Assembly: GCA_016795155.1 (NCBI GenBank)
Contig: JAEUIE010000029.1
Span: forward strand, 1 to 64,000
Direction: 5' to 3'
DNA from: Planctomycetia bacterium
GTDB taxonomy: Bacteria > Planctomycetota > Planctomycetia > Gemmatales > HRBIN36
Length of the DNA: 64,000 nucleotides
Below, piece after piece: positions 1 to 64,000 of this stretch (the stretch's first letter is position 1; the number at the start of each line of letters is the position of its first letter). The notes under the pieces were generated by a model, which saw nothing but the letters and a program-made list of their open reading frames with translations, searched no databases and was not told the DNA's origin. The position numbers and the translations under genes were made by a program.

Positions 1-2
1 CC

Positions 3-116
3 ATCAGTTGGCTACATCAATTTCGACGCTTACGGGTTCGCTATGAACGACGCGATGACATCCACGAAGCGTTCATGCTACTCGGGTGCATCGTCATCTG
101 CGGCTATTTCCTCTAA
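3..116 (+). CDS. IS5-family transposase, C-terminal fragment (5' end outside window)
   Basis: Frame 3 is open from the window edge to a TAA at 114-116. It reads as the last ~37 residues of an IS5-type DDE transposase: the peptide contains RRLRVRYERRDDIHEAF followed by a short hydrophobic tail, a typical ending of this family. It stops only 34 bases before the next gene. The AT-rich bases just after the stop (about 117-142) probably hold the right inverted repeat of the element, but the left end is outside the window, so the repeat cannot be confirmed. Whether the full transposase is intact cannot be judged. Confidence 0.72.
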   Translation: MSWLHQFRRLRVRYERRDDIHEAFMLLGCIVICGYFL

Positions 117-150
117 TGTTCTTTTTGTTAGATGCTCTAAGATAAATTAG

Positions 151-1515
151 ATGCACCAACATTCGCTTTCTGAAAAAGATCAGTCACTGCTTCCTCAAGC
201 CGTGCAAACCCTGCTGGCCGGGTTTCCGTTGCCAGAGATTGATTCAAATCTCGACATACCCAGGCTCCAGAGCATTCTGGAGGAAACAGCACAAAAGCTG
301 CACGAAAACTATCCGTACCATCATCCGCTGTATATAGGCCAGATGCTGAAGCCGCCACATCCGCTCGCCAGGTGGGCCTATTCGCTCGCCATGGTGCTCA
401 ACCCCAACAACCATGCACTCGATGGCGGCCGGGCCAGTTCCCGCATGGAGAAGGAAGCAGTCGCGGAAATCGCCCGCATGTTCGGCTGGAACACGCACCT
501 GGGCCATCTCACCAGCGGAGGTACCTTTGCCAATCTCGAAGCGCTTTGGGTCAGTCGTGAAACGCATTCCGGCAAATCAGTGGTGGCTTCCGAACAGGCT
601 CATTACACGCATTCACGCATCTCAGCAGTCTTAGGCATTCCCTTTCGCAAAGTGGCTGCCGATGCACAAGGCAGGATGTGCTTAACGAGTCTCCAACAGC
701 AATTGAAACAGGGCGACATTGGCACCGTGGTGGTCACCCTGGGCACAACCGCAGCGGGTGCGGTCGATCCGCTGCCTGCCATTCTGCAGTTGCAGAGCAA
801 GTATGGTTTCCGCATTCATGTGGATGCCGCCTATGGTGGATATTACACGTTATGCAGCAAGCTGGATGCACCGGCTCGCGCCGCCTTCGATGCGTTGTCG
901 CAGGTCGATTCCCTCGTGATCGATCCCCACAAGCATGGCTTGCAGCCTTACGGCTGTGGCTGCATCCTGTTTCGTGATCCCGCCGTGGGGCGTTACTACC
1001 GTCACGATTCACCCTACACGTATTTCACATCTGATGAAATGCATCTGGGTGAAATATCGCTCGAATGTTCCCGGCCTGGTGCGTCAGCGGTTGCCTTGTG
1101 GGCCACCGTGCAACTGTTGCCTTTGGAACGAAACGGTGCATTCGCTCAATCGCTCGATCAGTGTCGTCAGGCTGCATTGCAGCTTGAAGCCTGGTTGCGA
1201 AAATCGAAGTGTTTCGTGCCACTGCTCCATCCGGAGCTCGATATCGTTGTTTGGACGGTGCGCAGTGATTCCGCCAGCGAAGCCAACAGCCGGGCACGTG
1301 AATTCTTCGATGCTGCTGAAAAACACGATGTCTATCTCGCACTGGCAAGTTTTCCTAGAAACATGGTGGAACCTGCGGGTGCGATCAAACACTGGGATCA
1401 GGATAACGTCACCTGCCTGCGCAGTTGCCTGATGAAGCCGGAACATCTTGCCTGGATGCCGGAGATTCTTGCTCGTCTGGAATCAACTGTTCAAAGTTTA
1501 TCGTGGTGTAGTTGA
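151..1515 (+). CDS. PLP-dependent group II decarboxylase (aspartate/glutamate decarboxylase-like)
   Basis: A 454-residue fold-type I pyridoxal-phosphate enzyme of the group II amino-acid decarboxylase family (glutamate, diaminobutyrate, aromatic amino acids). The cofactor site is clear: HVDAAYGGYY supplies the Asp that contacts the pyridine nitrogen, and the lysine of DPHKHGLQPYGCG should form the Schiff base. TSGGTFANLEAL is the phosphate-binding turn. Length is usual for the family. The start is the first ATG after the IS fragment; no strong Shine-Dalgarno is seen, so the insertion may have replaced the native promoter. The substrate cannot be decided from sequence, and the protein stands alone with no linked transporter or pathway gene. 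Confidence 0.88.
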   Translation: MHQHSLSEKDQSLLPQAVQTLLAGFPLPEIDSNLDIPRLQSILEETAQKLHENYPYHHPLYIGQMLKPPHPLARWAYSLAMVLNPNNHALDGGRASSRMEKEAVAEIARMFGWNTHLGHLTSGGTFANLEALWVSRETHSGKSVVASEQAHYTHSRISAVLGIPFRKVAADAQGRMCLTSLQQQLKQGDIGTVVVTLGTTAAGAVDPLPAILQLQSKYGFRIHVDAAYGGYYTLCSKLDAPARAAFDALSQVDSLVIDPHKHGLQPYGCGCILFRDPAVGRYYRHDSPYTYFTSDEMHLGEISLECSRPGASAVALWATVQLLPLERNGAFAQSLDQCRQAALQLEAWLRKSKCFVPLLHPELDIVVWTVRSDSASEANSRAREFFDAAEKHDVYLALASFPRNMVEPAGAIKHWDQDNVTCLRSCLMKPEHLAWMPEILARLESTVQSLSWCS

Positions 1516-1619
1516 TTCCATGAGAAGTCGATGAAACATCGCCAGTCTCAAAGACTGAAGCGATTGACTTTTTCTACAATAAAAAGATATCCACACTGTT
1601 AATCCCGGAGTCTGCCACC

Positions 1620-3749
1620 ATGTTGTGGTTCCGTCTCGTGATCATACCCATGCTGATAACTGCCTTAGCTGTTTCCATTTCTGCCCAGGATGGCATCAAG
1701 TACCCTGCTACCAAGCGGATCGAACACGTGGATGATTACCATGGCACCAAGGTGCCCGATCCCTATCGCTGGCTGGAAAATGACGTCCGTGTCGATGCCG
1801 AGGTGAAGGCCTGGGTGGAAGCTCAGAACAAGGTGACTTTCGATTACCTGGCCACCTTGCCCGAACGCGAAAATATCAAGAAGCGTCTGACTGAACTGTG
1901 GAATTACGAAAAAGTCAGTGCACCTTTTAAGGTGGCTGGAAGATACTATTTCTCACGCAACGATGGCCTACAGAACCAGAACGTGTTCTATGTACAGGAT
2001 ACGCTCGACAGCAAACCCGAACTTCTGATCGATCCCAACACCTGGTCCAAGGATGGCACCATTGCCATGGCCGGCATGGCACTTTCGGAAGATGGCAAAT
2101 ATCTCGCTTACGGCATTGCCGATGCTGGTTCCGACTGGTCTACCTGGAAGGTCATGCGCCTGGCTGACAGGAAAGTGCTCGATGATGAGATCAAGTGGAT
2201 GAAATACTCCGGCATCAGTTGGACTAAGGATGGCAAGGGATTCTTTTACAGCAGGTTCCCTGAACCTGCCGCCGACCAGAAATTCCAGTCACTGACGCTC
2301 AATCAAAAAGTCTATTACCACCGGGTAGGTACGCCACAAAGCGATGATGTACTGGTGTACGAACGCCCCGATCAGCCCAAGTGGGGTTTCGGCGCTCAGG
2401 TCAGCGAGGATGGCAAATACCTGGTCATCAATATCCGTATCGGTACGTCGGCACTGCATAAAGTGGTTTACAAAGACCTGGAAGAGCCTTACGGGACCTT
2501 CAAGGAACTGGTGGGCAACTTCGAGAATGAGTACAGCTTCGTCGATAACGATGGTCCAGTATTCTTCTTCAAGACCAACAATGGTGCTACCCGTGGTCGC
2601 GTGGTTGCCATTGATATTCGCAATCCTGATCAGAAAAACTGGAAGGTGATCATCCCCGAAGTGGCTGAAACGCTGCAGAGTGTAGGCAACACGGGTAACT
2701 TCCTCATTGCCAACTACCTGAAAAATGCCCAGTCGCAGATCAAGATTTTTACCACTGCTGGTAAGCTAGTGCGTGAAGTGCAATTGCCAGGTGTTGGAAC
2801 AGCAGGTGGCTTTGGTGGACGCAAACAGGATCTTGATACGTTTTACACCTACACCAGTTTCACTACGCCACCAACCGTGTATCACTACGACCTCATTACG
2901 GGTGAAAGCAAACTGTTCCGCAAGCCTGACGTGAAGTTCAATCCTGATGACTATGAAGTCAAGCAGGTGTTTTACCCGAGCAAGGATGGCACCAAGATTC
3001 CTATGTTCATTGCCCATAAAAAGGGTGTGAAACTCGATAGCAACAACCCGACATTACTCTATGGCTATGGCGGATTCAACATACCTATGGTGCCCGGCTT
3101 TTCCGTTTCGCGATTGAACTGGATGGAAATGGGCGGTGTATTTGCGATGGCCTGTCTGCGTGGCGGCGGCGAATATGGCGAAGAATGGCACGCTGCTGGT
3201 ACCAAGTTGAAAAAGCAGAATGTCTTCGACGATTTTATCGCAGCTGCTGAATGGTTGGTGGCCAACAAGTACACCAACCCCAAGAAACTGGGTATTCAGG
3301 GTGGTTCCAATGGTGGTTTGCTCGTCGGCGCCTGCATGACTCAGCGGCCTGAACTCTTCGGCGCCTGTCTTCCCGCAGTTGGCGTGATGGACATGCTCCG
3401 CTTCCAGAAGTTCACCGCAGGTCGCTTCTGGACCGATGACTACGGCTCATCTGATAACCCTGAAGAGTTCAAGGCGTTGCTGAAGTATTCACCCTATCAC
3501 AATTTCAAACCCGGCGTCAGCTATCCGCCAACGCTGGTGACGACAGCTGATACCGACGACCGCGTGGTGCCAGGCCACAGCTTCAAGTTTACCGCGATGA
3601 TGCAGCATTGTCACAGCGGTTCCAACCCGGTGCTGGCTCGCATCGAAACCCGTGCCGGCCACGGTGCAGGTAAACCTACTGCCAAGGTCATTGAAGAAAC
3701 GGCAGACCAGTGGGCGTTCCTGGTGAAACACCTGGGGCTGAAGAAGTAA
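1620..3749 (+). CDS. Prolyl oligopeptidase (S9A) with signal peptide
   Basis: A 709-residue serine peptidase cleaving after proline in short peptides. The N-terminus has a hydrophobic leader ending near SAQDG (about residue 23), so it is probably periplasmic. The sequence KYPATKRIEHVDDYHGTKV and then DPYRWLEN begins the mature protein. The middle ~400 residues form the seven-blade propeller; the C-terminal alpha/beta hydrolase domain carries GGSNGG (Ser563), TDDRV (Asp) and AGHGAG (His), the complete triad. GGAG at 1607-1610 lies 9 bases before the ATG. It appears monocistronic, ending about 100 bases before the convergent gamma-glutamyltransferase gene. Confidence 0.95.
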   Translation: MLWFRLVIIPMLITALAVSISAQDGIKYPATKRIEHVDDYHGTKVPDPYRWLENDVRVDAEVKAWVEAQNKVTFDYLATLPERENIKKRLTELWNYEKVSAPFKVAGRYYFSRNDGLQNQNVFYVQDTLDSKPELLIDPNTWSKDGTIAMAGMALSEDGKYLAYGIADAGSDWSTWKVMRLADRKVLDDEIKWMKYSGISWTKDGKGFFYSRFPEPAADQKFQSLTLNQKVYYHRVGTPQSDDVLVYERPDQPKWGFGAQVSEDGKYLVINIRIGTSALHKVVYKDLEEPYGTFKELVGNFENEYSFVDNDGPVFFFKTNNGATRGRVVAIDIRNPDQKNWKVIIPEVAETLQSVGNTGNFLIANYLKNAQSQIKIFTTAGKLVREVQLPGVGTAGGFGGRKQDLDTFYTYTSFTTPPTVYHYDLITGESKLFRKPDVKFNPDDYEVKQVFYPSKDGTKIPMFIAHKKGVKLDSNNPTLLYGYGGFNIPMVPGFSVSRLNWMEMGGVFAMACLRGGGEYGEEWHAAGTKLKKQNVFDDFIAAAEWLVANKYTNPKKLGIQGGSNGGLLVGACMTQRPELFGACLPAVGVMDMLRFQKFTAGRFWTDDYGSSDNPEEFKALLKYSPYHNFKPGVSYPPTLVTTADTDDRVVPGHSFKFTAMMQHCHSGSNPVLARIETRAGHGAGKPTAKVIEETADQWAFLVKHLGLKK

Positions 3750-3847
3750 AGAATATTCCCCGTGGGACACGTTTGTAACATGTCAGAGGGGGATGAATTG
3801 TTCTGACATCACTCGATGATGTCACGATACAATCGTGACCCACGGCA

Positions 3848-5638
3848 CTAATAACCTCTCACCGACCCTTCACGCCGTGGATCAGCTCCACCCTCCAGGG
3901 TTCCATCTGACAACAGCCGAATGCCTTGCGCTCCGCCCCAAACGGTGTTGCCGAGACTGAGTGGTGCGATCTCCCATCCACGCGATTCCAGTTGCTTCAC
4001 CAGCTCCGCTCGATTCCTGAACATGCCATCGAGTTGCAGGGTAGTGTTTCGACAGGATGATCGGGAAGCATTAATTGCTTCCTGCATATCCATCCCGTGA
4101 TCCAGCACGTTGAGAACAACATGACCCACAATGCCGATGATACGCGAACCACCCGGTGAACCAACAGCCATCACCGGCTGGTTGTCTTTGAAAATAATAA
4201 GGGGTGTCATGCTGCTGCGTGGCCGTTTGCCTGCAGGACGGCCACCCACAGTTCGTCGGCTTGGATCGAGTGCATTAGCCCCTTCAGCCAAGTCGAGGTC
4301 AAAATCGGTGAGTTCGTTATTCAGCAGAAAACCTGCCCCTTCCACGACCACACCGCAGCCCATGCCATGCTCAATGGTGGTTGTGCAACTGACGATGTTG
4401 CGATCTGCATCGACTATGCTGAAATGAGTAGTATGCTCGCCTTCAGTCTGCCCGGATGCACCTGTCGAGGGTTGCAGATTAAATAGTTCACCCGGCTTGG
4501 CCTTCTGTCTTGATTTCAACTGTAGAAATGCTGCACGTCGTTGCCCCAGCCTGGAGGGAGCCAGCAGATATTTCATCTGATAATCACGTGTCCAATCCTG
4601 ATCGCCCAGGTAGGCATTGCGGTCAGCAAAGCCGATGGATTCCGCTCGTGCCCAGGCATCAATGCCATTAGCGCTGTTCAGATTGCGCTGCTCCGGTTCC
4701 ATTGCTTCCAGGCAATGCAGAATGATGCCGAGCGTAATCGTGCCCGAAGAGGGCGGTGGCATGCCGAAGAGATGATACCCTCGATAGAAAAAACTGATAG
4801 GATCACGCTCGATAGCCCGGTAATTCTTCAAATCTTCCAGGCTGATGGCTCCGGGCGCAATGACACATTTCTCAGTTGCCTTCACGATTAGCGCAGCTGT
4901 TTCACCTTCATAGAAACCACGTGGCCCATGATCTGCAATGCGCTGCAGGGTCTTGGCCAGGTCAGGCAACCGCAAGACGGTGCCAATCTCTGAAACATGC
5001 CCTTCGTCGCCCAGAAGAAACTGCTTCTTGCTGGAAGGTATGCGGAGAAAACGGGACCGATTGGCTAGAATAGCATCGCGCAGGCGAGGAGTGACACCAA
5101 TGCCACCCTCGGCCAGTTCGATGGCAGGTTGGAGCAACTGCTTCCACTTAAGCTTGCCAAATTTCTGATGAGCCAGGTACATACCCGCCACCGTGCCTGG
5201 AACGCCAGCAGCCCGGCAACCGGTCAAGGCATCTTTCACTACCTTGCCATCGCGTGTCAGAAACTGTTCCCGCCGGGCCGCTGCTGGCGTTTCCTCCCGG
5301 CCATCGAAACAAAAGGTCTGCTTTTTATTGGAATCGTAGTAAACAATGAAACAGCCTCCGCCAATGCCTGAGGATTGTGGCTCCACTACGGTGAGTGCCA
5401 TCTGCACGGCAACCGTTGCATCGATGGCATTGCCACCAGCACGCAGAATATCAGTGCCAATTTTTGCTGCCAGTGGATGAGCTGCTGCCACCATTGCTCG
5501 CTTGTGATGTACAGCAGCAGGCAACTGACCGGGAACCGAATCATTCTCAGGGTATTCTTCTTGCGCCAGGCAATCACTTGAGTAACAGAAGAATAACGTT
5601 ACACAGATAAAGGCGAATAAGCGAAGTTTGCAGAGCAT
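3848..5638 (-). CDS. ggt: Gamma-glutamyltransferase
   Basis: A 596-residue N-terminal nucleophile hydrolase that cleaves gamma-glutamyl bonds such as that of glutathione. After a leader ending near SDCLAQ come AAHPLAAKIGTDILRAGGNA and the conserved SSGIGGGCF. The autoprocessing site is EHTTHFSIVD, whose first Thr should become the nucleophile of the small subunit; GSPGGSRI is the downstream oxyanion region. Both subunit regions are present, so the enzyme looks active. I chose the ATG at 5638; the frame is open four codons further to a TTG. It is the last gene of a leftward run after hisS (about 87-base gap), which may be co-transcribed. Confidence 0.95.
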   Translation of the reverse strand: MLCKLRLFAFICVTLFFCYSSDCLAQEEYPENDSVPGQLPAAVHHKRAMVAAAHPLAAKIGTDILRAGGNAIDATVAVQMALTVVEPQSSGIGGGCFIVYYDSNKKQTFCFDGREETPAAARREQFLTRDGKVVKDALTGCRAAGVPGTVAGMYLAHQKFGKLKWKQLLQPAIELAEGGIGVTPRLRDAILANRSRFLRIPSSKKQFLLGDEGHVSEIGTVLRLPDLAKTLQRIADHGPRGFYEGETAALIVKATEKCVIAPGAISLEDLKNYRAIERDPISFFYRGYHLFGMPPPSSGTITLGIILHCLEAMEPEQRNLNSANGIDAWARAESIGFADRNAYLGDQDWTRDYQMKYLLAPSRLGQRRAAFLQLKSRQKAKPGELFNLQPSTGASGQTEGEHTTHFSIVDADRNIVSCTTTIEHGMGCGVVVEGAGFLLNNELTDFDLDLAEGANALDPSRRTVGGRPAGKRPRSSMTPLIIFKDNQPVMAVGSPGGSRIIGIVGHVVLNVLDHGMDMQEAINASRSSCRNTTLQLDGMFRNRAELVKQLESRGWEIAPLSLGNTVWGGAQGIRLLSDGTLEGGADPRREGSVRGY

Positions 5639-5725
5639 GGAACGACTCAATACATGAAGAACAGAACATTATGTGCTCTGTTTTTCAATGGAGTCAAAGG
5701 AATAACTGCGTGGCAGCGTTATCGA

Positions 5726-7045
5726 TCAGTCAACCAGTTTCCTCTGAATAGTCTCAACGAGTTGGTCGGCAGGCACTTCCATGCTACTGCGCTGGGCAAG
5801 GTCTTTTACTTGCCAGATGCCCTTGGCCAGTTCATCCGGCCCGGCAATCAGTGCCAGCTTAAAACCTTTTTTCTCGGCATAACTGAGTTGATTGCCCATC
5901 TTTTTTGCTTCCGGGTAGACTTCCACTCCGATGCCTGCCTGTCGCAGTTTCCTCGCCATCGCCTGATACTTACCCAGGTGATCAGCAGAAAACTGCACCA
6001 GCAGAACCGGTGCAGCAGTGGAAGTAGCAGGGAGCAGTTTCAATTCTTCCATGGCAGCCAGCAGGCGATCCAGCCCCAGCGAGGCACCTACGCCGGGAAG
6101 TACCTGTTTCGTGTATAGGCTGGCCAGATTGTCGTACCGACCTCCGGAACAGACGCTGCCGATGCCTGGCAAATCGGTGAGCAGCGTTTCGTAAACCGTG
6201 CCTGTGTAATAATCGAGCCCTCGGGCAATGCCCAAGTCAATCTGAATCCTTTCTGATGGAATGCCAGCATCACTGGCAACCTGTACCAGTTCACGGAGTC
6301 GCTTGATGCCTTCTGTACATCGGGCATTGCTCCCAAACTGCGACTGCATCTGGTCGAGAATCGAAGTATTTTCTCCCTGCAGTTCTACCAGCGCGAGTAT
6401 GCGTTCTGCTTGTTGTTTGGCTACACCTGCCTTGGCCTGCATCTCTGTAGCTACTTCATCACGACCGATCTTGGCGAGTTTATCCAGCGAACGAAGCAGG
6501 GGGGCAGTGCGGTCAGCCAGTTGCAGTTCTTCCAGCAAACCGTTCAGGATCATGCGATTGTTGATATGGATGCGGAACCGACTGAAACCCAAAGCAGCCA
6601 GAAGATCGTGTATCACCAGGGCAACTTCAATATCAGCAGCGTTGCTGGTGGTGCCGATGGTGTCGAAGTCGCATTGAACAAACTCACGGTAACGACCTCT
6701 TTGTTGTCGTTCACCACGCCATACCGGAGCCAGGTGATAGCGTTTGAACGGGGTTCCCAGTGTGCCGATGTGCTGAGCGGCGAATCGGGCCAGGGGCACA
6801 GTGAGGTCAAAGCGTAAGCCAACATCGCGATCACCGTTATCTTTAAAGCGATATAGTTGCTTATCGGTTTCCTCGCCACCTTTGCCGAGCAGGATTTCGG
6901 TGTACTCCAGGGCAGGCGTGTCGATAGGCACAAAACCGTAGGATCGGTACACCTGCCGGGCCGTTTCCATAAAGCGTTCGCGAGGAATCATCAAGGCTGG
7001 GAGGTAATCGCGGAAGCCAGCCAGGGTACGAGGTTCTATAAGCAT
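5726..7045 (-). CDS. hisS: Histidyl-tRNA synthetase
   Basis: A class II aminoacyl-tRNA synthetase of 439 residues, the normal length. Motif 2 is visible around RFDLTVPLARFAAQH and then the WRGERQQRGRYREF region. The histidine-specific signature is LGIARGLDYYTGTVYET, followed by CSGGRYDNL and the motif 3 region GVGASLGLDRLL. The C-terminal anticodon-binding domain starts near APVLLVQF. The gene lies 31 bases downstream of the M50 protease gene in the same direction, so the two are probably co-transcribed. It is an essential core gene and marks this part of the window as stable chromosome. Confidence 0.97.
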   Translation of the reverse strand: MLIEPRTLAGFRDYLPALMIPRERFMETARQVYRSYGFVPIDTPALEYTEILLGKGGEETDKQLYRFKDNGDRDVGLRFDLTVPLARFAAQHIGTLGTPFKRYHLAPVWRGERQQRGRYREFVQCDFDTIGTTSNAADIEVALVIHDLLAALGFSRFRIHINNRMILNGLLEELQLADRTAPLLRSLDKLAKIGRDEVATEMQAKAGVAKQQAERILALVELQGENTSILDQMQSQFGSNARCTEGIKRLRELVQVASDAGIPSERIQIDLGIARGLDYYTGTVYETLLTDLPGIGSVCSGGRYDNLASLYTKQVLPGVGASLGLDRLLAAMEELKLLPATSTAAPVLLVQFSADHLGKYQAMARKLRQAGIGVEVYPEAKKMGNQLSYAEKKGFKLALIAGPDELAKGIWQVKDLAQRSSMEVPADQLVETIQRKLVD

Positions 7046-7076
7046 GGAAAATGGTGCTGTGTGGTTATGTGAAAGG

Positions 7077-8135
7077 CTACTTGCTGTTTCGACGTTGCCT
7101 GAGCTTGGCAGAAACCCGTTTCATGAATCGCTGTTCTTCAGGGGATAGCGCCTGGATGCCGCCTTGCTCGTGCATCTTGGCAAGCAACTCATCGATGCGT
7201 TGTTCGTCGGCAATGCGTTCTTCTTCTTCACGGAGTTTCTTTTTCTCCGCTCGCTCGGCAAGCCAGCGCTGCAGCATGGATGGTTTCTTGTCACGTGATC
7301 GAATGCTGCGTTCCAGGCTCGTATACCCCTGAGAGAAATCGTAGCCGAACGGGTTATCATCGCCTCCACCGGCTTCCAGCCGCTGTAGTTCCTGCTGACA
7401 AGTGGTGAAGATAAAGAACGACATCATGAAAGTGGTAATGATGTTGCTGTAATCTTCTTTGCCCAGAAAAATGATGGCCCATAAACCGAGCAGTACTGCG
7501 ATTGTGAACCCGGCATAACAGGCAATGCGAGTAGCAGTCGTGTAGCCATAGCGGGGCCAGAGCGCAGCCTGTAGCAATCGGCCACCATCCAGCGGGAAGC
7601 CGACGCAGAGCACATTGAACCAGAACAGGAACCAGTTGAGATAGAAGAAACGGGCCAGCCAGACGGTATACCAGGGGAGTTGCAGGATGGCTTCTCCCTG
7701 CCCTTGAATGCTGTTGAGCGCCCCCCACGGACTCCACAAAGGCGAGATCGGTGGCCAATAGCCCAAAACGATCAGAATTGGGCCAGCGATCAGGAAAAAG
7801 ATCAGGTTGACAGCAGGCCCGCCAGCCGTCGTAATGAAACTCGCCCAGGCATTGTGTGGATGATGCACATAAGCCAGACCGCCCAGCGGCCAGAGCAGAA
7901 TCTCGTCTGCTGATCCACCCACGGAACGAGCCGCAAAACAATGTCCCAACTCATGCATCAATACGATAGCAAACAGCATGATCAGCAGGATAAACATTTC
8001 CAGGGCAAATGAACCACCCAGCTTGGAAACCTGTCCCACTTCCGCCACAATGAAAATGATAAACAGCAGGTGGATCCGAACCATGATCCCTGCGATACGT
8101 GTAAACGGTATGGACCACAACATGGGTCCCTGCAT
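7077..8135 (-). CDS. M50 (site-2 protease-type) membrane metallopeptidase
   Basis: A 352-residue polytopic membrane protein. The zinc site is HELGH within MHELGHCFAARSVGG, and the second M50 signature is GFPLDGGRLLQAALWP (Asp ligand). About five to six hydrophobic segments are visible, followed by a charged cytosolic tail rich in Glu, Lys and Arg (EKKKLREEEERI) with predicted helix. Members of this family cleave transmembrane helices of anti-sigma factors or similar regulators. No partner regulator is adjacent; instead hisS follows after 31 bases. The substrate is unknown. The gene is divergent from the lipoprotein gene at 8303, with a ~170-base shared upstream region. Confidence 0.9.
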   Translation of the reverse strand: MQGPMLWSIPFTRIAGIMVRIHLLFIIFIVAEVGQVSKLGGSFALEMFILLIMLFAIVLMHELGHCFAARSVGGSADEILLWPLGGLAYVHHPHNAWASFITTAGGPAVNLIFFLIAGPILIVLGYWPPISPLWSPWGALNSIQGQGEAILQLPWYTVWLARFFYLNWFLFWFNVLCVGFPLDGGRLLQAALWPRYGYTTATRIACYAGFTIAVLLGLWAIIFLGKEDYSNIITTFMMSFFIFTTCQQELQRLEAGGGDDNPFGYDFSQGYTSLERSIRSRDKKPSMLQRWLAERAEKKKLREEEERIADEQRIDELLAKMHEQGGIQALSPEEQRFMKRVSAKLRQRRNSK

Positions 8136-8302
8136 GATTTGCCCTCACTGCTGTACTGCGATTATGCATATTCTATCAGTTCAACACGCTGATGCATATG
8201 TGCATTGCAGTGCCTTCGGTTTAAGAGTACAACTGCCTGGGAGTTGATCTTGCAGGAGTATCTGGAAAATGCGACAACCATGTCGGTTTTAAGGTTCATT
8301 TG

Positions 8303-9103
8303 ATGATACAGCGATTCAACCTGTTCTGGATATTGCTCGTTGTCCTCGCAGGTTGCATGCCCAACCCGCCCCGAAGTACCGTTCCTGTGACTGGGCCAGC
8401 ACCCACATTCCGCAAGCCTACAGCTCCACTTTCCAAACCGAAAGAAGTATTGGAACGAGCCATTACTGCTCGTGGCGGTGAAGCTTTGCTCAAAAAACTG
8501 CTGCAGGTTACCTACAAAGGAAAAGGAAAATCGACTCCTTCCAATGTGGTGTCGAGCTTTGATTTCATCACTATATCCGCGTTACCTCACAGCATACGCG
8601 ACGAATCGACTTATGAAGACGGCACCAAATTTGTTCAGGTTCTTGGCAAGGAAAAAGGCTGGGTATCCATCAGTGGCAAAGTCAAGGAAATGGATCCGGC
8701 AGCGGTTCGTGCAGTCAGGGAACAACTCTACTTCAATAATCTCATGACACTTGTTCCGTTACGAGATGTAGCCTACACCCTGGAACCCTTGCAGGAAGAA
8801 CGAAAAGAGGGCGTGATGACCCAGGGCTTTACCGTTAAGTGCAAAGACCAGCAGGATTTAACGCTTTACTTTGATAAAGATACAGGCTTACCCATGATAG
8901 CCAAAACCAGAGTGTTCGATCCAAATCTGTTGATTGATCGAGATCAAGAAACTATTTTCACACGCTACGCTGTTATGCAGGGCATCCAGTTTCCCCAGCG
9001 CTGGGTGATTTACACCGATGGCAACAAAGCCATGGAACTGACATTTGAAGAATTAACACTGCACAATAAGGTAGATGACATTATCTTTACCAGGCCTCAA
9101 TGA
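8303..9103 (+). CDS. Predicted lipoprotein of unknown function
   Basis: A 266-residue protein starting with a lipoprotein leader; VVLAGC is the lipobox, so Cys20 would be lipidated. A Pro-rich linker follows, then ERAITARGGEALLKKL, typical of exported planctomycete proteins that resemble LolA/LolB-like lipid-binding folds (alternating strands, FTVKCKDQQDLTLYFDKDTGLP). I infer a beta-rich domain but cannot name a function. The ATG at 8303 is preferred to the TTG at 8300; AAGG lies ahead of it. The stop overlaps the start of the cysteine desulfurase gene (ATGATG at 9100), so the two are translationally coupled. Confidence 0.75.
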   Translation: MIQRFNLFWILLVVLAGCMPNPPRSTVPVTGPAPTFRKPTAPLSKPKEVLERAITARGGEALLKKLLQVTYKGKGKSTPSNVVSSFDFITISALPHSIRDESTYEDGTKFVQVLGKEKGWVSISGKVKEMDPAAVRAVREQLYFNNLMTLVPLRDVAYTLEPLQEERKEGVMTQGFTVKCKDQQDLTLYFDKDTGLPMIAKTRVFDPNLLIDRDQETIFTRYAVMQGIQFPQRWVIYTDGNKAMELTFEELTLHNKVDDIIFTRPQ

Positions 9104-10257
9104 TGTCACCGCAGCGGCCCATCTACCTTGACTACAATGCTACGACGCCCATCGATCCTGCCGTGAAGTCTGCCATGTTACCTTGGCTGCAGAATCATTT
9201 TGGAAATCCTTCCAGCGTGCATGTATATGGCAAGGTGGTACACCAGGCTGTTGAATTAGCCAGGCAGCAGTTGGCAAACTTAATCGGTTCTGATCCGTCG
9301 GAAATCGTTTTCACCGGCAGTGGCACCGAAGCCAGCAACCTCGCTATCAAAGGCAGTATCTGGCCTCGATTATTGGAACTCTCTCCTCGCCGATCCAGTC
9401 AACTGCAGGTCATCCACTCTGCGATCGAACATCCTGCAACGATCAAGCCATGTCAATGGCTTGCTAAATTCGGCTGTCACATCGAAGTAATACCAGTCGA
9501 TCAATTCGGAATTCTGAATCTGGATAAATTGCGATCAGCACTCCAGCGACTAACACTGCTTGTCTCCATCATGCACAGCAACAATGAAGTAGGAACCTTG
9601 CAGCATGTCAGGGAAATCGCCTGTATGGCTCACCAGGCAGGTGCACTGATTCATGTGGATGCTGCACAATCTCTGGGCAAGGTTTCGATTAATGTCAGAG
9701 AGTTCGACATAGATCTAATGACAATTGCCGGGCATAAACTCTATGCGCCCAAGGGTGTGGGTGCTTTGTTTGTCCGTAAGGGCATTCAACTGGAATCGGT
9801 AATACACGGTGCAGGGCAAGAGGCAGGCCGACGGGCCGGCACGGAAAATGTTCCATATATCGTTGGTTTGGGGCAGGCAGCGGAAATAGCACGCCAGTCT
9901 TTGCCCAGCGCAACACAACATCTGCAACAGTTGCGAGATCGGCTGTGGAATGGTTTGAAAGAACGTCTGGAGGATATAGTTCAATTGAATGGGCACGCAA
10001 ACGAACGATTGCCTAATACGCTCAATATCAGTGTGAAAGGGTGGTTTGGCAGCGAACTGCTCACCGCGTGTCCTTCCATTGCTGCATCAACGGGGTCTGC
10101 CTGTCATGAAGGTCAAGTCAGCATATCGCCAGTATTGGCAGCAATGGGCATTGATTCCGAGAGAGCGCAGGGTGCAGTACGATTGTCCGTTGGTCGCTTC
10201 ACAACCGAAGCAGAAATTGATCAGGCAGTAGATGCAATCAGCCAAGTGGTGATGTAA
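9100..10257 (+). CDS. Cysteine desulfurase (NifS/IscS family)
   Basis: A 385-residue PLP enzyme that takes sulfur from cysteine for Fe-S clusters or tRNA thiolation. It begins YLDYNATTPIDPAV, has HVDAAQSLGK and the Schiff-base lysine in AGHKLYAPKG. The persulfide-forming Cys lies in STGSACHEGQ, and the loop length suits the NifS/IscS (class I) group. It overlaps the preceding lipoprotein gene by 4 bases. No iscU, iscA or fdx is nearby, so its partners must be encoded elsewhere. The convergent surE gene ends 6 bases away. Confidence 0.95.
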   Translation: MMSPQRPIYLDYNATTPIDPAVKSAMLPWLQNHFGNPSSVHVYGKVVHQAVELARQQLANLIGSDPSEIVFTGSGTEASNLAIKGSIWPRLLELSPRRSSQLQVIHSAIEHPATIKPCQWLAKFGCHIEVIPVDQFGILNLDKLRSALQRLTLLVSIMHSNNEVGTLQHVREIACMAHQAGALIHVDAAQSLGKVSINVREFDIDLMTIAGHKLYAPKGVGALFVRKGIQLESVIHGAGQEAGRRAGTENVPYIVGLGQAAEIARQSLPSATQHLQQLRDRLWNGLKERLEDIVQLNGHANERLPNTLNISVKGWFGSELLTACPSIAASTGSACHEGQVSISPVLAAMGIDSERAQGAVRLSVGRFTTEAEIDQAVDAISQVVM

Positions 10258-10263
10258 TGAGGG

Positions 10264-11055
10264 TTACTTATCCAATACAGGCGTCTGCCATTGCCAGTTG
10301 GACATTTCGCTGAGCCGATGAGGATCAGTCAGGTCGAAATGCAGAGGTGTCACGGTGATATACCTGTTGGCTAAATCGCGAACATCACTCTCACCTCCAT
10401 CAGGGGGACAGGTAACATCAGACGCAATCCAGAAATAGGTTCTTCCCCGGGGATCGGTTCGCCTATCATATTTTTCGTCGTAGGGTGCTGTGCCTTGCGG
10501 TGCGACTCGCACGCCAACTGGTGGCCCATCATCAAGAGCCGGGATGTTGACGTTAAATAGTTGTCCCTGTCGAGGCTTCTGCTGCAGAATCTGCTCGACC
10601 ATCTGTCGGCCAAGCACCGCAGCTTTCGGAAAGTTCAAACGAGGCGGTCGGCGATATTCCAGCGAAACAGCAATGCTGGTGATGCCAAAAAACGCACCTT
10701 CAATGGCTGCAGCTACAGTACCCGAGTAAAGCACGTTGATGCCGGCATTGGAACCGGCATTGATGCCACTGATAACCAAGTCAGGTCGCTGAGGCAGCAG
10801 TTGGGTGATGGCCAGCTTGACGCAATCTGCCGGCCGCCCTTCAACACCCCAGCCTATGCGATGGTGGTGTTCATCAAACACTTCCTGCACCAGAAGTGGT
10901 TGCATCAGCGTAATGGAGTGCCCGACAGCACTCTGTTCGGTTGCCGGGGCTACCACGGTAACGTTACCAAGTTTCTTCAGTTCTTCCAGAAATGCACGTA
11001 GCCCCGGCGCAAAGATCCCATCGTCATTGGTCAGCAGAATATTCAAAGCAGCCAT
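10264..11055 (-). CDS. surE: 5'-nucleotidase SurE
   Basis: A 263-residue nucleoside-monophosphate phosphatase. The metal-binding N-terminus is ILLTNDDGIFAPG; NDD and the following Ser in SAVGHSITL, plus the Asn of VISGINAGSNAG, are the family's metal and phosphate ligands. I place the start at the ATG at 11055 (MAALNILLTNDDG). A longer open frame to 11097 would start inside the upstream gene's terminator hairpin and adds residues the family lacks. The protein is the normal length for SurE. Confidence 0.95.
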   Translation of the reverse strand: MAALNILLTNDDGIFAPGLRAFLEELKKLGNVTVVAPATEQSAVGHSITLMQPLLVQEVFDEHHHRIGWGVEGRPADCVKLAITQLLPQRPDLVISGINAGSNAGINVLYSGTVAAAIEGAFFGITSIAVSLEYRRPPRLNFPKAAVLGRQMVEQILQQKPRQGQLFNVNIPALDDGPPVGVRVAPQGTAPYDEKYDRRTDPRGRTYFWIASDVTCPPDGGESDVRDLANRYITVTPLHFDLTDPHRLSEMSNWQWQTPVLDK

Positions 11056-11078
11056 AATGTTGGGATATGGTCGTAGAT

Positions 11079-11118
11079 AAAAAAGAAAAGCCCTCACAAT
11101 CTGAAGAGCGTGAGGGCT
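11079..11118 (-). terminator. Rho-independent terminator of the coiled-coil protein gene
   Basis: A 9-bp perfect stem (AGCCCTCAC 11089-11097 pairing with GTGAGGGCT 11110-11118) with a 12-base loop. Read on the minus strand it is followed by a T-rich run (complement of 11079-11088). It lies 20 bases after the stop of the 11139-11984 gene and separates it from surE. Confidence 0.88.
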
Positions 11119-11138
11119 TTCAAATGGTACTTATGTGG

Positions 11139-11984
11139 TTAACGAGGATAAATCTGAATAGTCAAAGTTTCCGCAGCATTCAATGTTCGCAGAGTGTTAG
11201 GCTGAATGCCGGGCACTTCATAAGTAAAGTAGCCTGGGTTTTTATTCAGACTCAGCGATTCATTGGAACGCAGCGTGTAGTATTGGCCATCCACAATAAC
11301 ATTCAGCGTAGCTGGGTAAGTGTTGACCAACTTGACCGTGCCCAGAGCAGGGCGGGGCGTAACTGTGTTGGTGTTGGCGGAATCTGGTGGCAAAGGAAGA
11401 GCGAGTGATCGGCGGGTGGAATCGCTGCTTGCAGCATTGTGCCGTGCCAGATCCTGCTGCAATTTGCCAATATCATTCTGTGCCTGAATGAGTTCAATCT
11501 GAAGTGTATCGTACTTCTTTTTAAGATCAGTCACTTCACGAGTGGTGGTCTGTACCTGGCTGGGCAACTGATTCAAATCCCTCAGCATGCTGGCAATTTC
11601 ATCCAGCCTGCGCTGTACCGAATCATCGACTGGTACTTTGGCGACAGGAACGATGGCGGAAGTCTGCACTACAGGTGATTTGCTGCCGTCAGTTGTCCAC
11701 TTATCACATTGGGCCTGCAAAGCATTGAGCGATTCTTCCAGAGTGACAAGTTGGTTCTTGGTGCTTGCTGAGTAGGAGGTATGGTTTTCTTCCAGTTGTC
11801 GTACCCGAGCTTTCAGGTCAGCAACGTCTTTCTTGATCCTGGCAACAGGATCGATCAGACCTGGCTCAGGCTTGTTTGCGCTTCCCCATCGAGGCAATGG
11901 GCCAGATTGGGCATCCTGGGCAAAACAAGGTATCTGTAGCAGTGCTGCTGCACAACTGGTGACGATCATTTGCTTGAATGTCAT
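11139..11984 (-). CDS. Exported coiled-coil protein, function unknown
   Basis: A 281-residue protein with a signal peptide ending near CFAQDAQSG. Residues ~45-90 and ~120-185 are heptad-rich coiled coil (VADLKARVRQLEENHTSY; LKKKYDTLQIELIQAQ). The C-terminal ~75 residues, after a Pro/Asn-rich linker, form a small beta-rich unit containing VNTYPATLNVIVDGQYYTLR. The layout, with a periplasmic coiled coil and a small beta domain, suggests a structural or envelope-anchored protein. GAGGAG precedes the ATG, and a strong terminator follows the stop. The CDGSH gene lies upstream in the same direction with an 86-base gap, so they may share a transcript. Confidence 0.72.
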   Translation of the reverse strand: MTFKQMIVTSCAAALLQIPCFAQDAQSGPLPRWGSANKPEPGLIDPVARIKKDVADLKARVRQLEENHTSYSASTKNQLVTLEESLNALQAQCDKWTTDGSKSPVVQTSAIVPVAKVPVDDSVQRRLDEIASMLRDLNQLPSQVQTTTREVTDLKKKYDTLQIELIQAQNDIGKLQQDLARHNAASSDSTRRSLALPLPPDSANTNTVTPRPALGTVKLVNTYPATLNVIVDGQYYTLRSNESLSLNKNPGYFTYEVPGIQPNTLRTLNAAETLTIQIYPR

Positions 11985-12070
11985 GTTCTGCTCCTCAAAT
12001 AACTCTACCTTTGCAGCGTAGGGTGTAAAAAGCGGTGGTGCAAGAAGAATCTGCCTCGATTAACAGCGAA

Positions 12071-12313
12071 TTACGTGGTGACAGGTGGTGGTGCCGCAGT
12101 TTCCGTTGCAGCGAAGCCACAGGTTTTATGTGCTCCGTCACAAAACGGCTTGCGCTGGCTGGCACCACATCGACACAACGCAATGGATGGCTTGCCTTCA
12201 GGCAATACGTATGGTTGTCCAAGGTGATCTGTGATGGTCAGCGTAATACCCTGGTCGAGCGGGATAACAATTGGCCCGTTTTCGCGACAACGAATGGTGA
12301 AAGGTGTGCTCAT
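12071..12313 (-). CDS. CDGSH iron-sulfur domain protein
   Basis: An 80-residue protein carrying one CDGSH-type 2Fe-2S motif: CRCGASQRKPFCDGAH gives the three Cys and one His ligands in the C-x-C-x2-(S/T)-x3-P-x-C-D-G-(S/A)-H pattern. The N-terminal half is a small beta domain (GPIVIPLDQGITLTI). There is no leader, so it should be cytoplasmic and act in electron transfer or cluster transfer. AAGGAT lies just ahead of the ATG. Confidence 0.92.
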   Translation of the reverse strand: MSTPFTIRCRENGPIVIPLDQGITLTITDHLGQPYVLPEGKPSIALCRCGASQRKPFCDGAHKTCGFAATETAAPPPVTT

Positions 12314-12397
12314 GGTTTATCCTTGCGAACTGGCCATCAATCAGGTTACCTTCTCTAACATGATATGGTAGATGGCCGGAGGTCTCAAGAATTCCGC

Positions 12398-14110
12398 ATG
12401 AATCCTGTATCCCATGCATCCGTCTCGGCACCTGTCATTGTCTGTGGTCTGGGACGGGTCGGCTGGCCTGTCATCGATTACATCCGTGCCCTGGGTTGGC
12501 CTATTATCGCCATAGACCAGGAAACAGAACCCACCGATCCACGCCTGGCAGGCATTCACTTCATTCAGGGAAACTTTCGTGATGCTGCTGTTTTGACGCA
12601 AGCCAGGCTGCAGGATGCACGAGGCGTCATACTACTGGCCAACGATGACCTGAACAACCTGGCAGCGTGTCTCGAAATCCGTCGGCTGCATCCGACTGTC
12701 TTCATTGTAGTTCGATTGTTTAACGATAACCTGGTAGCCAAACTCAGCTCGACCGTTTCAAATATGGTAGCGTTATCTTCTTCGCGATTATCCGGGCCAT
12801 TGCTGGCGACTGCTGCTCTTTCAGGTGATGTCTTGGCACGCTTTCAAACGGCCGGAGAAGACTGGCAGCTTGAGCGGATCAGGGTTGATGCTGATAGTAT
12901 GCTCATCGGTCGATCTCTGACAGAAGTTCAGCAACAGCATCCCTCGCTGCACCTGCTTGATCACACAGGATCGTACGACGCATTGCAGGCTGGCAATGCA
13001 CAACTCTGGATTGGTCCCGTTTCAGATCTGCCAGCACTGCGCGATGTTGCAGCGGGTGAAGACAGTTTGCCTGCTCGCTGGGCTGGTCGCATGCGTAGAT
13101 TTCTTCGAACACTTTTCACAACAGTCAGAGAAATTGAATGGCCTGTAAAGCTGGCTGCACTCTGCTTCTTCGGTGTGCTACTGCTTGGCAGTGTTCTCTA
13201 TTGGCTGAGTGGTCTATCGCCCACGTTGTCCAAAGGGATGTTCAAGACCATCAATATCATGGTAACCTCATCCAACCTTGAAGAAAAAGAAGCACTCGAA
13301 GATTGGCATCGTGTTTTTATTTCATTCCTCAAGATTGCTGGTTTGCTTCTAACCGCGGCATTTACTGCGTTATTGACCAATTATCTGGTTCGTGCCAGGC
13401 TGCGTGGCGTTTTGTCGATTAGTCGCATACCAGAATCGGGGCATGTCGTGCTGTGTGGCCTGGGTACCGTTGGTGTGAGAGTTGTGGAAGCATTACGACA
13501 GGAACAAATTCCAGTTGTGGTGATGGAAAAGCAGGAAGGTGGACGATTCGTAGCGGCAGCCAGGCAACGGGGAGCCACAGTAATGATTGCTGACGGAACC
13601 CTGGTGTCAACACTGGAGCGTGCTCACACAGGGAAGGCCCGTGCCCTGGTGGTGGCGACCAGCAGTGATCTGGCAAATGTGGAAATTGCATTGCTGGCCC
13701 GTGAACTGAATCCCAAGCTTCGCGTGGTCATGCGGCTCGATGATGCCGGCCTGGCCCGGGCATTGCGCGAAACCGTTCAGATTCGGTTGGCTCTGGCCCT
13801 TCCTCAACTGGTTGCGCCTGCTTTTGTGCTGCCCCTGTTTGGCGACAGAATTCTTACCATGTTCTGGTGGAAGAACCAGGTGCTCTATCTGGTTCTGGAA
13901 TTGACTATCACTGCAGAAACGGTTGGCCTGCTGGGGCAATCACCCCAGCAACTGGAAAAGGAATGGAACTGCTGGATCATCGTTCCTGGCCAAGCGGACA
14001 AAACCATGCTGAATGAGGGGCAAACCGTGCTGATGGTCGTATCAGCGGAGCTAGTCAGCCAGGTGATGGAGAAATGTTACAACCCCAGGTTACTGAGTGA
14101 TGTCAGTTGA
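12398..14110 (+). CDS. Membrane protein with two RCK (TrkA-N) domains around a two-helix membrane segment
   Basis: A 570-residue protein. Residues ~8-130 are a Rossmann-type TrkA-N/RCK domain (VIVCGLGRVGWPVID, with the dinucleotide-binding GxGxxG). Residues ~245-350 hold two hydrophobic helices (LAALCFFGVLLLGSVLYWL and IAGLLLTAAFTALLTNYLV), followed by a second RCK domain (VVLCGLGTVGVRVVEAL) and a TrkA-C-like tail. The layout recalls RCK-gated cation channels, but the pore-helix position reads TINIMVTSSN rather than TVGYGD, so K+ selectivity is not supported. I chose the ATG at 12398 over 12365; GGAGG at 12378-12382 is a little far from it. The ligand is probably NAD(H) or a nucleotide, by family. 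Confidence 0.82.
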   Translation: MNPVSHASVSAPVIVCGLGRVGWPVIDYIRALGWPIIAIDQETEPTDPRLAGIHFIQGNFRDAAVLTQARLQDARGVILLANDDLNNLAACLEIRRLHPTVFIVVRLFNDNLVAKLSSTVSNMVALSSSRLSGPLLATAALSGDVLARFQTAGEDWQLERIRVDADSMLIGRSLTEVQQQHPSLHLLDHTGSYDALQAGNAQLWIGPVSDLPALRDVAAGEDSLPARWAGRMRRFLRTLFTTVREIEWPVKLAALCFFGVLLLGSVLYWLSGLSPTLSKGMFKTINIMVTSSNLEEKEALEDWHRVFISFLKIAGLLLTAAFTALLTNYLVRARLRGVLSISRIPESGHVVLCGLGTVGVRVVEALRQEQIPVVVMEKQEGGRFVAAARQRGATVMIADGTLVSTLERAHTGKARALVVATSSDLANVEIALLARELNPKLRVVMRLDDAGLARALRETVQIRLALALPQLVAPAFVLPLFGDRILTMFWWKNQVLYLVLELTITAETVGLLGQSPQQLEKEWNCWIIVPGQADKTMLNEGQTVLMVVSAELVSQVMEKCYNPRLLSDVS

Positions 14111-14518
14111 CTTGAAACAAAATGGACTGGTTTGTGTAACTAAACGGAGTTCAAGCAGTAAGAATCGTTATTCCAGATGAACTCATACAGCAGGCTTATG
14201 TGAAACCTTAACAGTTGGGTAATTGTCGAAAGCTTTGCTGCCTGTTCCTGATGTGTCAAAAAGTTCTGGAAGTCATCAGATGCACAAGATGCTTGTGCCG
14301 TTTCGTTGCTGTTTGCCCATTCTTGGTTTGACAGGAAGCGAAGTCGGGTCGTGCTGGTCGAAAGAGGTGTAGCAGAGATAGCGTGCAGGCACGGATCTCT
14401 AAGGCATGATGCCATTGTGGGTTCTGGGGTGAGTAAGCGGTTTCATTGGTTGTTTCCGTTAATGGTGGTGGGAAATACCTGGCTGCAAAGTCAGGGCTGA
14501 TTAGTGGAACACAAGCGT
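14111..14518 (+). other. Long leader/intergenic region upstream of the outer-membrane protein pair
   Basis: About 400 bases without a credible gene. Short open frames on both strands here have no signal peptide, ribosome site or family feature. The region leads into a hairpin and a strong Shine-Dalgarno for the gene at 14569, so it probably holds the promoter and a long 5' leader. I see no convincing -35/-10 pair. Confidence 0.4.
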
Positions 14519-14542
14519 CCGATCCGCTGGACAACGGATCGG
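14519..14542 (+). promoter_or_regulatory. Perfect 8-bp hairpin in the leader of the outer-membrane protein gene
   Basis: CCGATCCG (14519-14526) pairs exactly with CGGATCGG (14535-14542) around an 8-base loop. It ends 8 bases before the AAGGAGG at 14551-14557, so in the mRNA it would sit just upstream of the ribosome site. No T-run follows, so it is not a terminator. It may be a 5' stabiliser or a protein/RNA binding site; this is inference. Confidence 0.55.
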
Positions 14543-14568
14543 GTTTGCTTAAGGAGGTTGTGGTAACC

Positions 14569-15687
14569 ATGAAGAAGCACATGACCAAACTGCTGGCAGC
14601 TGTGGCCATGACCTGGCTCGGTAGCAGTGCCTGGGCAGGTGACCCTTGTACTACCTGTGAAGAACCTGCCACTCGAGGTGGTTGGTACGGCTCAGTTGGC
14701 GTTATGGTTTTGAAGCAGGTGGGAGGCAGCAATCCTGCTTTCGTTACTGAAACCTATTCACCGGTCAATCAGAATGGACAGTCATTCCTGGTCAGCTCAC
14801 AGTTATCGGAATTCGATCAGGAATACCGATGGGCTGGCAGGGTTGAACTTGGCGTTAAGGATGCCAGCGGTTTCGGGCTTCGGGCTCGTTATTTTTGGTT
14901 TGAAGATGATAGTTCCATCTCGTTCCAGGATAACACCGGTGTACAGTCTGTGAATGGCTTCCCCGGCCAGACTTACAATTCAACGACCGGTAATCGTTAC
15001 CTCACTGCAAATCCGGTCGGTATCAATTTCGCTTCGGTTGGAACTGAATCTGCACCATCGCAATTGAACTATGATCGCAACTTGCGTATTCAGGCACTCG
15101 ATTTGGACCTTACTTCTGACTGCCGACGAGGATGTCTGGAAGTCACCTGGTTCGGCGGTATCCGTTTCATGCGGATCGAACAGGATTACAATGCCAGCGA
15201 GCGAGTTCTGCCTCCACTGGAAAACTTTGAATTTCCTGCAGTCTATCCTGTAGGTCAGCAATTGCGTTCCTCGCACAGCCTTGATGCCTGGGGCCCGACT
15301 GTAGGTGTCGAAGCTCGCTATCCCGTGATAGCGAATATGAAAGCTTTCACAAGTGCACGTTTCGGCTTGCTTTATGCTGAAGGTGACCAGGTTGCCACGC
15401 TTGCTCTGCAGGCTCGTGACCCGGATCAGCCTCCCGTCTTTCAGGTGCCTTTCAGCAGCATCACCATGAGCCGTACTCTGGCTCTGCCCATTGGTGAACT
15501 CGAACTGGGTGGTGAATATAACCGTGTTCTCGGCTGCGATGGTCCTGAACTCTTTGTCCGTGGCTCCGTAATGGCCAACGCTTATTGGGGTGCCGGCAAT
15601 GCTGCTCGGGTCAACAGCAGCAACATGCCTGCCAACGAAGATTTATACTTCTTTGGCTTTGCCGCTACCGTTGGCATCCGATACTAA
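14569..15687 (+). CDS. Outer-membrane beta-barrel protein with Cys-rich N-terminus (planctomycete BBP7-like)
   Basis: A 372-residue exported protein. The leader ends near SSAWAGD; the mature protein starts with CTTCEEP and then alternates amphipathic strands to the end. It finishes FGFAATVGIRY, an aromatic C-terminal residue on a last strand as in Omp85-inserted barrels. Repeated strand patterns such as WAGRVELGVKDASGFGLRAR support a barrel. The ATG at 14569 has AAGGAGG 11 bases upstream. It is the first of two paralogous genes in tandem. I infer a porin-like or structural role in the outer membrane; assignment to the BBP7 family is from memory of its pattern. Confidence 0.78.
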   Translation: MKKHMTKLLAAVAMTWLGSSAWAGDPCTTCEEPATRGGWYGSVGVMVLKQVGGSNPAFVTETYSPVNQNGQSFLVSSQLSEFDQEYRWAGRVELGVKDASGFGLRARYFWFEDDSSISFQDNTGVQSVNGFPGQTYNSTTGNRYLTANPVGINFASVGTESAPSQLNYDRNLRIQALDLDLTSDCRRGCLEVTWFGGIRFMRIEQDYNASERVLPPLENFEFPAVYPVGQQLRSSHSLDAWGPTVGVEARYPVIANMKAFTSARFGLLYAEGDQVATLALQARDPDQPPVFQVPFSSITMSRTLALPIGELELGGEYNRVLGCDGPELFVRGSVMANAYWGAGNAARVNSSNMPANEDLYFFGFAATVGIRY

Positions 15688-15856
15688 CAGGTTCGACAGG
15701 GTGGGCAGGATGCCCGCTCTTTCCTGGTTCGCGGCGGTGGGGTACTGCTGACTAGACCTGGATGATCCTGTTCTGAGGAAACACACCTTCTCCTGGCTGT
15801 CCCTGGTGATTACCAGCATCCCTGAGAAGCTGACAATACACGGAGGTTCTGGTTCC

Positions 15857-16996
15857 ATGTTGAAACGACATTACAAACTGCTGGCTGTCGCAGCACTGGC
15901 TTGCCTGGGCTCAACAGCTAACGCACAATCACTCTTCCGATGGGTCAAACCTGTCGAATGCAACAACTGTGCTGAAACTTGCGATACCGGCTGCAACACA
16001 GGTGGCGGGGTTTACGGTTCAGCTGGCATCCTCTTCCTGAAAAGTTATGCCAACGGCAATCTGTCATACTCGACTTTTGCTACTGAATCGGTCAATGGAG
16101 TACCTGTCTCGAATATCACCACGGTGAATGAATTTGATAACGGTGTTGATATCGGATATCGTGCTACCATTGGTTACTCGGGTGGCGATGGTTGGGGTGG
16201 CCGCATTCGCTACTTCAAATGGGAAAGTGCAGATAATCAGACTGCAGTTGACAACACCGATGGCATTCCAGTTGGTGGAACGGGTGTCGTTTCCCGCCTC
16301 GACGCTGCTGCTCCGCTCGGCTTGCAGTTCTTCACCAGCTTTGGCTCAGTAAACGATCCTACCACTACCGTCTATGGCAACATCATGCGGGTGGAAATCT
16401 GGGATCTGGAACTGACCAAAAACACCACCTGTGGTTGTATGGACCTGACCTGGTCAGCGGGTCTGCGTTACCTGCAACTCAACCAGCAGTACAACGCAAC
16501 CGAGAAGCTGCAGAACGTGCCACCAACCGACGATCGTAACTTTGAATCCCGTATCAGCCAGACGCTGCGTTCACAGCACACGCTCAATGGTCTTGGACCA
16601 ATCCTGGGACTCGAAGGCCGTCATAACATCTTTGATAACTTGAGCGTTTATGGCCTGGGTCGTGTCGGATTCATCTTCATGGAAGGCCGACAGGAAGCCT
16701 ACCACCGTATTAATCACGATCCAGATACAGTTCCTATATTCATTGACAATCCTGAACTGTTCTCCGCTCAGCAGGATCGAGCTAAGATGGTGACCACCGC
16801 TGAAGTTGAACTCGGTCTGGAATATGGCGTATCGGTTGGAAATTCGCAAGTCTATGCCCGTGGCGGACTGCTTGGCATGCACTTCGGCGGCGTTGGCAAC
16901 TCTTCCCGCTCCGCTCGTGGCGCTGGCCCCTTTGAATCGCAGAACGACAATCTGTCACTCTTCGGTTTGACCGCCAGCATCGGCATCCGCTACTAA
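15857..16996 (+). CDS. Outer-membrane beta-barrel protein, paralogue of the preceding gene
   Basis: A 379-residue paralogue. The leader ends near TANAQSLF; the mature N-terminus has six cysteines in CNNCAETCDTGC, more than its neighbour. The body shares the pattern GVYGSAGILFLK, a central WSAGLRYLQLNQQYNATE (matching WFGGIRFMRIEQDYNASE in the first protein), a long loop, and the ending FGLTASIGIRY. CGGAGG at 15841-15846 lies 10 bases before the ATG at 15857. It is 169 bases after the first paralogue and is closed by a strong terminator, so the pair may form one transcript. Confidence 0.78.
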   Translation: MLKRHYKLLAVAALACLGSTANAQSLFRWVKPVECNNCAETCDTGCNTGGGVYGSAGILFLKSYANGNLSYSTFATESVNGVPVSNITTVNEFDNGVDIGYRATIGYSGGDGWGGRIRYFKWESADNQTAVDNTDGIPVGGTGVVSRLDAAAPLGLQFFTSFGSVNDPTTTVYGNIMRVEIWDLELTKNTTCGCMDLTWSAGLRYLQLNQQYNATEKLQNVPPTDDRNFESRISQTLRSQHTLNGLGPILGLEGRHNIFDNLSVYGLGRVGFIFMEGRQEAYHRINHDPDTVPIFIDNPELFSAQQDRAKMVTTAEVELGLEYGVSVGNSQVYARGGLLGMHFGGVGNSSRSARGAGPFESQNDNLSLFGLTASIGIRY

Positions 16997-17019
16997 GCGA
17001 CGTGACTGTCTAAAACTCC

Positions 17020-17056
17020 ACAGGGTAAGGTGCAACCTTGCCCTGTTTGCTTTTGC
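17020..17056 (+). terminator. Rho-independent terminator after the outer-membrane protein pair
   Basis: A 12-bp stem with one wobble: ACAGGGTAAGGT (17020-17031) pairs with ACCTTGCCCTGT (17035-17046) around GCA, followed by TTGCTTTT. It lies 23 bases after the stop of the second barrel gene. Confidence 0.88.
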
Positions 17057-17139
17057 TCAGCTTGCGTGTATCCTGATCTTCAGTGCACCCTGAACATGTG
17101 CCAGTGGAGCAGTGTCCCTAAGATAATGCTCCAAGTACC

Positions 17140-17211
17140 GGGCCTATAGCTCAACGGCAGAGCAGGGGACTCATAATCCCTTGGTTGCAGGTTCGAATCC
17201 TGCTGGGCCCA
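17140..17211 (+). tRNA. tRNA with CAU anticodon; tRNA-Ile2 favoured over tRNA-Met
   Basis: A full cloverleaf of 72 bases. The acceptor GGGCCTA pairs with TGGGCCC (one T-G). The D-arm is GCTC/GAGC, the anticodon stem GGGGA/TCCCT with loop CTCATAA (anticodon CAT), and the T-arm GCAGG-TTCGAAT-CCTGC. No CCA is encoded. C4-G69 and C5-G68 are present; these pairs are reported identity elements for the lysidine synthetase TilS in E. coli, which favours isoleucine (AUA) decoding. Elongator methionine cannot be excluded. The gene sits at the left border of the accessory region and is a plausible integration target. Confidence 0.93.
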
Positions 17212-17240
17212 CTGATCCCATTCAGTCTAATGCAGTCCCA

Positions 17241-17272
17241 AACAGCCTCTCTACAGGCTGTTTTTCTTGTTT
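17241..17272 (+). terminator. Rho-independent terminator downstream of the tRNA
   Basis: AACAGCCT (17241-17248) pairs with AGGCTGTT (17255-17262) around CTCTAC, followed by TTTCTTGTTTT. It should end the tRNA transcript and shields the following accessory genes from it. Confidence 0.85.
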
Positions 17273-17313
17273 TGGACTGATCGATTAGTGAGAGTAATCG
17301 AGAGTGCTCAATC

Positions 17314-17373
17314 CCATCTAATCCTGCCAAATCTCACCGTGTCTCCCATTCGAGGGGACACTGGAGGGGACAC
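17314..17373 (+). repeat. Left copy of a ~60-bp diverged direct repeat, att/arm-site-like
   Basis: The block starts CATCTAATCCTGCCAAA and ends with two tandem AGGGGACAC units (17353-17361 and 17365-17373). A second copy at 22693-22751 shares roughly four fifths of its bases. The pair encloses the patatin/peptidase/MBL cassette exactly. Doubled G-rich units beside a tRNA resemble integrase arm sites; that reading is inference. The rest of the 17.27-17.72 kb interval holds AT-rich sequence and a short open frame with no family feature. Confidence 0.7.
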
Positions 17374-17722
17374 GCTGCGATGATTTCGTTTAAGCATACT
17401 TCGTGCAAAGTGAGCAATTAGTAGAGTTCACCCCTCAGCATCTCGTTTCGGAACTTGCCTTTAATGAATGCATTCCACATTGCTTTTTACACGAGGCTTC
17501 CTTGCTTGTTAAATAGAGTTTTAACACCCTTCTTCTTCAACCAGTGTCCAACTCACCTAGCAATAATTTTCGGGACCATTGCCACCATAAGCAAAACGAA
17601 CTGGCGACACTGCGACTGCTCTAAATGCCAAAAAAAAAAAGAAATTGAAACATTTAACTTTCATTTTACGCTTTTATCTTTGAGGAGTTCGTGTGAGAGC
17701 AGACTGCCAATGACTAATAGGG

Positions 17723-17745
17723 CAATTATTGCTTCGAAATAATTG
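17723..17745 (+). promoter_or_regulatory. AT-rich palindrome just upstream of the patatin gene
   Basis: CAATTATT (17723-17730) and AATAATTG (17738-17745) are perfect inverted halves around GCTTCGA. The palindrome ends 7 bases before the AAGGAG of the patatin gene, a position suited to an operator or an mRNA hairpin masking the ribosome site. There is no regulator gene in the cassette. Confidence 0.5.
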
Positions 17746-17763
17746 ACTAATTAAGGAGCCAAG

Positions 17764-18981
17764 ATGCCATTTACAGAACAGGCCAATGCACTGTTGCCAG
17801 TAACAGATATCGAAGTGCCGGGGGCTCCTGAGAAAACTCCAGAAGATGGCATTGGTTTATGCCTCTCTGGTGGCGGTTATCGTGCAATGCTTTACCACGT
17901 TGGAGCACTGTGGAGAATCAATGAACTTGGTCTTATGCATCCCAGTCAACTCAAGCGGATATCAAGTGTATCTGGGGGTTCTATCACAGCTGCAACGTTG
18001 GGAATGAATTGGAATCAGCTTCAGTTTGATTCAAATACAAAGATTGCATCACGAGAGTCTTTCATCCAGGCTCTTGCAAAACCCACGCGACGATTAGCCC
18101 AAGAAACGATTGATGTTTCTGCAGTTGGCTGGGGGATTATTAACCCTTTCAAGTCAATCAGTGATGAGATTGGAGGCTATTACCAAAAATACGTATTTGG
18201 CTCCAAGACATTACAAGATCTTCCTGACTCACTCCGGATTGTGTTTAACGCAACGAATGTCCAAACCGGATCACTCTTTCGCTTTTCTAAGCCATACATG
18301 GTGGATCATCTGATTGGGATGTGGAAGCAACCAGATGTCCCGTTAAGTAAAGTGGTGGCTGCATCATCGGCCTTTCCACCATTTCTTTCGCCCTGCACTC
18401 TGGACTTAAATCCATACCAGCCCTCTGAGTTGTATGCGCTGGGCAAGGCTGAACCTGATATTTTCGCGCGTAACGTCATTTTATCTGATGGAGGTGTTTA
18501 CGATAATCTGGGCTTGGAGACTGTTTGGAAGCGATTCAAAGTGGTCTTGTGTAGTGATGGTGGACGAAAGATGGCTCTGGATAGGAAGCCGGCAGGTGAC
18601 TGGGCACTCCATTCGCGCAGGCTAATTGATTTGTTGGAACGACAGGTCTCTGCGCTACGTAAGAGGCAACTCATTGCTTCGTATCTGGGTCAGCAGGGAA
18701 TTCCTTTTCGTCATGGCGCATATTGGGGCATCACGACAGCCTACGAAGATTACGATCCCACCCAATTGCAGCCTCAGGGTATAGTACTGCCCCTTTCGGC
18801 AGCCCAGCCTGTGCCATCTGTTGCAAATATGGACACTCGATTAGCAACAATAGCAGAAGAACTACAAGAAAAACTAATCAATTGGGGCTATGCCATTACC
18901 GACGTAGCCATTCGACGCTATTACTTAAAGTCGCCTGACGTGCCGCTGCCCACTTTACCGTACCCAGGTGCTGGCATTTAA
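17764..18981 (+). CDS. Patatin-like phospholipase
   Basis: A 405-residue lipid acyl hydrolase of the patatin family. The oxyanion loop is GGGYRA (36-41), the nucleophile Ser70 lies in SVSGGS, and the catalytic Asp242 lies in LSDGGVYDNLG; this is a complete Ser-Asp dyad. There is no leader, so the enzyme should act from the cytoplasm, where it could attack the inner membrane. AAGGAG is 5 bases ahead of the ATG. It is the first gene of a tight run with the peptidase (68-base gap) and the MBL hydrolase. Patatins of this layout serve as membrane-damaging effectors in several antiphage systems (for example CapV of CBASS), but no cyclase gene is present here. Confidence 0.92.
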   Translation: MPFTEQANALLPVTDIEVPGAPEKTPEDGIGLCLSGGGYRAMLYHVGALWRINELGLMHPSQLKRISSVSGGSITAATLGMNWNQLQFDSNTKIASRESFIQALAKPTRRLAQETIDVSAVGWGIINPFKSISDEIGGYYQKYVFGSKTLQDLPDSLRIVFNATNVQTGSLFRFSKPYMVDHLIGMWKQPDVPLSKVVAASSAFPPFLSPCTLDLNPYQPSELYALGKAEPDIFARNVILSDGGVYDNLGLETVWKRFKVVLCSDGGRKMALDRKPAGDWALHSRRLIDLLERQVSALRKRQLIASYLGQQGIPFRHGAYWGITTAYEDYDPTQLQPQGIVLPLSAAQPVPSVANMDTRLATIAEELQEKLINWGYAITDVAIRRYYLKSPDVPLPTLPYPGAGI

Positions 18982-19049
18982 GGTGCTGACTAACTGAAAA
19001 GAGAAGCAATCATTGTGTTCTTATCGATAGGACTTGTGGAGTTGTCATA

Positions 19050-21041
19050 ATGGCTAAGAGTGATCTAATTCCTGATCCGTCATCACGAAGCTTACGGATC
19101 TTTGCGTTTGATCCTGGTCTTTCTGCACAATTTGATACTGCTGGCATCGGGGAAATTACCATACGCATTCCCTGGGAAAAGAATGCACGGCCCGGCCCGA
19201 TTGGAGAGTACATAGAAGTTGTCGATGTTGATCCTGCCAGTGGAGTGGCTTACAAACCTGTAGATCTAAACGACGAACGTCTCTTAGCACAAAATGGCCT
19301 CGCCCCATCAGAAGCAAATCCACAATTTCATCAGCAAATGGTTTACGCTGTGGCAATGGCCACTATCGGACAGTTTGAGCAAGCACTTGGCCGAGTTGCA
19401 CTTTGGTCGTCGCATCGTGAGAATGAAGAGAATGAGTACATCGAGAAATTTGTTCCACGGCTGCGAATCTACCCGCATGCACTTCGAGATCGCAATGCCT
19501 ACTACAGCCCAGCGAAGAAAGCACTACTCTTTGGTTACTTCCCTGTCGGAATCAAAGATGCGAACAATACACCTGGCACACTAGTTTTTACCTGTCTGTC
19601 GCATGACATCATCGCACACGAAACGACACATGCACTACTGGATGGCGTCCATCCTCGCTTTAATGAACCAGTCAATGGGGATGTGTTTGCGTTTCACGAG
19701 GCTTTTGCCGACATAGTAGCTCTGTTCCAACACTTCTCCTATCCAGGAGTGCTTCGAGATCAAATCGCACGCACTCGAGGCGACCTTGGTGGCGAAAATA
19801 TTCTTGGTCAACTAGCTCAACAGTTTGGCAAGGCATCTGGTCGTGGACGTGCCCTACGCGACTTCCTTGGCAAGCAAAATGCTGACGGAAAATGGGAGCC
19901 ACTCAAACCGGATGTACGAGAACTCGAACGGACAACGGAACCACACGCCAGGGGCGCGATCTTGGTTGCTGCGGTTTTTAACGCATTCCTGAAAGTCTAT
20001 CGCGCTCGCACAGTTGATCTGTACCGTATTGCCAGTGAAGGGACAGGCGTCCTTCGTGAAGGAGAGATTCATCCAGATCTTGCCTATCGTCTTGCTGATG
20101 AAGCAGCACGAGCTGCTCTCCAAACACTCCAGATGTGCATCCGGGCAATAGATTATTGCCCACCGGTTGGAATTACTTTTGGCGATTACCTTCGCGCTAT
20201 TGTCACCGCAGATACGGATTTCAACCCAGATGATCCAAGCGGCTTCCGCCTCGCTTTCATTGAAAGTTTCAGGCAATGGGGCATACATCCTGGAAACATG
20301 CGGAGCATGTCGGCGGAGAGTCTACTCTGGCCAACAGGTGTTGCCGTTCAGGAAGAACAAGAAGTTCATCTGGATCGTGAAGATCTGAAAGATTACTTTA
20401 CACAAGTACAACAACCCACTGAGTCCGGTCAATCTAAAACGCGTCATCGTAATCAGGCAAATCTAAATCAATTCCGTTCCTGGACTTTGGAAAGTGATCG
20501 CTTTCAGACATGGCAAGGCATGGACTCGAATGCTGCAGCTCTTTGGAGTTGGCTTGTTAAGGGCAAAGGTCGGAAGTGGGCGAAAGTCATTGGAATCGTG
20601 CTTGAAGATGATAACCCACCACAAACAGTATTTCGTAAGGAGAACCCAAATCGCATTTCGGTAGAGGTTCATTCGGTACGGTCTGCAGTCCGCAGAAGTC
20701 AACGTGGAGCACCTATCACCGACCTCGTCGTCGAAATTACCCAACGGCGTCGTGGTTTCTTTGATCTCAAAAAACAAAAAGATAACGACGACGGTAAAGT
20801 AACAGACGAGCAAGACTTCATCTATCGAGCGGGGTGTACGCTACTAATTAACCCAAACACGATGGAAATCCGTCGGGTAATACGAACCCCTGGAACGATC
20901 AAGGACGACGTGCAACTTGACCGAATGCGGAAATATTTGTTGGAGGGAGCCAACATGGCAGTAAATGCTTTCCAAACGAAAGCAAACCATCTGAGGCTTA
21001 ACGAGCCATTCGCACTTCTTCATAGTGAGGTGGAGAACTAA
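19050..21041 (+). CDS. HExxH zinc metallopeptidase-like protein (gluzincin type), unknown function
   Basis: A 663-residue protein. The zinc site is HETTH (190-194), with a likely third ligand Glu217 in FHEAFADIVALF; that Glu-plus-Asp pattern resembles thermolysin-type (M4-like) gluzincins. The ~190 residues before it have no prodomain or leader, so it appears cytoplasmic, unlike classic secreted M4 enzymes. The C-terminal ~200 residues include a segment with VEVHSVRSAVRRSQRGAP and the mixed strand region AGCTLLINPNTMEIRRVIRT, which I do not recognise. It ends 3 bases before the MBL gene and follows the patatin gene, so the three are almost certainly one operon. The substrate is unknown. Confidence 0.82.
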   Translation: MAKSDLIPDPSSRSLRIFAFDPGLSAQFDTAGIGEITIRIPWEKNARPGPIGEYIEVVDVDPASGVAYKPVDLNDERLLAQNGLAPSEANPQFHQQMVYAVAMATIGQFEQALGRVALWSSHRENEENEYIEKFVPRLRIYPHALRDRNAYYSPAKKALLFGYFPVGIKDANNTPGTLVFTCLSHDIIAHETTHALLDGVHPRFNEPVNGDVFAFHEAFADIVALFQHFSYPGVLRDQIARTRGDLGGENILGQLAQQFGKASGRGRALRDFLGKQNADGKWEPLKPDVRELERTTEPHARGAILVAAVFNAFLKVYRARTVDLYRIASEGTGVLREGEIHPDLAYRLADEAARAALQTLQMCIRAIDYCPPVGITFGDYLRAIVTADTDFNPDDPSGFRLAFIESFRQWGIHPGNMRSMSAESLLWPTGVAVQEEQEVHLDREDLKDYFTQVQQPTESGQSKTRHRNQANLNQFRSWTLESDRFQTWQGMDSNAAALWSWLVKGKGRKWAKVIGIVLEDDNPPQTVFRKENPNRISVEVHSVRSAVRRSQRGAPITDLVVEITQRRRGFFDLKKQKDNDDGKVTDEQDFIYRAGCTLLINPNTMEIRRVIRTPGTIKDDVQLDRMRKYLLEGANMAVNAFQTKANHLRLNEPFALLHSEVEN

Positions 21042-21044
21042 GCC

Positions 21045-22658
21045 ATGGCTAAACGCAAAAACGCAAGACCAAAACCAAAGGTAAAAACCAAAACGCAGAT
21101 ATCAAGGAAAAAGAAAATGGCTACGCGACTTATCCCTCCTGCCGATGGTGTTATTGTTCGTATGTACCGTATCGGTCATGGCGACTGTTTTCTAATCGCA
21201 TTCCCAGGCAAAGTCGAAGACAAGCCGGTCTACGTTCTCATCGACTGCGGATATAAACCTGGATCGCCTGGTTTTCTCAAATCAACACCCAAGGCAATTG
21301 CAGCCAGTATCCGTGAAGCCACCGACGGACATCTAGATGTCGTCGTGATCACACACGAACATCAAGATCATCTAAATGCATTTACTGCATCGAATTTCAG
21401 CGAAAATGACATCACCATCGGACAAGCATGGTTCGCATGGACAGAAGATCCCGACGACACACTCGCTAACAAACTCAGGGTTATCTATAAGGATCAGTTA
21501 TTAGGGCTTTCCGAAGCTCGTAATCGCCTGGCTGCCGCTGGTGACATCAAATCAGCCGAAGCAATTGATGAATTTCTTGCATTTGAACTAGGTGGGGAAG
21601 AAGAGATTCAACCCGCGTTGCTCGGAGCTGCGGCTAAGGATCCTGCGAAATCTCAAAACAAACAAGCTATGAAGTTGGTCAAAGATCGCGCCAAACATGT
21701 TGTATATTTGCGTCCACACGAAAAAATCCTGACTTTGCCTGGCAATGAAAATGTCCGAGTCTTTGCGCTTGGACCTCCCCGCGATGAGGATGCTTTGAGT
21801 GATCTAAATCCTCAAGGGGACGAAGAATTTCATCTGGCAGCTGGACTGCGTTCTCCAGCCAACTATTTTGCAGCTGCAGCAAGAACTAAAGTATCAGAAA
21901 CAGATTTAGCCAATCGCTCACCCTTCTCCAGACGGTATGCCCTCGATTTATCCAGTATTTATCAGGATCCAGAGTTTGGTCAATTCTTCACCAACAATTA
22001 TGGTCATAGCAAAGTGGCAGCTAATTATCCTGACACTGTTGACACATCCACGTCTGATGAAGTGGCATCGAATAATGCAGAATGGCGTCGTATTGATAAT
22101 GACTGGCTTTATTCTGCAGAAGATTTGGCTCTCGCGATGAATGGAGACACTAATAACGCCAGTCTCGTCCTTGCGTTCGAACTGGGTAAAGGCGGGAAGG
22201 TATTACTATTCGCTGCTGACGCACAACGGGGAAATTGGCTCTCTTGGGGAAACGAAGATTTTAGTGATGATGGTAACGCTGTTAGTGCAAAAGACTTGCT
22301 CGGCCGTACCGTACTCTATAAAGTGGGACACCACTGTAGCCACAATGCGACAATAAATGGTCGTCCAGATGATGATTTTCCGAACATTGGCTGGATGGCG
22401 CGAGGAAAATTTGCCCAGGAGTTTACTGCTATGATCACAGCAGTTCCGAAATGGGCTCAAACTCAGAAAGGGTGGGACCATCCTCGGAAAGAAATCAAAG
22501 ATGCCTTAATAAAGAAGGCTTCAGGTCGCGTGCTTCAGACCGACACGAACCTTGACGACATCGAGAGACCACCTGGTGTGTCAGCCAGTGAATGGGATTT
22601 GTTTCTACGTCGAACCAGTGGTCAGGATCTTTTCTTTGATTTCACTGTAATGCGTTGA
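21045..22658 (+). CDS. Metallo-beta-lactamase-fold hydrolase, ComEC/Rec2-like type
   Basis: A 537-residue MBL-fold protein. After a very basic N-terminus (KRKNARPKPKVKTKTQ) comes MYRIGHGDCFLIAF, the usual opening of soluble ComEC-type MBL domains. The dinuclear metal motif is THEHQDHLN (His104, His106, Asp108, His109); later ligands include Asp in LFAADAQ and His in VGHHCSHNAT. A ~200-residue insertion separates the first and second halves. The domain family contains nucleases and other phosphodiesterases; the specific substrate cannot be told. It starts 3 bases after the peptidase stop, with a GAGGTGGAG run just upstream. Confidence 0.88.
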   Translation: MAKRKNARPKPKVKTKTQISRKKKMATRLIPPADGVIVRMYRIGHGDCFLIAFPGKVEDKPVYVLIDCGYKPGSPGFLKSTPKAIAASIREATDGHLDVVVITHEHQDHLNAFTASNFSENDITIGQAWFAWTEDPDDTLANKLRVIYKDQLLGLSEARNRLAAAGDIKSAEAIDEFLAFELGGEEEIQPALLGAAAKDPAKSQNKQAMKLVKDRAKHVVYLRPHEKILTLPGNENVRVFALGPPRDEDALSDLNPQGDEEFHLAAGLRSPANYFAAAARTKVSETDLANRSPFSRRYALDLSSIYQDPEFGQFFTNNYGHSKVAANYPDTVDTSTSDEVASNNAEWRRIDNDWLYSAEDLALAMNGDTNNASLVLAFELGKGGKVLLFAADAQRGNWLSWGNEDFSDDGNAVSAKDLLGRTVLYKVGHHCSHNATINGRPDDDFPNIGWMARGKFAQEFTAMITAVPKWAQTQKGWDHPRKEIKDALIKKASGRVLQTDTNLDDIERPPGVSASEWDLFLRRTSGQDLFFDFTVMR

Positions 22659-22692
22659 TGCTTTGGGCTTAATGAGGCGACTTCCACAAGTT

Positions 22693-22751
22693 CATCTAAG
22701 CCTGCCAAAACTCACCTTGTCTCCATTTCGAGGGGACAGATAAGGGGACAC
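22693..22751 (+). repeat. Right copy of the ~60-bp diverged direct repeat
   Basis: CATCTAAGCCTGCCAAA opens this copy, and AGGGGACA (22731-22738) followed by AGGGGACAC (22743-22751) closes it. It lies 35 bases after the stop of the MBL gene and has the same orientation as the copy at 17314-17373. No tRNA 3' end accompanies it. Confidence 0.7.
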
Positions 22752-22859
22752 TGTGAATGAAAAGAATGAGTTTTGATCGATGATTATGAACTTCACAGCA
22801 ATAATTCTGTCGCATTTCACCTTGAAGAGGATTGGTCTAGAATCTGTTAGTTACAGGCT

Positions 22860-23936
22860 TCATCTGCTGTTAAAGCGGTTAGGCCATTTCTGATACTTCA
22901 TGTATTTATAGCCACCTTCAGGCTCTTTCAGAAACGTTATCTTGCCTTGCTTTAATAACTCTGGATCATGCTTCTGGCCTTCGACGGATTTCGTCATGTA
23001 ACAGTAACGATTCATTAATGTGGCAAATTGAGTCTGATCGAATAGTCTTGTTTCCCAATCACTAGGGATATTCTCAGCTCGAATGGCGAGCCTTCCCAGC
23101 CTGCCGTCTGCATGTGTCATAAACTTTGGCCGGTTGATGATCTGCAAATTGACGTTTGTAAAGTGAACGAATAATTCTCGCAATTCAAGTGGTTCAAATG
23201 GACCAGGCAACTTCATCAAATCCGCTTCGAGGATACTTCCCGTTGCATTACAATCATTTAACACAGCAATAAGTGCTATGCAATCGAGACGGATCATCAC
23301 GGTTTGAGCTTCAAGATTATCAGCGTAATCAAAAGGCTCAATCCCTGTGTCACAAAGGGCAGGTGCCAGATAAACTGTTCCGAGTGTGGCTGGATCTAAA
23401 TCACACATTGTAAAGAACATTCGTGCAACACAATGGAGATGGTGAAGTTCATTCCAAGCGTAAGCATCTGAGATATTGCCTGATCCTTTGCGTTTGTCCC
23501 GATGCAGTGGAATTCGCGAATCCTTCAAATGTGTCTTCAGAAAAATCAATGCTAGCCAAACGAAGAATCTTAATGGTCCATCTCGATGCAATGCAGTCTT
23601 AATGTGGGAATATCCTTTTAGCACGTACTCCCGAATGGGAATTTCGAAAATCGTATTCATTAGCCCATTGCAATTTACACAGCAAGGGATGGTATAGCTG
23701 CCATAAGAATGGCCAGTGGCATTGGGCAAGTCGATGTATTTACTATGTAACTTGTACCGGTTAAGGATCCAATTCGAAAGAATATGTTCCTTATTGAAAT
23801 CTGTTTTAGAGGGGGCACGACCACAGATGAAACAACAATCGCCACTTACGATGCTATCTAGAAATCGATCGGTACTCATGTAAACCAAGAATCCAGCATC
23901 ATTATGAATAGAGCCATCTTCAAGTTGGTAAAGCAT
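22860..23936 (-). CDS. HNH-type zinc-binding protein, possible nuclease
   Basis: A 358-residue protein. Near the N-terminus, CCFICGRAPS (CxxC), NKEHILSNW (the candidate catalytic His) and CCVNCNGLMN (CxxCN) form the pattern of a zinc-ribbon HNH domain (about residues 34-95). The remaining ~260 residues are mostly helical with no motif I know (HCVARMFFTMCDLDPATLG; LRELFVHFTNVNLQIINR). It is transcribed away from hsdR with about 140 bases between the starts, and lies just inside the second repeat. I infer a restriction-type or mobile-element nuclease, with moderate support. Confidence 0.62.
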   Translation of the reverse strand: MLYQLEDGSIHNDAGFLVYMSTDRFLDSIVSGDCCFICGRAPSKTDFNKEHILSNWILNRYKLHSKYIDLPNATGHSYGSYTIPCCVNCNGLMNTIFEIPIREYVLKGYSHIKTALHRDGPLRFFVWLALIFLKTHLKDSRIPLHRDKRKGSGNISDAYAWNELHHLHCVARMFFTMCDLDPATLGTVYLAPALCDTGIEPFDYADNLEAQTVMIRLDCIALIAVLNDCNATGSILEADLMKLPGPFEPLELRELFVHFTNVNLQIINRPKFMTHADGRLGRLAIRAENIPSDWETRLFDQTQFATLMNRYCYMTKSVEGQKHDPELLKQGKITFLKEPEGGYKYMKYQKWPNRFNSR

Positions 23937-24074
23937 GGAAGCACTTGATTGTAAACTGAAAAACGCATGGAACCATCAAGTGTTATGACTGGTCAATGGT
24001 CAGCATGAATAATTCAGACTATGACAATAATTTCCTTGGAATATACCATATTTCGAGGCAAGATTGTAGTCCGT

Positions 24075-26444
24075 ATGAACAAGAAAGAACTTACAGAAGC
24101 AGACATTCGCACGAAGTTCATTACCCCGGCCCTACTTGGCGTTAATGGGGAAAAGTGGAACTTAATGACTCAAATTCGTGAGGAAATCTACTTCACGAAG
24201 GGACAAGTCATCGTTCGAGGCAAAACGGTCAAGCGTGGAGAGGCTAAGAAGGCTGACTACATCCTCTATTACAAGCCGAATATCCCCATTGCAGTCATTG
24301 AAGCCAAAGATAACAACTACTCGATCGGCGCTGGGATGCAACAGGCACTGGAATATGCCGAGATTCTCGACGTTCCTTTTGCCTACAGTTCCAATGGCGA
24401 TGCATTCCTCGAACACGACCGCACCAAAACGAGTGGCACTATAACAAGCGAGATTCCGCTCGATCAGTTCCCCACGCCGGATGAACTCTGGGCACGGTAT
24501 CGACAGGCCAAGGGGTACTCGACCGAGCAGGAAGCTGTTGTCACCCAGGACTATTTCATTGATGGCACACGCAAGCCACCGCGATACTATCAGCTCGTGG
24601 CCATCAATCGGACCGTGGATGCTATCGCCCGGGGAGAAAACCGCATCCTGCTTGTCATGGCTACCGGGACAGGTAAAACCTACACCGCTTTCCAAATCAT
24701 CTGGAGATTGTGGAAATCAGGGACCAAGAAACGAATCCTATTTCTTGTTGATCGCAACATCCTGGCTGACCAAACCAAGACCAACGACTTCAAACCGTTC
24801 GGTCAGGCCATGACAAAGATCACCAATCGCACGGTAGATAAGGCATTCGAGATATATCTATGCCTCTATCAAGCCGTCACCGGCACCGAAGAAGAGCAGA
24901 ACATCTACAAGCAGTTCTCTCCAGACTTCTTCGATCTGGTTGTAGTTGATGAGTGTCACCGGGGCAGTGCTGCCGATGATGCTGCCTGGCGAAAAGTGCT
25001 GGAGTACTTCTCTTCAGCCACACAGATAGGTCTAACAGCCACTCCCAAGGAAACCGAGGATATTTCCAACATCGAGTATTTTGGCGAACCGATCTACACC
25101 TATTCGCTACGTCAGGGTATCTCCGATGGCTTCCTGGCTCCATACAAGGTCATTCGTATCGGCTTGGATAAAGATCTTGATGGCTGGCGACCAGAAGCAG
25201 GTCAAACCGACAAGTACGGCAACCTGATTGAAGACCGGGAATATAACATCCGCGATTTCGACCGCAACTTGGTCCTGGAAAAGCGTACCGAAGCTGTTGC
25301 TGCCAAGGTGACTGAGTTCCTCCGCGCAACCGACCGTTATGCCAAGACAATCATATTCTGTGAGAATATCGACCATGCAGAGCGGATGAGGCAGGCTATG
25401 GTTAATGCCAACCCCGACCTGGCTGCTGCCAACAGCAAGTATGTCATGCGTATCACCGGTGACAATGATGAAGGCAAAGCCCAACTCGATAACTTCATCG
25501 ATCCTGAATCTACCTACCCCGTCATTGCCACCACTTCCAAACTGATGAGCACGGGAGTGGATGCACAAACCTGCAAGCTGATCGTTTTGGATCGTGCCAT
25601 TCAATCCCCAACAGAGTTTAAGCAGATCATCGGACGAGGTACCCGCATCAACGAGGATTACAATAAGCTCTTCTTCACCATCATGGATTTCAGGCAAGCC
25701 ACCTCACAGTTTGCTGATCCAAAGTTTAATGACGTGCCCGTGCAGGTTTACGAACCCAAGACCGGAGACTCTCCCGTCCCGCCCGACGATGTTCCGGAAG
25801 GGGATGAAGACCAGCCGTCAGGTGATGGAACCATTGGCGACGGCAACGGTCTACCTGGTGACCCACCACCAACTGGCGTTACCAAATACTACGTCAACAA
25901 CGTGGAAGTGAAAGTTGCCACTGAGCGCGTGCAATACCTCGATGCCAATGGCAAGCTTATCACTGAATCACTCAAGGATTACACCCGCAAAACCGTCAAA
26001 CAGTCTTACACCTCGCTCGATAACTTTCTCACCGCTTGGAACGATGCTGAGAAGAAACAAGCCATACTGGAAGAGCTGGCTTCGAAGGGAGTCTTCCTGG
26101 ATGAGTTGGCTGAGCAGGTGGGCCGCGATTACGATGCATTCGACCTCGTATGCCACGTGGCATTCGATCAGCCACCACTGACACGCAAGGAACGAGCAGA
26201 CAGAGTCAAAAAACGTAATGTCTTCGGGCAGTACAGTGATAAAGCTCGTACCGTGCTGGAAGCCTTGCTGCAGAAATATGCTGACTCAGGCATCACCAGT
26301 GTGGAATCTCTCGAAATCTTGAAAGTAGACCCCCTGACTGGCTTCGGCACCCCCGTGGAAATCGTAAAACTATTTGGTGGAAAGCTTGGTTACCTGGCTG
26401 CCATTCGGGAACTGAAAACCGCCCTTTATAAGTCTGTAGCGTAA
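24075..26444 (+). CDS. hsdR: Type I restriction enzyme, R subunit
   Basis: A 789-residue motor and nuclease subunit. The N-terminal nuclease motif is visible as AVIEAKDN (E-x-K). Superfamily 2 helicase motifs follow: ATGTGKTYTA (Walker A), VVDECHRGS (DEAH-type box) and LTATPKE (motif III), then STGVDAQ and IIGRGTRINED (motif VI). The C-terminal ~200 residues hold a Pro/Gly/Asp-rich linker and the helical part that docks on HsdM. I prefer the ATG at 24075; the frame is open to 24021. hsdM follows after 3 bases. It restricts unmodified DNA together with HsdM and HsdS. Confidence 0.95.
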   Translation: MNKKELTEADIRTKFITPALLGVNGEKWNLMTQIREEIYFTKGQVIVRGKTVKRGEAKKADYILYYKPNIPIAVIEAKDNNYSIGAGMQQALEYAEILDVPFAYSSNGDAFLEHDRTKTSGTITSEIPLDQFPTPDELWARYRQAKGYSTEQEAVVTQDYFIDGTRKPPRYYQLVAINRTVDAIARGENRILLVMATGTGKTYTAFQIIWRLWKSGTKKRILFLVDRNILADQTKTNDFKPFGQAMTKITNRTVDKAFEIYLCLYQAVTGTEEEQNIYKQFSPDFFDLVVVDECHRGSAADDAAWRKVLEYFSSATQIGLTATPKETEDISNIEYFGEPIYTYSLRQGISDGFLAPYKVIRIGLDKDLDGWRPEAGQTDKYGNLIEDREYNIRDFDRNLVLEKRTEAVAAKVTEFLRATDRYAKTIIFCENIDHAERMRQAMVNANPDLAAANSKYVMRITGDNDEGKAQLDNFIDPESTYPVIATTSKLMSTGVDAQTCKLIVLDRAIQSPTEFKQIIGRGTRINEDYNKLFFTIMDFRQATSQFADPKFNDVPVQVYEPKTGDSPVPPDDVPEGDEDQPSGDGTIGDGNGLPGDPPPTGVTKYYVNNVEVKVATERVQYLDANGKLITESLKDYTRKTVKQSYTSLDNFLTAWNDAEKKQAILEELASKGVFLDELAEQVGRDYDAFDLVCHVAFDQPPLTRKERADRVKKRNVFGQYSDKARTVLEALLQKYADSGITSVESLEILKVDPLTGFGTPVEIVKLFGGKLGYLAAIRELKTALYKSVA

Positions 26445-26447
26445 CTC

Positions 26448-27929
26448 ATGGCCAACGTCTCCAACATCGTCAAATCCATCCAAGACATCATGCGGAAGGA
26501 CGCCGGTACCTACGGCGATGCCCAACGCCTGGAACAACTCGGCTGGATGTTCTTCCTCAAAATATTCGACGACCGCGAGAAAGAACTCGAACTCATTCGA
26601 GACAACTACAAGTCGCCGCTTCCCAGCCACCTGCGATGGTCGAACTGGGCGACCGATGAAGAAGGCATCACGGGCGATGCCCTGCTTGATTTCATCAACA
26701 ATACCCTGTTACCCAAGTTGAAAGCCCTTACCGGCGGATCGGATAAGATTACCGGCCTCATCCGCATGACTTTTGAAGATGCCAACAATTTCATGAAGAA
26801 TGGCACGTTGATGAGGCAGGTCATCAACAAAATTAATGGCATCGATTTCAATGCAAGCGATGATCGCCATATGTTTGGCGACATCTACGAAAAACTGCTC
26901 AAAGACTTGCAGTCAGCAGGTAACGCCGGAGAGTTTTATACGCCACGGGCAGTCACTCAGTTCATTGTGGAACAGGTCAACCCCCGTCTGGGTGAAACCA
27001 TCCTTGATCCTGCTTGTGGCACCGGTGGCTTCCTCGTGTGTGCCATCGAACACCTGCGTAAGCAGGCCAAGACGGAAGAGGATGAACGCACCATCCAGGA
27101 GTGCTTCTCCGGCATCGAGAAGAAGCATCTGCCTCACGTTCTGTGCATCACCAACCTGCTGCTGCATGGCATCGATGTTCCGAGCAATGTCCGGCACGAT
27201 AACACACTGGCTCGTCCGCTGCGGGACTGGTCGCCGAAGGAGCGGGTGGATGTCATCGTCACCAATCCGCCGTTTGGTGGCATGGAAGAGGATGGCATCG
27301 AAGCCAACTTCCCCACCGAGTTCCGCACTCGGGAGACGGCTGACCTGTTCCTGGTGCTGCTGATGAAAATTCTGAAGCCCGGCGGCCGGGCCGGGCTTGT
27401 GCTGCCAGATGGCACGCTCTTTGGCGAGGGTGTCAAAACGCGAATCAAGGAAGCGCTGCTGAATGAGTGCAACCTGCACACCATCGTTCGCTTGCCGAAT
27501 GGGGTGTTCAATCCCTACACCGGCATCCGGACGAACCTGCTTTTCTTCACCAAGGGGCAGCCGACGAAGGATGTCTGGTACTACGAGCACCCGTACCCCG
27601 CCGGGGCCAAGAGTTACAACAAGGGCAAGCCGATTCGCATTGAGGAGTTTGAAGCCGAGCGGAAGTGGTGGAGCAAGCCTGACAAAAAGGGGGAGTACAG
27701 CAAAAGGCAGGAGAACGAACAGGCCTGGCGGGTTTCCATCGATCAGATCAAGACAGGCAACTACAACCTCGATCTGAAGAACCCGCACAGCACGGATGAT
27801 GGCCCCGGCGATGTGGATCATCTGCTGCCGGAGTACGAGAAGCTGCTGGGGCAGATTGCGGAGACACGAGCAGCACTCAAGAAAGAACTGCACCAGGCAC
27901 TTACCGCCACGGCTGGAGTGGTGGAATGA
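26448..27929 (+). CDS. hsdM: Type I DNA methyltransferase, M subunit
   Basis: A 493-residue N6-adenine methyltransferase. The N-terminal helical HsdM domain (residues ~5-140) precedes the catalytic core. FYTPRAV, then LDPACGTGGFLV (AdoMet-binding motif I) and IVTNPPFGG (catalytic NPPF) are all present. The C-terminal helix is charged and ends EKLLGQIAETRAALKKEL. The start is 3 bases after hsdR, and the stop overlaps the hsdS start (ATGA), so all three genes form one transcript. All key residues are present. Confidence 0.96.
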   Translation: MANVSNIVKSIQDIMRKDAGTYGDAQRLEQLGWMFFLKIFDDREKELELIRDNYKSPLPSHLRWSNWATDEEGITGDALLDFINNTLLPKLKALTGGSDKITGLIRMTFEDANNFMKNGTLMRQVINKINGIDFNASDDRHMFGDIYEKLLKDLQSAGNAGEFYTPRAVTQFIVEQVNPRLGETILDPACGTGGFLVCAIEHLRKQAKTEEDERTIQECFSGIEKKHLPHVLCITNLLLHGIDVPSNVRHDNTLARPLRDWSPKERVDVIVTNPPFGGMEEDGIEANFPTEFRTRETADLFLVLLMKILKPGGRAGLVLPDGTLFGEGVKTRIKEALLNECNLHTIVRLPNGVFNPYTGIRTNLLFFTKGQPTKDVWYYEHPYPAGAKSYNKGKPIRIEEFEAERKWWSKPDKKGEYSKRQENEQAWRVSIDQIKTGNYNLDLKNPHSTDDGPGDVDHLLPEYEKLLGQIAETRAALKKELHQALTATAGVVE

Positions 27930-29599
27930 CGTTGGAGACCTTTTTCGAGAAGTTTGAGCTGTTCGCTGATGCGCCCGGGGCGGTGAGGAAGATGCGGGAG
28001 ATGGTGCTTGCCATTGCCATCCAAGGAAAACTCGTCCCACAAGATCCAAATGACGAACCAGCAACAACGTACTTGTCCAGAATGGATTTGAAATCTACTG
28101 CTCTTGAGAACAATGATGCAAGTCTCGAACGATTTATCCCGTCCACTTGGACTATCATCAAGTTTGAAGATGTAGCATTAGTTGCTGGAGGTGTCACATT
28201 AGGTCGTAAACTTGGCGATAGGAAAATGGTGACGTTACCATACCTTCGTGTTGCGAATGTAAAACGCGGCGAACTCGACTTGAGTGTAGTGAAAGAAGTA
28301 ACAATTGCGGAGGACGAGATAGAGCGATACTCGCTGTTGAACAATGATCTTCTCATGACTGAAGGAGGTGATTGGGACAAAGTTGGCCGTTCAGTTATTT
28401 GGAGATGTCAAATACCTCAATGTCTTCATCAAAATCATATTTTTCGAGCACGGATGCGTTCGTCTCAGTTACTACCTATTTGGTTTGAACGATACTTCAA
28501 TTCGCCAGTTGGTAGGGCATACTTTCAATCAGCTTCAAAGCAGACTACTAACCTCGCTTCGATAAACATGCGCCAAGTCCGTGCATGTCCTATTCCGCTT
28601 CCGCCCCTCGCTGAGCAGAAACGAATTGTGGCGAAGGTGGATGAGTTGATGGCGTTGTGTGATCGGCTGGAGGCACAGCAGGAGGAACGGGAGAACCGAC
28701 ATGCTGCACTCGTCAATGCCTCGCTGGCGCGGTTTGCTGATGCTCCGACGCCGGATAATCTTCAGTTTCTCTTTCATCCCTCGTACGCCGTCACGCCCGC
28801 CGATTTGCGGAAGATGATTCTGAGCATGGCGGTGCAGGGTAAGCTGGTGCCTCAGGATGTTAGTGATGCGCCAGCAGAAGAACTCTTCGATAGGATTTCG
28901 AAAATACGAGCAAAGTATTTGTCCGATAAACGATCAAAAACAACAAAGAAAATACGAGAGCTGAATGACGCAGGATGGTTGCACAATGTCCCACAATCTT
29001 GGATTTGGTGTCGGCTCGGTAACCTCGTACTTGATTTTCGCTATGGTACTTCACGAAAATGCACTCGCAATTCCAATGGCGTACCAGTGTTGCGGATCCC
29101 CAATATCCAGAGTGGTCGGATCGAATCAACAGATATGAAATATACCGCAATGCCGTCATCTGAATTTGAGGAGCTACGATTACAGGAAGGCGATCTCCTT
29201 CTTGTTCGCTCAAATGGAAGCGAGTCACTAGTCGGAAGAAGCGCTGTTGCCTCAATAAATGATGAGGCCTTTGCGTATGCTGGTTACCTTGTTCGAGCCC
29301 GAATACCAAAAAATGAGATTTTCACTCCATATATTCAAGTAGCACTCAGCACGCCATTTGTCCGCGAACAAATCGAAGGGCCAATTCGGACCACAAGCGG
29401 TGTGAAGAATATCAACACGACTGAGCTTTCGAACCTTGTTGTTCCCCTCCCACCCCTCGCCGAACAGCGTCGTATCGTCGCCAAGGTCGATCAATTGATG
29501 GCCCTAGTGGATCAGTTGGAATCCCAACTGGCGGTCAGCCAGGCGACAGCCAGGAAGTTGATGGAGGCGGTGGTAGGGGAACTTACTACCAGGAATTGA
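27926..29599 (+). CDS. hsdS: Type I restriction system specificity subunit
   Basis: A 557-residue DNA-recognition subunit with two target-recognition domains, roughly residues 50-225 and 320-510. Each is followed by the conserved coiled-coil entry LPPLAEQKRIVAKVDELMAL and PPLAEQRRIVAKVDQLMALV. The two TRDs are visibly more AT-rich than the conserved spacers, as expected when TRDs are swapped between systems. The gene overlaps hsdM by 4 bases and ends 21 bases before the convergent integrase. The recognition sequence cannot be read from the protein. Confidence 0.95.
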   Translation: MTLETFFEKFELFADAPGAVRKMREMVLAIAIQGKLVPQDPNDEPATTYLSRMDLKSTALENNDASLERFIPSTWTIIKFEDVALVAGGVTLGRKLGDRKMVTLPYLRVANVKRGELDLSVVKEVTIAEDEIERYSLLNNDLLMTEGGDWDKVGRSVIWRCQIPQCLHQNHIFRARMRSSQLLPIWFERYFNSPVGRAYFQSASKQTTNLASINMRQVRACPIPLPPLAEQKRIVAKVDELMALCDRLEAQQEERENRHAALVNASLARFADAPTPDNLQFLFHPSYAVTPADLRKMILSMAVQGKLVPQDVSDAPAEELFDRISKIRAKYLSDKRSKTTKKIRELNDAGWLHNVPQSWIWCRLGNLVLDFRYGTSRKCTRNSNGVPVLRIPNIQSGRIESTDMKYTAMPSSEFEELRLQEGDLLLVRSNGSESLVGRSAVASINDEAFAYAGYLVRARIPKNEIFTPYIQVALSTPFVREQIEGPIRTTSGVKNINTTELSNLVVPLPPLAEQRRIVAKVDQLMALVDQLESQLAVSQATARKLMEAVVGELTTRN

Positions 29600-29620
29600 C
29601 TAAATACAGTACGCGATTCA

Positions 29621-30949
29621 TCATTTTAACATCGGCACCGGTAGCGCCGCCGTTGCCGCCATAATCTCCGCTGGCCTTGCTTTCGCATAGCGGTGCAGAG
29701 TCAACCGAACGTCTGCATGTCGGGCAAGCGTCTGTAGCACCTTGATGTTGTGAGTTACGGATGCAAGCTCAGTGATGTACTGGCCTCGGAAAGAATGAAA
29801 GTCGAAATAACCCTCGCATGTTTTGTAGGGAATACCTGCTGCGGTCATGTCACTGCGTAACATGTAGCAGGCGCGTTTGTACCAGGGGCCGGGCCAGAGT
29901 TTGGCTTCTGATGCGAGGGGCTGCAGGAACTGCTCCAACAATGGAATGATCCAAGGCGGTAATGGTTGCTCAACGTGCTTTCGATTCTTGGTGTATGCGG
30001 CATGGCAGCGAACCGATGCAAAATTGTCCCCCCAGTGAATATCAGCCTTGCGTAAGGAAGATAACTCGTGGGCACGGAAGCCAGTGCTGAGTGCCAATGA
30101 GTAGAGCATGCACCGAGTTGGGCCGTCAAAGGCATTGATCACCCGCTTGCTTGTTCTGGTTCGATCAAGGAGCAATGCTAATTCCTGATGAGTGAGTACA
30201 CGACGACTACGACGACAATCAAGATTAGTGTTGCCTGCTTTGATTCCGGAAATGGGATTTGAAGTAAGTCGCCGATCCATTACCAGCCAACGGCAGAAAC
30301 CACGAATTGACTGCAGGTAATGGTTAGCAGTGGCGATACTGCGTCCTTCAGCTCGCATAGTAGCCAGAGTAAGAACAGTTTCTCGAGGGAAGCGTCGAGC
30401 TTTGCCATTTCCATCAGCAGGCAGATTGCAATGTTTAATCTGTTTGCCGACGGCGGCTATACCGATGCCAAATAGTACTGCAATTTCCTTCTTGGTGAAC
30501 TGTTCCTGATTTTCAGGAATGGTTACCAGAGCTTTTCTGCTACGGAGTTGAGCAACATGAGCCTGGATGGGGGCGAGCGTGATCTGGTTAATCCTTTCAA
30601 TCTTGCAAGCATTCAAGATCAAAGTTGCACGGTTTAATGTTCGTTTCGCGTGTTCTTCCGAAGCACCTTTATTGATGAGGTAATCACGATACTCCTGCAG
30701 GTGATCTTCGATAGGCCGATTCCAGTGTACTTCTGCAGGATCAATCAAGCCCGATGCACGCCGTTCTGCCTGGCGTTCGAGGAATGCAGCTTTCTGCTCG
30801 GTTGCTTTGCGATCAGAATAGCCCGCAATGCTGACCCGCCGACCTTTGAGCGGATCGACATAACGTATGTACCACTTCTTGCGAACCTTGGTGATGCGTT
30901 CACCCTGGGCATTGGTGCGGGTGTACTTCTTGCGGTAAATATGAGCCAT
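29621..30949 (-). CDS. Tyrosine recombinase/integrase
   Basis: A 442-residue site-specific recombinase. An N-terminal arm-binding/SAM-like part (SASEEHAKRTLNRATLI region) contains an inserted HTH (EIAVLFGIGIAAVGKQIK, about residues 155-185). The catalytic domain has TGFRAHELSSL (Arg I), DFHSFRGQYI (His-x-x-Arg), ARHADVRLTLHRYAKA (second His and the tyrosine nucleophile). It looks intact. It is the likely integrase of the island; its 3' end abuts hsdS, and the DUF3987 and AlpA-like genes lie upstream in the same direction, as in phage-satellite-type elements. Confidence 0.92.
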   Translation of the reverse strand: MAHIYRKKYTRTNAQGERITKVRKKWYIRYVDPLKGRRVSIAGYSDRKATEQKAAFLERQAERRASGLIDPAEVHWNRPIEDHLQEYRDYLINKGASEEHAKRTLNRATLILNACKIERINQITLAPIQAHVAQLRSRKALVTIPENQEQFTKKEIAVLFGIGIAAVGKQIKHCNLPADGNGKARRFPRETVLTLATMRAEGRSIATANHYLQSIRGFCRWLVMDRRLTSNPISGIKAGNTNLDCRRSRRVLTHQELALLLDRTRTSKRVINAFDGPTRCMLYSLALSTGFRAHELSSLRKADIHWGDNFASVRCHAAYTKNRKHVEQPLPPWIIPLLEQFLQPLASEAKLWPGPWYKRACYMLRSDMTAAGIPYKTCEGYFDFHSFRGQYITELASVTHNIKVLQTLARHADVRLTLHRYAKARPAEIMAATAALPVPMLK

Positions 30950-31085
30950 GGTTTCTCTCCTGTTTGAGGAGGAACGATCTTATGGTGACACCCAGCCTGG
31001 TGACACATGATCAAAGGGTTATGTTTTGTAATCCGAAATCGGGGTATGGATGATTGACCTGCAAATCGTAGTCAGCCAATGCGGT

Positions 31086-31102
31086 ACGAAAAGAACGAAA
31101 AG
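31086..31102 (+). repeat. ACGAAAAGA doublet motif upstream of the integrase
   Basis: ACGAAAAGAACGAAAAG is two direct copies of a 9-base unit. The same 17-mer recurs at 33963-33979 and 39679-39695, and a near copy at 59861-59876. It lies between the integrase start and the DUF3987 stop. A related 16-mer, ACGAAATGAACGAAAT, is present inverted at 31159-31174 and direct at 33905-33920, both inside coding ends. It could be a recombinase or excisionase binding unit; the function is inferred. Confidence 0.55.
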
Positions 31103-31134
31103 CGTGACCGCAATTCGTTGATTTCGTGTATCGA

Positions 31135-32499
31135 TCACGTTGAATCAGAACCGTCCTTATTTCGTTCATTTCGTACATTCGTTAGGGACCAGATTTCTCG
31201 AACTCCACCACCTGAAATTAACTCTTTAGTCATCTGGACATGCCCCAGTCTTTTCAGCAAACAGAGTGCTTCAGATATTTCTTCGGCGGTTTTATTGTGA
31301 TGTAGAAATGCGGAAATTTGAGTTCTATCCATAGCGTTCAGTTTTTGTAATTGCTTGTGGATGCGATCTGCTAACGGTTCACCGGTCTTATTTTGGAAAA
31401 TTGTCTTTACACTTGATTCACAGTAATTCCAAATGGCCAATGCTGCTTTAAGGTGCTCAACAGCTACTTGAGCTGTTTGATCAAGCACTGCAAATAAGCA
31501 GGAGAGTCGTAACACCTGGGCTTCGGCTCTATTGAGCAAAGAACCATAAAAACCTGGCTTGCCCTCAGATAATTGTGGATAGACTGATTCCCAAAGGCGA
31601 TCTGCTTTGGTAGTACGTGTGATCAATCCTCTGGACCTTCCCGAATGGATAGCTTCAATCAAACGTGCTACCAATCGCTGATCAGGTGTGTACTCACAGC
31701 CATGAGGAAGGCATTGGCTTCGTTGGACAGAAAACCACAGTAACCTGTTCCCCAAGCCATTAGCGATTTCGACATTGTTGAGATACCTGACGATTTCATA
31801 GTCTACCCCGTGTGCAATAAGTGAAACATGAGGTTCTTTGCACCTCGTTGGGGAATGCTTGGTCATACTGCCAAGCGGTGTACCATCCCACGCCTCTCGC
31901 AATCTGGCAGAAAGAACACTGCCTTGACGTTCACATTGGCGGAGTATGCCAGCGAACTCTTCCTCTATACAGAGCAATCTTTTATCTTTGATCCCTGGAT
32001 CGATAGGTTGGTACTTTTTACTCGATTTTTTGTGTGTAGTTAGGGGAGCAGAATCTCGAATGGCATAGGTCATTCCCTCACCACTGGCTAATCCACTTTG
32101 TACTCTGTGCGTCAGCCAATCATTATCGACCTCAGTCAGATACTGTTTAACTCGATGCCAGCTGGATCCTTTGCGTGCCTTTGAAGATTTACCAACAAGA
32201 ATTACAAACAGATTAAGATAGTGTTTGTGTCCCTCTACCATGGCATGAGCAGTCCGTCCTAAAATTGAGCCACAACAAACAAGGAGTTGAACGAGTAGAG
32301 CAACAGGATCTGCTTCTGAGAAGGGAGCAATGCTATGCACGATCTCACCAGGAATTCCGTGAAAAGCATCCCGATGCAAAGTAAGAGAATTGCAAGGAGC
32401 CAACAAAGAGGAATTAGCTTTCGCATGCTTCTGGGATTTGATCTTCTTGGTTTGATTGTCCACATTCACGTCTTGATCGTCGAATAAGGAAAATGACAT
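31135..32499 (-). CDS. DUF3987-type primase/helicase-like protein
   Basis: A 454-residue protein of the DUF3987 type found in phages, plasmids and integrative elements. LNLFVILVGKSSKARKGSS carries a Walker-A-like segment and LLCIEEEFAGIL a Walker-B-like one; QRQGS/ARLREAWDGTPLG is a typical following stretch. It may unwind or initiate replication of the element after excision. The C-terminus ends in an Arg/Asn-rich tail coded by one of the ACGAAA-type motifs. It has no separate DNA-primase domain. It is transcribed in the same direction as the integrase, 185 bases upstream of it. Confidence 0.75.
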   Translation of the reverse strand: MSFSLFDDQDVNVDNQTKKIKSQKHAKANSSLLAPCNSLTLHRDAFHGIPGEIVHSIAPFSEADPVALLVQLLVCCGSILGRTAHAMVEGHKHYLNLFVILVGKSSKARKGSSWHRVKQYLTEVDNDWLTHRVQSGLASGEGMTYAIRDSAPLTTHKKSSKKYQPIDPGIKDKRLLCIEEEFAGILRQCERQGSVLSARLREAWDGTPLGSMTKHSPTRCKEPHVSLIAHGVDYEIVRYLNNVEIANGLGNRLLWFSVQRSQCLPHGCEYTPDQRLVARLIEAIHSGRSRGLITRTTKADRLWESVYPQLSEGKPGFYGSLLNRAEAQVLRLSCLFAVLDQTAQVAVEHLKAALAIWNYCESSVKTIFQNKTGEPLADRIHKQLQKLNAMDRTQISAFLHHNKTAEEISEALCLLKRLGHVQMTKELISGGGVREIWSLTNVRNERNKDGSDST

Positions 32500-32533
32500 G
32501 GTCCCTAGGCTTTCTGTTCGAGGTAAGAAAAAA

Positions 32534-32818
32534 TTATGATTGCATTCTGTTTGCTCTGCTGGGGAGCCGTTGATTCAGAATCGACCACTTGTTGATCGAA
32601 TTCCGGAGCCATTCAGCTTGCTTAGGGCATCCGGCAGTTATCCAGGCGTGCAATTCATCAATTCGCCAGAGGGTTCGGCCAGCTAACCGAACTGGCTTTG
32701 GTAGTAGCCCAGCACTATGGTAGCGCCAGAAAGTGCTGGTTCCGATTCCAATGATATTTGCGGCTTGTGATGCAGATAGCAGACTGATGCTGCGTTGTTC
32801 ATTTCCGATGCTTGACAT
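32534..32818 (-). CDS. AlpA/MerR-type helix-turn-helix protein, probable excisionase or regulator
   Basis: A 94-residue protein with a winged HTH: LSASQAANIIGIGTSTFWRY, then SAGLLPKPVRLAGRTLWRID and DELHAWITAGCP. This is the AlpA pattern used by integrative elements as excisionase or activator of integrase. The ATG at 32818 is preferred because GGAG lies 8 bases upstream; the longer open frame adds 20 non-conserved residues. It is 34 bases upstream of the DUF3987 gene, so the two are likely co-transcribed. Confidence 0.82.
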   Translation of the reverse strand: MSSIGNEQRSISLLSASQAANIIGIGTSTFWRYHSAGLLPKPVRLAGRTLWRIDELHAWITAGCPKQAEWLRNSINKWSILNQRLPSRANRMQS

Positions 32819-33408
32819 CAAGAATCTCCGAAGGACTGCCAAAAAATGAATGAAACAGTGATGACCGTCGCAAGACAACGCCTGCGTTCGGCTTCGGGCA
32901 GCTTAGGAGGTGAGGTTTTCGATTTGGGCGCCTATGGGTCGCTCATGACGCTGAAAAATTTATTTTCTTCCCAATTTTTCAAACTCTATTGATGCTCAAC
33001 AATAAAAATGCTCAGTGATCGACGAGATGCCGAAAGTATTCCAAATGCAATCAGATATGAAGAATCACAAAATCCGCTTGAAAACTGAACGATTGACCTG
33101 TGGCGGTCCTGAATTGGATCTGGGCGCGCACTACTACATCTTCATTTTTAGGGTTGTCGAATTGGTCGCCTACTGAACGCCTGACAGAGACACAATAATT
33201 TTCGATTTTGATATGCCGCTTCTTTGAGTTGATGAAAGAGTAACTGAATTTAGATCACAACGGAATTATGTACACTGGTGTACTGTACGAGAAATGGATG
33301 TGGTACTGATAACTATTGTGAGCGTGTTTCATCGACTTAACTTGAACTCCACCTAGCACTTGATCGATATTGAGACCTCTTGGAACCTGAACACCATAGG
33401 GGTTGAAC
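32819..33408. other. Gene-poor interval between divergent AlpA-like and HTH genes
   Basis: About 590 bases with no credible gene. It holds the upstream regions of both divergent genes; an AGGAGG at 32908-32913 is followed by no long open frame. The section from ~32970 to 33330 is AT-rich. I see no tRNA, hairpin terminator or tandem repeat. It may be the control region of the element or a remnant of deleted genes. Confidence 0.35.
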
Positions 33409-33957
33409 ATGAAAAAAAGAAATTCTCGCATGACGGAACTGCTCAAACGTCGTGAGCAGGTGGCGAAACTCTATTTGGAAGGAAGAACCATTCGCCAGAT
33501 CGCACAGGATCTTGGGGTTTCCATCGGAACTGTCCATGCCGATCTGCAATACATCGAAAAGGAATGGGCTACTCTTGCAGAACAATCCGTGAGTAAGCGC
33601 AAGACGGATATACTTGCTAAACTCGATTTGATCGAAAAGATGGCATATGAGGCCTTCGAAAAGAGCCAGGGTGAAATAGTTGTTGAGACTCAACGAGCCA
33701 GGACCAAGGCTGGGTCAGGGGCCAAGGAGATCATCAAGCAGGAAGTGCGTAGTATGTCACCTGGTGATCCGAGGTATTTGCAGATTGTCGGGAATTGCAT
33801 CAGCCAAAGAGCAAAGCTTATTGGTTTGTTACCAAAGGGTGGTAGTTCTGAAACGGGGCATCTTCCTGTTATTGGTTTTGAAGTGGTCGCAGATACTTTG
33901 GAGAACGAAATGAACGAAATCAGTGAGTCTGATAATCACGATGCGACAGATGCGTAA
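33409..33957 (+). CDS. Small HTH protein, terminase-small-subunit-like
   Basis: A 182-residue protein with an N-terminal HTH (RTIRQIAQDLGVSIGTVHAD, about residues 25-45) followed by a long helix (EKEWATLAEQSVSKRKTDIL) and a charged body. This order is seen in phage terminase small subunits and in phage-type regulators; no large terminase gene is nearby. The ATG at 33409 is preferred to the TTG at 33403, with AGGGG upstream. The last 11 codons lie inside a 320-bp repeat whose other copy is at 39.6 kb, so the tail of this gene is duplicated there without the rest. Confidence 0.6.
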   Translation: MKKRNSRMTELLKRREQVAKLYLEGRTIRQIAQDLGVSIGTVHADLQYIEKEWATLAEQSVSKRKTDILAKLDLIEKMAYEAFEKSQGEIVVETQRARTKAGSGAKEIIKQEVRSMSPGDPRYLQIVGNCISQRAKLIGLLPKGGSSETGHLPVIGFEVVADTLENEMNEISESDNHDATDA

Positions 33958-34242
33958 TTGTCACGAAAAGAACGAAAAGTGTCAGGGTTAACCTGGTGAC
34001 ACCGGAGGAACAAAACCAGCGTATCAGGGAAATACAAGTAGAGAGCAGATATATGAACCTGTAACCAAGGAATGTCTATCCCTTGGTTGCAGATGCCAAC
34101 TGTAGAGTGAAATAAATTGGATCAGATTGGACAACTTTAACACTTGTCCTCTTTCTCCCCTCGTCACAATCCGATAGTTACGCATCGAGCGTAGGCCAGG
34201 GAGCAAATCAGCCAGATCAATGAACCTGCTACTCCAGACACC
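33923..34242 (+). repeat. 320-bp direct repeat, copy 1
   Basis: The first 82 bases are identical to copy 2 (39639-39958); the rest is about four fifths identical by eye with small gaps. The copy starts inside the end of the small HTH gene. It includes an ACGAAAAGA doublet, and a hairpin: CTGTAACCAAGG (34059-34070) with CCTTGGTTGCAG (34081-34092). The interval from 34243 to the sigma gene at 34515 holds no further gene that I can support. Confidence 0.92.
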
Positions 34243-34514
34243 AAATAATCATGAGGAGTTTCTGTTCTACCCAAGACCATCGGTGGCCATCATCCTATAA
34301 ACCTGTAGCATCTGCTGCCGAATTGTCTGGTCATGGATTGGCAGAAGGAGATGTGGTTCACATAAAAATGTAAATCTCAAATCAAAGACAGAATTATCAG
34401 TGGAGGACTGACTGAAATATTTACAAAATACAATACCCCAGGATTCTCAAGTAAGAAACGCTGAAAAATGTTTGGTTAATATTGAGGTGACATGGGGATT
34501 GAGGAATATCGCTT

Positions 34515-35120
34515 ATGCCAACAGGCTACAGCAATACACAAACTATTGCAGAGATGGCAACACTTGGAAAAATGCTCCACGAGCATCGTGAAACATTGCT
34601 TCGAATGATGGAAAGACGCATCGACCCAAAACTATCTCACAGAATCAACGCTGAAGATATTCTCAGTGAGGCTTTTTTACTCGCACGTACAAAATGGGAT
34701 TGGTACAAGCGACAAACAGGTATCTCACCTATTGCTTGGCTATATCGGATCAGTCTCGACTGCCTGAGTGCTGTGTGGCGTCGTGAAAGTCGCGACAAGC
34801 GTGACATTCGTCGCGATTTCCCTATGCCTGATCAGTCATCTATTTGTCTTGGCTTAGGATTAGTACAAACAGGAACCAGTCCTAGCGAAGGCGCTGTTCG
34901 TGAAGAAATTCAAAAAAGCATGCGTCAGGTAATGGCACTCCTTAGAACTTCTGATCGAGAAATTCTTTGGATGCGACATTACGATCAGCTTTCATTCATA
35001 GATATTGCCTCAATACTTCAAATCACAGAAAACGCTGCTACGGTTCGATACGTTCGTGCTCTGAAAAAGCTCGAAACACTTTGGCTGCAACGATACCCCG
35101 TTACAGGGACTGCAGAATGA
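34515..35120 (+). CDS. ECF-type sigma factor
   Basis: A 201-residue sigma-70 family protein. Region 2 covers ~ISHRINAEDILSEAFLLART to ISLDCLSAVW (residues ~35-100), and region 4 has DREILWMRHYDQLSFIDIAS and ITENAATVRYVRALKKLE as the HTH. An unstructured linker joins them. The stop overlaps the start of the kinase gene (ATGA at 35117-35120), so translation is coupled. Fusing or pairing an ECF factor with a Ser/Thr kinase is a known planctomycete layout (ECF-STK groups), in which the kinase is thought to control the sigma factor. Confidence 0.88.
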   Translation: MPTGYSNTQTIAEMATLGKMLHEHRETLLRMMERRIDPKLSHRINAEDILSEAFLLARTKWDWYKRQTGISPIAWLYRISLDCLSAVWRRESRDKRDIRRDFPMPDQSSICLGLGLVQTGTSPSEGAVREEIQKSMRQVMALLRTSDREILWMRHYDQLSFIDIASILQITENAATVRYVRALKKLETLWLQRYPVTGTAE

Positions 35121-38100
35121 ATTCTACACTATCTGGCAGCAAGCCTAACCTGCGTGAAGAACTATTCGCTAGTCTGGTTCGGGATATGGATCATGCAGAA
35201 AACCCTGCACTGCTTCTCGAAGATTTCTGTGTTCAACATCCAGATCAAGCAGAGGAGGCACGTCGATATGCATATTTTGCACTGGCCATCGATCAATCCA
35301 AACCGTCTTCCAGTCGTGAGCATCCTAAACAGTTGGGGGATTTTCGAATAATTCGGCAGATGGCCAGAGGCGGTATGGGCGTAATTTATGAGGCCATCCA
35401 GGAACGGCTTAAACGACGAGTAGTATTGAAGACAATGAACGCTGGATGGAGTACATGTCCTTCCCGCTTGCGGTTCAATAGAGAACAGGAAGTACTGGCC
35501 AGATTACATCAGACGCACATAGTGCCCATTCATACTGCCGACGAAAAGGATGGATTACAGTACTTTGTCATGCCGTATATTGAAGGTGCATCGCTGAATC
35601 ATGTTATCGAAGAATTCCGAACTCGAGAAACAACCGAAGACAGCACATCTTCCTCTCTATCTTCCCTTGCTGCAGATTGGATGGTGAAAAGTAGTAATTC
35701 AGAAGAACAGAAAGCTGATAGGCCAATCGCTGAAGTTACCCAGCAATCAAAACAAACTCCTTCTACGAACGCTATCAACCCACGATCCCTACCGATGCAA
35801 TATTATCGGTCAGTTGCTCAGACATTAGCTGATGTTGCAGGTGGTTTGCATCATGCACATCTGGAAGGCTTATTGCATCGAGACATGAAGCCTTCCAATA
35901 TTATGATCGAGCCTCACGGCAAGTGCTGGATCATAGACTTTGGACTCGCTGGATTTCTGAATCAACCAGAATCACTTGCTCAAACTCCAAACGAGGATGA
36001 ATTTGTAACAGAGCCTTTAACCAAAAGTCATCTTATCGGCACGCCTGTTTATATGGCTCCAGAGCAGTGGCAGCACAAGGCTGATGTACGAACAGACGTT
36101 TGGGGCCTCGGCGTCACGCTCTATGAATTACTGACTTTGCATCGCCCATTTGAACTTCCGGCGGAATCAGATTCGACTTTCCACAAATCGCAGATACGGG
36201 AGATGATTGAGATAGATTCACCGATTCCACCAGCACAACATGTTCCTAATGTACCAGCAGATCTTGCAGCAATCTGTTTGAAGGCACTGGAAAAAGATCC
36301 TGCAAATCGCTACGCAACTGCAGAAGCATTCCGAGATGATTTAGATCAATGGTTACGAGGTGAACCAGTCAGTGTTAGACCAGCAGGATTAATAAGGAAA
36401 ATTTTTCTCTGGATTAATAAGAATCGAGCATGGGCCACTACACTCGTTTCCCTTGCCATGGTGATGATTGCGATACCCTCGGCGATAGCAATTTTACAAC
36501 AGCAGCGGTCTGATGAATTGGAGCAGCAATCTTATGTTCAGAAACTTATGCATTACCGATTTGTTAATCGGCAAGTTGGTTGGTCTGAAGAAGTAAAGCA
36601 ATTGGCTCGGCTTGCAGTGAAAAATGGCAAAACTCAACAACTAACCGATGAATACGCGGCAACTCTTGGATGTCTGGATGCCACTATGGTAAAACGGTTT
36701 CAAGGTTTCAGCGCCTCGGGGGTGGCTTTTGATACTGCTGGTCACCGCTTGTTAATTGGTGGTTCAGAATCCGAAGCTGCAAAAGTCTGGCATACGCAAA
36801 ATGATGAAGTTTTCCGGTCGGAACTCAAAGGCCATGGCCCTGTAGCTTTCGCAGTTAATGGAACACCACTGCAACTCACCCGTAGTCCAAAACAAGCTTC
36901 TGCATTATGGCTTTGGGATATTAGCAAGCAGCAATTGGTAAGAGAATTTTCCTGGACTAAACTAAACAACTCACGCAATCTCGTATTCGCATTGTCATCA
37001 AATGGCTCTTATGCAGCTGTAGCACAATCATCGGTTGATCGAGGGGTTATCTATTTGTGGGATACTGCTTCCGGCGAACCAGTTCTGACAATCAATAACC
37101 TTGCAACTTCACTAAGTATTTCACCTGATGGCAAGTTTCTTGCAGTTGGAACCCAAAAAGGAGTTGAAGTCTGGTCAACTGAACGGAAAGCTCTTCATGC
37201 AAATCTTGTTTCGATCAATGGAATGCACGTACTTTCGATTGCATTTGGCCGCGATCCTTGTCGTATTGGCAATCAATGGCTATTAGCCGTTGGGGATGCA
37301 GGAAGTCTTATCACTATCTGGAGGTTGGAACAGCAACAACAAATTACATTCTGTCGTGGATCCCAATATGAGATTCACTCATTGTCGTTCAGCCCTGACG
37401 GTTCACTGCTTGCATCTGCAGGGAGAAATAGCGCCAAAATCTGGAATGTGGCAACAGGCCAGGTGCTTCTGGATTTAGCTGATCGAAATACCATGTTGGG
37501 TGTGGCATTTTCATCTCAAGGTGATCAGTTAGCAGTAAGCAGTGTTCAAGCTTGGGGAGGAGCTTCATCATCTGACAGAGGCGGCGTCGATATTTGGAAA
37601 TTGCATTCAAATCGGGGAATTCAAACATTAAGTGGCATGACTGGTGCTGTTGGCAGAGTCTTTTTCTCACCCGATGATAAACTTGTTGTCGCGTTATCGC
37701 ATGCATGGCAAATTGGTCTGTGGGAAGTTGCAACTGGAAAATTAAAATACATACTCGATGCACCTCGAGGATACTGGCTGGATAATTTTGCTCTTTCCTT
37801 CAACAAGGAATGCACTCAATGTGTAATGAGTGCAGGCGAGGAGGCAAGACTCTATGATGTAGAGTCAGGGAAATTACTTACCTCATGGAAGCTGCCGCCA
37901 GGCTTGATGGATAACTTGGCTTTTCAATCAACCGACAAGCTGATGTCAATTCGCTTCGAAAATGAAGCAGGCACAATTCCTGCATCGCGGGGGCAACAAC
38001 TGATCTACCGAATACGTAATTTATTGGGTAATCAGCCGTTAGATCCATTGCACCAAAATCGTGATTTCAATCATTCTGTTTTTGATGCCAAGATGACACA

Positions 38101-38590
38101 AGATGGAGGGATGTACTTTGTCAATGGCCTGTCATCGGGACCAGCTGGGCTCGAAGGGAAAATAAAAGCCTATCAAGTAAATACCGGTAAAGAAATATGG
38201 TCTGTGCCATTCAAATATCCAGAAACGTATGGCTCTACTGATATTGATCCGACTGAGAAACTTATTGCCTGCTTCACCAATTCCCGAGATTCAGCTGCAT
38301 TGTTAGACATTGCTACTGGTAAACATCTTGGCGATTGGTCATTGAGCGATTTCAACAGAATGTTTGTTAGTCAAAAATACTGGGTTCGGTACCCCCCCGG
38401 CACACTTATACATGGTGAATCCTCGGCACCTCTCGTCAACTTTGTTCAGATTGGTGAACCACGCTACACCAATTTTGCCTTAAACAGTTCTCAGAGCAAA
38501 CTTATTTGGGGCAATCAGGATGGAACAGTTATGTTAGTCGATATTCCAAGAATGCAACGAAGCTTAGCAGAAGTCGGATTGGGATGGTAA
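35117..38590 (+). CDS. Transmembrane Ser/Thr protein kinase with WD40 propeller
   Basis: A 1157-residue protein. Residues ~75-420 are a Hanks-type kinase: ARGGMG loop (~83-88), Lys105 in VVLKTMN, HRDMKPSN (254-261), DFG (274-276) and GTPVYMAPEQW. A ~60-residue low-complexity insertion lies between the N- and C-lobes. A single transmembrane helix (ATTLVSLAMVMIAIPSAIAIL) is near residue 440-460. The C-terminal ~680 residues are WD40-like blades (LSISPDGKFLAVGTQKGVEVW; LSFSPDGSLLASAGRNSAKIW), probably extracytoplasmic sensing or scaffolding. The start overlaps the sigma-factor stop. All catalytic residues are present. Confidence 0.93.
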   Translation: MNSTLSGSKPNLREELFASLVRDMDHAENPALLLEDFCVQHPDQAEEARRYAYFALAIDQSKPSSSREHPKQLGDFRIIRQMARGGMGVIYEAIQERLKRRVVLKTMNAGWSTCPSRLRFNREQEVLARLHQTHIVPIHTADEKDGLQYFVMPYIEGASLNHVIEEFRTRETTEDSTSSSLSSLAADWMVKSSNSEEQKADRPIAEVTQQSKQTPSTNAINPRSLPMQYYRSVAQTLADVAGGLHHAHLEGLLHRDMKPSNIMIEPHGKCWIIDFGLAGFLNQPESLAQTPNEDEFVTEPLTKSHLIGTPVYMAPEQWQHKADVRTDVWGLGVTLYELLTLHRPFELPAESDSTFHKSQIREMIEIDSPIPPAQHVPNVPADLAAICLKALEKDPANRYATAEAFRDDLDQWLRGEPVSVRPAGLIRKIFLWINKNRAWATTLVSLAMVMIAIPSAIAILQQQRSDELEQQSYVQKLMHYRFVNRQVGWSEEVKQLARLAVKNGKTQQLTDEYAATLGCLDATMVKRFQGFSASGVAFDTAGHRLLIGGSESEAAKVWHTQNDEVFRSELKGHGPVAFAVNGTPLQLTRSPKQASALWLWDISKQQLVREFSWTKLNNSRNLVFALSSNGSYAAVAQSSVDRGVIYLWDTASGEPVLTINNLATSLSISPDGKFLAVGTQKGVEVWSTERKALHANLVSINGMHVLSIAFGRDPCRIGNQWLLAVGDAGSLITIWRLEQQQQITFCRGSQYEIHSLSFSPDGSLLASAGRNSAKIWNVATGQVLLDLADRNTMLGVAFSSQGDQLAVSSVQAWGGASSSDRGGVDIWKLHSNRGIQTLSGMTGAVGRVFFSPDDKLVVALSHAWQIGLWEVATGKLKYILDAPRGYWLDNFALSFNKECTQCVMSAGEEARLYDVESGKLLTSWKLPPGLMDNLAFQSTDKLMSIRFENEAGTIPASRGQQLIYRIRNLLGNQPLDPLHQNRDFNHSVFDAKMTQDGGMYFVNGLSSGPAGLEGKIKAYQVNTGKEIWSVPFKYPETYGSTDIDPTEKLIACFTNSRDSAALLDIATGKHLGDWSLSDFNRMFVSQKYWVRYPPGTLIHGESSAPLVNFVQIGEPRYTNFALNSSQSKLIWGNQDGTVMLVDIPRMQRSLAEVGLGW

Positions 38591-38674
38591 TTGATTTCAT
38601 TTTCTAGGTAAGAATCTGAAGGAAAGAGATGGTTATCACAGGGAGGAGCCGTTCATTACCTGGAGATGAGTATC

Positions 38675-39403
38675 ATGTTCAAGCTGTTCTTTACAATTGC
38701 CCGATTTGCCTTGATTGTTCTGGTTTTCTTGGAAGTAACATATCCGATCCATGCTCAAACCTATGATCTTCGAAACGATTGGAGCGATATAAATAATCCG
38801 AATGGTGTTTGGAGCTATCGACAAGGCAATAGCGTTTTATCAAGTGGCACATATCCAGCGGGTGATTTCGATCTGGCACAACCCGCATGGTTAGGTAGTC
38901 CACCAGCGCTCTGGCTTAAAACACAATCAAATGGTTCTGGATTAGATTCTCAAATTGGCGATGTGGTTACTCATACAGTTCCGACTAACCTAACAAACGT
39001 AGTATGGACCAGCCCTACTTCCGGAATCATCGACATCAATGGAGGTGTTTGGATGATTCGTGAAATCGACCGCTCAAATGACTGGTTTTTACGGGTTAAT
39101 GGCAACCTATTGTCTTCAGGTAGTATTGCTTCAGGTGATATTTATGATCGTTCTAATCCATTCAATTTCGATAATGGTTCGGGTGGACTGTTAAATAATC
39201 TGTCAGTAAATGGAGGGGATGTTTTGGAATTGTCATTTCAAGCAACAGGCGATGGTGTCGGAGATTATGTTGGCGTCGAATTATCTGTAACTTATGCAGT
39301 GCCTGAGCCAACTACGTATCTACTCATTATCACTACTGGACTTTGTGCCACGTTCTATTTGTGGCGAAAACGACAACGGGAGGAAATAGCATATTCGTCT
39401 TAA
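38675..39403 (+). CDS. PEP-CTERM protein
   Basis: A 242-residue exported protein. The leader runs to about YPIHAQ, and the body is beta-rich with Asn/Gly/Ser (YRQGNSVLSSGTYPAGDF; WMIREIDRSNDWFLRVNGN). The end is VPEPTTYLLIITTG, a hydrophobic helix and WRKRQRE, the full PEP-CTERM sorting signal recognised by exosortase. The ATG at 38675 has GGAG 9 bases upstream; the earlier ATG at 38666 would have no room for a ribosome site. It follows the kinase-WD40 gene by 84 bases and is a plausible member of its regulon. Confidence 0.85.
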   Translation: MFKLFFTIARFALIVLVFLEVTYPIHAQTYDLRNDWSDINNPNGVWSYRQGNSVLSSGTYPAGDFDLAQPAWLGSPPALWLKTQSNGSGLDSQIGDVVTHTVPTNLTNVVWTSPTSGIIDINGGVWMIREIDRSNDWFLRVNGNLLSSGSIASGDIYDRSNPFNFDNGSGGLLNNLSVNGGDVLELSFQATGDGVGDYVGVELSVTYAVPEPTTYLLIITTGLCATFYLWRKRQREEIAYSS

Positions 39404-39638
39404 GGGCAATTCAACACCACATAACACATAAAGAATCTTGTTATCGTTGGTGCACCCTTGCATGTGCGATAAGCTTCGAGACAACCAAGATAGGTGACAT
39501 AGCACTAACCGGGCCAAATAAGCCTGCTTGACTTATAGCTGTCACAGATTGAGTATCTATGTCTACACTCCTCAAAAAGTTCTGTGCCGTTTCCTGAAGA
39601 GTATTACATCAAACCACTGGTCGTAGAAAGCCTTGGTT
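39404..39638. other. Intergenic region before repeat copy 2
   Basis: About 235 bases after the PEP-CTERM gene with no gene that I can support. Together with the following repeat and 39959-40097 it forms a ~700-base gene-free interval. The bases at 39631-39638 (CCTTGGTT) resemble part of the repeat hairpin. Confidence 0.35.
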
Positions 39639-39958
39639 GTGAGTCTGATAATCACGATGCGACAGATGCGTAATTGTCACGAAAAGAACGAAAAGTGTCA
39701 GGGTTAACCTGGTGACACCGAAGGGGACAAAACCAGCGTATCAGGGAAATACAACTAGAGAGCAGATGATTAAACCTGTAACCAACGGATGGCTTCTCCC
39801 TTGGTTGCAGATGCCAATTGTAGATTGAAATTAATTGGATCGGATTGGGCAAATTCGACACTTGGCTCCTTTCTCCCCTTGCCACAATCACACTGTCGTA
39901 CATTGAGCGCAGGCCGAGTGCGAATCAGCCAGATCATGAACCTGCTACTGTTGACACC
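39639..39958 (+). repeat. 320-bp direct repeat, copy 2
   Basis: This copy starts with the same 82 bases as copy 1, including codons for the last residues of the small HTH protein at 33409-33957 but without the gene. It carries the ACGAAAAGA doublet (39679-39695) and the hairpin halves CTGTAACCAA and TTGGTTGCAG (ending 39810). The two copies enclose the sigma-factor, kinase-WD40 and PEP-CTERM genes. Confidence 0.92.
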
Positions 39959-40018
39959 GGTTACTCAAGAGCAGTTACTGTTCCCGTCCTAGACTATGAG
40001 TGGGCATGGTCCGATCAA

Positions 40019-40070
40019 GCTGAAGAAACTGCAGTCGATTTTTCTGGAGATAGATTGGGGAAGGCAGAGA
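40019..40070 (+). repeat. ~50-bp diverged repeat downstream of the kinase-TPR gene
   Basis: GCTGAAGAAACTGCAG followed by TTTTTCTGGAGATAGATTGG and GGAAGGCAGAG. A copy at 43621-43671 has about three quarters of the bases in common. On the minus strand each copy lies 25-30 bases after a stop codon: here that of the kinase-TPR gene, there that of the BRCT-TPR gene. Confidence 0.6.
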
Positions 40071-40097
40071 AAGAAGTGGAAGCTTTTACTACCATAA

Positions 40098-43000
40098 TTA
40101 TTTCTTGACAGGTGCTAATTTCTGCAGTTTCTCCTTCTCTGCCTGCCACTTCTTTGCTTCATCGGGATTATTGGATTCAGTGTAGAGTTGGATGAGGCGG
40201 TCGAGGGCTTCGGAAATTCGGACTTTGACAAGTTGGGGAATTTTGGCTTCGCGCTGCTTCATGCCTTCGTAGCCTGTGAGAATCAGTGGTTCGGCATCGG
40301 CATATTTCTTTTGGCCGAGGAGAGCTGCGCCGAGGAGGACTTGAGTGTTGAAGGTGGTCCAGGCATCGGGTTCTTTTTTCTGGCGAAAGTTCAGAGCTTC
40401 ACGGGCGGTGGCTTCAGCATCGATCCATTTTTTTTGATAAAGCAGGTTAAGTGCAAGGCCAGCTAGTTCACTGATGTACGTTGGCGAAGATTCACCATCA
40501 CGCTTCTTAATAAACTGTACTAATTTTCGTTTCCATTCCTCAGCCTTTGGAAATTGGTTATCCGCTTCATTGATTTCAACTGCATCTTGCAATATGTTTT
40601 TCGCAAAACGATGCTGATACCGTTGCCTTTCAAGTTCTAATGCAGTTTTCTCGATGAGTTCCACAGCTTCGTGGAGCCTGCCTGCATATCGATAAGCAGA
40701 GGACAAATTACCCTGGATAGTCAAAGTATCAGGATGACTGGACCCAAAGTTATTCACCTGAGCAGAAACTGCTTTCTCCAGCAATTTCAGTGTTTTCGCG
40801 GGTTGACCTGCATTTCGATACGCTTCAGCGAGGTTATTAATTGTTTGAAGGGTATTAGTATGATTTTCACCAAGTATCCTTGTCTGCATTTCAAGAACAC
40901 TTTCAAAGAGCTCAATGGCCTGTGGTACTTTTCCACTGGCACGAAGTGCCCTGGCAAGACTGCTTAACGTAGCGAGCGTATCTGGGTGTTGCTCCCCCAG
41001 TTTTCTTTTTTGCAATTCACCGACTTTTGTCAAATTTGAGATTGCTTCTGGATATCTTCGAGAATTGTAAAAGGCGACGCCCAGATTGCTCAGCGCACGC
41101 ATTCGTTCTGGATGATCTTCGCTGTAAGTTGTTTCATAAGTCTTGCAGATGTCTTGGAATAAAGGGAAGCTTTTATCAGATTGTCCGATTTCATCATAAA
41201 TACCTGCCAGATTGTTTTTACAAATAAGAGTATTGTAACCAGTCTTACCAAATTTTTTTTCTTGAACTTCAACCATCTCTTTCATTATCTGTAGTGCCTT
41301 ACCGTATTTTCCCGTTGCGGTATAGATCCCTGCCAGATTATTCTTACTGGTTAGCGTATCGATATGTGTCAGTCCCAGCTTGTCGCTAAAAAAGGCATCG
41401 ACTTTTTCTGCCAGGTCGAGTGCCTGTTGAATCCTACCCATAGCGAGATATGTCATAGATAGATTGGCGTACACTAATATTTCCTCCTGATCCAGAAGCT
41501 TCATATTGACATTTGGGTCACACAATTGCTCATAAATAGACAAGGCATCCTGATAATTGCCCGCCTCTCTGTACAGTATGGCAAGATTATTCAAAATGTG
41601 TCTATTCAGTTCATTCCCTCGAGGCATATTCTGCAAACCGGATTTCCTGATGGACCGATACTCCTCGATCGCATCGTGAATGCGACCCTGCATGCGATAC
41701 GCATCAGCCAGATATGTTCTTGCGATGATTTTCTCATCATCATATCCAGCTCCTTCTGCTGCCAATACAGGTATTGCATTTCGCAATATTACTTCAGCTT
41801 TCTTCGAATTTCCCAGATTGATCAGTGTGTTGCCTAGAAGTACCTGCAAACGTGCAATGACCAGTGGGTCAGCAATGAGTTCAGGTTGTAATTGGTCTGC
41901 TGCCTGCTCAGCACGGGCCAGCAGTTGTTGATAGAGTGGAGGTCCACCTTTCACTTCGGACCTGGGATTGATACCGTTTAAGAGTTCTGCAAACAGAGCG
42001 GTACCCTTTTCGACCTGGTGTAATCGTTGTTCCGCTTTATTACGCTGTACTTCCTTTTCATCTCTTTCTTTCTTGGCGGTAGATTCATTGTTCCGCGCTG
42101 ACTCCTCCGCATCCATCGCCCGACGCATCTGCCATAAACTGCCCGCGAGCCCTGCCAGGAGTGTCAGCAGTATTCCTGCAGCGAGCCGGAATGTCACACG
42201 TCGTCGTTTGCTCTCCTCTTCCGCCTTCGTCGTTGCCTTTACCGCGGTTAATTCGGCTTGCTTCAAACGTTCTTCCACTGAAAGAAGATAACCGGTCAAT
42301 TCCTTTGTCAGTTCGCTCCCATCACGGGGTCGGTCGTCACGATTAACCGACAGGCAGCACTTGGCCAATGTGATGAGTTCATCGTCAGCTCCGCAGGTTT
42401 GCAATCGATGGTAGGCTTCAGCCAGATCAGCATCAACAGCCTGGCGGTAAATCTCTAAGCCGTTCTCGCCCACATATGGCGGTTTACCGGTAAGAATTTC
42501 GCAGAGAATAGCACCCAATCCAAACACGTCGGCACACTCGTCAAGTTGATCAACTTCTGCCCGTGCTTGTTCGGGAGCCATGTAAGCTGGTGTGCCCAAG
42601 ACAGAGCCGGCCTGGGTGTTGGGGATGTCGGTAGAGTTGCCGCTACTGCGTTTTGTCTGAACGGAGCCTTCGGAAGATGCACGTATCTCGGGCCGATGAA
42701 CAGATTCTTTATTGCGTTCCGCGGATGATAGTAGTACTTTTGCCAGTCCCCAGTCCATCACCTGCACTTCACCAAATGCGCCAACCATAATGTTCTGTGG
42801 CTTCAAATCGCGGTGAATCACCTTGCGTGCATGGGCATAGGCCATCGTCTGGCAGACCTGTTCAAAGATTTTGAGAAAACGTGATCGCTCACACGATGGA
42901 TCGCTACGCTCCTTCAGTAATTTTGCAAGTGTCTGTCCTCGTATAAGCTTCATGGTGAAGTAAGGTCGTTGATCTGGAAACTGTCCTAATTCATATACGG

Positions 43001-43367
43001 GGGTGATGCCAGGGTGTTGTAACTGGCCAGCAATTTGCGCTTCTTCGACAAACCGTTGTAGAAGTTCCGTCTTGCCTGCGTGATTCTGAAGCATCACCTT
43101 AACTGCAATCTCGCGTCCCAAATCTTCATCGCGACCACGAAGCACGGCGCCCATGCCACCACGGGCTATTTCTCCTTCGAGTTTATATCTATGTTCTGGG
43201 AGTTTTGATGGAGATAATGGCGTTTCTGATGTAGTTGATTGGCCAGCTTCAGGTAACTGTATTTGAGGCAACTGCGGTGTCGTGGCTGCCAACGCTCGTA
43301 ATATGCTATCTCCAATAGGAAGTGATGAAGAAATATTTGGTATCGAAGCTTTAGATGGGTCAACCAT
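40098..43367 (-). CDS. Transmembrane Ser/Thr protein kinase with TPR (kinesin-light-chain-like) repeats
   Basis: A 1089-residue protein. The kinase domain (~60-360) has ARGGMGAVLRG, Lys in IAVKVML, HRDLKPQN, DWGLA in place of DFG, and GTPAYMAPEQA. A transmembrane helix follows (LAAGILLTLLAGLAGSLW, about residue 410-430). The C-terminal ~650 residues are tandem TPR units of the kinesin-light-chain type, with recurrent phrases such as LGEQHPDTLATLSSLARAL and LGENHTNTLQTINNLAEAY. DWG is common in planctomycete kinases and keeps the Asp. The ATG at 43367 has GAGG 5-6 bases upstream; the frame is open further to 43430. The target is unknown. Confidence 0.92.
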   Translation of the reverse strand: MVDPSKASIPNISSSLPIGDSILRALAATTPQLPQIQLPEAGQSTTSETPLSPSKLPEHRYKLEGEIARGGMGAVLRGRDEDLGREIAVKVMLQNHAGKTELLQRFVEEAQIAGQLQHPGITPVYELGQFPDQRPYFTMKLIRGQTLAKLLKERSDPSCERSRFLKIFEQVCQTMAYAHARKVIHRDLKPQNIMVGAFGEVQVMDWGLAKVLLSSAERNKESVHRPEIRASSEGSVQTKRSSGNSTDIPNTQAGSVLGTPAYMAPEQARAEVDQLDECADVFGLGAILCEILTGKPPYVGENGLEIYRQAVDADLAEAYHRLQTCGADDELITLAKCCLSVNRDDRPRDGSELTKELTGYLLSVEERLKQAELTAVKATTKAEEESKRRRVTFRLAAGILLTLLAGLAGSLWQMRRAMDAEESARNNESTAKKERDEKEVQRNKAEQRLHQVEKGTALFAELLNGINPRSEVKGGPPLYQQLLARAEQAADQLQPELIADPLVIARLQVLLGNTLINLGNSKKAEVILRNAIPVLAAEGAGYDDEKIIARTYLADAYRMQGRIHDAIEEYRSIRKSGLQNMPRGNELNRHILNNLAILYREAGNYQDALSIYEQLCDPNVNMKLLDQEEILVYANLSMTYLAMGRIQQALDLAEKVDAFFSDKLGLTHIDTLTSKNNLAGIYTATGKYGKALQIMKEMVEVQEKKFGKTGYNTLICKNNLAGIYDEIGQSDKSFPLFQDICKTYETTYSEDHPERMRALSNLGVAFYNSRRYPEAISNLTKVGELQKRKLGEQHPDTLATLSSLARALRASGKVPQAIELFESVLEMQTRILGENHTNTLQTINNLAEAYRNAGQPAKTLKLLEKAVSAQVNNFGSSHPDTLTIQGNLSSAYRYAGRLHEAVELIEKTALELERQRYQHRFAKNILQDAVEINEADNQFPKAEEWKRKLVQFIKKRDGESSPTYISELAGLALNLLYQKKWIDAEATAREALNFRQKKEPDAWTTFNTQVLLGAALLGQKKYADAEPLILTGYEGMKQREAKIPQLVKVRISEALDRLIQLYTESNNPDEAKKWQAEKEKLQKLAPVKK

Positions 43368-43620
43368 GATTGCCTCAAGCATGCTATTCTGGATTGACAA
43401 ATTATCGTGACAACTCGCAGGTTGTTGCAATTAGAAATTGTCGCTTTGTAAGTGATTTTGTGATTCTGATAGCACCTGAAATAATTATTTCCCGCTCCCT
43501 CCTCCCTTTCCTCCTTCATGCTCTAACTGTCATCCTGCCTTGCAACCATCATTGTGAAGCCAGCACGCACCCGGAGACAGAGCGACGGCAAACAAAAAAC
43601 TGAAGGATTGCGCAGCCCAG

Positions 43621-43671
43621 GCTGAAGCATTTGCAGCCGTTTTCCTAGAAATGGATTGGGGGAGGCAGAGG
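43621..43671 (+). repeat. ~50-bp diverged repeat downstream of the BRCT-TPR gene
   Basis: GCTGAAGCATTTGCAG followed by a TTTTCCTAGAAATGGATTGG block and GGAGGCAGAG, the partner of 40019-40070. It lies 26 bases after the BRCT-TPR stop on the minus strand and within the upstream region of the kinase-TPR gene. It has no T-run and no strong stem, so it is not an obvious terminator. Confidence 0.6.
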
Positions 43672-43696
43672 GATCATCAAGAAAGTAAGTTAACTA

Positions 43697-44863
43697 TCAA
43701 TCTGAACTGGCAATTCGCCTTCTGGCGTAATCGGCATACTCTCCAGTATTTTCAAGTTGTAGATATGTACGCCAATGTGTTTGAGCTTGGTCTATTTCCC
43801 CATTTTCATCAAGCAAATCAGCTAGATTGTAGCGATAACTTGAACAGGCTGGATCAATTCCCACTGCTTGCTTCATTGCTGCTACAGCTTGCTCAATGTG
43901 CCCTAGTTCGGCCAGAACATTTCCCAGGTTGCTCCAGGCTTCTGCAAACTCTGGATCGATCTCGACAACTTGATGATAACGTTCTGCAGCCCGTTCTTTT
44001 TGTCCCAGTTTGTGGTGTACATTGGCAAGGTTGAAACATGTTACAGCATCAGGGCCACCAGTAATGAGTGATTGAAGGTATGCATCGCTGGCTTCCGCGT
44101 ACTTTTCCTGTTCTTCGAGAGCCAAACCTGTTGTAAACCAATCTTGTGCCGATTTAACAGGGTTGGAAGTCTGAATGATTTTGTTTTCTGGGTGTTCTCC
44201 AAAATCGAGCAGTGGTTGCCCATGTGTTTCGGCTAATTGTCCATTCCGAAGTCGAATCATCAAACGACCGTTCAGCTCTAGCAATCCTAACTGTGCTGCA
44301 GGGTCACCAGAAGTGAGCCAACCCTTCAATTGTCGTAGGCTTTGACGTATTCGCTCCGGTTTAACACCAGCTGTCGTCAGATTACTTAGTGTCTTTGCCC
44401 AGGAAACCTGTTGAAAGTCATAAAAGGAAACGCCATGTTTCGTTTCAACTGGTTCAACTAAACCATGCCGAACCCAGCGAGCAAACTTGTCAGGAGCAAT
44501 TTTGAGAAAACGAGATATTTGCACACCAGTGTAAAGCTGATGGACAGTTTGAACAAAAGAGTCTAACCCAGAGCGTTTAAGAAACTCTTCCTCAGAGACC
44601 GTATCAATTGTTGCTCCCAGCTTTTGCAACCGTTGTACAGTTCTAATCTGAGCGGTGGGTTTGCCTGCAGTGGTCAATAATTCGCTTTCCTGGCCGACCA
44701 CGACATAATCTGTTTGTTCACTGACTGCCGGAACAACCGTGCCACCACAGGTTTTGACAATCTGCGCGGCTTCAGCGCGGCTCATGGATGCAAGTTTGCC
44801 AGCAAATGCAACTTGTCTTCCTTTAAGCCAATCACTGTTAGTCGAGCTATCCATGCTTGTCAT
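43697..44863 (-). CDS. BRCT domain protein with MerR-like HTH and TPR repeats, coupled to the NHEJ ligase
   Basis: A 388-residue protein. Residues ~10-95 form a BRCT domain: LKGRQVAFAGKLASMSRAEA, the CGG turn, TDYVVVG and a final EEEFL. Residues ~105-185 look like a MerR-type HTH (YTGVQISRFLKIAPDKFARW, then HGLVEPVETKHGVSFYDF). From ~255 there are three to four TPR units (AWSNLGNVLAELGHIEQAVA). The ATG at 44863 overlaps the ligase stop by 4 bases, so it is translated with the ligase; the frame is open to 44938. BRCT domains bind phosphoproteins or DNA ends. Its role in end joining is inference from the operon. Confidence 0.82.
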   Translation of the reverse strand: MTSMDSSTNSDWLKGRQVAFAGKLASMSRAEAAQIVKTCGGTVVPAVSEQTDYVVVGQESELLTTAGKPTAQIRTVQRLQKLGATIDTVSEEEFLKRSGLDSFVQTVHQLYTGVQISRFLKIAPDKFARWVRHGLVEPVETKHGVSFYDFQQVSWAKTLSNLTTAGVKPERIRQSLRQLKGWLTSGDPAAQLGLLELNGRLMIRLRNGQLAETHGQPLLDFGEHPENKIIQTSNPVKSAQDWFTTGLALEEQEKYAEASDAYLQSLITGGPDAVTCFNLANVHHKLGQKERAAERYHQVVEIDPEFAEAWSNLGNVLAELGHIEQAVAAMKQAVGIDPACSSYRYNLADLLDENGEIDQAQTHWRTYLQLENTGEYADYARRRIASSD

Positions 44864-45783
44864 TCCTCGATTAACTCCACAAAGGCAGGCGCTCGCAATT
44901 CGCCTCCTGCTGTTCTTTCCATGCAAGTGATTTTGCAATAAAGGCCAGGATCAACCCATACACCTTTTATCTTACAAGGGATGATCGGCTTCGCTCTCAG
45001 ATTACCTCGAAGCCAACGATTTAGCTTCTTCCGAAGTTTCGTATCGAATCCTGTACCTACTTTGCCTACGCATTTTAGCTTCCCATCACTTAAGGATGCA
45101 AGGATCAAACTGCGGAAGTCGTCTTTGCCTGATGGAAGAAAGCCAATAATCACGCAGTCAAGAATTTCAGCGCGTTTGATCTTAACCCAGTCGCCAGACC
45201 TTTTACCCGGCTGGTATGTGCTGTTGGCGCGCTTGGCAATGAGTCCTTCCAGACCTCGGCTGCACGCTTCAGCGAAAAGTGCTGTTCCATTCTTTCCTTC
45301 TATTGATGAGGAAAGCAGCATTCTGCCCTGACCATATTCGTTGACGAGTTCCTTCAGACACTCGCGTCGTTGATACAATGGCTGGTGCAGTAAAGATTGA
45401 TGGTCTAAATACAGTAAATCGAACACCATGTAGGTTGCAGGTGAAGACCGTGATAGCAGCTTAATCTTGAATGGCGAACGTGACTGCTCACGGGATTGGA
45501 GCATCCCAAAGTCAGATTTTCCCTCATGCAATACAACTATTTCACCATCGAGAATAGTGCCGCCAGGAAGGTCTTTGAGAAACGATAACTCTGGATAACG
45601 ATCTGTCATGTCTAGGCGGCGTCGATTGACGAGTCTTAGCGTCTTGCGTTCACTGAATGCAAGCGTCCGTGTTCCGTCCCACTTTATCTCAAACAGGAAA
45701 TCTTCGGAATCAAATGGTTTCCCCGATTTGGCCAACATCGGGGAAATAAAAGCGGGAAGTATTTGATCGAATCGTTGCTTCAT
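44860..45783 (-). CDS. ATP-dependent DNA ligase (stand-alone LigD-type ligase domain)
   Basis: A 307-residue ligase. The adenylated lysine is in FEIKWDGTRTLAF (motif I, KWDGTR); later motifs include LDGEIVVL (III), EGLIAKR (IV) and WVKIKR (V). The OB-fold follows. The N-terminal polymerase and phosphoesterase parts found in Mycobacterium or Pseudomonas LigD are absent; those activities are encoded divergently at 46839. It starts 6 bases after the ku stop and overlaps the BRCT-TPR gene, so ku, ligase and BRCT-TPR form one operon. It seals breaks joined by Ku. Confidence 0.93.
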   Translation of the reverse strand: MKQRFDQILPAFISPMLAKSGKPFDSEDFLFEIKWDGTRTLAFSERKTLRLVNRRRLDMTDRYPELSFLKDLPGGTILDGEIVVLHEGKSDFGMLQSREQSRSPFKIKLLSRSSPATYMVFDLLYLDHQSLLHQPLYQRRECLKELVNEYGQGRMLLSSSIEGKNGTALFAEACSRGLEGLIAKRANSTYQPGKRSGDWVKIKRAEILDCVIIGFLPSGKDDFRSLILASLSDGKLKCVGKVGTGFDTKLRKKLNRWLRGNLRAKPIIPCKIKGVWVDPGLYCKITCMERTAGGELRAPAFVELIEE

Positions 45784-45789
45784 TAAATG

Positions 45790-46668
45790 CTACGACGATT
45801 TTCTGCGAAGTTCCTTGGTTTTCCCTTTGGTACTTTCAGCCATCTTCCTTGGTGGTTTCGACACAGCCTTTTCGACCTTGCCCCCTGTTGCCTTAGCCAC
45901 ACTTTGCCGGAGCGCATCCATCAAATTGATAACCTGAGTTTCTTCAGGTTGCGGTGTTGAAACTATTTCCTTGCCAGCAACCTTAGCTTCAACAAGCTGA
46001 ATCAGTTTTTCTGCATAGACATCTTTGTATTTGGTGAAATCAAACTTCTTGTCGGTTGTTGAGCCTATCACTGTTCTCATCAAGTTGGTTTCTTCTTTTG
46101 ACGTGTCAAGCTTGGGAACTTCATCATCAAAAGTTGAGGTACTGTTAATTTCGTTCGCATAGTTCAAAACTGTCATAGCAATCAGGCGATCCATCGGGCG
46201 AAGAAGAACTAACTGCTCTTTCTTATTCAATACAACCTGGGCAATTGCATAGCGTTTTTCGTCTACCATTCCCTTTTGAAGGAGGACATAGGGCTTTTCG
46301 CCTATAGGCCCATCGGGAACGAGGTAATAGGTTTTGTCGCTATAGAAAACCGGATCAATAGCATTCTGTGACACAAAGGTCTCTATTTTGATTGCTTTGT
46401 CATTCTCGGAACGAAGCTTTTCAAGTTCATCCGTATCGACAATGACGTACTGCCCTTTGGCATACTCATAACCCGAAACTATTTCACTATGAGAAATCTC
46501 GTTGTGAATCGGACACCACTTCTTGTATTGAATCCGGCTGTTGCACTCAGCATGCAATTGATTGAACCGTACTTCATTTGTGTCGCTTGAAGTTGCGTTG
46601 AATGCTTTAACAGGCAACGAGATTAAACTAAGCTTGAGAAAACCCTTCCAAGTCGAACGAGGTGCCAT
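45790..46668 (-). CDS. ku: Ku protein, NHEJ end-binding
   Basis: A 292-residue bacterial Ku homologue. The family opening STWKGFLKLSLISLPVKAFN and the conserved region CPIHNEISHSEIVSGYEYAKGQ are seen, with the ring-forming beta-barrel following. The C-terminus is very basic (KPPRKMAESTKGKTKELRRK), which in other bacteria adds DNA binding and threading. It is the first gene of the three-gene leftward operon and is divergent from the LigD-type gene with ~170 bases between starts. It binds double-strand ends and recruits the ligase. Confidence 0.95.
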   Translation of the reverse strand: MAPRSTWKGFLKLSLISLPVKAFNATSSDTNEVRFNQLHAECNSRIQYKKWCPIHNEISHSEIVSGYEYAKGQYVIVDTDELEKLRSENDKAIKIETFVSQNAIDPVFYSDKTYYLVPDGPIGEKPYVLLQKGMVDEKRYAIAQVVLNKKEQLVLLRPMDRLIAMTVLNYANEINSTSTFDDEVPKLDTSKEETNLMRTVIGSTTDKKFDFTKYKDVYAEKLIQLVEAKVAGKEIVSTPQPEETQVINLMDALRQSVAKATGGKVEKAVSKPPRKMAESTKGKTKELRRKSS

Positions 46669-46838
46669 GCCAGTTCCCCATGATAAGCACCTCCGTGCAT
46701 CTTTATTATTCCCACTTCATTGTCATTTTTTGTTCAACTGCTTGCAAGGGGTTTCATCGGCTGGTAGGGTGATTTGTCTTAATTGCTCCCCTTATGACCT
46801 GCATACTCCGCATGCCTTATTTACTTTGGTAACGTCGA

Positions 46839-48434
46839 ATGGGACTGCAAGAATATCAAAATAAGCGTCATTTTGCCCGTACTCCCGAACCGGCTGGCAA
46901 GAAGTCTACTAAGAAAGGCCGAAGTTTTGTCGTGCAGAAGCACGATGCCCGTAACCTGCATTATGATTTCCGGCTGGAGTTGGATGGGGTTCTCAAGAGT
47001 TGGGCAGTACCTAAAGGCCCCAGTCTAGACCACAACATCAAACGATTAGCTGTGCAAGTAGAAGATCATCCCATTGAATACGGTTCCTTTGAGGGGATCA
47101 TTCCCAAGGGTGAGTATGGGGGCGGAACAGTGATGGTATGGGATCGAGGCACCTGGGAGCCACTTGGAGATACTCAGGAAGACTTCAAAACCGGGCGGCT
47201 AAAGTTCAAGCTTAACGGTGAGAAACTCCGTGGTAATTGGATGTTGCTGCGTACCAATCGTAGCCAGGGTGAGAGCAGTAAACCTCAATGGCTACTCTTT
47301 AAGGAAAGGGACAGTGAATCACAACCGTCTGAGAAAGGTGATGTGCTACTTGAATCATCACGTAGTGTTTTGACAGGACGGAGTCTTGCAGAGATAGCGT
47401 CGGAACAAGAAGATGTTTGGTCGTCTAAGTTGGGGAAGGCAACGCAGTCGTCTAACAAGCCAGTGAAAAGGCGCAAGCTGCAAATCCCTAAAGACCTGAC
47501 GACCAGCATGGAAAAGTATGATACGAAGAATCAGGAATTTGCTGGGGTACGGCTGACCAGCCCAGAGAAGATGTTGTATCCCGAAGATGCCATTTCCAAG
47601 CTCGAACTTGCAGCATACTATCAAATGGTCTCCAAGTGGATGCTACCACATTTAACAGATCGCCCCATTGTCTTGGTTCGCTGTCCAGAAGGGCGTCACG
47701 AGGAAAGTTTTTATCAGAAACACCCTGCACCGGGATCGCCTGAGTCGCTTCGTCAAATCCCAATAAAAGGCAAAGAGAAAACTGAGAAGTACTTTGTGGT
47801 TGCAGATGTAAAAGGACTAATCTCGTTGGCTCAAGTAGCTGCGCTGGAGGTGCATGCCTGGGGTTCACGGTCTGATAAACTTGATTACCCTGACCGGTTG
47901 ATTTTTGATCTCGATCCTGACACAGAATTGCCTTGGAAAATAGTCATAGAAAGTGCACACCAAGTTCGAGGCTTACTGGAGGAACTAGGTCTGAAAAGCT
48001 TTGTAAAGACGACAGGCGGGAAAGGCTTGCATATTGTCATTCCCATTGAACGTCGGCACAACTGGGAAGAAGTCAAATCCTTCTGTCGTCAAGTTGCCCA
48101 CTTGATAGTCAAATATGATCCCCGTCACTTCATCGCTAATATGTCAAAAGTACAACGTCATGGAAAAATCTATATCGATTACCTGCGAAATGCCCGCGAT
48201 GCTACTGCTGTAGCTGCCTATTCGCCGCGCGTTCGCTCAAATGCTTCGGTTTCTGTGCCAGTTAGCTGGAAGGAACTGGGCAAGATTCCAAGTTCTAGCC
48301 ATTACACAATAAGGAATCTGCCAAAACGGTTAGCCAAGCTGAAGCGCGATCCGTGGCAGGAGATAGCACACATTCGCCAGGGACTTGTTAATCCAATCAA
48401 GACTCTGGCACTCATACAAAAGAATCGGAACTGA
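46839..48434 (+). CDS. ligD: LigD-type phosphoesterase and polymerase (no ligase domain)
   Basis: A 531-residue end-processing enzyme. Residues ~20-165 form the 3'-phosphoesterase domain: FVVQKHDARNLHYDFRLEL and PKGEYGGGTVMVWD hold its metal ligands. Residues ~235-525 form the archaeo-eukaryotic primase-type polymerase: LIFDLDPD (metal-binding Asp pair), TTGGKGLHIVIPI and RNARDATAVAAYS. The ligase domain is missing and supplied by the divergent gene. It starts at ATG 46839. A SGNH hydrolase gene follows after one base. Together with ku it provides a complete NHEJ set. Confidence 0.93.
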   Translation: MGLQEYQNKRHFARTPEPAGKKSTKKGRSFVVQKHDARNLHYDFRLELDGVLKSWAVPKGPSLDHNIKRLAVQVEDHPIEYGSFEGIIPKGEYGGGTVMVWDRGTWEPLGDTQEDFKTGRLKFKLNGEKLRGNWMLLRTNRSQGESSKPQWLLFKERDSESQPSEKGDVLLESSRSVLTGRSLAEIASEQEDVWSSKLGKATQSSNKPVKRRKLQIPKDLTTSMEKYDTKNQEFAGVRLTSPEKMLYPEDAISKLELAAYYQMVSKWMLPHLTDRPIVLVRCPEGRHEESFYQKHPAPGSPESLRQIPIKGKEKTEKYFVVADVKGLISLAQVAALEVHAWGSRSDKLDYPDRLIFDLDPDTELPWKIVIESAHQVRGLLEELGLKSFVKTTGGKGLHIVIPIERRHNWEEVKSFCRQVAHLIVKYDPRHFIANMSKVQRHGKIYIDYLRNARDATAVAAYSPRVRSNASVSVPVSWKELGKIPSSSHYTIRNLPKRLAKLKRDPWQEIAHIRQGLVNPIKTLALIQKNRN

Positions 48435-48435
48435 A

Positions 48436-49098
48436 ATGGCTCGACCAAAACGTCAGAAATCGATCAACGTACTGTTCATCGGCAACAGCTTCACTTCCCG
48501 CAATGACTTGCCAGGACTGATTGCGCAACTAGCAACTGCAAGTGGCATGTCTATGCAACATAAGCTCATCTTTGCTGGTGGCGCATCGCTTCGTGCACAC
48601 TGGAACGCAGGTAAAGCCAATCAGGAAATACAAACAGGAAAGTACGATTACGTAGTGCTTCAGGAGCAAAGTACCTTGCCTATTAAGAATGCAGTCAGAA
48701 TGCACGAGAATATACGTCTCTTCGATGAAGTAATAAAAAGGGCAGGTTCAAAAACAGTCCTCTATATGACTTGGGCACGTCAACATCTTCCTGAAACCCA
48801 AAAAGCAATTTCAGAAGCCTATACCAGCATCGGCAAAGAACTGAAATCGATAGTCGTCACAGTTGGAACAGCATGGCAGAGGTTCCAAGCTAAGCACAGT
48901 AAACCAGTCTTGCATGACCGTGACAAGAGCCATCCCTCAATGGCTGGGACTTACTTCGCAGCATGTATCTTCTTTGAAGTGTTATTTGGAACATTACCTG
49001 TCAGAAGTGATATCGAGGTTACAGGAATCGATACCAAAGATAAAATGTTGCTAGAAAAGGTTGCCAAACATGCAAGACCACCAAACTTTAAATCTTAA
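48436..49098 (+). CDS. SGNH/GDSL-type hydrolase
   Basis: A 220-residue protein. Block I is VLFIGNSFTSRND with the nucleophile Ser; DYVVLQEQSTLPI is the block III-like region; DRDKSHPSMAGTYFAA contributes the C-terminal Asp-x-x-His pattern. There is no leader, so it is cytoplasmic. It starts one base after the LigD-type stop, and the two are surely co-transcribed. Whether it serves NHEJ or is a passenger is unknown; the family acts on esters of varied substrates. The longer open frame to 48385 overlaps LigD in a different frame and is rejected. Confidence 0.8.
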   Translation: MARPKRQKSINVLFIGNSFTSRNDLPGLIAQLATASGMSMQHKLIFAGGASLRAHWNAGKANQEIQTGKYDYVVLQEQSTLPIKNAVRMHENIRLFDEVIKRAGSKTVLYMTWARQHLPETQKAISEAYTSIGKELKSIVVTVGTAWQRFQAKHSKPVLHDRDKSHPSMAGTYFAACIFFEVLFGTLPVRSDIEVTGIDTKDKMLLEKVAKHARPPNFKS

Positions 49099-49365
49099 TA
49101 TCCAGTTGCGTCTTCCATATGGGACACCGACGCGTATTGCGTATTAACAATTAAAATGTTGGGCTGCTAATGACCACAGTGTAATATTCGACCCCACAAC
49201 ATCTATGTTTTAGTTTGTATGCTTGTGCCGTTGGGAACTGGTCGTGTCGTTACCCAAAGACTGCTTCGGGGCGAACAGTCAATCGCAATTTGTAGTACAA
49301 TGGGCTGTTGTCCCGTCCTAACCGGAGTCTACACTCCCCGTGAGTTATGAACAAGGAGTGTAGGA

Positions 49366-49749
49366 ATGGAACGCGCACAGATGTCGTTTAGCCCGGAGTT
49401 GAAGCGGGCGATTGTAGAAGAACTCGAAAGTGGTCAGCTTTCACTGCGAGAGGCGCCGGCACGTGGGCATACGACGGTCAGTCGCATACAACTGTGGCTG
49501 AAGGAGTATGGCAAGTATCAACCCAAGCGTGACATCGTTGAGGTCGTTATGAAGAGTGAAGAAGAGAAGATCGCCGCCCTGGAGAAGGCGCTGGCAGACG
49601 CTCACCTGAAGCTGCTGGTGCACGAGAAGATCATCGAGGTGGCCAGCAAGAAGTACAAGGTGGATCTAAAAAAAACTTTTGGGCCGCAGGCGTCGAGCAG
49701 TCTCGAAGGGAAACCTCCGCCGGCCTCGCACGGCTCTGCCAGGCGGTAG
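49366..49749 (+). CDS. IS3-family transposase OrfA
   Basis: A 127-residue protein with the IS3 OrfA pattern: FSPELKRAIVEELESGQLSL HTH, then a leucine-zipper-like helix (EEKIAALEKALADAHLKLLV). The run of eight A bases at 49668-49675 is a classic -1 slip site; after it the frame runs on for 26 unrelated residues to a stop. The pattern indicates regulated production of the OrfAB fusion. Confidence 0.9.
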   Translation: MERAQMSFSPELKRAIVEELESGQLSLREAPARGHTTVSRIQLWLKEYGKYQPKRDIVEVVMKSEEEKIAALEKALADAHLKLLVHEKIIEVASKKYKVDLKKTFGPQASSSLEGKPPPASHGSARR

Positions 49750-50549
49750 GCCGGAGCCGGGATGCGTATTACAAGCATCTCCGGCGACGCCGGGATGACA
49801 GTAACGAGGAGGCAGCGATCTTGCAGCTGGTTGACGAGATTCGCCAGGAACAGCCCCGGATGGGCACGCGCAAGCTGGTGGATCGGCTGAAGACGTGTCA
49901 CGACACGGAGGTAGGCCGAGATCATCTGTTTGCCTTGTTGGGCCGGGAGCACCGTCTGGTGAAAGTGAAGAAACGCTTTGAAAAGACGACCTATTCGCGT
50001 CATGGCTATGCGGTGGCGCCGAATCGGATCAAGGAGCTGGTGATTGACAAACCGAACCAGGTGCTGGTCTGCGACTGTACCTACCTCAGAGTGTTGGGAC
50101 GAAAGTTTGCGTACCTGTTCCTGGTGAGCGATGCGTACACGAGACGGATCGTGGGGTATCACGTAAGTCGGGACTTGTCGCATTACTCAGCGGTGATCGC
50201 GCTGTCAAAAGCGGCGACCTGGCTGAAGGAGTCCCAGGGCGTGACGGGTCAAGGCGTGATTCATCATTCGGACCGAGGCTGCCAGTACTGCTGTCATGAG
50301 TACCTGGCCATGCTGAAGTCGCACGGAATGGAGTCGAGCATGACCGACGCTGACCATTGTTACCAGAATGCCATCGCCGAACGGATCAACGGCATCCTCA
50401 AGGATGAGTTCAACCTGGATGCGGAGTTCATCAATGTCAACCATGTACAAACGGCTGTCGAACGAGCCGTGGAGGTGTATAACACCAAACGACCGCACTG
50501 GAGCCTGGGCTTACGCACTCCAATGGAGATGTATGAACTGGCTGCCTGA
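49668..50549 (+). CDS. IS3-family transposase OrfB (expressed by -1 frameshift)
   Basis: The -1 frame is open from the A-run; it has no ATG start of its own near the beginning, and a TTG at 49821 is the first alternative. It begins with GRSRDAYYKHLRR, the usual OrfB opening. The catalytic DDE residues lie in VLVCDCTYLRV (Asp), HHSDRGCQYC (Asp) and NAIAERINGILKDEF (Glu). The reading frame is intact, so the element could be active. Coordinates start at the slip site. Confidence 0.9.
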   Translation, partial: KKNFWAAGVEQSRRETSAGLARLCQAVGRSRDAYYKHLRRRRDDSNEEAAILQLVDEIRQEQPRMGTRKLVDRLKTCHDTEVGRDHLFALLGREHRLVKVKKRFEKTTYSRHGYAVAPNRIKELVIDKPNQVLVCDCTYLRVLGRKFAYLFLVSDAYTRRIVGYHVSRDLSHYSAVIALSKAATWLKESQGVTGQGVIHHSDRGCQYCCHEYLAMLKSHGMESSMTDADHCYQNAIAERINGILKDEFNLDAEFINVNHVQTAVERAVEVYNTKRPHWSLGLRTPMEMYELAA

Positions 50550-50677
50550 ACAACCCCAGAGGTTATTGACATGTCAATATCCCCCCAGACCCCCCTGGAC
50601 TACTACTACTTACGTGTAGACTTTATTTAGGACGAGAGATTTTGTTTTGATATCCCGACAATAATTTTGATAGTAAC

Positions 50678-52099
50678 TTATCGAGCGATAACTCGCGCCA
50701 CGCTTTCTATCCCTTCGCGAATCACATTGTGATCAAAAGCTGTGAAACCGAACACTAGGCCGGGTTTGGTTTTCTTTATGGAATAAAAATCGCTGGAAGG
50801 TACCATAATGCTCTGCTGACGGAGACGTTCCGAAATAGCTTCGGTGTTAACATCGGCTTCTCTGAAGAAACCCATCAGGTTCATCCCGCCATCGATATGC
50901 GGGAAGTCCAGGGGTAGTTGGTGCTTCCTGGCAGCGTTCAGAAATGTGGCGAGTTTAGCTGCATAGTTTTTACGGCAACGACGTATATGGGTGTAGAAAG
51001 CACCAGAGTAAACAAATTCTGCAAGGGTCGCTTGATCTATCAATGGGCCGTGGTCTTCCATGATGAGGCGAAGCGTTTCGAAAGGATGTATCAGTGCTGG
51101 AGGCAACACTGCATAGCCAATACGAAGTGAAGGGAAGAGCACTTTACTCATCGTGCCCAGGTAGATCACCCGCCCTGCGACATCAAGACTATGCAAGCTC
51201 GGCATCGGCGGTCGAGTATAACGGAATTCGGAATCGTAGTCATCTTCGAGCAGCCAGGCTTTTGCTTTTCGCGTGAACTCAAGCAATGCCATTCTGCGAG
51301 CCACAGGCTGACAAGCACCTGTCGGAAACTGACGTGAAGGCGTTGTGTAAATCAGTTTTGCTGCTTCGATTTTTTTGGGAGGCAAGGCTCCATGGGCATC
51401 AACGGAAAGTGGCCGAATCAGTGCTCGCGCCTTGTGAAACGCCTCTCGCGCCCCGGGATATCCCGGATTCTCTAGCAAAACGTGATCACCAGGTTTGAGC
51501 AGAATCTGGCTAAGCAGATAGATGGCTTGCTGTGAACCTGTGGTTATTGCGATTTGTTCCCAATTGCAGTTCACACCTCGACTTTCGTGGAGGTATAAAG
51601 CTAATGCTTGCCGGAGAATCGGGAGGCCCAATGCATGGGCTGATTGATAATGTAAGATCCCGGTGCTGAACTTACGTAAGGCACGAAGCCTAAGCCGGTT
51701 CCAGAGCGTGAGCGGGAAAAGTCGAACATCAGGCTGACAAGGACGAAAGGGAATCGGATCATGCAGAATGGTTTGAGAAGCCTTGAAATGAAGTCTGTTA
51801 TGTCTGTCTGATGCGTTCGGCCTTGTAGCATATCCTTCAACAATTGCCGGTGTAACGTAGATTCCGGAACGGGGTCTGGTCTCCAGATACCCTTCACCCG
51901 ATAGGCGATCATACGCCGCAATTACAGTGTTTCTTGATACACCCAAGTCGCGTGCCAGATCGCGACTGGATGGGAGAGAAGTACCTGTGACAATGAGGCC
52001 TGATTGAATCTGTTGTTTCAATCCGAAGAAAAGCTGATCCTGCAATGAGCGGCCAAGAGTAGGATTGAGAGTAATGGAAAGTAACGGCTTGCGACTCAT
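50678..52099 (-). CDS. MocR/PdxR-type transcriptional regulator (GntR HTH with aminotransferase domain)
   Basis: A 473-residue protein. The N-terminal GntR winged HTH is LPSSRDLARDLGVSRNTVIA with YLETRPRSGIYV. From ~110 onward it is a fold-type I aminotransferase-like domain: TTGSQQAIYLLSQIL, ENPGYPGA, and a segment YLGTMSKVLFPSLRIGY with the likely PLP-binding lysine. Such regulators usually sense PLP or an amino compound and control the divergent gene. Here the divergent gene is the exported protein at 52217, with ~117 bases between starts. Confidence 0.92.
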   Translation of the reverse strand: MSRKPLLSITLNPTLGRSLQDQLFFGLKQQIQSGLIVTGTSLPSSRDLARDLGVSRNTVIAAYDRLSGEGYLETRPRSGIYVTPAIVEGYATRPNASDRHNRLHFKASQTILHDPIPFRPCQPDVRLFPLTLWNRLRLRALRKFSTGILHYQSAHALGLPILRQALALYLHESRGVNCNWEQIAITTGSQQAIYLLSQILLKPGDHVLLENPGYPGAREAFHKARALIRPLSVDAHGALPPKKIEAAKLIYTTPSRQFPTGACQPVARRMALLEFTRKAKAWLLEDDYDSEFRYTRPPMPSLHSLDVAGRVIYLGTMSKVLFPSLRIGYAVLPPALIHPFETLRLIMEDHGPLIDQATLAEFVYSGAFYTHIRRCRKNYAAKLATFLNAARKHQLPLDFPHIDGGMNLMGFFREADVNTEAISERLRQQSIMVPSSDFYSIKKTKPGLVFGFTAFDHNVIREGIESVARVIAR

Positions 52100-52216
52100 G
52101 CTATTCTCTATCTGGTACCATGATAATTCACAATTCTGGAGCTTTACTAGATCCAGATATGCTTCTTATATTCCGGGTATCTCATGTCACCAACTTGCTC
52201 TTGAGAAAGACAGTCC

Positions 52217-52795
52217 ATGATCAACGTACCACGTCGCCAGTTGTTGCAGTTAGTAATGGGGTCGCTTGCGGCTGGATTGGCTGTGCAAGCTTGTTCTGCC
52301 TACTCGTCGATGGAAGTTCTTTTGGAAGGCAAACCAGAAGGGAAGCCTGGAGACTTTGAATTCCTTACTGGCGAGTGGAAGATCAAGAACCGTCGCTTGA
52401 AAACGCCTGGCGGGAAAGAATGGGATGAGTTCGACGGAGAAGCCACATGCTGGAGCATTCTCATGGGAGTCTGCAGCATAGAGGAATTGCGAATACCTGC
52501 TCGCCATTTCGCAGGTATGGGCTTGCGGCTTCTTGATGTTCAGAAGAAAGTATGGAACGACTATTGGGTTAATGCCAAGAGTGGTGTACTTACCACACCA
52601 GGACTCACCGGAAACTTCGAAAAAGGAGTTGGTACCTTTTCAGCCGAGGAGATGGAAAACGGAAAGAAAGTGATTTCCAAAGGCGTTTGGGATCGAATCA
52701 CTCCCAGTTCTTGCCGATGGTATCAAGCCGGATCCAACGATGGGGGTAAAACCTGGAAGGAAAGTTGGTTCATGGACTGGACTCGGGTGAAGTAG
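52217..52795 (+). CDS. Exported small protein (twin-arginine-type leader with lipobox-like Cys), unknown function
   Basis: A 192-residue protein. The leader PRRQLLQLVMGSLAAGLAVQ has twin arginines and is followed by a Cys in VQACS, so it may be lipidated after Tat export. The body FEFLTGEWKIKNRRLK and WFMDWTRVK at the end has the look of small lipocalin-like or DUF1579-like domains. I do not assign a function. It is divergent from the MocR regulator and leads 26 bases into the molybdopterin enzyme gene, suggesting co-transcription. Confidence 0.68.
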   Translation: MINVPRRQLLQLVMGSLAAGLAVQACSAYSSMEVLLEGKPEGKPGDFEFLTGEWKIKNRRLKTPGGKEWDEFDGEATCWSILMGVCSIEELRIPARHFAGMGLRLLDVQKKVWNDYWVNAKSGVLTTPGLTGNFEKGVGTFSAEEMENGKKVISKGVWDRITPSSCRWYQAGSNDGGKTWKESWFMDWTRVK

Positions 52796-52821
52796 CGATC
52801 CGAAGCTAGGGGGTACTCTCG

Positions 52822-54873
52822 ATGACTGCTAAACCTCTCACAGTAATTCATGGCGCATGCGGACATGATTGCCCTGATACCTGTTCATGGAAAGTTGAAG
52901 TTCGCGATGGAAAAGCTGAGCGGATGTACGGCGATCCTGACCACCCTTTCACGCGGGGTACGCTCTGCGGCAAGGTGAATCATTATCTCGAACGTGTATA
53001 TCATCCCGATCGAGTGCTTTATCCACTCAAACGCATGGGTGCAAAAGGGGAAGGTCGATTCACACGTGTGAGTTGGGACGAGGCGTTGAAGGACATCGCT
53101 GCCCGTTGGTTAAGCACTATGGATGAAAATGGTGCAGAGGCCATTTTGCCATATAGCTCAGCTGGTACACAGGGACTGATTCAGTGTGCGTCACTGGATC
53201 GGCGCTTATTCGGTCTGCTAGGGTGCACCCAACTCGAGCGAAGTATCTGTGGCGAAGTAGCAGCCACTGGTCTAGCCACCACGCAAGGCAATGGGTTTGG
53301 CGCTGATCCGGAGGACCTGGTGCACAGTCGATACATCGTGCTCTGGGGAACCAATACGGTTGTCACCAATTTGCACCTGTGGCCGATTATTCTGGAGGCC
53401 AGGAAGAGGGGAGCGAAGGTCGTTGTCGTTGACCCCATCAGGACCCGCACAGCTGCTCAGGCGGATTGGCATATTGCACCAAGGCCCGGGAGCGATGCAG
53501 CACTGATGTTAGCCATGATGCACATCATTATCCGTGATGATCTGGTAGATCATGATTTTGTATCACGTTATGCCGAGGGTTATGAACAGCTCGTCGAGCG
53601 AGTGAAAGAGTATTCTCCCGTCAAAGTGACGCAGATCACTGGCTTGTCAGTCGAAGAAATCGAACGATTCGCGAGAGAGTATGCAACGATCACTCCTTCG
53701 ATGTTACGTCCGTTGATTGGCATTGAACATCATCGGAATGGAGCGATGATGTTTCGCACGCTGGCATGTCTTCCTATCCTGATCGGCGCCTGGCGGCATC
53801 GGGGTGGCGGTCTAGCTCGTTCGACTCATTCGCTCCAGTATTCGACTCTTAACAATAGTGCCGTGCTAATGCCAGAGAAGAACCAAGCAGACGTTCGCAC
53901 TCTTAATATGCGAGACCTTGGCAAAGATTTATGCTCGAAGGAACTGGCTCCACCCATTCGTAGCTTGTGCATCTATAACTGCAATCCGGTGGTTACTATT
54001 CCCAACCAGTCAAAAATCATCAAGGGCTTGCGGCGAGAAGATCTCTTCACCGTGGTGCATGATCTCTTCATAACAGAAACGGCTCGCTTTGCGGACTACG
54101 TTCTGCCTGCGACCAGTCAGATTGAGTGCCTCGATATTATTCCCGCTTGGGGACATCATTACCTGACGTTAAACCGACCGGCTATTGCACCGTTGGGTGA
54201 AGCTGTCTCCAACACCGAGTTCTTTCGCCGTCTCGCTAAAGCTTTGGGAAGAACCGAACCCTGGCTCTTTGATAGCGATGAAACTTTGCTTCGCATCGCA
54301 TTGAATTCCAACCATCCGTGGATGAGTGGCATCACCTTCGAACGACTCTGGAACGAGGGTTTTGTCAGGCTAAATCCAGAGCGAGATTGGATACCTTTTG
54401 CTCACGGTGATTTTGCCACACCTTCCGGCAAGGCAGCATTATGGTCTGAATCGTTGCGAGAAAAAGGGCTCGATCCCTTACCTGCCAGTGGAGAGATACG
54501 CCAGGCTTCAGGCAGACAATTGCAGTTGATCACGGGCAAGACGTTGCACTTCCTTAATTCCAGTTATGCTCATGTGGAGCATCATCGTCAAAAGGAAGGA
54601 ACACTCTTTATTGAGCTTCATGCGGACGATGCGAAAGCCCGTCAGCTGAGTCATGGAGAAACAGTAAAGGTCGGCAACGAGCAAGGAATGATCACAGCTG
54701 AGTGCCGCATTTCAGATCGGGTGCAGCCAGGTGTGGTGTGGATGCCTTTTGGCGGTTTCGGCGATGTGAAAGGCCAGGCTTGCTCGGTCAATATACTTAC
54801 CCCTGAAGAGCCAACTGATTGGGGCGGAGGCAGTGGCTTTTACGATGCTTTTGTGGAAGTTGAGAAATGTTAG
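52822..54873 (+). CDS. Molybdopterin-dependent oxidoreductase (formate-dehydrogenase/DMSO-reductase family)
   Basis: A 683-residue catalytic subunit. The N-terminal 4Fe-4S motif is CGHDCPDTC plus LCGKV about 25 residues on. The following segment RVSWDEALKDIAARW and the Mo-binding region (ERSICGEVAATG) are typical. The C-terminal MopB-binding beta-barrel region starts near LQLITGKTLHF and includes ADDAKARQLSHGETVKV. No leader is present, so it is cytoplasmic. It has no adjacent accessory subunit. The substrate cannot be specified. It follows the exported protein by 26 bases with an AGGGGG-type ribosome site. Confidence 0.9.
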   Translation: MTAKPLTVIHGACGHDCPDTCSWKVEVRDGKAERMYGDPDHPFTRGTLCGKVNHYLERVYHPDRVLYPLKRMGAKGEGRFTRVSWDEALKDIAARWLSTMDENGAEAILPYSSAGTQGLIQCASLDRRLFGLLGCTQLERSICGEVAATGLATTQGNGFGADPEDLVHSRYIVLWGTNTVVTNLHLWPIILEARKRGAKVVVVDPIRTRTAAQADWHIAPRPGSDAALMLAMMHIIIRDDLVDHDFVSRYAEGYEQLVERVKEYSPVKVTQITGLSVEEIERFAREYATITPSMLRPLIGIEHHRNGAMMFRTLACLPILIGAWRHRGGGLARSTHSLQYSTLNNSAVLMPEKNQADVRTLNMRDLGKDLCSKELAPPIRSLCIYNCNPVVTIPNQSKIIKGLRREDLFTVVHDLFITETARFADYVLPATSQIECLDIIPAWGHHYLTLNRPAIAPLGEAVSNTEFFRRLAKALGRTEPWLFDSDETLLRIALNSNHPWMSGITFERLWNEGFVRLNPERDWIPFAHGDFATPSGKAALWSESLREKGLDPLPASGEIRQASGRQLQLITGKTLHFLNSSYAHVEHHRQKEGTLFIELHADDAKARQLSHGETVKVGNEQGMITAECRISDRVQPGVVWMPFGGFGDVKGQACSVNILTPEEPTDWGGGSGFYDAFVEVEKC

Positions 54874-54926
54874 CAACGGATCTTAAATGGCCTCCCGCAT
54901 CAAAGACTATCAGCTAAGGAGAAATC

Positions 54927-55460
54927 ATGTCCCATCAACCCGATTACACACGCCGACCAGAGGCAGATGAGTATTTCGAGTATTACCAAAACTACATTAA
55001 TTGCGTTCCTGCAGGCGATTTTTTCAACTTGCTCGACGGACAGATCTCGGAACTTCGTTCTGTCCTGGGAAATGTCAGTGAGCAGGAGGCGATGAAATTA
55101 CATCCTCCCTATACCTGGACCATGAAGCAAGTGGTCGGTCATCTCATTGATGCTGAACGAATCTTCGCTGAGCGACTTCATCGTTTTGCTTCGGGCGATC
55201 TACAACCGATTCCTGGAATGGATCAGGACCCCTATATTGTCAACAACGATTATGTGAAACCAACGCTGCCAGCGCTGCTCAATGAGCTGATTCACCTTCG
55301 TCAGGCGAATGTTCTTCTTCTACGCCGTATCAAACCGGAAGCCTGGGATAATCGAGGCGTAGCTTCCGATCATCCTGTCACAGTGAGAGCGCTTGCTTAC
55401 ATCCTGGTAGGACACATCAATCATCACCTCAAGATCGTTCGCAAGCGTCTGGGTAACTAG
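54927..55460 (+). CDS. DinB-fold protein (DinB_2 type)
   Basis: A 177-residue four-helix-bundle protein. The metal-binding triad of the DinB/YfiT fold appears as His in VVGHLIDAERI and in VGHINHHLKIVRK. A central PIPGMDQDPYI loop is usual for the subgroup. AAGGAG sits 7 bases before the ATG. Members act as thiol transferases or metal-dependent hydrolases; the specific reaction is unknown. It follows the molybdopterin enzyme by 53 bases and may be in the same transcript. Confidence 0.85.
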   Translation: MSHQPDYTRRPEADEYFEYYQNYINCVPAGDFFNLLDGQISELRSVLGNVSEQEAMKLHPPYTWTMKQVVGHLIDAERIFAERLHRFASGDLQPIPGMDQDPYIVNNDYVKPTLPALLNELIHLRQANVLLLRRIKPEAWDNRGVASDHPVTVRALAYILVGHINHHLKIVRKRLGN

Positions 55461-55678
55461 TGTTTAAACCGACTTCTGATGATACCGGATATTGGTCTGC
55501 CTTGATGCCCATTTGGTCGACTGTTCCTGCTCTTATCACATACCCGCAACCAATCTATTAATGCAATTGATTGCGCGGAATTCCAACTGTCTAATAAATT
55601 GCAACTCAAACCTGAATCAGTTAAGCTAAGTCAACCCGCCTGCATTGTGTTGTTTTCCATTTTCCTACTGGTTTGCTT

Positions 55679-58432
55679 ATGCGTTGGTCTTTTCTTGTTA
55701 TGCTGCATCTCATGTTGCCAGTAACGCCGGCACCGGGACAGCAATTTTCAGCAGAGAAAGTGGAGTTCTTCGAGAAGCAAATCCGACCTATCCTGGCAGA
55801 GAAATGTCTTGCCTGTCATGGATCGAATGTTGCCAAGGTCAAGTTGCGACTCGATTCGAGAGATGCTGTACTCAAGGGCAGCAATAGCGGTGTCATCGTA
55901 ACAGCTGGGCAGCCAGACAAAAGCAGATTGATGGAAGTTCTTCTGCACCAGGGTGATGTACAGATGCCGCCGTCGGGTAAATTATCGGAGGCAGAAATCA
56001 AAGCTATCGAGAAGTGGATTGAGACAGGCCTGCCCTGGCCGGAAAACATCAGACTTGCTTCCCCTGAAACCATTGCCACTGTTGCAAAAAAACACTGGTC
56101 GTTTCAACCTATTGTTCATTTCAAACCACCTACTGTCACCAATAAGAACTGGATACGAACCCCGATTGATTGCTTCATTCTGGCATCACTCGATAAGGCA
56201 GGCATTCAACCATCGGCACCGGCAGAGAAATATACCCTGATTCGCCGTGCAACGTTTGACCTGCATGGACTGCCACCAACCATTGAGGAAGTAAATGCAT
56301 TTGTTGCCGACACTTCGCCCGACGCTTACACCAGGATGATTGACCGACTGCTCGCTTCCTCACGCTATGGCGAGCGCTGGGCACGGCACTGGCTCGATGT
56401 CGCCCGTTACGCCGATAATAAAGGGTATGTCTTCTTCGAAGATAAGAACTATCCGTGGGCATTCACTTATCGTGATTACGTTATCAATGCATTCAACAGG
56501 GATGTACCGTTCGACCGCTTCATACAAGAGCAACTGGCTGCAGATCAACTGAAACTGGAAGATACGAAATCCTTGGCAGCCCTGGGATTTCTGACCGTTG
56601 GCGGGCACTTCATGAATAATACCCATGACATTATCGATGATCGCATTGATGTACTCTCGCGTGGGTTATTGGGTCTCACCGTCACGTGCGCCCGGTGCCA
56701 CGATCATAAGTTTGACCCAGTCTTGCAGGCTGATTACTACTCGCTGTACGGTGTTTTCAGAAGCAGTACGGAGCCGTTGGTGCCGCCGCTCTGGGAGCAG
56801 ACTCCCCACACGAAGGAGTATGAGAAATTTGAAAAAGAACTGACATTACTGGAGAAGAAACTTCTAAACTTCGTATCAGCCCGGCATCAGGAACTGGTGA
56901 CGGGCGCCCGTCAACGTGTGACGGAATATTTATTGGCAGTCTATGCCACGCGCAATCAGCCGCCGGCTGATGACTTCATGCTGATTGCTGACAAGGGCGA
57001 TCTGAATCCGACCATGATCAACCGCTGGCGGGTTTATATCGAGGAAGCGGGCAAGCGAGGCGATCAACTCTGGAAACCCTGGCATGCATTTGCAGTATTG
57101 GGTGAGAAGGAGTTTGCTGCAAGAAGCGAAAGGATAAATCAAAGCATCAAAGCGGAGAGTGGCTTGAATCCACTGGTCAAGAAGCTGTTTCTGACGCCTC
57201 CGCGAGATATGCAGGAAGTGGCAAAACGTTATGGACAGTTGCTCGAAAGCATCGAGCGTCGCTGGAAGCATCTACTTATCAGATCGTATTTCAGGGGCAA
57301 GCCGCTTCCCGTCAAACTGGACGATCCTGATGCGGAACAACTGCGTAACGTACTCTACGGTCCACAGTCCGCTGCTGATGCGCCGCTTGAATTAGACTGG
57401 GGTTTCCTTTCTCTATTTCCAGACAGGGCAACGCAGGAAGAATACAAGAAACTGATCAAGGATGTGGAAGTTCATTGCGCCAAGGGGCCGGCCCGGGCCA
57501 TGGTGCTGAACGATGCAACCAGACCTTATGAACCGAGCGTGTTTCTGCGTGGTCAACCTAACCGAATGGGTGAACATGTACCTCGGCAATTCCTCGCAGT
57601 TGTAAATCCACAGCGAAAACCGTTTAAAAACGGCAGTGGACGGCTGGAACTTGCGCAGGAAGTTACATCGAAGAAGAATCCACTGACTTCCCGTGTCACG
57701 GTGAATCGTATCTGGATGCATCACTTCGGCACCGGGTTGGTTGATACACCGAGTGACTTTGGCTTGCGAGGCTCTAAGCCAAGTCACCCAGAATTACTCG
57801 ATTTCCTGGCTGCTGATTTCATGGAACATGGTTGGTCGCTGAAGCGATTACACCGTCAGATCATGTTATCCACAGTGTATCAGCAGCAGAGTCTGGATCG
57901 AACGGAGGCTTTGGCCAGGGATTCCGAGAACCGTTTGCTATGGAAAATGAATCGCAAACGGCTGGAGTTCGAGGCACTGCATGATTCCATCTTGAGCGTG
58001 TCCGGCCAACTTGATGCTACCATGGGCGGGCCATCGGCGCCCCTCTTTGCCGGCAAGAACAGACGGGCCATCTATGGGTATGTGGATCGACTCGATTTCC
58101 CCAGCCTGCTCACGACATTCGATGTACCCAACCCAGCCAACAGCTCGCCACAACGTAACCTGACGACGGTAGCTCCCCAGGCACTGTTTCTTATGAACGG
58201 ACCGATGGTGCGGGAAGCTGCTGGTCGAATCGGTGCGATGAAAGAAGTTCAGCAGGGCATAACCAACTTGGAAAAGCTTCATGCAGTGTATCGAATACTG
58301 TTTCAGCGCGTTCCAAGAGAGCGGGAACTTATGCTTGCTCAGCAGTACCTGGGAGGCAAACCAGGCCAGGATCGCTGGATTGACCTCATACATGGTCTGA
58401 TGATGACGAATGAGTTTGCGTTTGTGGATTAA
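55679..58432 (+). CDS. Planctomycete-type cytochrome c / DUF1549-DUF1553 protein
   Basis: A 917-residue exported protein of the PSCyt1-PSCyt2-PSD1 group. A leader is followed by a cytochrome-like domain with haem-binding CLACHGSNVAK (CxxCH, residues ~45-49). DUF1549 begins around WIRTPIDCFILASLDKAG and DUF1553 covers the last ~300 residues (NPLTSRVTVNRIWMHHFGTG; RNLTTVAPQALFLMNGP). CARCHDHKFDP is a second CxxCH. The ATG at 55679 is preferred to the TTG at 55673. It is followed directly by the DUF1501 gene, a standard planctomycete pair of unknown function, often near sulfatases or polysaccharide genes. Confidence 0.93.
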   Translation: MRWSFLVMLHLMLPVTPAPGQQFSAEKVEFFEKQIRPILAEKCLACHGSNVAKVKLRLDSRDAVLKGSNSGVIVTAGQPDKSRLMEVLLHQGDVQMPPSGKLSEAEIKAIEKWIETGLPWPENIRLASPETIATVAKKHWSFQPIVHFKPPTVTNKNWIRTPIDCFILASLDKAGIQPSAPAEKYTLIRRATFDLHGLPPTIEEVNAFVADTSPDAYTRMIDRLLASSRYGERWARHWLDVARYADNKGYVFFEDKNYPWAFTYRDYVINAFNRDVPFDRFIQEQLAADQLKLEDTKSLAALGFLTVGGHFMNNTHDIIDDRIDVLSRGLLGLTVTCARCHDHKFDPVLQADYYSLYGVFRSSTEPLVPPLWEQTPHTKEYEKFEKELTLLEKKLLNFVSARHQELVTGARQRVTEYLLAVYATRNQPPADDFMLIADKGDLNPTMINRWRVYIEEAGKRGDQLWKPWHAFAVLGEKEFAARSERINQSIKAESGLNPLVKKLFLTPPRDMQEVAKRYGQLLESIERRWKHLLIRSYFRGKPLPVKLDDPDAEQLRNVLYGPQSAADAPLELDWGFLSLFPDRATQEEYKKLIKDVEVHCAKGPARAMVLNDATRPYEPSVFLRGQPNRMGEHVPRQFLAVVNPQRKPFKNGSGRLELAQEVTSKKNPLTSRVTVNRIWMHHFGTGLVDTPSDFGLRGSKPSHPELLDFLAADFMEHGWSLKRLHRQIMLSTVYQQQSLDRTEALARDSENRLLWKMNRKRLEFEALHDSILSVSGQLDATMGGPSAPLFAGKNRRAIYGYVDRLDFPSLLTTFDVPNPANSSPQRNLTTVAPQALFLMNGPMVREAAGRIGAMKEVQQGITNLEKLHAVYRILFQRVPRERELMLAQQYLGGKPGQDRWIDLIHGLMMTNEFAFVD

Positions 58433-58444
58433 TTGGAGCGTTTG

Positions 58445-59842
58445 ATGCATCTGTATTCCCGACGAAATATGCTGCAAAAGTGCGGGACCGGCCTGGGAAT
58501 GATGGCATTGGCAGGGGTACTCGCAGATGATCATGCATTGGTGATGGAGCCACCCTCACTTGATCCTATGACTCCCCGCCCACCTCATTTTCCGGGCAAG
58601 GCCAAGCATGTCGTGCATCTCTTCATGAACGGGGGGCCTTCACAGGTTGATACATTTGATCCCAAGCCGATGCTTGACCGTAATCACGGCAAGCCACTGC
58701 CTATCCAGAACTTCCGTACGGAGCGCAAGACCGGAGTAGCAATGCGCTCTCCATTTGCTTTCAAGAAGTATGGCCAATCTGGGATCGAAGTAAGTGAGCT
58801 ATTTTCCAGAACAGCTGAACACATCGATGATATGTGTATCATCCGGTCGATGCATGCCGATGTGCCTAATCATGAACCTTCACTCTTACTGATGAATTGT
58901 GGTGATGGCAGACTGCCTCGTCCCAGCTTTGGCTCATGGGTTACCTACGGTCTCGGCAGCGAGAGCAAGAATTTACCCGGTTTTGTTGTCATGTGTCCTG
59001 GTGGGTATCCCATTGTTACCACACAAAACTGGCGGTCTGCCTTTATGCCTGGTGTCTATCAGGGAACCTATATCGACAGCCAGCACACTCAGATTGATAA
59101 ACTCGTCGAATATATCCACAACACCAGCATGACCCCACAGCGGCAGCGGGAACAACTTGATCTGGTTCGGCACTTGAACGAGCAGCACTTGCAGGCTCGT
59201 CAGCAGGATCAGATGCTTGAATCACGCATTCGTACTTTTGAGCTGGCATTTCGCATGCAGAGCGATGCAGCTGAAGTATTCAATCTCAACAAAGAGACGC
59301 CAGCTACTCGAGACCGTTACGGCCACACCACCCATGGAAGACAACTGCTCTACACGCGCCGCTTAATTGAAAGAGGTGTTCGTTTCATCCAGCTCTGGAG
59401 CGGAGCAGGGCAGCCCTGGGACAATCATGATGGGCTGGAGAAGCAACATCGAGCACTGGCGGCCCAGTGGGATCAACCGATAGCTGCATTCCTGTCCGAT
59501 TTGAAACAGAGGGGTTTGTTTGATTCAACTCTAGTATTGTGGGGTGGCGAGTTTGGCAGAACGCCTGTAGCGGAACTGCCTCAGCTCAATGGACGTGATC
59601 ACAACCATTATGGTTTCACGTGCTGGCTGGCCGGTGGCGGTATCAAGGGGGGGATCGTGCAAGGCAGCACGGACGAGTTTGGCTTTCGCGCCGTTGAGAA
59701 ACCTATGCATGTACACGATCTGCATGCGACGATGCTGCACCTGCTGGGGTTTGATCACACACGCTTAACCTACCGCTATGCCGGCCGTGATTTCAGGCTG
59801 ACCGATGTGCATGGTAAAGTATGTAAAGAAATTCTGAGTTGA
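58445..59842 (+). CDS. DUF1501 protein with twin-arginine leader
   Basis: A 465-residue exported protein. The N-terminus YSRRNMLQKCGTGLG is a twin-arginine leader, so it is exported folded. The family body includes HLFMNGGPSQVDTFDPKP, LWGGEFGRTP and NGRDHNHYGFT; these metal-binding-type motifs place it in the alkaline-phosphatase/sulfatase-like clan. The ATG at 58445 has GGAG 6 bases upstream; an earlier TTG at 58433 is possible. It starts 12 bases after the cytochrome/DUF1553 gene. The pair is a hallmark of the phylum, but its reaction is unknown. Confidence 0.93.
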   Translation: MHLYSRRNMLQKCGTGLGMMALAGVLADDHALVMEPPSLDPMTPRPPHFPGKAKHVVHLFMNGGPSQVDTFDPKPMLDRNHGKPLPIQNFRTERKTGVAMRSPFAFKKYGQSGIEVSELFSRTAEHIDDMCIIRSMHADVPNHEPSLLLMNCGDGRLPRPSFGSWVTYGLGSESKNLPGFVVMCPGGYPIVTTQNWRSAFMPGVYQGTYIDSQHTQIDKLVEYIHNTSMTPQRQREQLDLVRHLNEQHLQARQQDQMLESRIRTFELAFRMQSDAAEVFNLNKETPATRDRYGHTTHGRQLLYTRRLIERGVRFIQLWSGAGQPWDNHDGLEKQHRALAAQWDQPIAAFLSDLKQRGLFDSTLVLWGGEFGRTPVAELPQLNGRDHNHYGFTCWLAGGGIKGGIVQGSTDEFGFRAVEKPMHVHDLHATMLHLLGFDHTRLTYRYAGRDFRLTDVHGKVCKEILS

Positions 59843-59861
59843 TGGTTGGGTTTTCCCATTT

Positions 59862-59989
59862 GAAAAGAACGAAAAGTGGCAGGGTTTACATGGTGACACC
59901 GAAGAGGACAAAACCAGCATATCTGGATATTGGAACTAAAGAGCAGTTGTTGAAACCTGTAACCAAGAGACTAAGCATCCCTTGGTTAC
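59862..59989 (+). repeat. Third, shorter copy of the 320-bp repeat family
   Basis: It matches the region of copies 1 and 2 from the ACGAAAAGA doublet (here TGAAAAGAACGAAAAG) through the hairpin. GTAACCAAG (59959-59967) pairs perfectly with CTTGGTTAC (59981-59989), whereas copy 1 has a T-G pair at one position. It lies 20 bases after the DUF1501 stop, between that gene and the convergent repeat-protein gene. Confidence 0.85.
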
Positions 59990-60017
59990 ACGACTCACTC
60001 ATGAGATAATTGATGAA

Positions 60018-63000
60018 CTAACAGTCTTCCTCTACCAATTCCTCAAGACTGCTGGATTTCGAATTGCGGCGATACGCCACATAGCCGCAAATGCTTAGCG
60101 TTCCCAGAATCAATGCCCAGGTACCCGGTTCGGGCACGGCGGCGATCACGATGTTGCCACCGTTGTCGGCACCGTAGTTGCCGAAGCCATCGTCGCCGGT
60201 CCAGGTGATGCCGAACTGTGGGGTCACCGTGTACAAATCCGGCACGTTGTAGCGTATCTGGAAGACCTGGCCGTCGAAGTTAAAGAGAGCACCATCACTC
60301 AAGCCAGCAAAGGTACCGATGCCCAGGTTGCTGCCTTTGAGGATCATGAAGGAATCGAGGAAGTTAGCCTGGTAGGTTCCTAAGCGGTCGCCAATCAACT
60401 GAATGCCAGGCACCATCACATAACTTTGTGTGGTGCTGTTGAGGATCAGTTGATCGTAGCCGGTACCTACCACGCTTCCCTGCAACTCAACACGGAAGCT
60501 GGACCCCGCATTGAAGTTGATGCCGCCATTGATCGTCAGGATACCCGTGTCGCCGGGGTTGCCCGGGCTGACCGTGCCTCCATTGAAGTTGACCAGCTTG
60601 CCGACGATGCCACTGCCCCCCAGGGTAGCGCCAGCGTTGACCGTGTAGTCGCCAGTGGCTGCTGACTGATTGCCATTGATGATCAACGCACCGCCAATGA
60701 CGGTTGTGGGACCGGTGTAGGTATTGGCTGCGGAAAGGGTGAGCGTACCGGACGACACCTTCTCTAAACTAAAACCACCACTGATCACCCCGGAGACGCT
60801 AGCCGTGGTGGATGACCCGATCCGGCTGTTCCCGGCGAGGGTGACACTCCCGGTGATCGTTGAGCCCGCATCTATCCGCAAGGCACCAAGGTTACCCGAG
60901 TTTTCCAGCCAGCCGTTACCATTGATGGTGAAATTGTTCGCATACGTTCCAGACTGCAGGTAGACCTGGCTGCCAGTGTTCACCACGACAGGCCCTGCCC
61001 CCAGTTGATTCTGCGTGGTCACGGCAACGCGGGCACCATTTCCACCTGCAGAATTACCCACTTGCACCGTGCCGGTGAAGCCGCTGTTGTTGCCGGTGGG
61101 GAGATAGGTCGATTCATTCTGGTTCCCCGTCCCGAAATAGTTCAGGGTGCCGTTACCGGAAAAGGTGGTGCTGAAACTGGAGAGATCGTTCCGGTAGTAG
61201 CGTAAGGTGGCGCCGGGATTGATGGTCACTAAACCCGCTCCCAGGCTTCCGGTGAATGCCGCGTTGCCTACTTGCAGGGTTCCTGCACTAACGGTGGTGG
61301 TGCCGGTGTAGGAGTTGTTATTGGCGAGCACGAGCGTGCCCGCGCCCGACTTGGTAAGGTTGCCACCCGCAGTAAGAGCCTGAGAGACCGTAAAGGTATG
61401 GGGAGCGCTAGCGATATCGAATCCACCACCGTTGCCCCCCCAGTTGATGGGACGAACATTATTGGAAAAGGATGTACCAGTGATTCTCAGGATGCCTCCG
61501 TTAAAGTTGAGGCCATCGCCACTGTTACCCAGGTTGCCATCGCCGGCCACGCTGAGAATTCCGGCGTTCAGGTTGGTGCCGCCGGTGTAGGTGTTGGCTC
61601 CGGAGAGGACGAGGGTACCGGCGCCGAGTTTGGTCAGGCTGCCACCCGCTCCAAGTGCTTGAGAAACGGTGAAGGTGTTAGCGGCATTGGCAATATCGAA
61701 GCCGCCGCCGTTAGCGCCCCAGGTGATGGAGCGAGTGTTGTTGGTGAAACTGGTGCCGGTGACTTGCAGGGTGCCGCCGTTGAAGGTAAGACCTCCCAAG
61801 CCCAGATTGCCATCACTGCTCACACTCAGGGTTCCGCCTGCGAAGATGGTGCCACCGGAGTAGGAATTCGGTGAATTTGTCAGCACGAGTTTACCCGGGC
61901 CAGCTTTCGTGAGACTTCCACCGTGTTGGATTACCGAGCTGAAGGTGATCGTGTTGGCGGGATCGGTAATTTCGACCGTGCCGGGAGCGGTCAATTTAAC
62001 CCCACCACTGTAAGTGAATGGACTGCTACCAGTGATCTGAAGGGTGCCTACAGAGCTAAGGAAAACCAAATCTCCAGTACCAGCCCCCATGTTGGATATG
62101 CTGGAAACACTGAGGATGCCCCCTGAGATTTGCGTAACTGAATGGGTATTGTTCCCCGTCAGGGTCAACGTCCCGCTGCCCAATTTGTTCAGGGTCAATG
62201 GCTTGGATACGCTACCATCTTGCAGTGTGCCATCGAACGTGCTGGAGACATTACCATTGCCGACGCGCAAGATGCCACCGACATTGGTTGCGGGATTGTT
62301 GATGATCGTTCCCGTACCGGCCAAAGCTCCAACATTGACAGACAAACCATTCACATCCAGCGTGTTAACAGCGTTGACCGTCAGGCTGTTAGTGCCAGCC
62401 CCCAGGGCACTGGCGTTACCCAGGATGACGGTCGAACCCGCTGCTCCCGCCAGGTTGGTGCCGCCGTTGTAGGTGTTGGCTCCGCTGAGAATCAGCGTGC
62501 CGGCACCGAGTTTGGTGAGTCCGCCGGCACCACTGATAAGACCACTATGGGTGAGAGTCGTGCTGCTGGCCACATCGATACTGCCACCAGGGGCATTGAG
62601 CGTGGTGCCACGGGCAGTGGTGAAGGTGCCGGTGGTTTGCAGCGTGCCGCCGTTGAAGGTGAGTCCGCCGCTGCTGTTGCCCAGGTTGCCATCTCCTGCC
62701 ACCCTGAGGATTCCGGCGTTCAGGTTGGTGCCCCCGGTGTAGGTGTTGGCTCCGGAGAGGACGAGGGTACCGGCACCGAGTTTGGTCAGGCTGCCCCCTG
62801 CACCCAGGTTTTGGGAAACGGTGAAGGTGTTGGCAGCGTTGGCAATATCGAAGCCGCCGCCGTTGGTACCCCAGGTAATGGAGCGAGTGTTGTTGGTAAA
62901 GCTGGTGCCGGTGACTTGCAGCGTGCCGCCGTTGAAGGTGAGGGCGCCGCCGCCGCCGCCGCCGATGGTGCTGCCCAGGTTGATATTACTGCTCACACTC

Positions 63001-64000
63001 AGGGTGCCGCCGTTAAGGAAGGTGCCACCGCTGTAAGTACTATCTGTATTTGTCAGCGTAAGGGTGCCCGGGCCGGCTTTGGTGAGACTTCCAGAATTTA
63101 CTAATTGCCAGCTAAAGGTGATGGTGTTGGCGGGATCAGTAATCTCGACCGTCCCGGGAGCGGTTAAGTAAACAATACCGTCGTATGTAAAACCACTGCT
63201 GCCAGTGATTTGCAGGGTGCTTCCTGAGCTCGAGAATTTCAGGCTACCTGTGGCCCCCAGGTTGCTGCTGCTGGCGACACTGAGGATGCCCCCTGAAATT
63301 ATCGTGTTATTATGTGTATTGTTCCCCGTCAGGGTCAATGTCCCGGTGCCCACTTTATTCAGATTCAACGGCTTGGATGCGCCAGCATCTTGCAGGCTCC
63401 CGGCAAAGGTGCTGGAGACATTGCCCTGACCCACTGAGAGGTTTGCTCCGAAAGATGGATGATTATTGATGATCGTTCCCGTCCCGGTCAAGGTTCCGAC
63501 ACTGACACCATCTCCAGCAAATTGGCCATTCAGATCGAGCGTATTGCCAGCGTTGACCGTCAGGCTGTTGGTGTTGGCCCCCAGGGCGCTCGGGTTACCC
63601 AGGATGACGGTCGAACCCGCTGTTCCCGCCAGCGTCGTCCCTCCGGTGTAGGTGTTGGCTCCGCTGAGAATCAGCGTGCCGGCACCCAGTTTGGTAAGTC
63701 CGCCTGCACCACTGATGAGACCACTATGGGTGAGAGTCGTGCTGCTGGCCACATCGATGCTGCCACCGGGGGCATTGAGCGTGGTGCCGCGAGCGGTGGT
63801 GAAGGTGCCGGTGGTTTGCAGGGTGCCACCGTTGAAGGTGAGGGCGTTTGCAGCGGCCCCGAGGTTGTTATCCGCCCCCACGCTCAAGGTACCAGCATTT
63901 AGATTCACCCCGCCGGTGTAGGTGTTGGCTCCGGAGAGGACGAGCGAACCGGCACCGAGTTTGGTCAGGCTGCCACCTGCACCCAGGTTTTGGGAAACAG
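60018..64000 (-). CDS. Giant autotransporter-type beta-strand-repeat protein with PEP-CTERM end (5' part outside window)
   Basis: The minus-strand frame is open from the window edge to 60018, at least 1326 residues. It is built of passenger-type repeats, each with GAGTLVLSGANTYTGGTNLN or close variants, and FNGGTLQTTGTFTTARG blocks; these form a long right-handed beta-helix. The end has a cupin-free beta part and VPEPGTWALILGTLSICGYV with a YRRNSKS basic tail, the PEP-CTERM signal, instead of an autotransporter barrel. Two ~393-codon modules repeat in tandem (see findings). No start can be given. It is probably a large surface or extracellular matrix protein. Confidence 0.88.
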   Translation of the reverse strand, partial: VSQNLGAGGSLTKLGAGSLVLSGANTYTGGVNLNAGTLSVGADNNLGAAANALTFNGGTLQTTGTFTTARGTTLNAPGGSIDVASSTTLTHSGLISGAGGLTKLGAGTLILSGANTYTGGTTLAGTAGSTVILGNPSALGANTNSLTVNAGNTLDLNGQFAGDGVSVGTLTGTGTIINNHPSFGANLSVGQGNVSSTFAGSLQDAGASKPLNLNKVGTGTLTLTGNNTHNNTIISGGILSVASSSNLGATGSLKFSSSGSTLQITGSSGFTYDGIVYLTAPGTVEITDPANTITFSWQLVNSGSLTKAGPGTLTLTNTDSTYSGGTFLNGGTLSVSSNINLGSTIGGGGGGALTFNGGTLQVTGTSFTNNTRSITWGTNGGGFDIANAANTFTVSQNLGAGGSLTKLGAGTLVLSGANTYTGGTNLNAGILRVAGDGNLGNSSGGLTFNGGTLQTTGTFTTARGTTLNAPGGSIDVASSTTLTHSGLISGAGGLTKLGAGTLILSGANTYNGGTNLAGAAGSTVILGNASALGAGTNSLTVNAVNTLDVNGLSVNVGALAGTGTIINNPATNVGGILRVGNGNVSSTFDGTLQDGSVSKPLTLNKLGSGTLTLTGNNTHSVTQISGGILSVSSISNMGAGTGDLVFLSSVGTLQITGSSPFTYSGGVKLTAPGTVEITDPANTITFSSVIQHGGSLTKAGPGKLVLTNSPNSYSGGTIFAGGTLSVSSDGNLGLGGLTFNGGTLQVTGTSFTNNTRSITWGANGGGFDIANAANTFTVSQALGAGGSLTKLGAGTLVLSGANTYTGGTNLNAGILSVAGDGNLGNSGDGLNFNGGILRITGTSFSNNVRPINWGGNGGGFDIASAPHTFTVSQALTAGGNLTKSGAGTLVLANNNSYTGTTTVSAGTLQVGNAAFTGSLGAGLVTINPGATLRYYRNDLSSFSTTFSGNGTLNYFGTGNQNESTYLPTGNNSGFTGTVQVGNSAGGNGARVAVTTQNQLGAGPVVVNTGSQVYLQSGTYANNFTINGNGWLENSGNLGALRIDAGSTITGSVTLAGNSRIGSSTTASVSGVISGGFSLEKVSSGTLTLSAANTYTGPTTVIGGALIINGNQSAATGDYTVNAGATLGGSGIVGKLVNFNGGTVSPGNPGDTGILTINGGINFNAGSSFRVELQGSVVGTGYDQLILNSTTQSYVMVPGIQLIGDRLGTYQANFLDSFMILKGSNLGIGTFAGLSDGALFNFDGQVFQIRYNVPDLYTVTPQFGITWTGDDGFGNYGADNGGNIVIAAVPEPGTWALILGTLSICGYVAYRRNSKSSSLEELVEEDC

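Follow-up and report, generated by a model that had tools for sequence, protein, structure and literature searches.

A MerR-TPR protein encoded with Ku and ligase, a candidate accessory adaptor of bacterial NHEJ in Planctomycetota and Acidobacteriota

The window analysed here, a stretch of 64,000 nucleotides from a Planctomycetia bacterium (GCA_016795155.1, contig JAEUIE010000029.1, positions 1 to 64,000), contains an operon for bacterial non-homologous end joining (NHEJ) that apparently includes a third, undescribed component. The best explanation of this third gene, to which we give a probability of about 0.58, is that its product serves bacterial NHEJ as an accessory adaptor and is produced along with Ku and ligase. 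The order ku, ligase (where present) and adaptor gene is kept in two phyla with tight spacing, and this recurrence and spacing, the linkage of the window's own clade (clade I), the several ku-linked groups in the trees and a second copy placed after ku in one genome (G216) together suggest such a role.

The ku-ligase operon and its third gene

ku (46668-45790) is followed on the minus strand by the gene of a stand-alone NHEJ ligase (45783-44860) and then by the third gene (44863-43697), with ligD divergent from all three. The features are:

46839..48434, plus strand: divergent LigD with phosphoesterase and primase-polymerase domains only, 531 aa (PF13298, PF21686, TIGR02777, TIGR02778)
45790..46668, minus strand: ku, first gene of the operon, 292 aa (TIGR02772, 256.4 bits against a cut-off of 150; PF02735)
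44860..45783, minus strand: stand-alone NHEJ-type ATP-dependent DNA ligase, 307 aa (TIGR02779, PF01068, PF04679)
44860..44863, minus strand: ATGA stop/start overlap of the ligase and BRCT-MerR-TPR genes (from the sequence; same -4 overlap in L038, L040, L041, L046, L047 and L120)
43697..44863, minus strand: BRCT-MerR-TPR protein, 388 aa (Pfam domains; homologues beside ku elsewhere)
44573..44833, minus strand: BRCT of RFC1/LigA type, residues ~11-97 (PF00533, 35.7 bits against a cut-off of 21.3)
44324..44533, minus strand: MerR-type winged helix-turn-helix (HTH), residues ~111-180 (PF13411, MerR_1, 31.6 bits against a cut-off of 21.6; AlphaFold2)
44201..44221, minus strand: linker motif G215-Q-P-L-L-D-F221, candidate sliding-clamp-binding motif (family motif GQxx(L/F)xF)
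43703..44149, minus strand: TPR domain, residues ~239-387 (Pfam TPR; AlphaFold2 pLDDT >90; Foldseek CTPR/OGT)

The spacings of +6 and -4 given for these genes by an earlier sequence-only reading are borne out by the open reading frames and their translations, 6 bp separating the ku stop from the ligase start and the ligase TGA (44862-44860) overlapping the ATG of the third gene (44863-44861) by 4 bp. We take ATG 44863 as the natural start because homologues begin at about the same distance before the BRCT domain and the -4 overlap recurs in six relatives; the mechanical list of reading frames begins at TTG 44938. The gene is single-copy in the window's genome.

All the recognised parts of bacterial NHEJ are present at the locus above curated cut-offs, i.e. 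Ku, an NHEJ-type ligase and the phosphoesterase and polymerase modules of LigD. The ligase scores 240 bits against a cut-off of 228 for TIGR02779 (NHEJ_ligase_lig), and has nucleotidyltransferase and OB domains with the motif I sequence KWDG. LigD scores 235 bits against 144 (TIGR02777) and 317 against 215 (TIGR02778), and Pfam finds no ligase domain in it, so that polymerase and ligase activities are separate proteins in this genome. Several clade-I loci retain a diverged ligase-like stretch in LigD besides the separate ligase. Around the window's operon lie a large, TPR-rich Ser/Thr protein kinase (40098-43430, same strand, ~270 bp downstream) and, on the strand of ligD, a DUF4886 protein (48385-49098) whose longest reading frame overlaps the ligD end by 50 bp.

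A third gene of this kind does not appear in the sources consulted. The BRCT-MerR-TPR protein has no curated NCBIfam family, domain-level matches being below cut-offs; a defence-system library gave weak TPR and HTH overlaps only, and a plasmid search with a relative carrying a GQLNLF-type linker gave TPR matches only. In open-licence papers no description of such a MerR-TPR gene beside ku was found. A survey of 5,973 genomes measured ku-ligD proximity (PMC7719229), and in those parts of its text reached by a term search no third ku-operon gene was found.

Linkage to ku and family history

Draws of 392 Planctomycetota and 199 Acidobacteriota genomes cover two phyla, and the evidence they yield is the order of genes in draft assemblies, including many MAGs. 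Locus maps were made by tblastn, linked copies were judged from the loci and domain models, and 'linked' means within 3 kb of Ku. Ku is found in 47 of the 392 Planctomycetota genomes; 22 genomes hold both Ku and a member of the BRCT-MerR-TPR/MerR-TPR family, and in 19 of these the two are neighbours (G000, G013, G016, G025, G035, G042, G045, G058, G063, G100, G103, G125, G132, G150, G158, G179, G203, G216 and G355), G045 being counted despite a gap of ~2.1 kb. G087 and G369 are the only Planctomycetota in which Ku and family gene lie apart, while G186, whose Ku sits on a 6-kb contig, was scored neither way. About one match in a thousand would land within 3 kb of Ku in a genome of 5 Mb, and adjacency in 19 of the 22 genomes holding both excludes chance.

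Linkage recurs in the second phylum. Ku is present in 66 of the 199 Acidobacteriota genomes, and 23 of these 66 have the family gene within 3 kb, in 22 cases downstream on the same strand. The 24 strongest family matches in Acidobacteriota divide into 17 linked, 4 in Ku-less genomes and 3 others, two of the last at contig ends (G578 and G574). Over 36 loci with an assignable start the gap from the ku side to the family gene has a median of 19.5 bp, with start codons chosen mechanically, and six have the -4 overlap. The earlier proposal of an extra NHEJ assembly or signalling factor is strengthened in so far as a co-translated third gene recurs in ku operons of two phyla. The survey of planctomycete Ku operons that it called for gave a divided answer: besides the 19 linked genomes, 28 of the 47 Ku-bearing Planctomycetota have no linked copy. 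Nor have 43 of the 66 Ku-bearing Acidobacteriota, and the gene is not universal in NHEJ.

Some loci depart from the usual arrangement. G216 carries a normal, unlinked BRCT-MerR-TPR copy plus a strongly diverged second copy directly after ku (L049 5213-6235, L070 8530-9750); of the diverged copy's MerR HTH most of the first half is unrecognisable. In G264 (L057 12364-12771) a ku cut to its C-terminal part, by real truncation or assembly fault, is followed by ligase and BRCT-MerR-TPR. Tandem ku pairs occur at L123 5213-6788 and L124 5722-7322, and neighbouring Ku pairs in the Acidobacteriota G427, G431, G469, G477 and G599.

Judged from its sequences, the family has a core of MerR, linker and TPR, optionally preceded by a BRCT. 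The window's clade and its sister clade have this N-terminal BRCT, as do some Acidobacteriota; the ku-linked L046, L047, L048, L102, L110, L113 and L120 lack it, and so do all ku-linked Acidobacteriota examined. The sequence-only reading had suggested a BRCT-TPR scaffold, but since so many ku-linked members are without BRCT, that domain cannot be the essential scaffold.

In a first tree of 47 rows, with BRCT included, the window protein falls in clade I, where 15 of the 18 rows lie beside ku (bootstrap/SH-aLRT 96/89); two of the three unlinked rows are L079, at a contig edge, and L058, whose genome has its Ku on a 6-kb contig. The sister clade II, likewise BRCT-MerR-TPR, has 24 rows, none ku-linked, from the window's own class and from named Pirellulaceae and Planctomycetaceae contigs; it is clade II that most of the window's class carries. 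Here lies the evidence against an NHEJ-specific architecture, as 37 genomes of that class have the sister clade and 34 of them lack any Ku. The genomic part of the condition under which the earlier reading would have given way, absence from other ku-ligase operons and common occurrence elsewhere, thus has an answer on each side: the gene is present in other ku-ligase operons, but the same class is rich in unlinked relatives. The idea that clade II has some other constant repair neighbour was rejected, its neighbours varying among loci. In six genomes (L065-L070) clade-II genes are divergent from a glyA-like (serine hydroxymethyltransferase, SHMT) gene. More distant are the BRCT-TPR proteins of the Acidobacteriota loci L094-L098, with a weak MerR-like middle and no ku linkage, whose linker motif is GQLTFDF or GQLSLDF in those read.

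A wider, quick tree of 100 rows, built on MerR-TPR only, has many weak inner branches and does not separate gains from losses. On it the ku-linked label changes 11 times, against 31 in shuffles, and at least 7 changes are forced by starred branches. Linked rows fall in the BRCT clade, in a clade of Acidobacteriota plus f19 (18 linked, 1 unlinked) and in one of GQLNLF type (4 linked, 5 unlinked), and there are two further rows. An AU test rejects the first tree's 16 ku-linked rows as a monophyletic group, a result for which the long branch L049 is at least partly responsible.

The Ku of the window is ~47-53% identical to that of other planctomycete lineages and 25-43% identical to that of its own class, and the operon has therefore probably been transferred or kept as a unit. 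Such movement of cassettes is what would be expected had the gene merely hitch-hiked on transferred ku cassettes, its order kept without a functional link. We regard this as very improbable because, across several subfamilies and both phyla, members at ~30-50% identity still lie next to ku at short distances.

Domains, candidate sites and alternative roles

The BRCT domain was earlier likened to those of ligase IV and eukaryotic polymerases, a comparison that did not hold. It is single by both Pfam and AlphaFold2, not one of a tandem pair, and is modelled as an alpha/beta domain with pLDDT mostly 80-94; its closest PDB sequence matches are RFC1 (2ebu/2k6g) and LigA (1l7b). In yeast Rfc1 the BRCT residues Thr166, Gly167, Arg174 and Lys209 bind a 5'-phosphate (PMC9359705). 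The corresponding TG...R site is kept in clade I, with T in 12 of 15 rows, G in all 15 and R or H in all 15, the window protein itself having A, G and R (Ala for Thr). From this conservation and the RFC1/LigA likeness we infer that the BRCT would bind DNA or phosphate rather than act in ligase-IV-like scaffolding.

The second domain, given earlier as an HTH of unspecified type, is a MerR-type winged HTH, and MerR_1 is above cut-off also in three BRCT-less ku-linked relatives. The AlphaFold2 monomer model places helices at 150-164 and 169-180, followed by a low-confidence linker. MerR proteins are usually transcription factors, and the strongest rival to the adaptor is regulation of the operon, in which the HTH would bind the promoter region of ku/ligD and a damage-related partner would be sensed by the TPR, together with BRCT in members that have it. 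Regulators are often encoded in the operon they control, and as ku and ligD frequently diverge, one intervening site could serve both. We nevertheless find this role doubtful. A 150-bp scan upstream of ku, of low power, found no dyad excess (7-bp dyads in 6 of 37 linked loci against 4.3 +/- 2.1 in shuffles), nor did any shared 8-mer stand out clearly from the shuffles; neither a canonical MerR coiled-coil nor an effector domain is visible in the AlphaFold2 models; clade II persists although it has no constant neighbour that it could regulate; and fusion to an RFC1/LigA-type BRCT would be odd for a promoter regulator.

Between MerR and TPR nearly all TPR-bearing members carry GQxx(L/F)xF, of which G215 and Q216 are invariant in an 18-row alignment. 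Some Acidobacteriota have RQ, QQ or LQ instead, the degenerate L049 has GQLLLDV, and one subfamily has GQLNLF, GQLSLF, GQLHLF, GQLPLF or GQMNLF. The linker has low pLDDT in two AlphaFold2 models and is predicted to be disordered, unlike the TPR (>90). The sliding-clamp-binding motif of Pol II is QLGLF, and the DnaE of the host carries a candidate clamp motif, QGSIF. In E. coli UmuC the motif is QLNLF and lies in a linker, the clamp-binding consensus being QL[S/D]LF (PMC3716654). However, GQ(L/M)x(F/L)-like strings (GQLVF- or GQLML-like) also follow the HTH in short, TPR-less MerR proteins (L217-L219, L223 and L224), and the motif may for this reason be structural rather than a clamp peptide.

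A Foldseek search with the window protein was dominated by TPR matches and returned nothing on BRCT or HTH. The TPR domain of OGT has a peptide-binding Asn ladder, and in the window protein Asn occupies repeated helix positions at 278, 312 and 346. These are kept in the ku-linked groups, while the clade-II residues are mostly His, Gln and His, a difference suggesting that the two bind different TPR ligands; unlinked Acidobacteriota also keep most of the three Asn.

The family might alternatively be a general adaptor of DNA repair or replication, co-inherited in some ku operons but with a function common to the Ku-less sister clade. The single-copy, mostly monocistronic relatives in Ku-less genomes across the window's class, and the architecture and linker motif common to both clades, would accord with this. 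Yet adjacency to ku recurs in separate branches, clade-II genes stay unlinked even in the Ku-bearing G087 and G369, and the TPR Asn positions divide the ku-linked groups from clade II, and we judge a general role unlikely.

An adaptor compared with known systems

As an accessory adaptor of NHEJ the protein would work through each of its domains. The MerR HTH, with the RFC1/LigA-type BRCT where present, would bind duplex DNA where a break or nick has its 5'-phosphate, or close by, and the TPR groove would take hold of a peptide from Ku, ligase or LigD as its repair partner. In this way the polymerase/phosphoesterase and the ligase, separate proteins here, would be kept at the end that Ku has bound. 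A further link, through the linker motif, may anchor the complex on the sliding clamp DnaN, the step least sure in the window, where motif position 2 is Pro. A bolder version, which we think improbable though not negligible, makes MerR-TPR a third core component of NHEJ, a clamp-tethered, end-binding adaptor that assembles Ku, ligase and polymerase. If true it would be a bacterial functional counterpart of the eukaryotic NHEJ scaffolds, BRCT-fused in the window's clade, and would link end joining to the sliding clamp. The accessory adaptor as such has a wider meaning, since a third gene directly 3' of ku in two phyla suggests dedicated accessory proteins which model organisms lack. The G215-Q216 motif, the TG...R site, the TPR Asn residues and the ku-linked loci are named candidates for testing.

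Each part of the protein resembles a known system and departs from it. With the BRCTs of RFC1 and LigA, its best PDB matches, it shares a single BRCT and a phosphate site kept in the family, though with Ala for Thr in the window protein, but it has neither clamp-loader AAA+ nor ligase domains and its BRCT is fused to MerR HTH and TPR. MerR-family regulators have the same winged HTH, above the Pfam cut-off, whereas here BRCT precedes and TPR follows it, the gene lies 3' of ku, the models lack a canonical coiled-coil or effector domain and no operator was found upstream of ku. Clamp-binding proteins such as UmuC are approached by the linker GQxx(L/F)xF, exactly so in the GQLNLF/GQLSLF of one subfamily; the family motif is mostly a six-residue form, however, and the QPLLDF of the window is a candidate only. 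The OGT and consensus TPR superhelices share the fold and the Asn at repeated groove positions, although the window protein has no transferase domain. The textbook pathway of bacterial NHEJ consists of two proteins, Ku and LigD, and the window's operon has its Ku, NHEJ ligase and LigD phosphoesterase and polymerase modules, all in curated families. It differs in having a separate ligase gene, a LigD without ligase domain and a third, co-translated protein.
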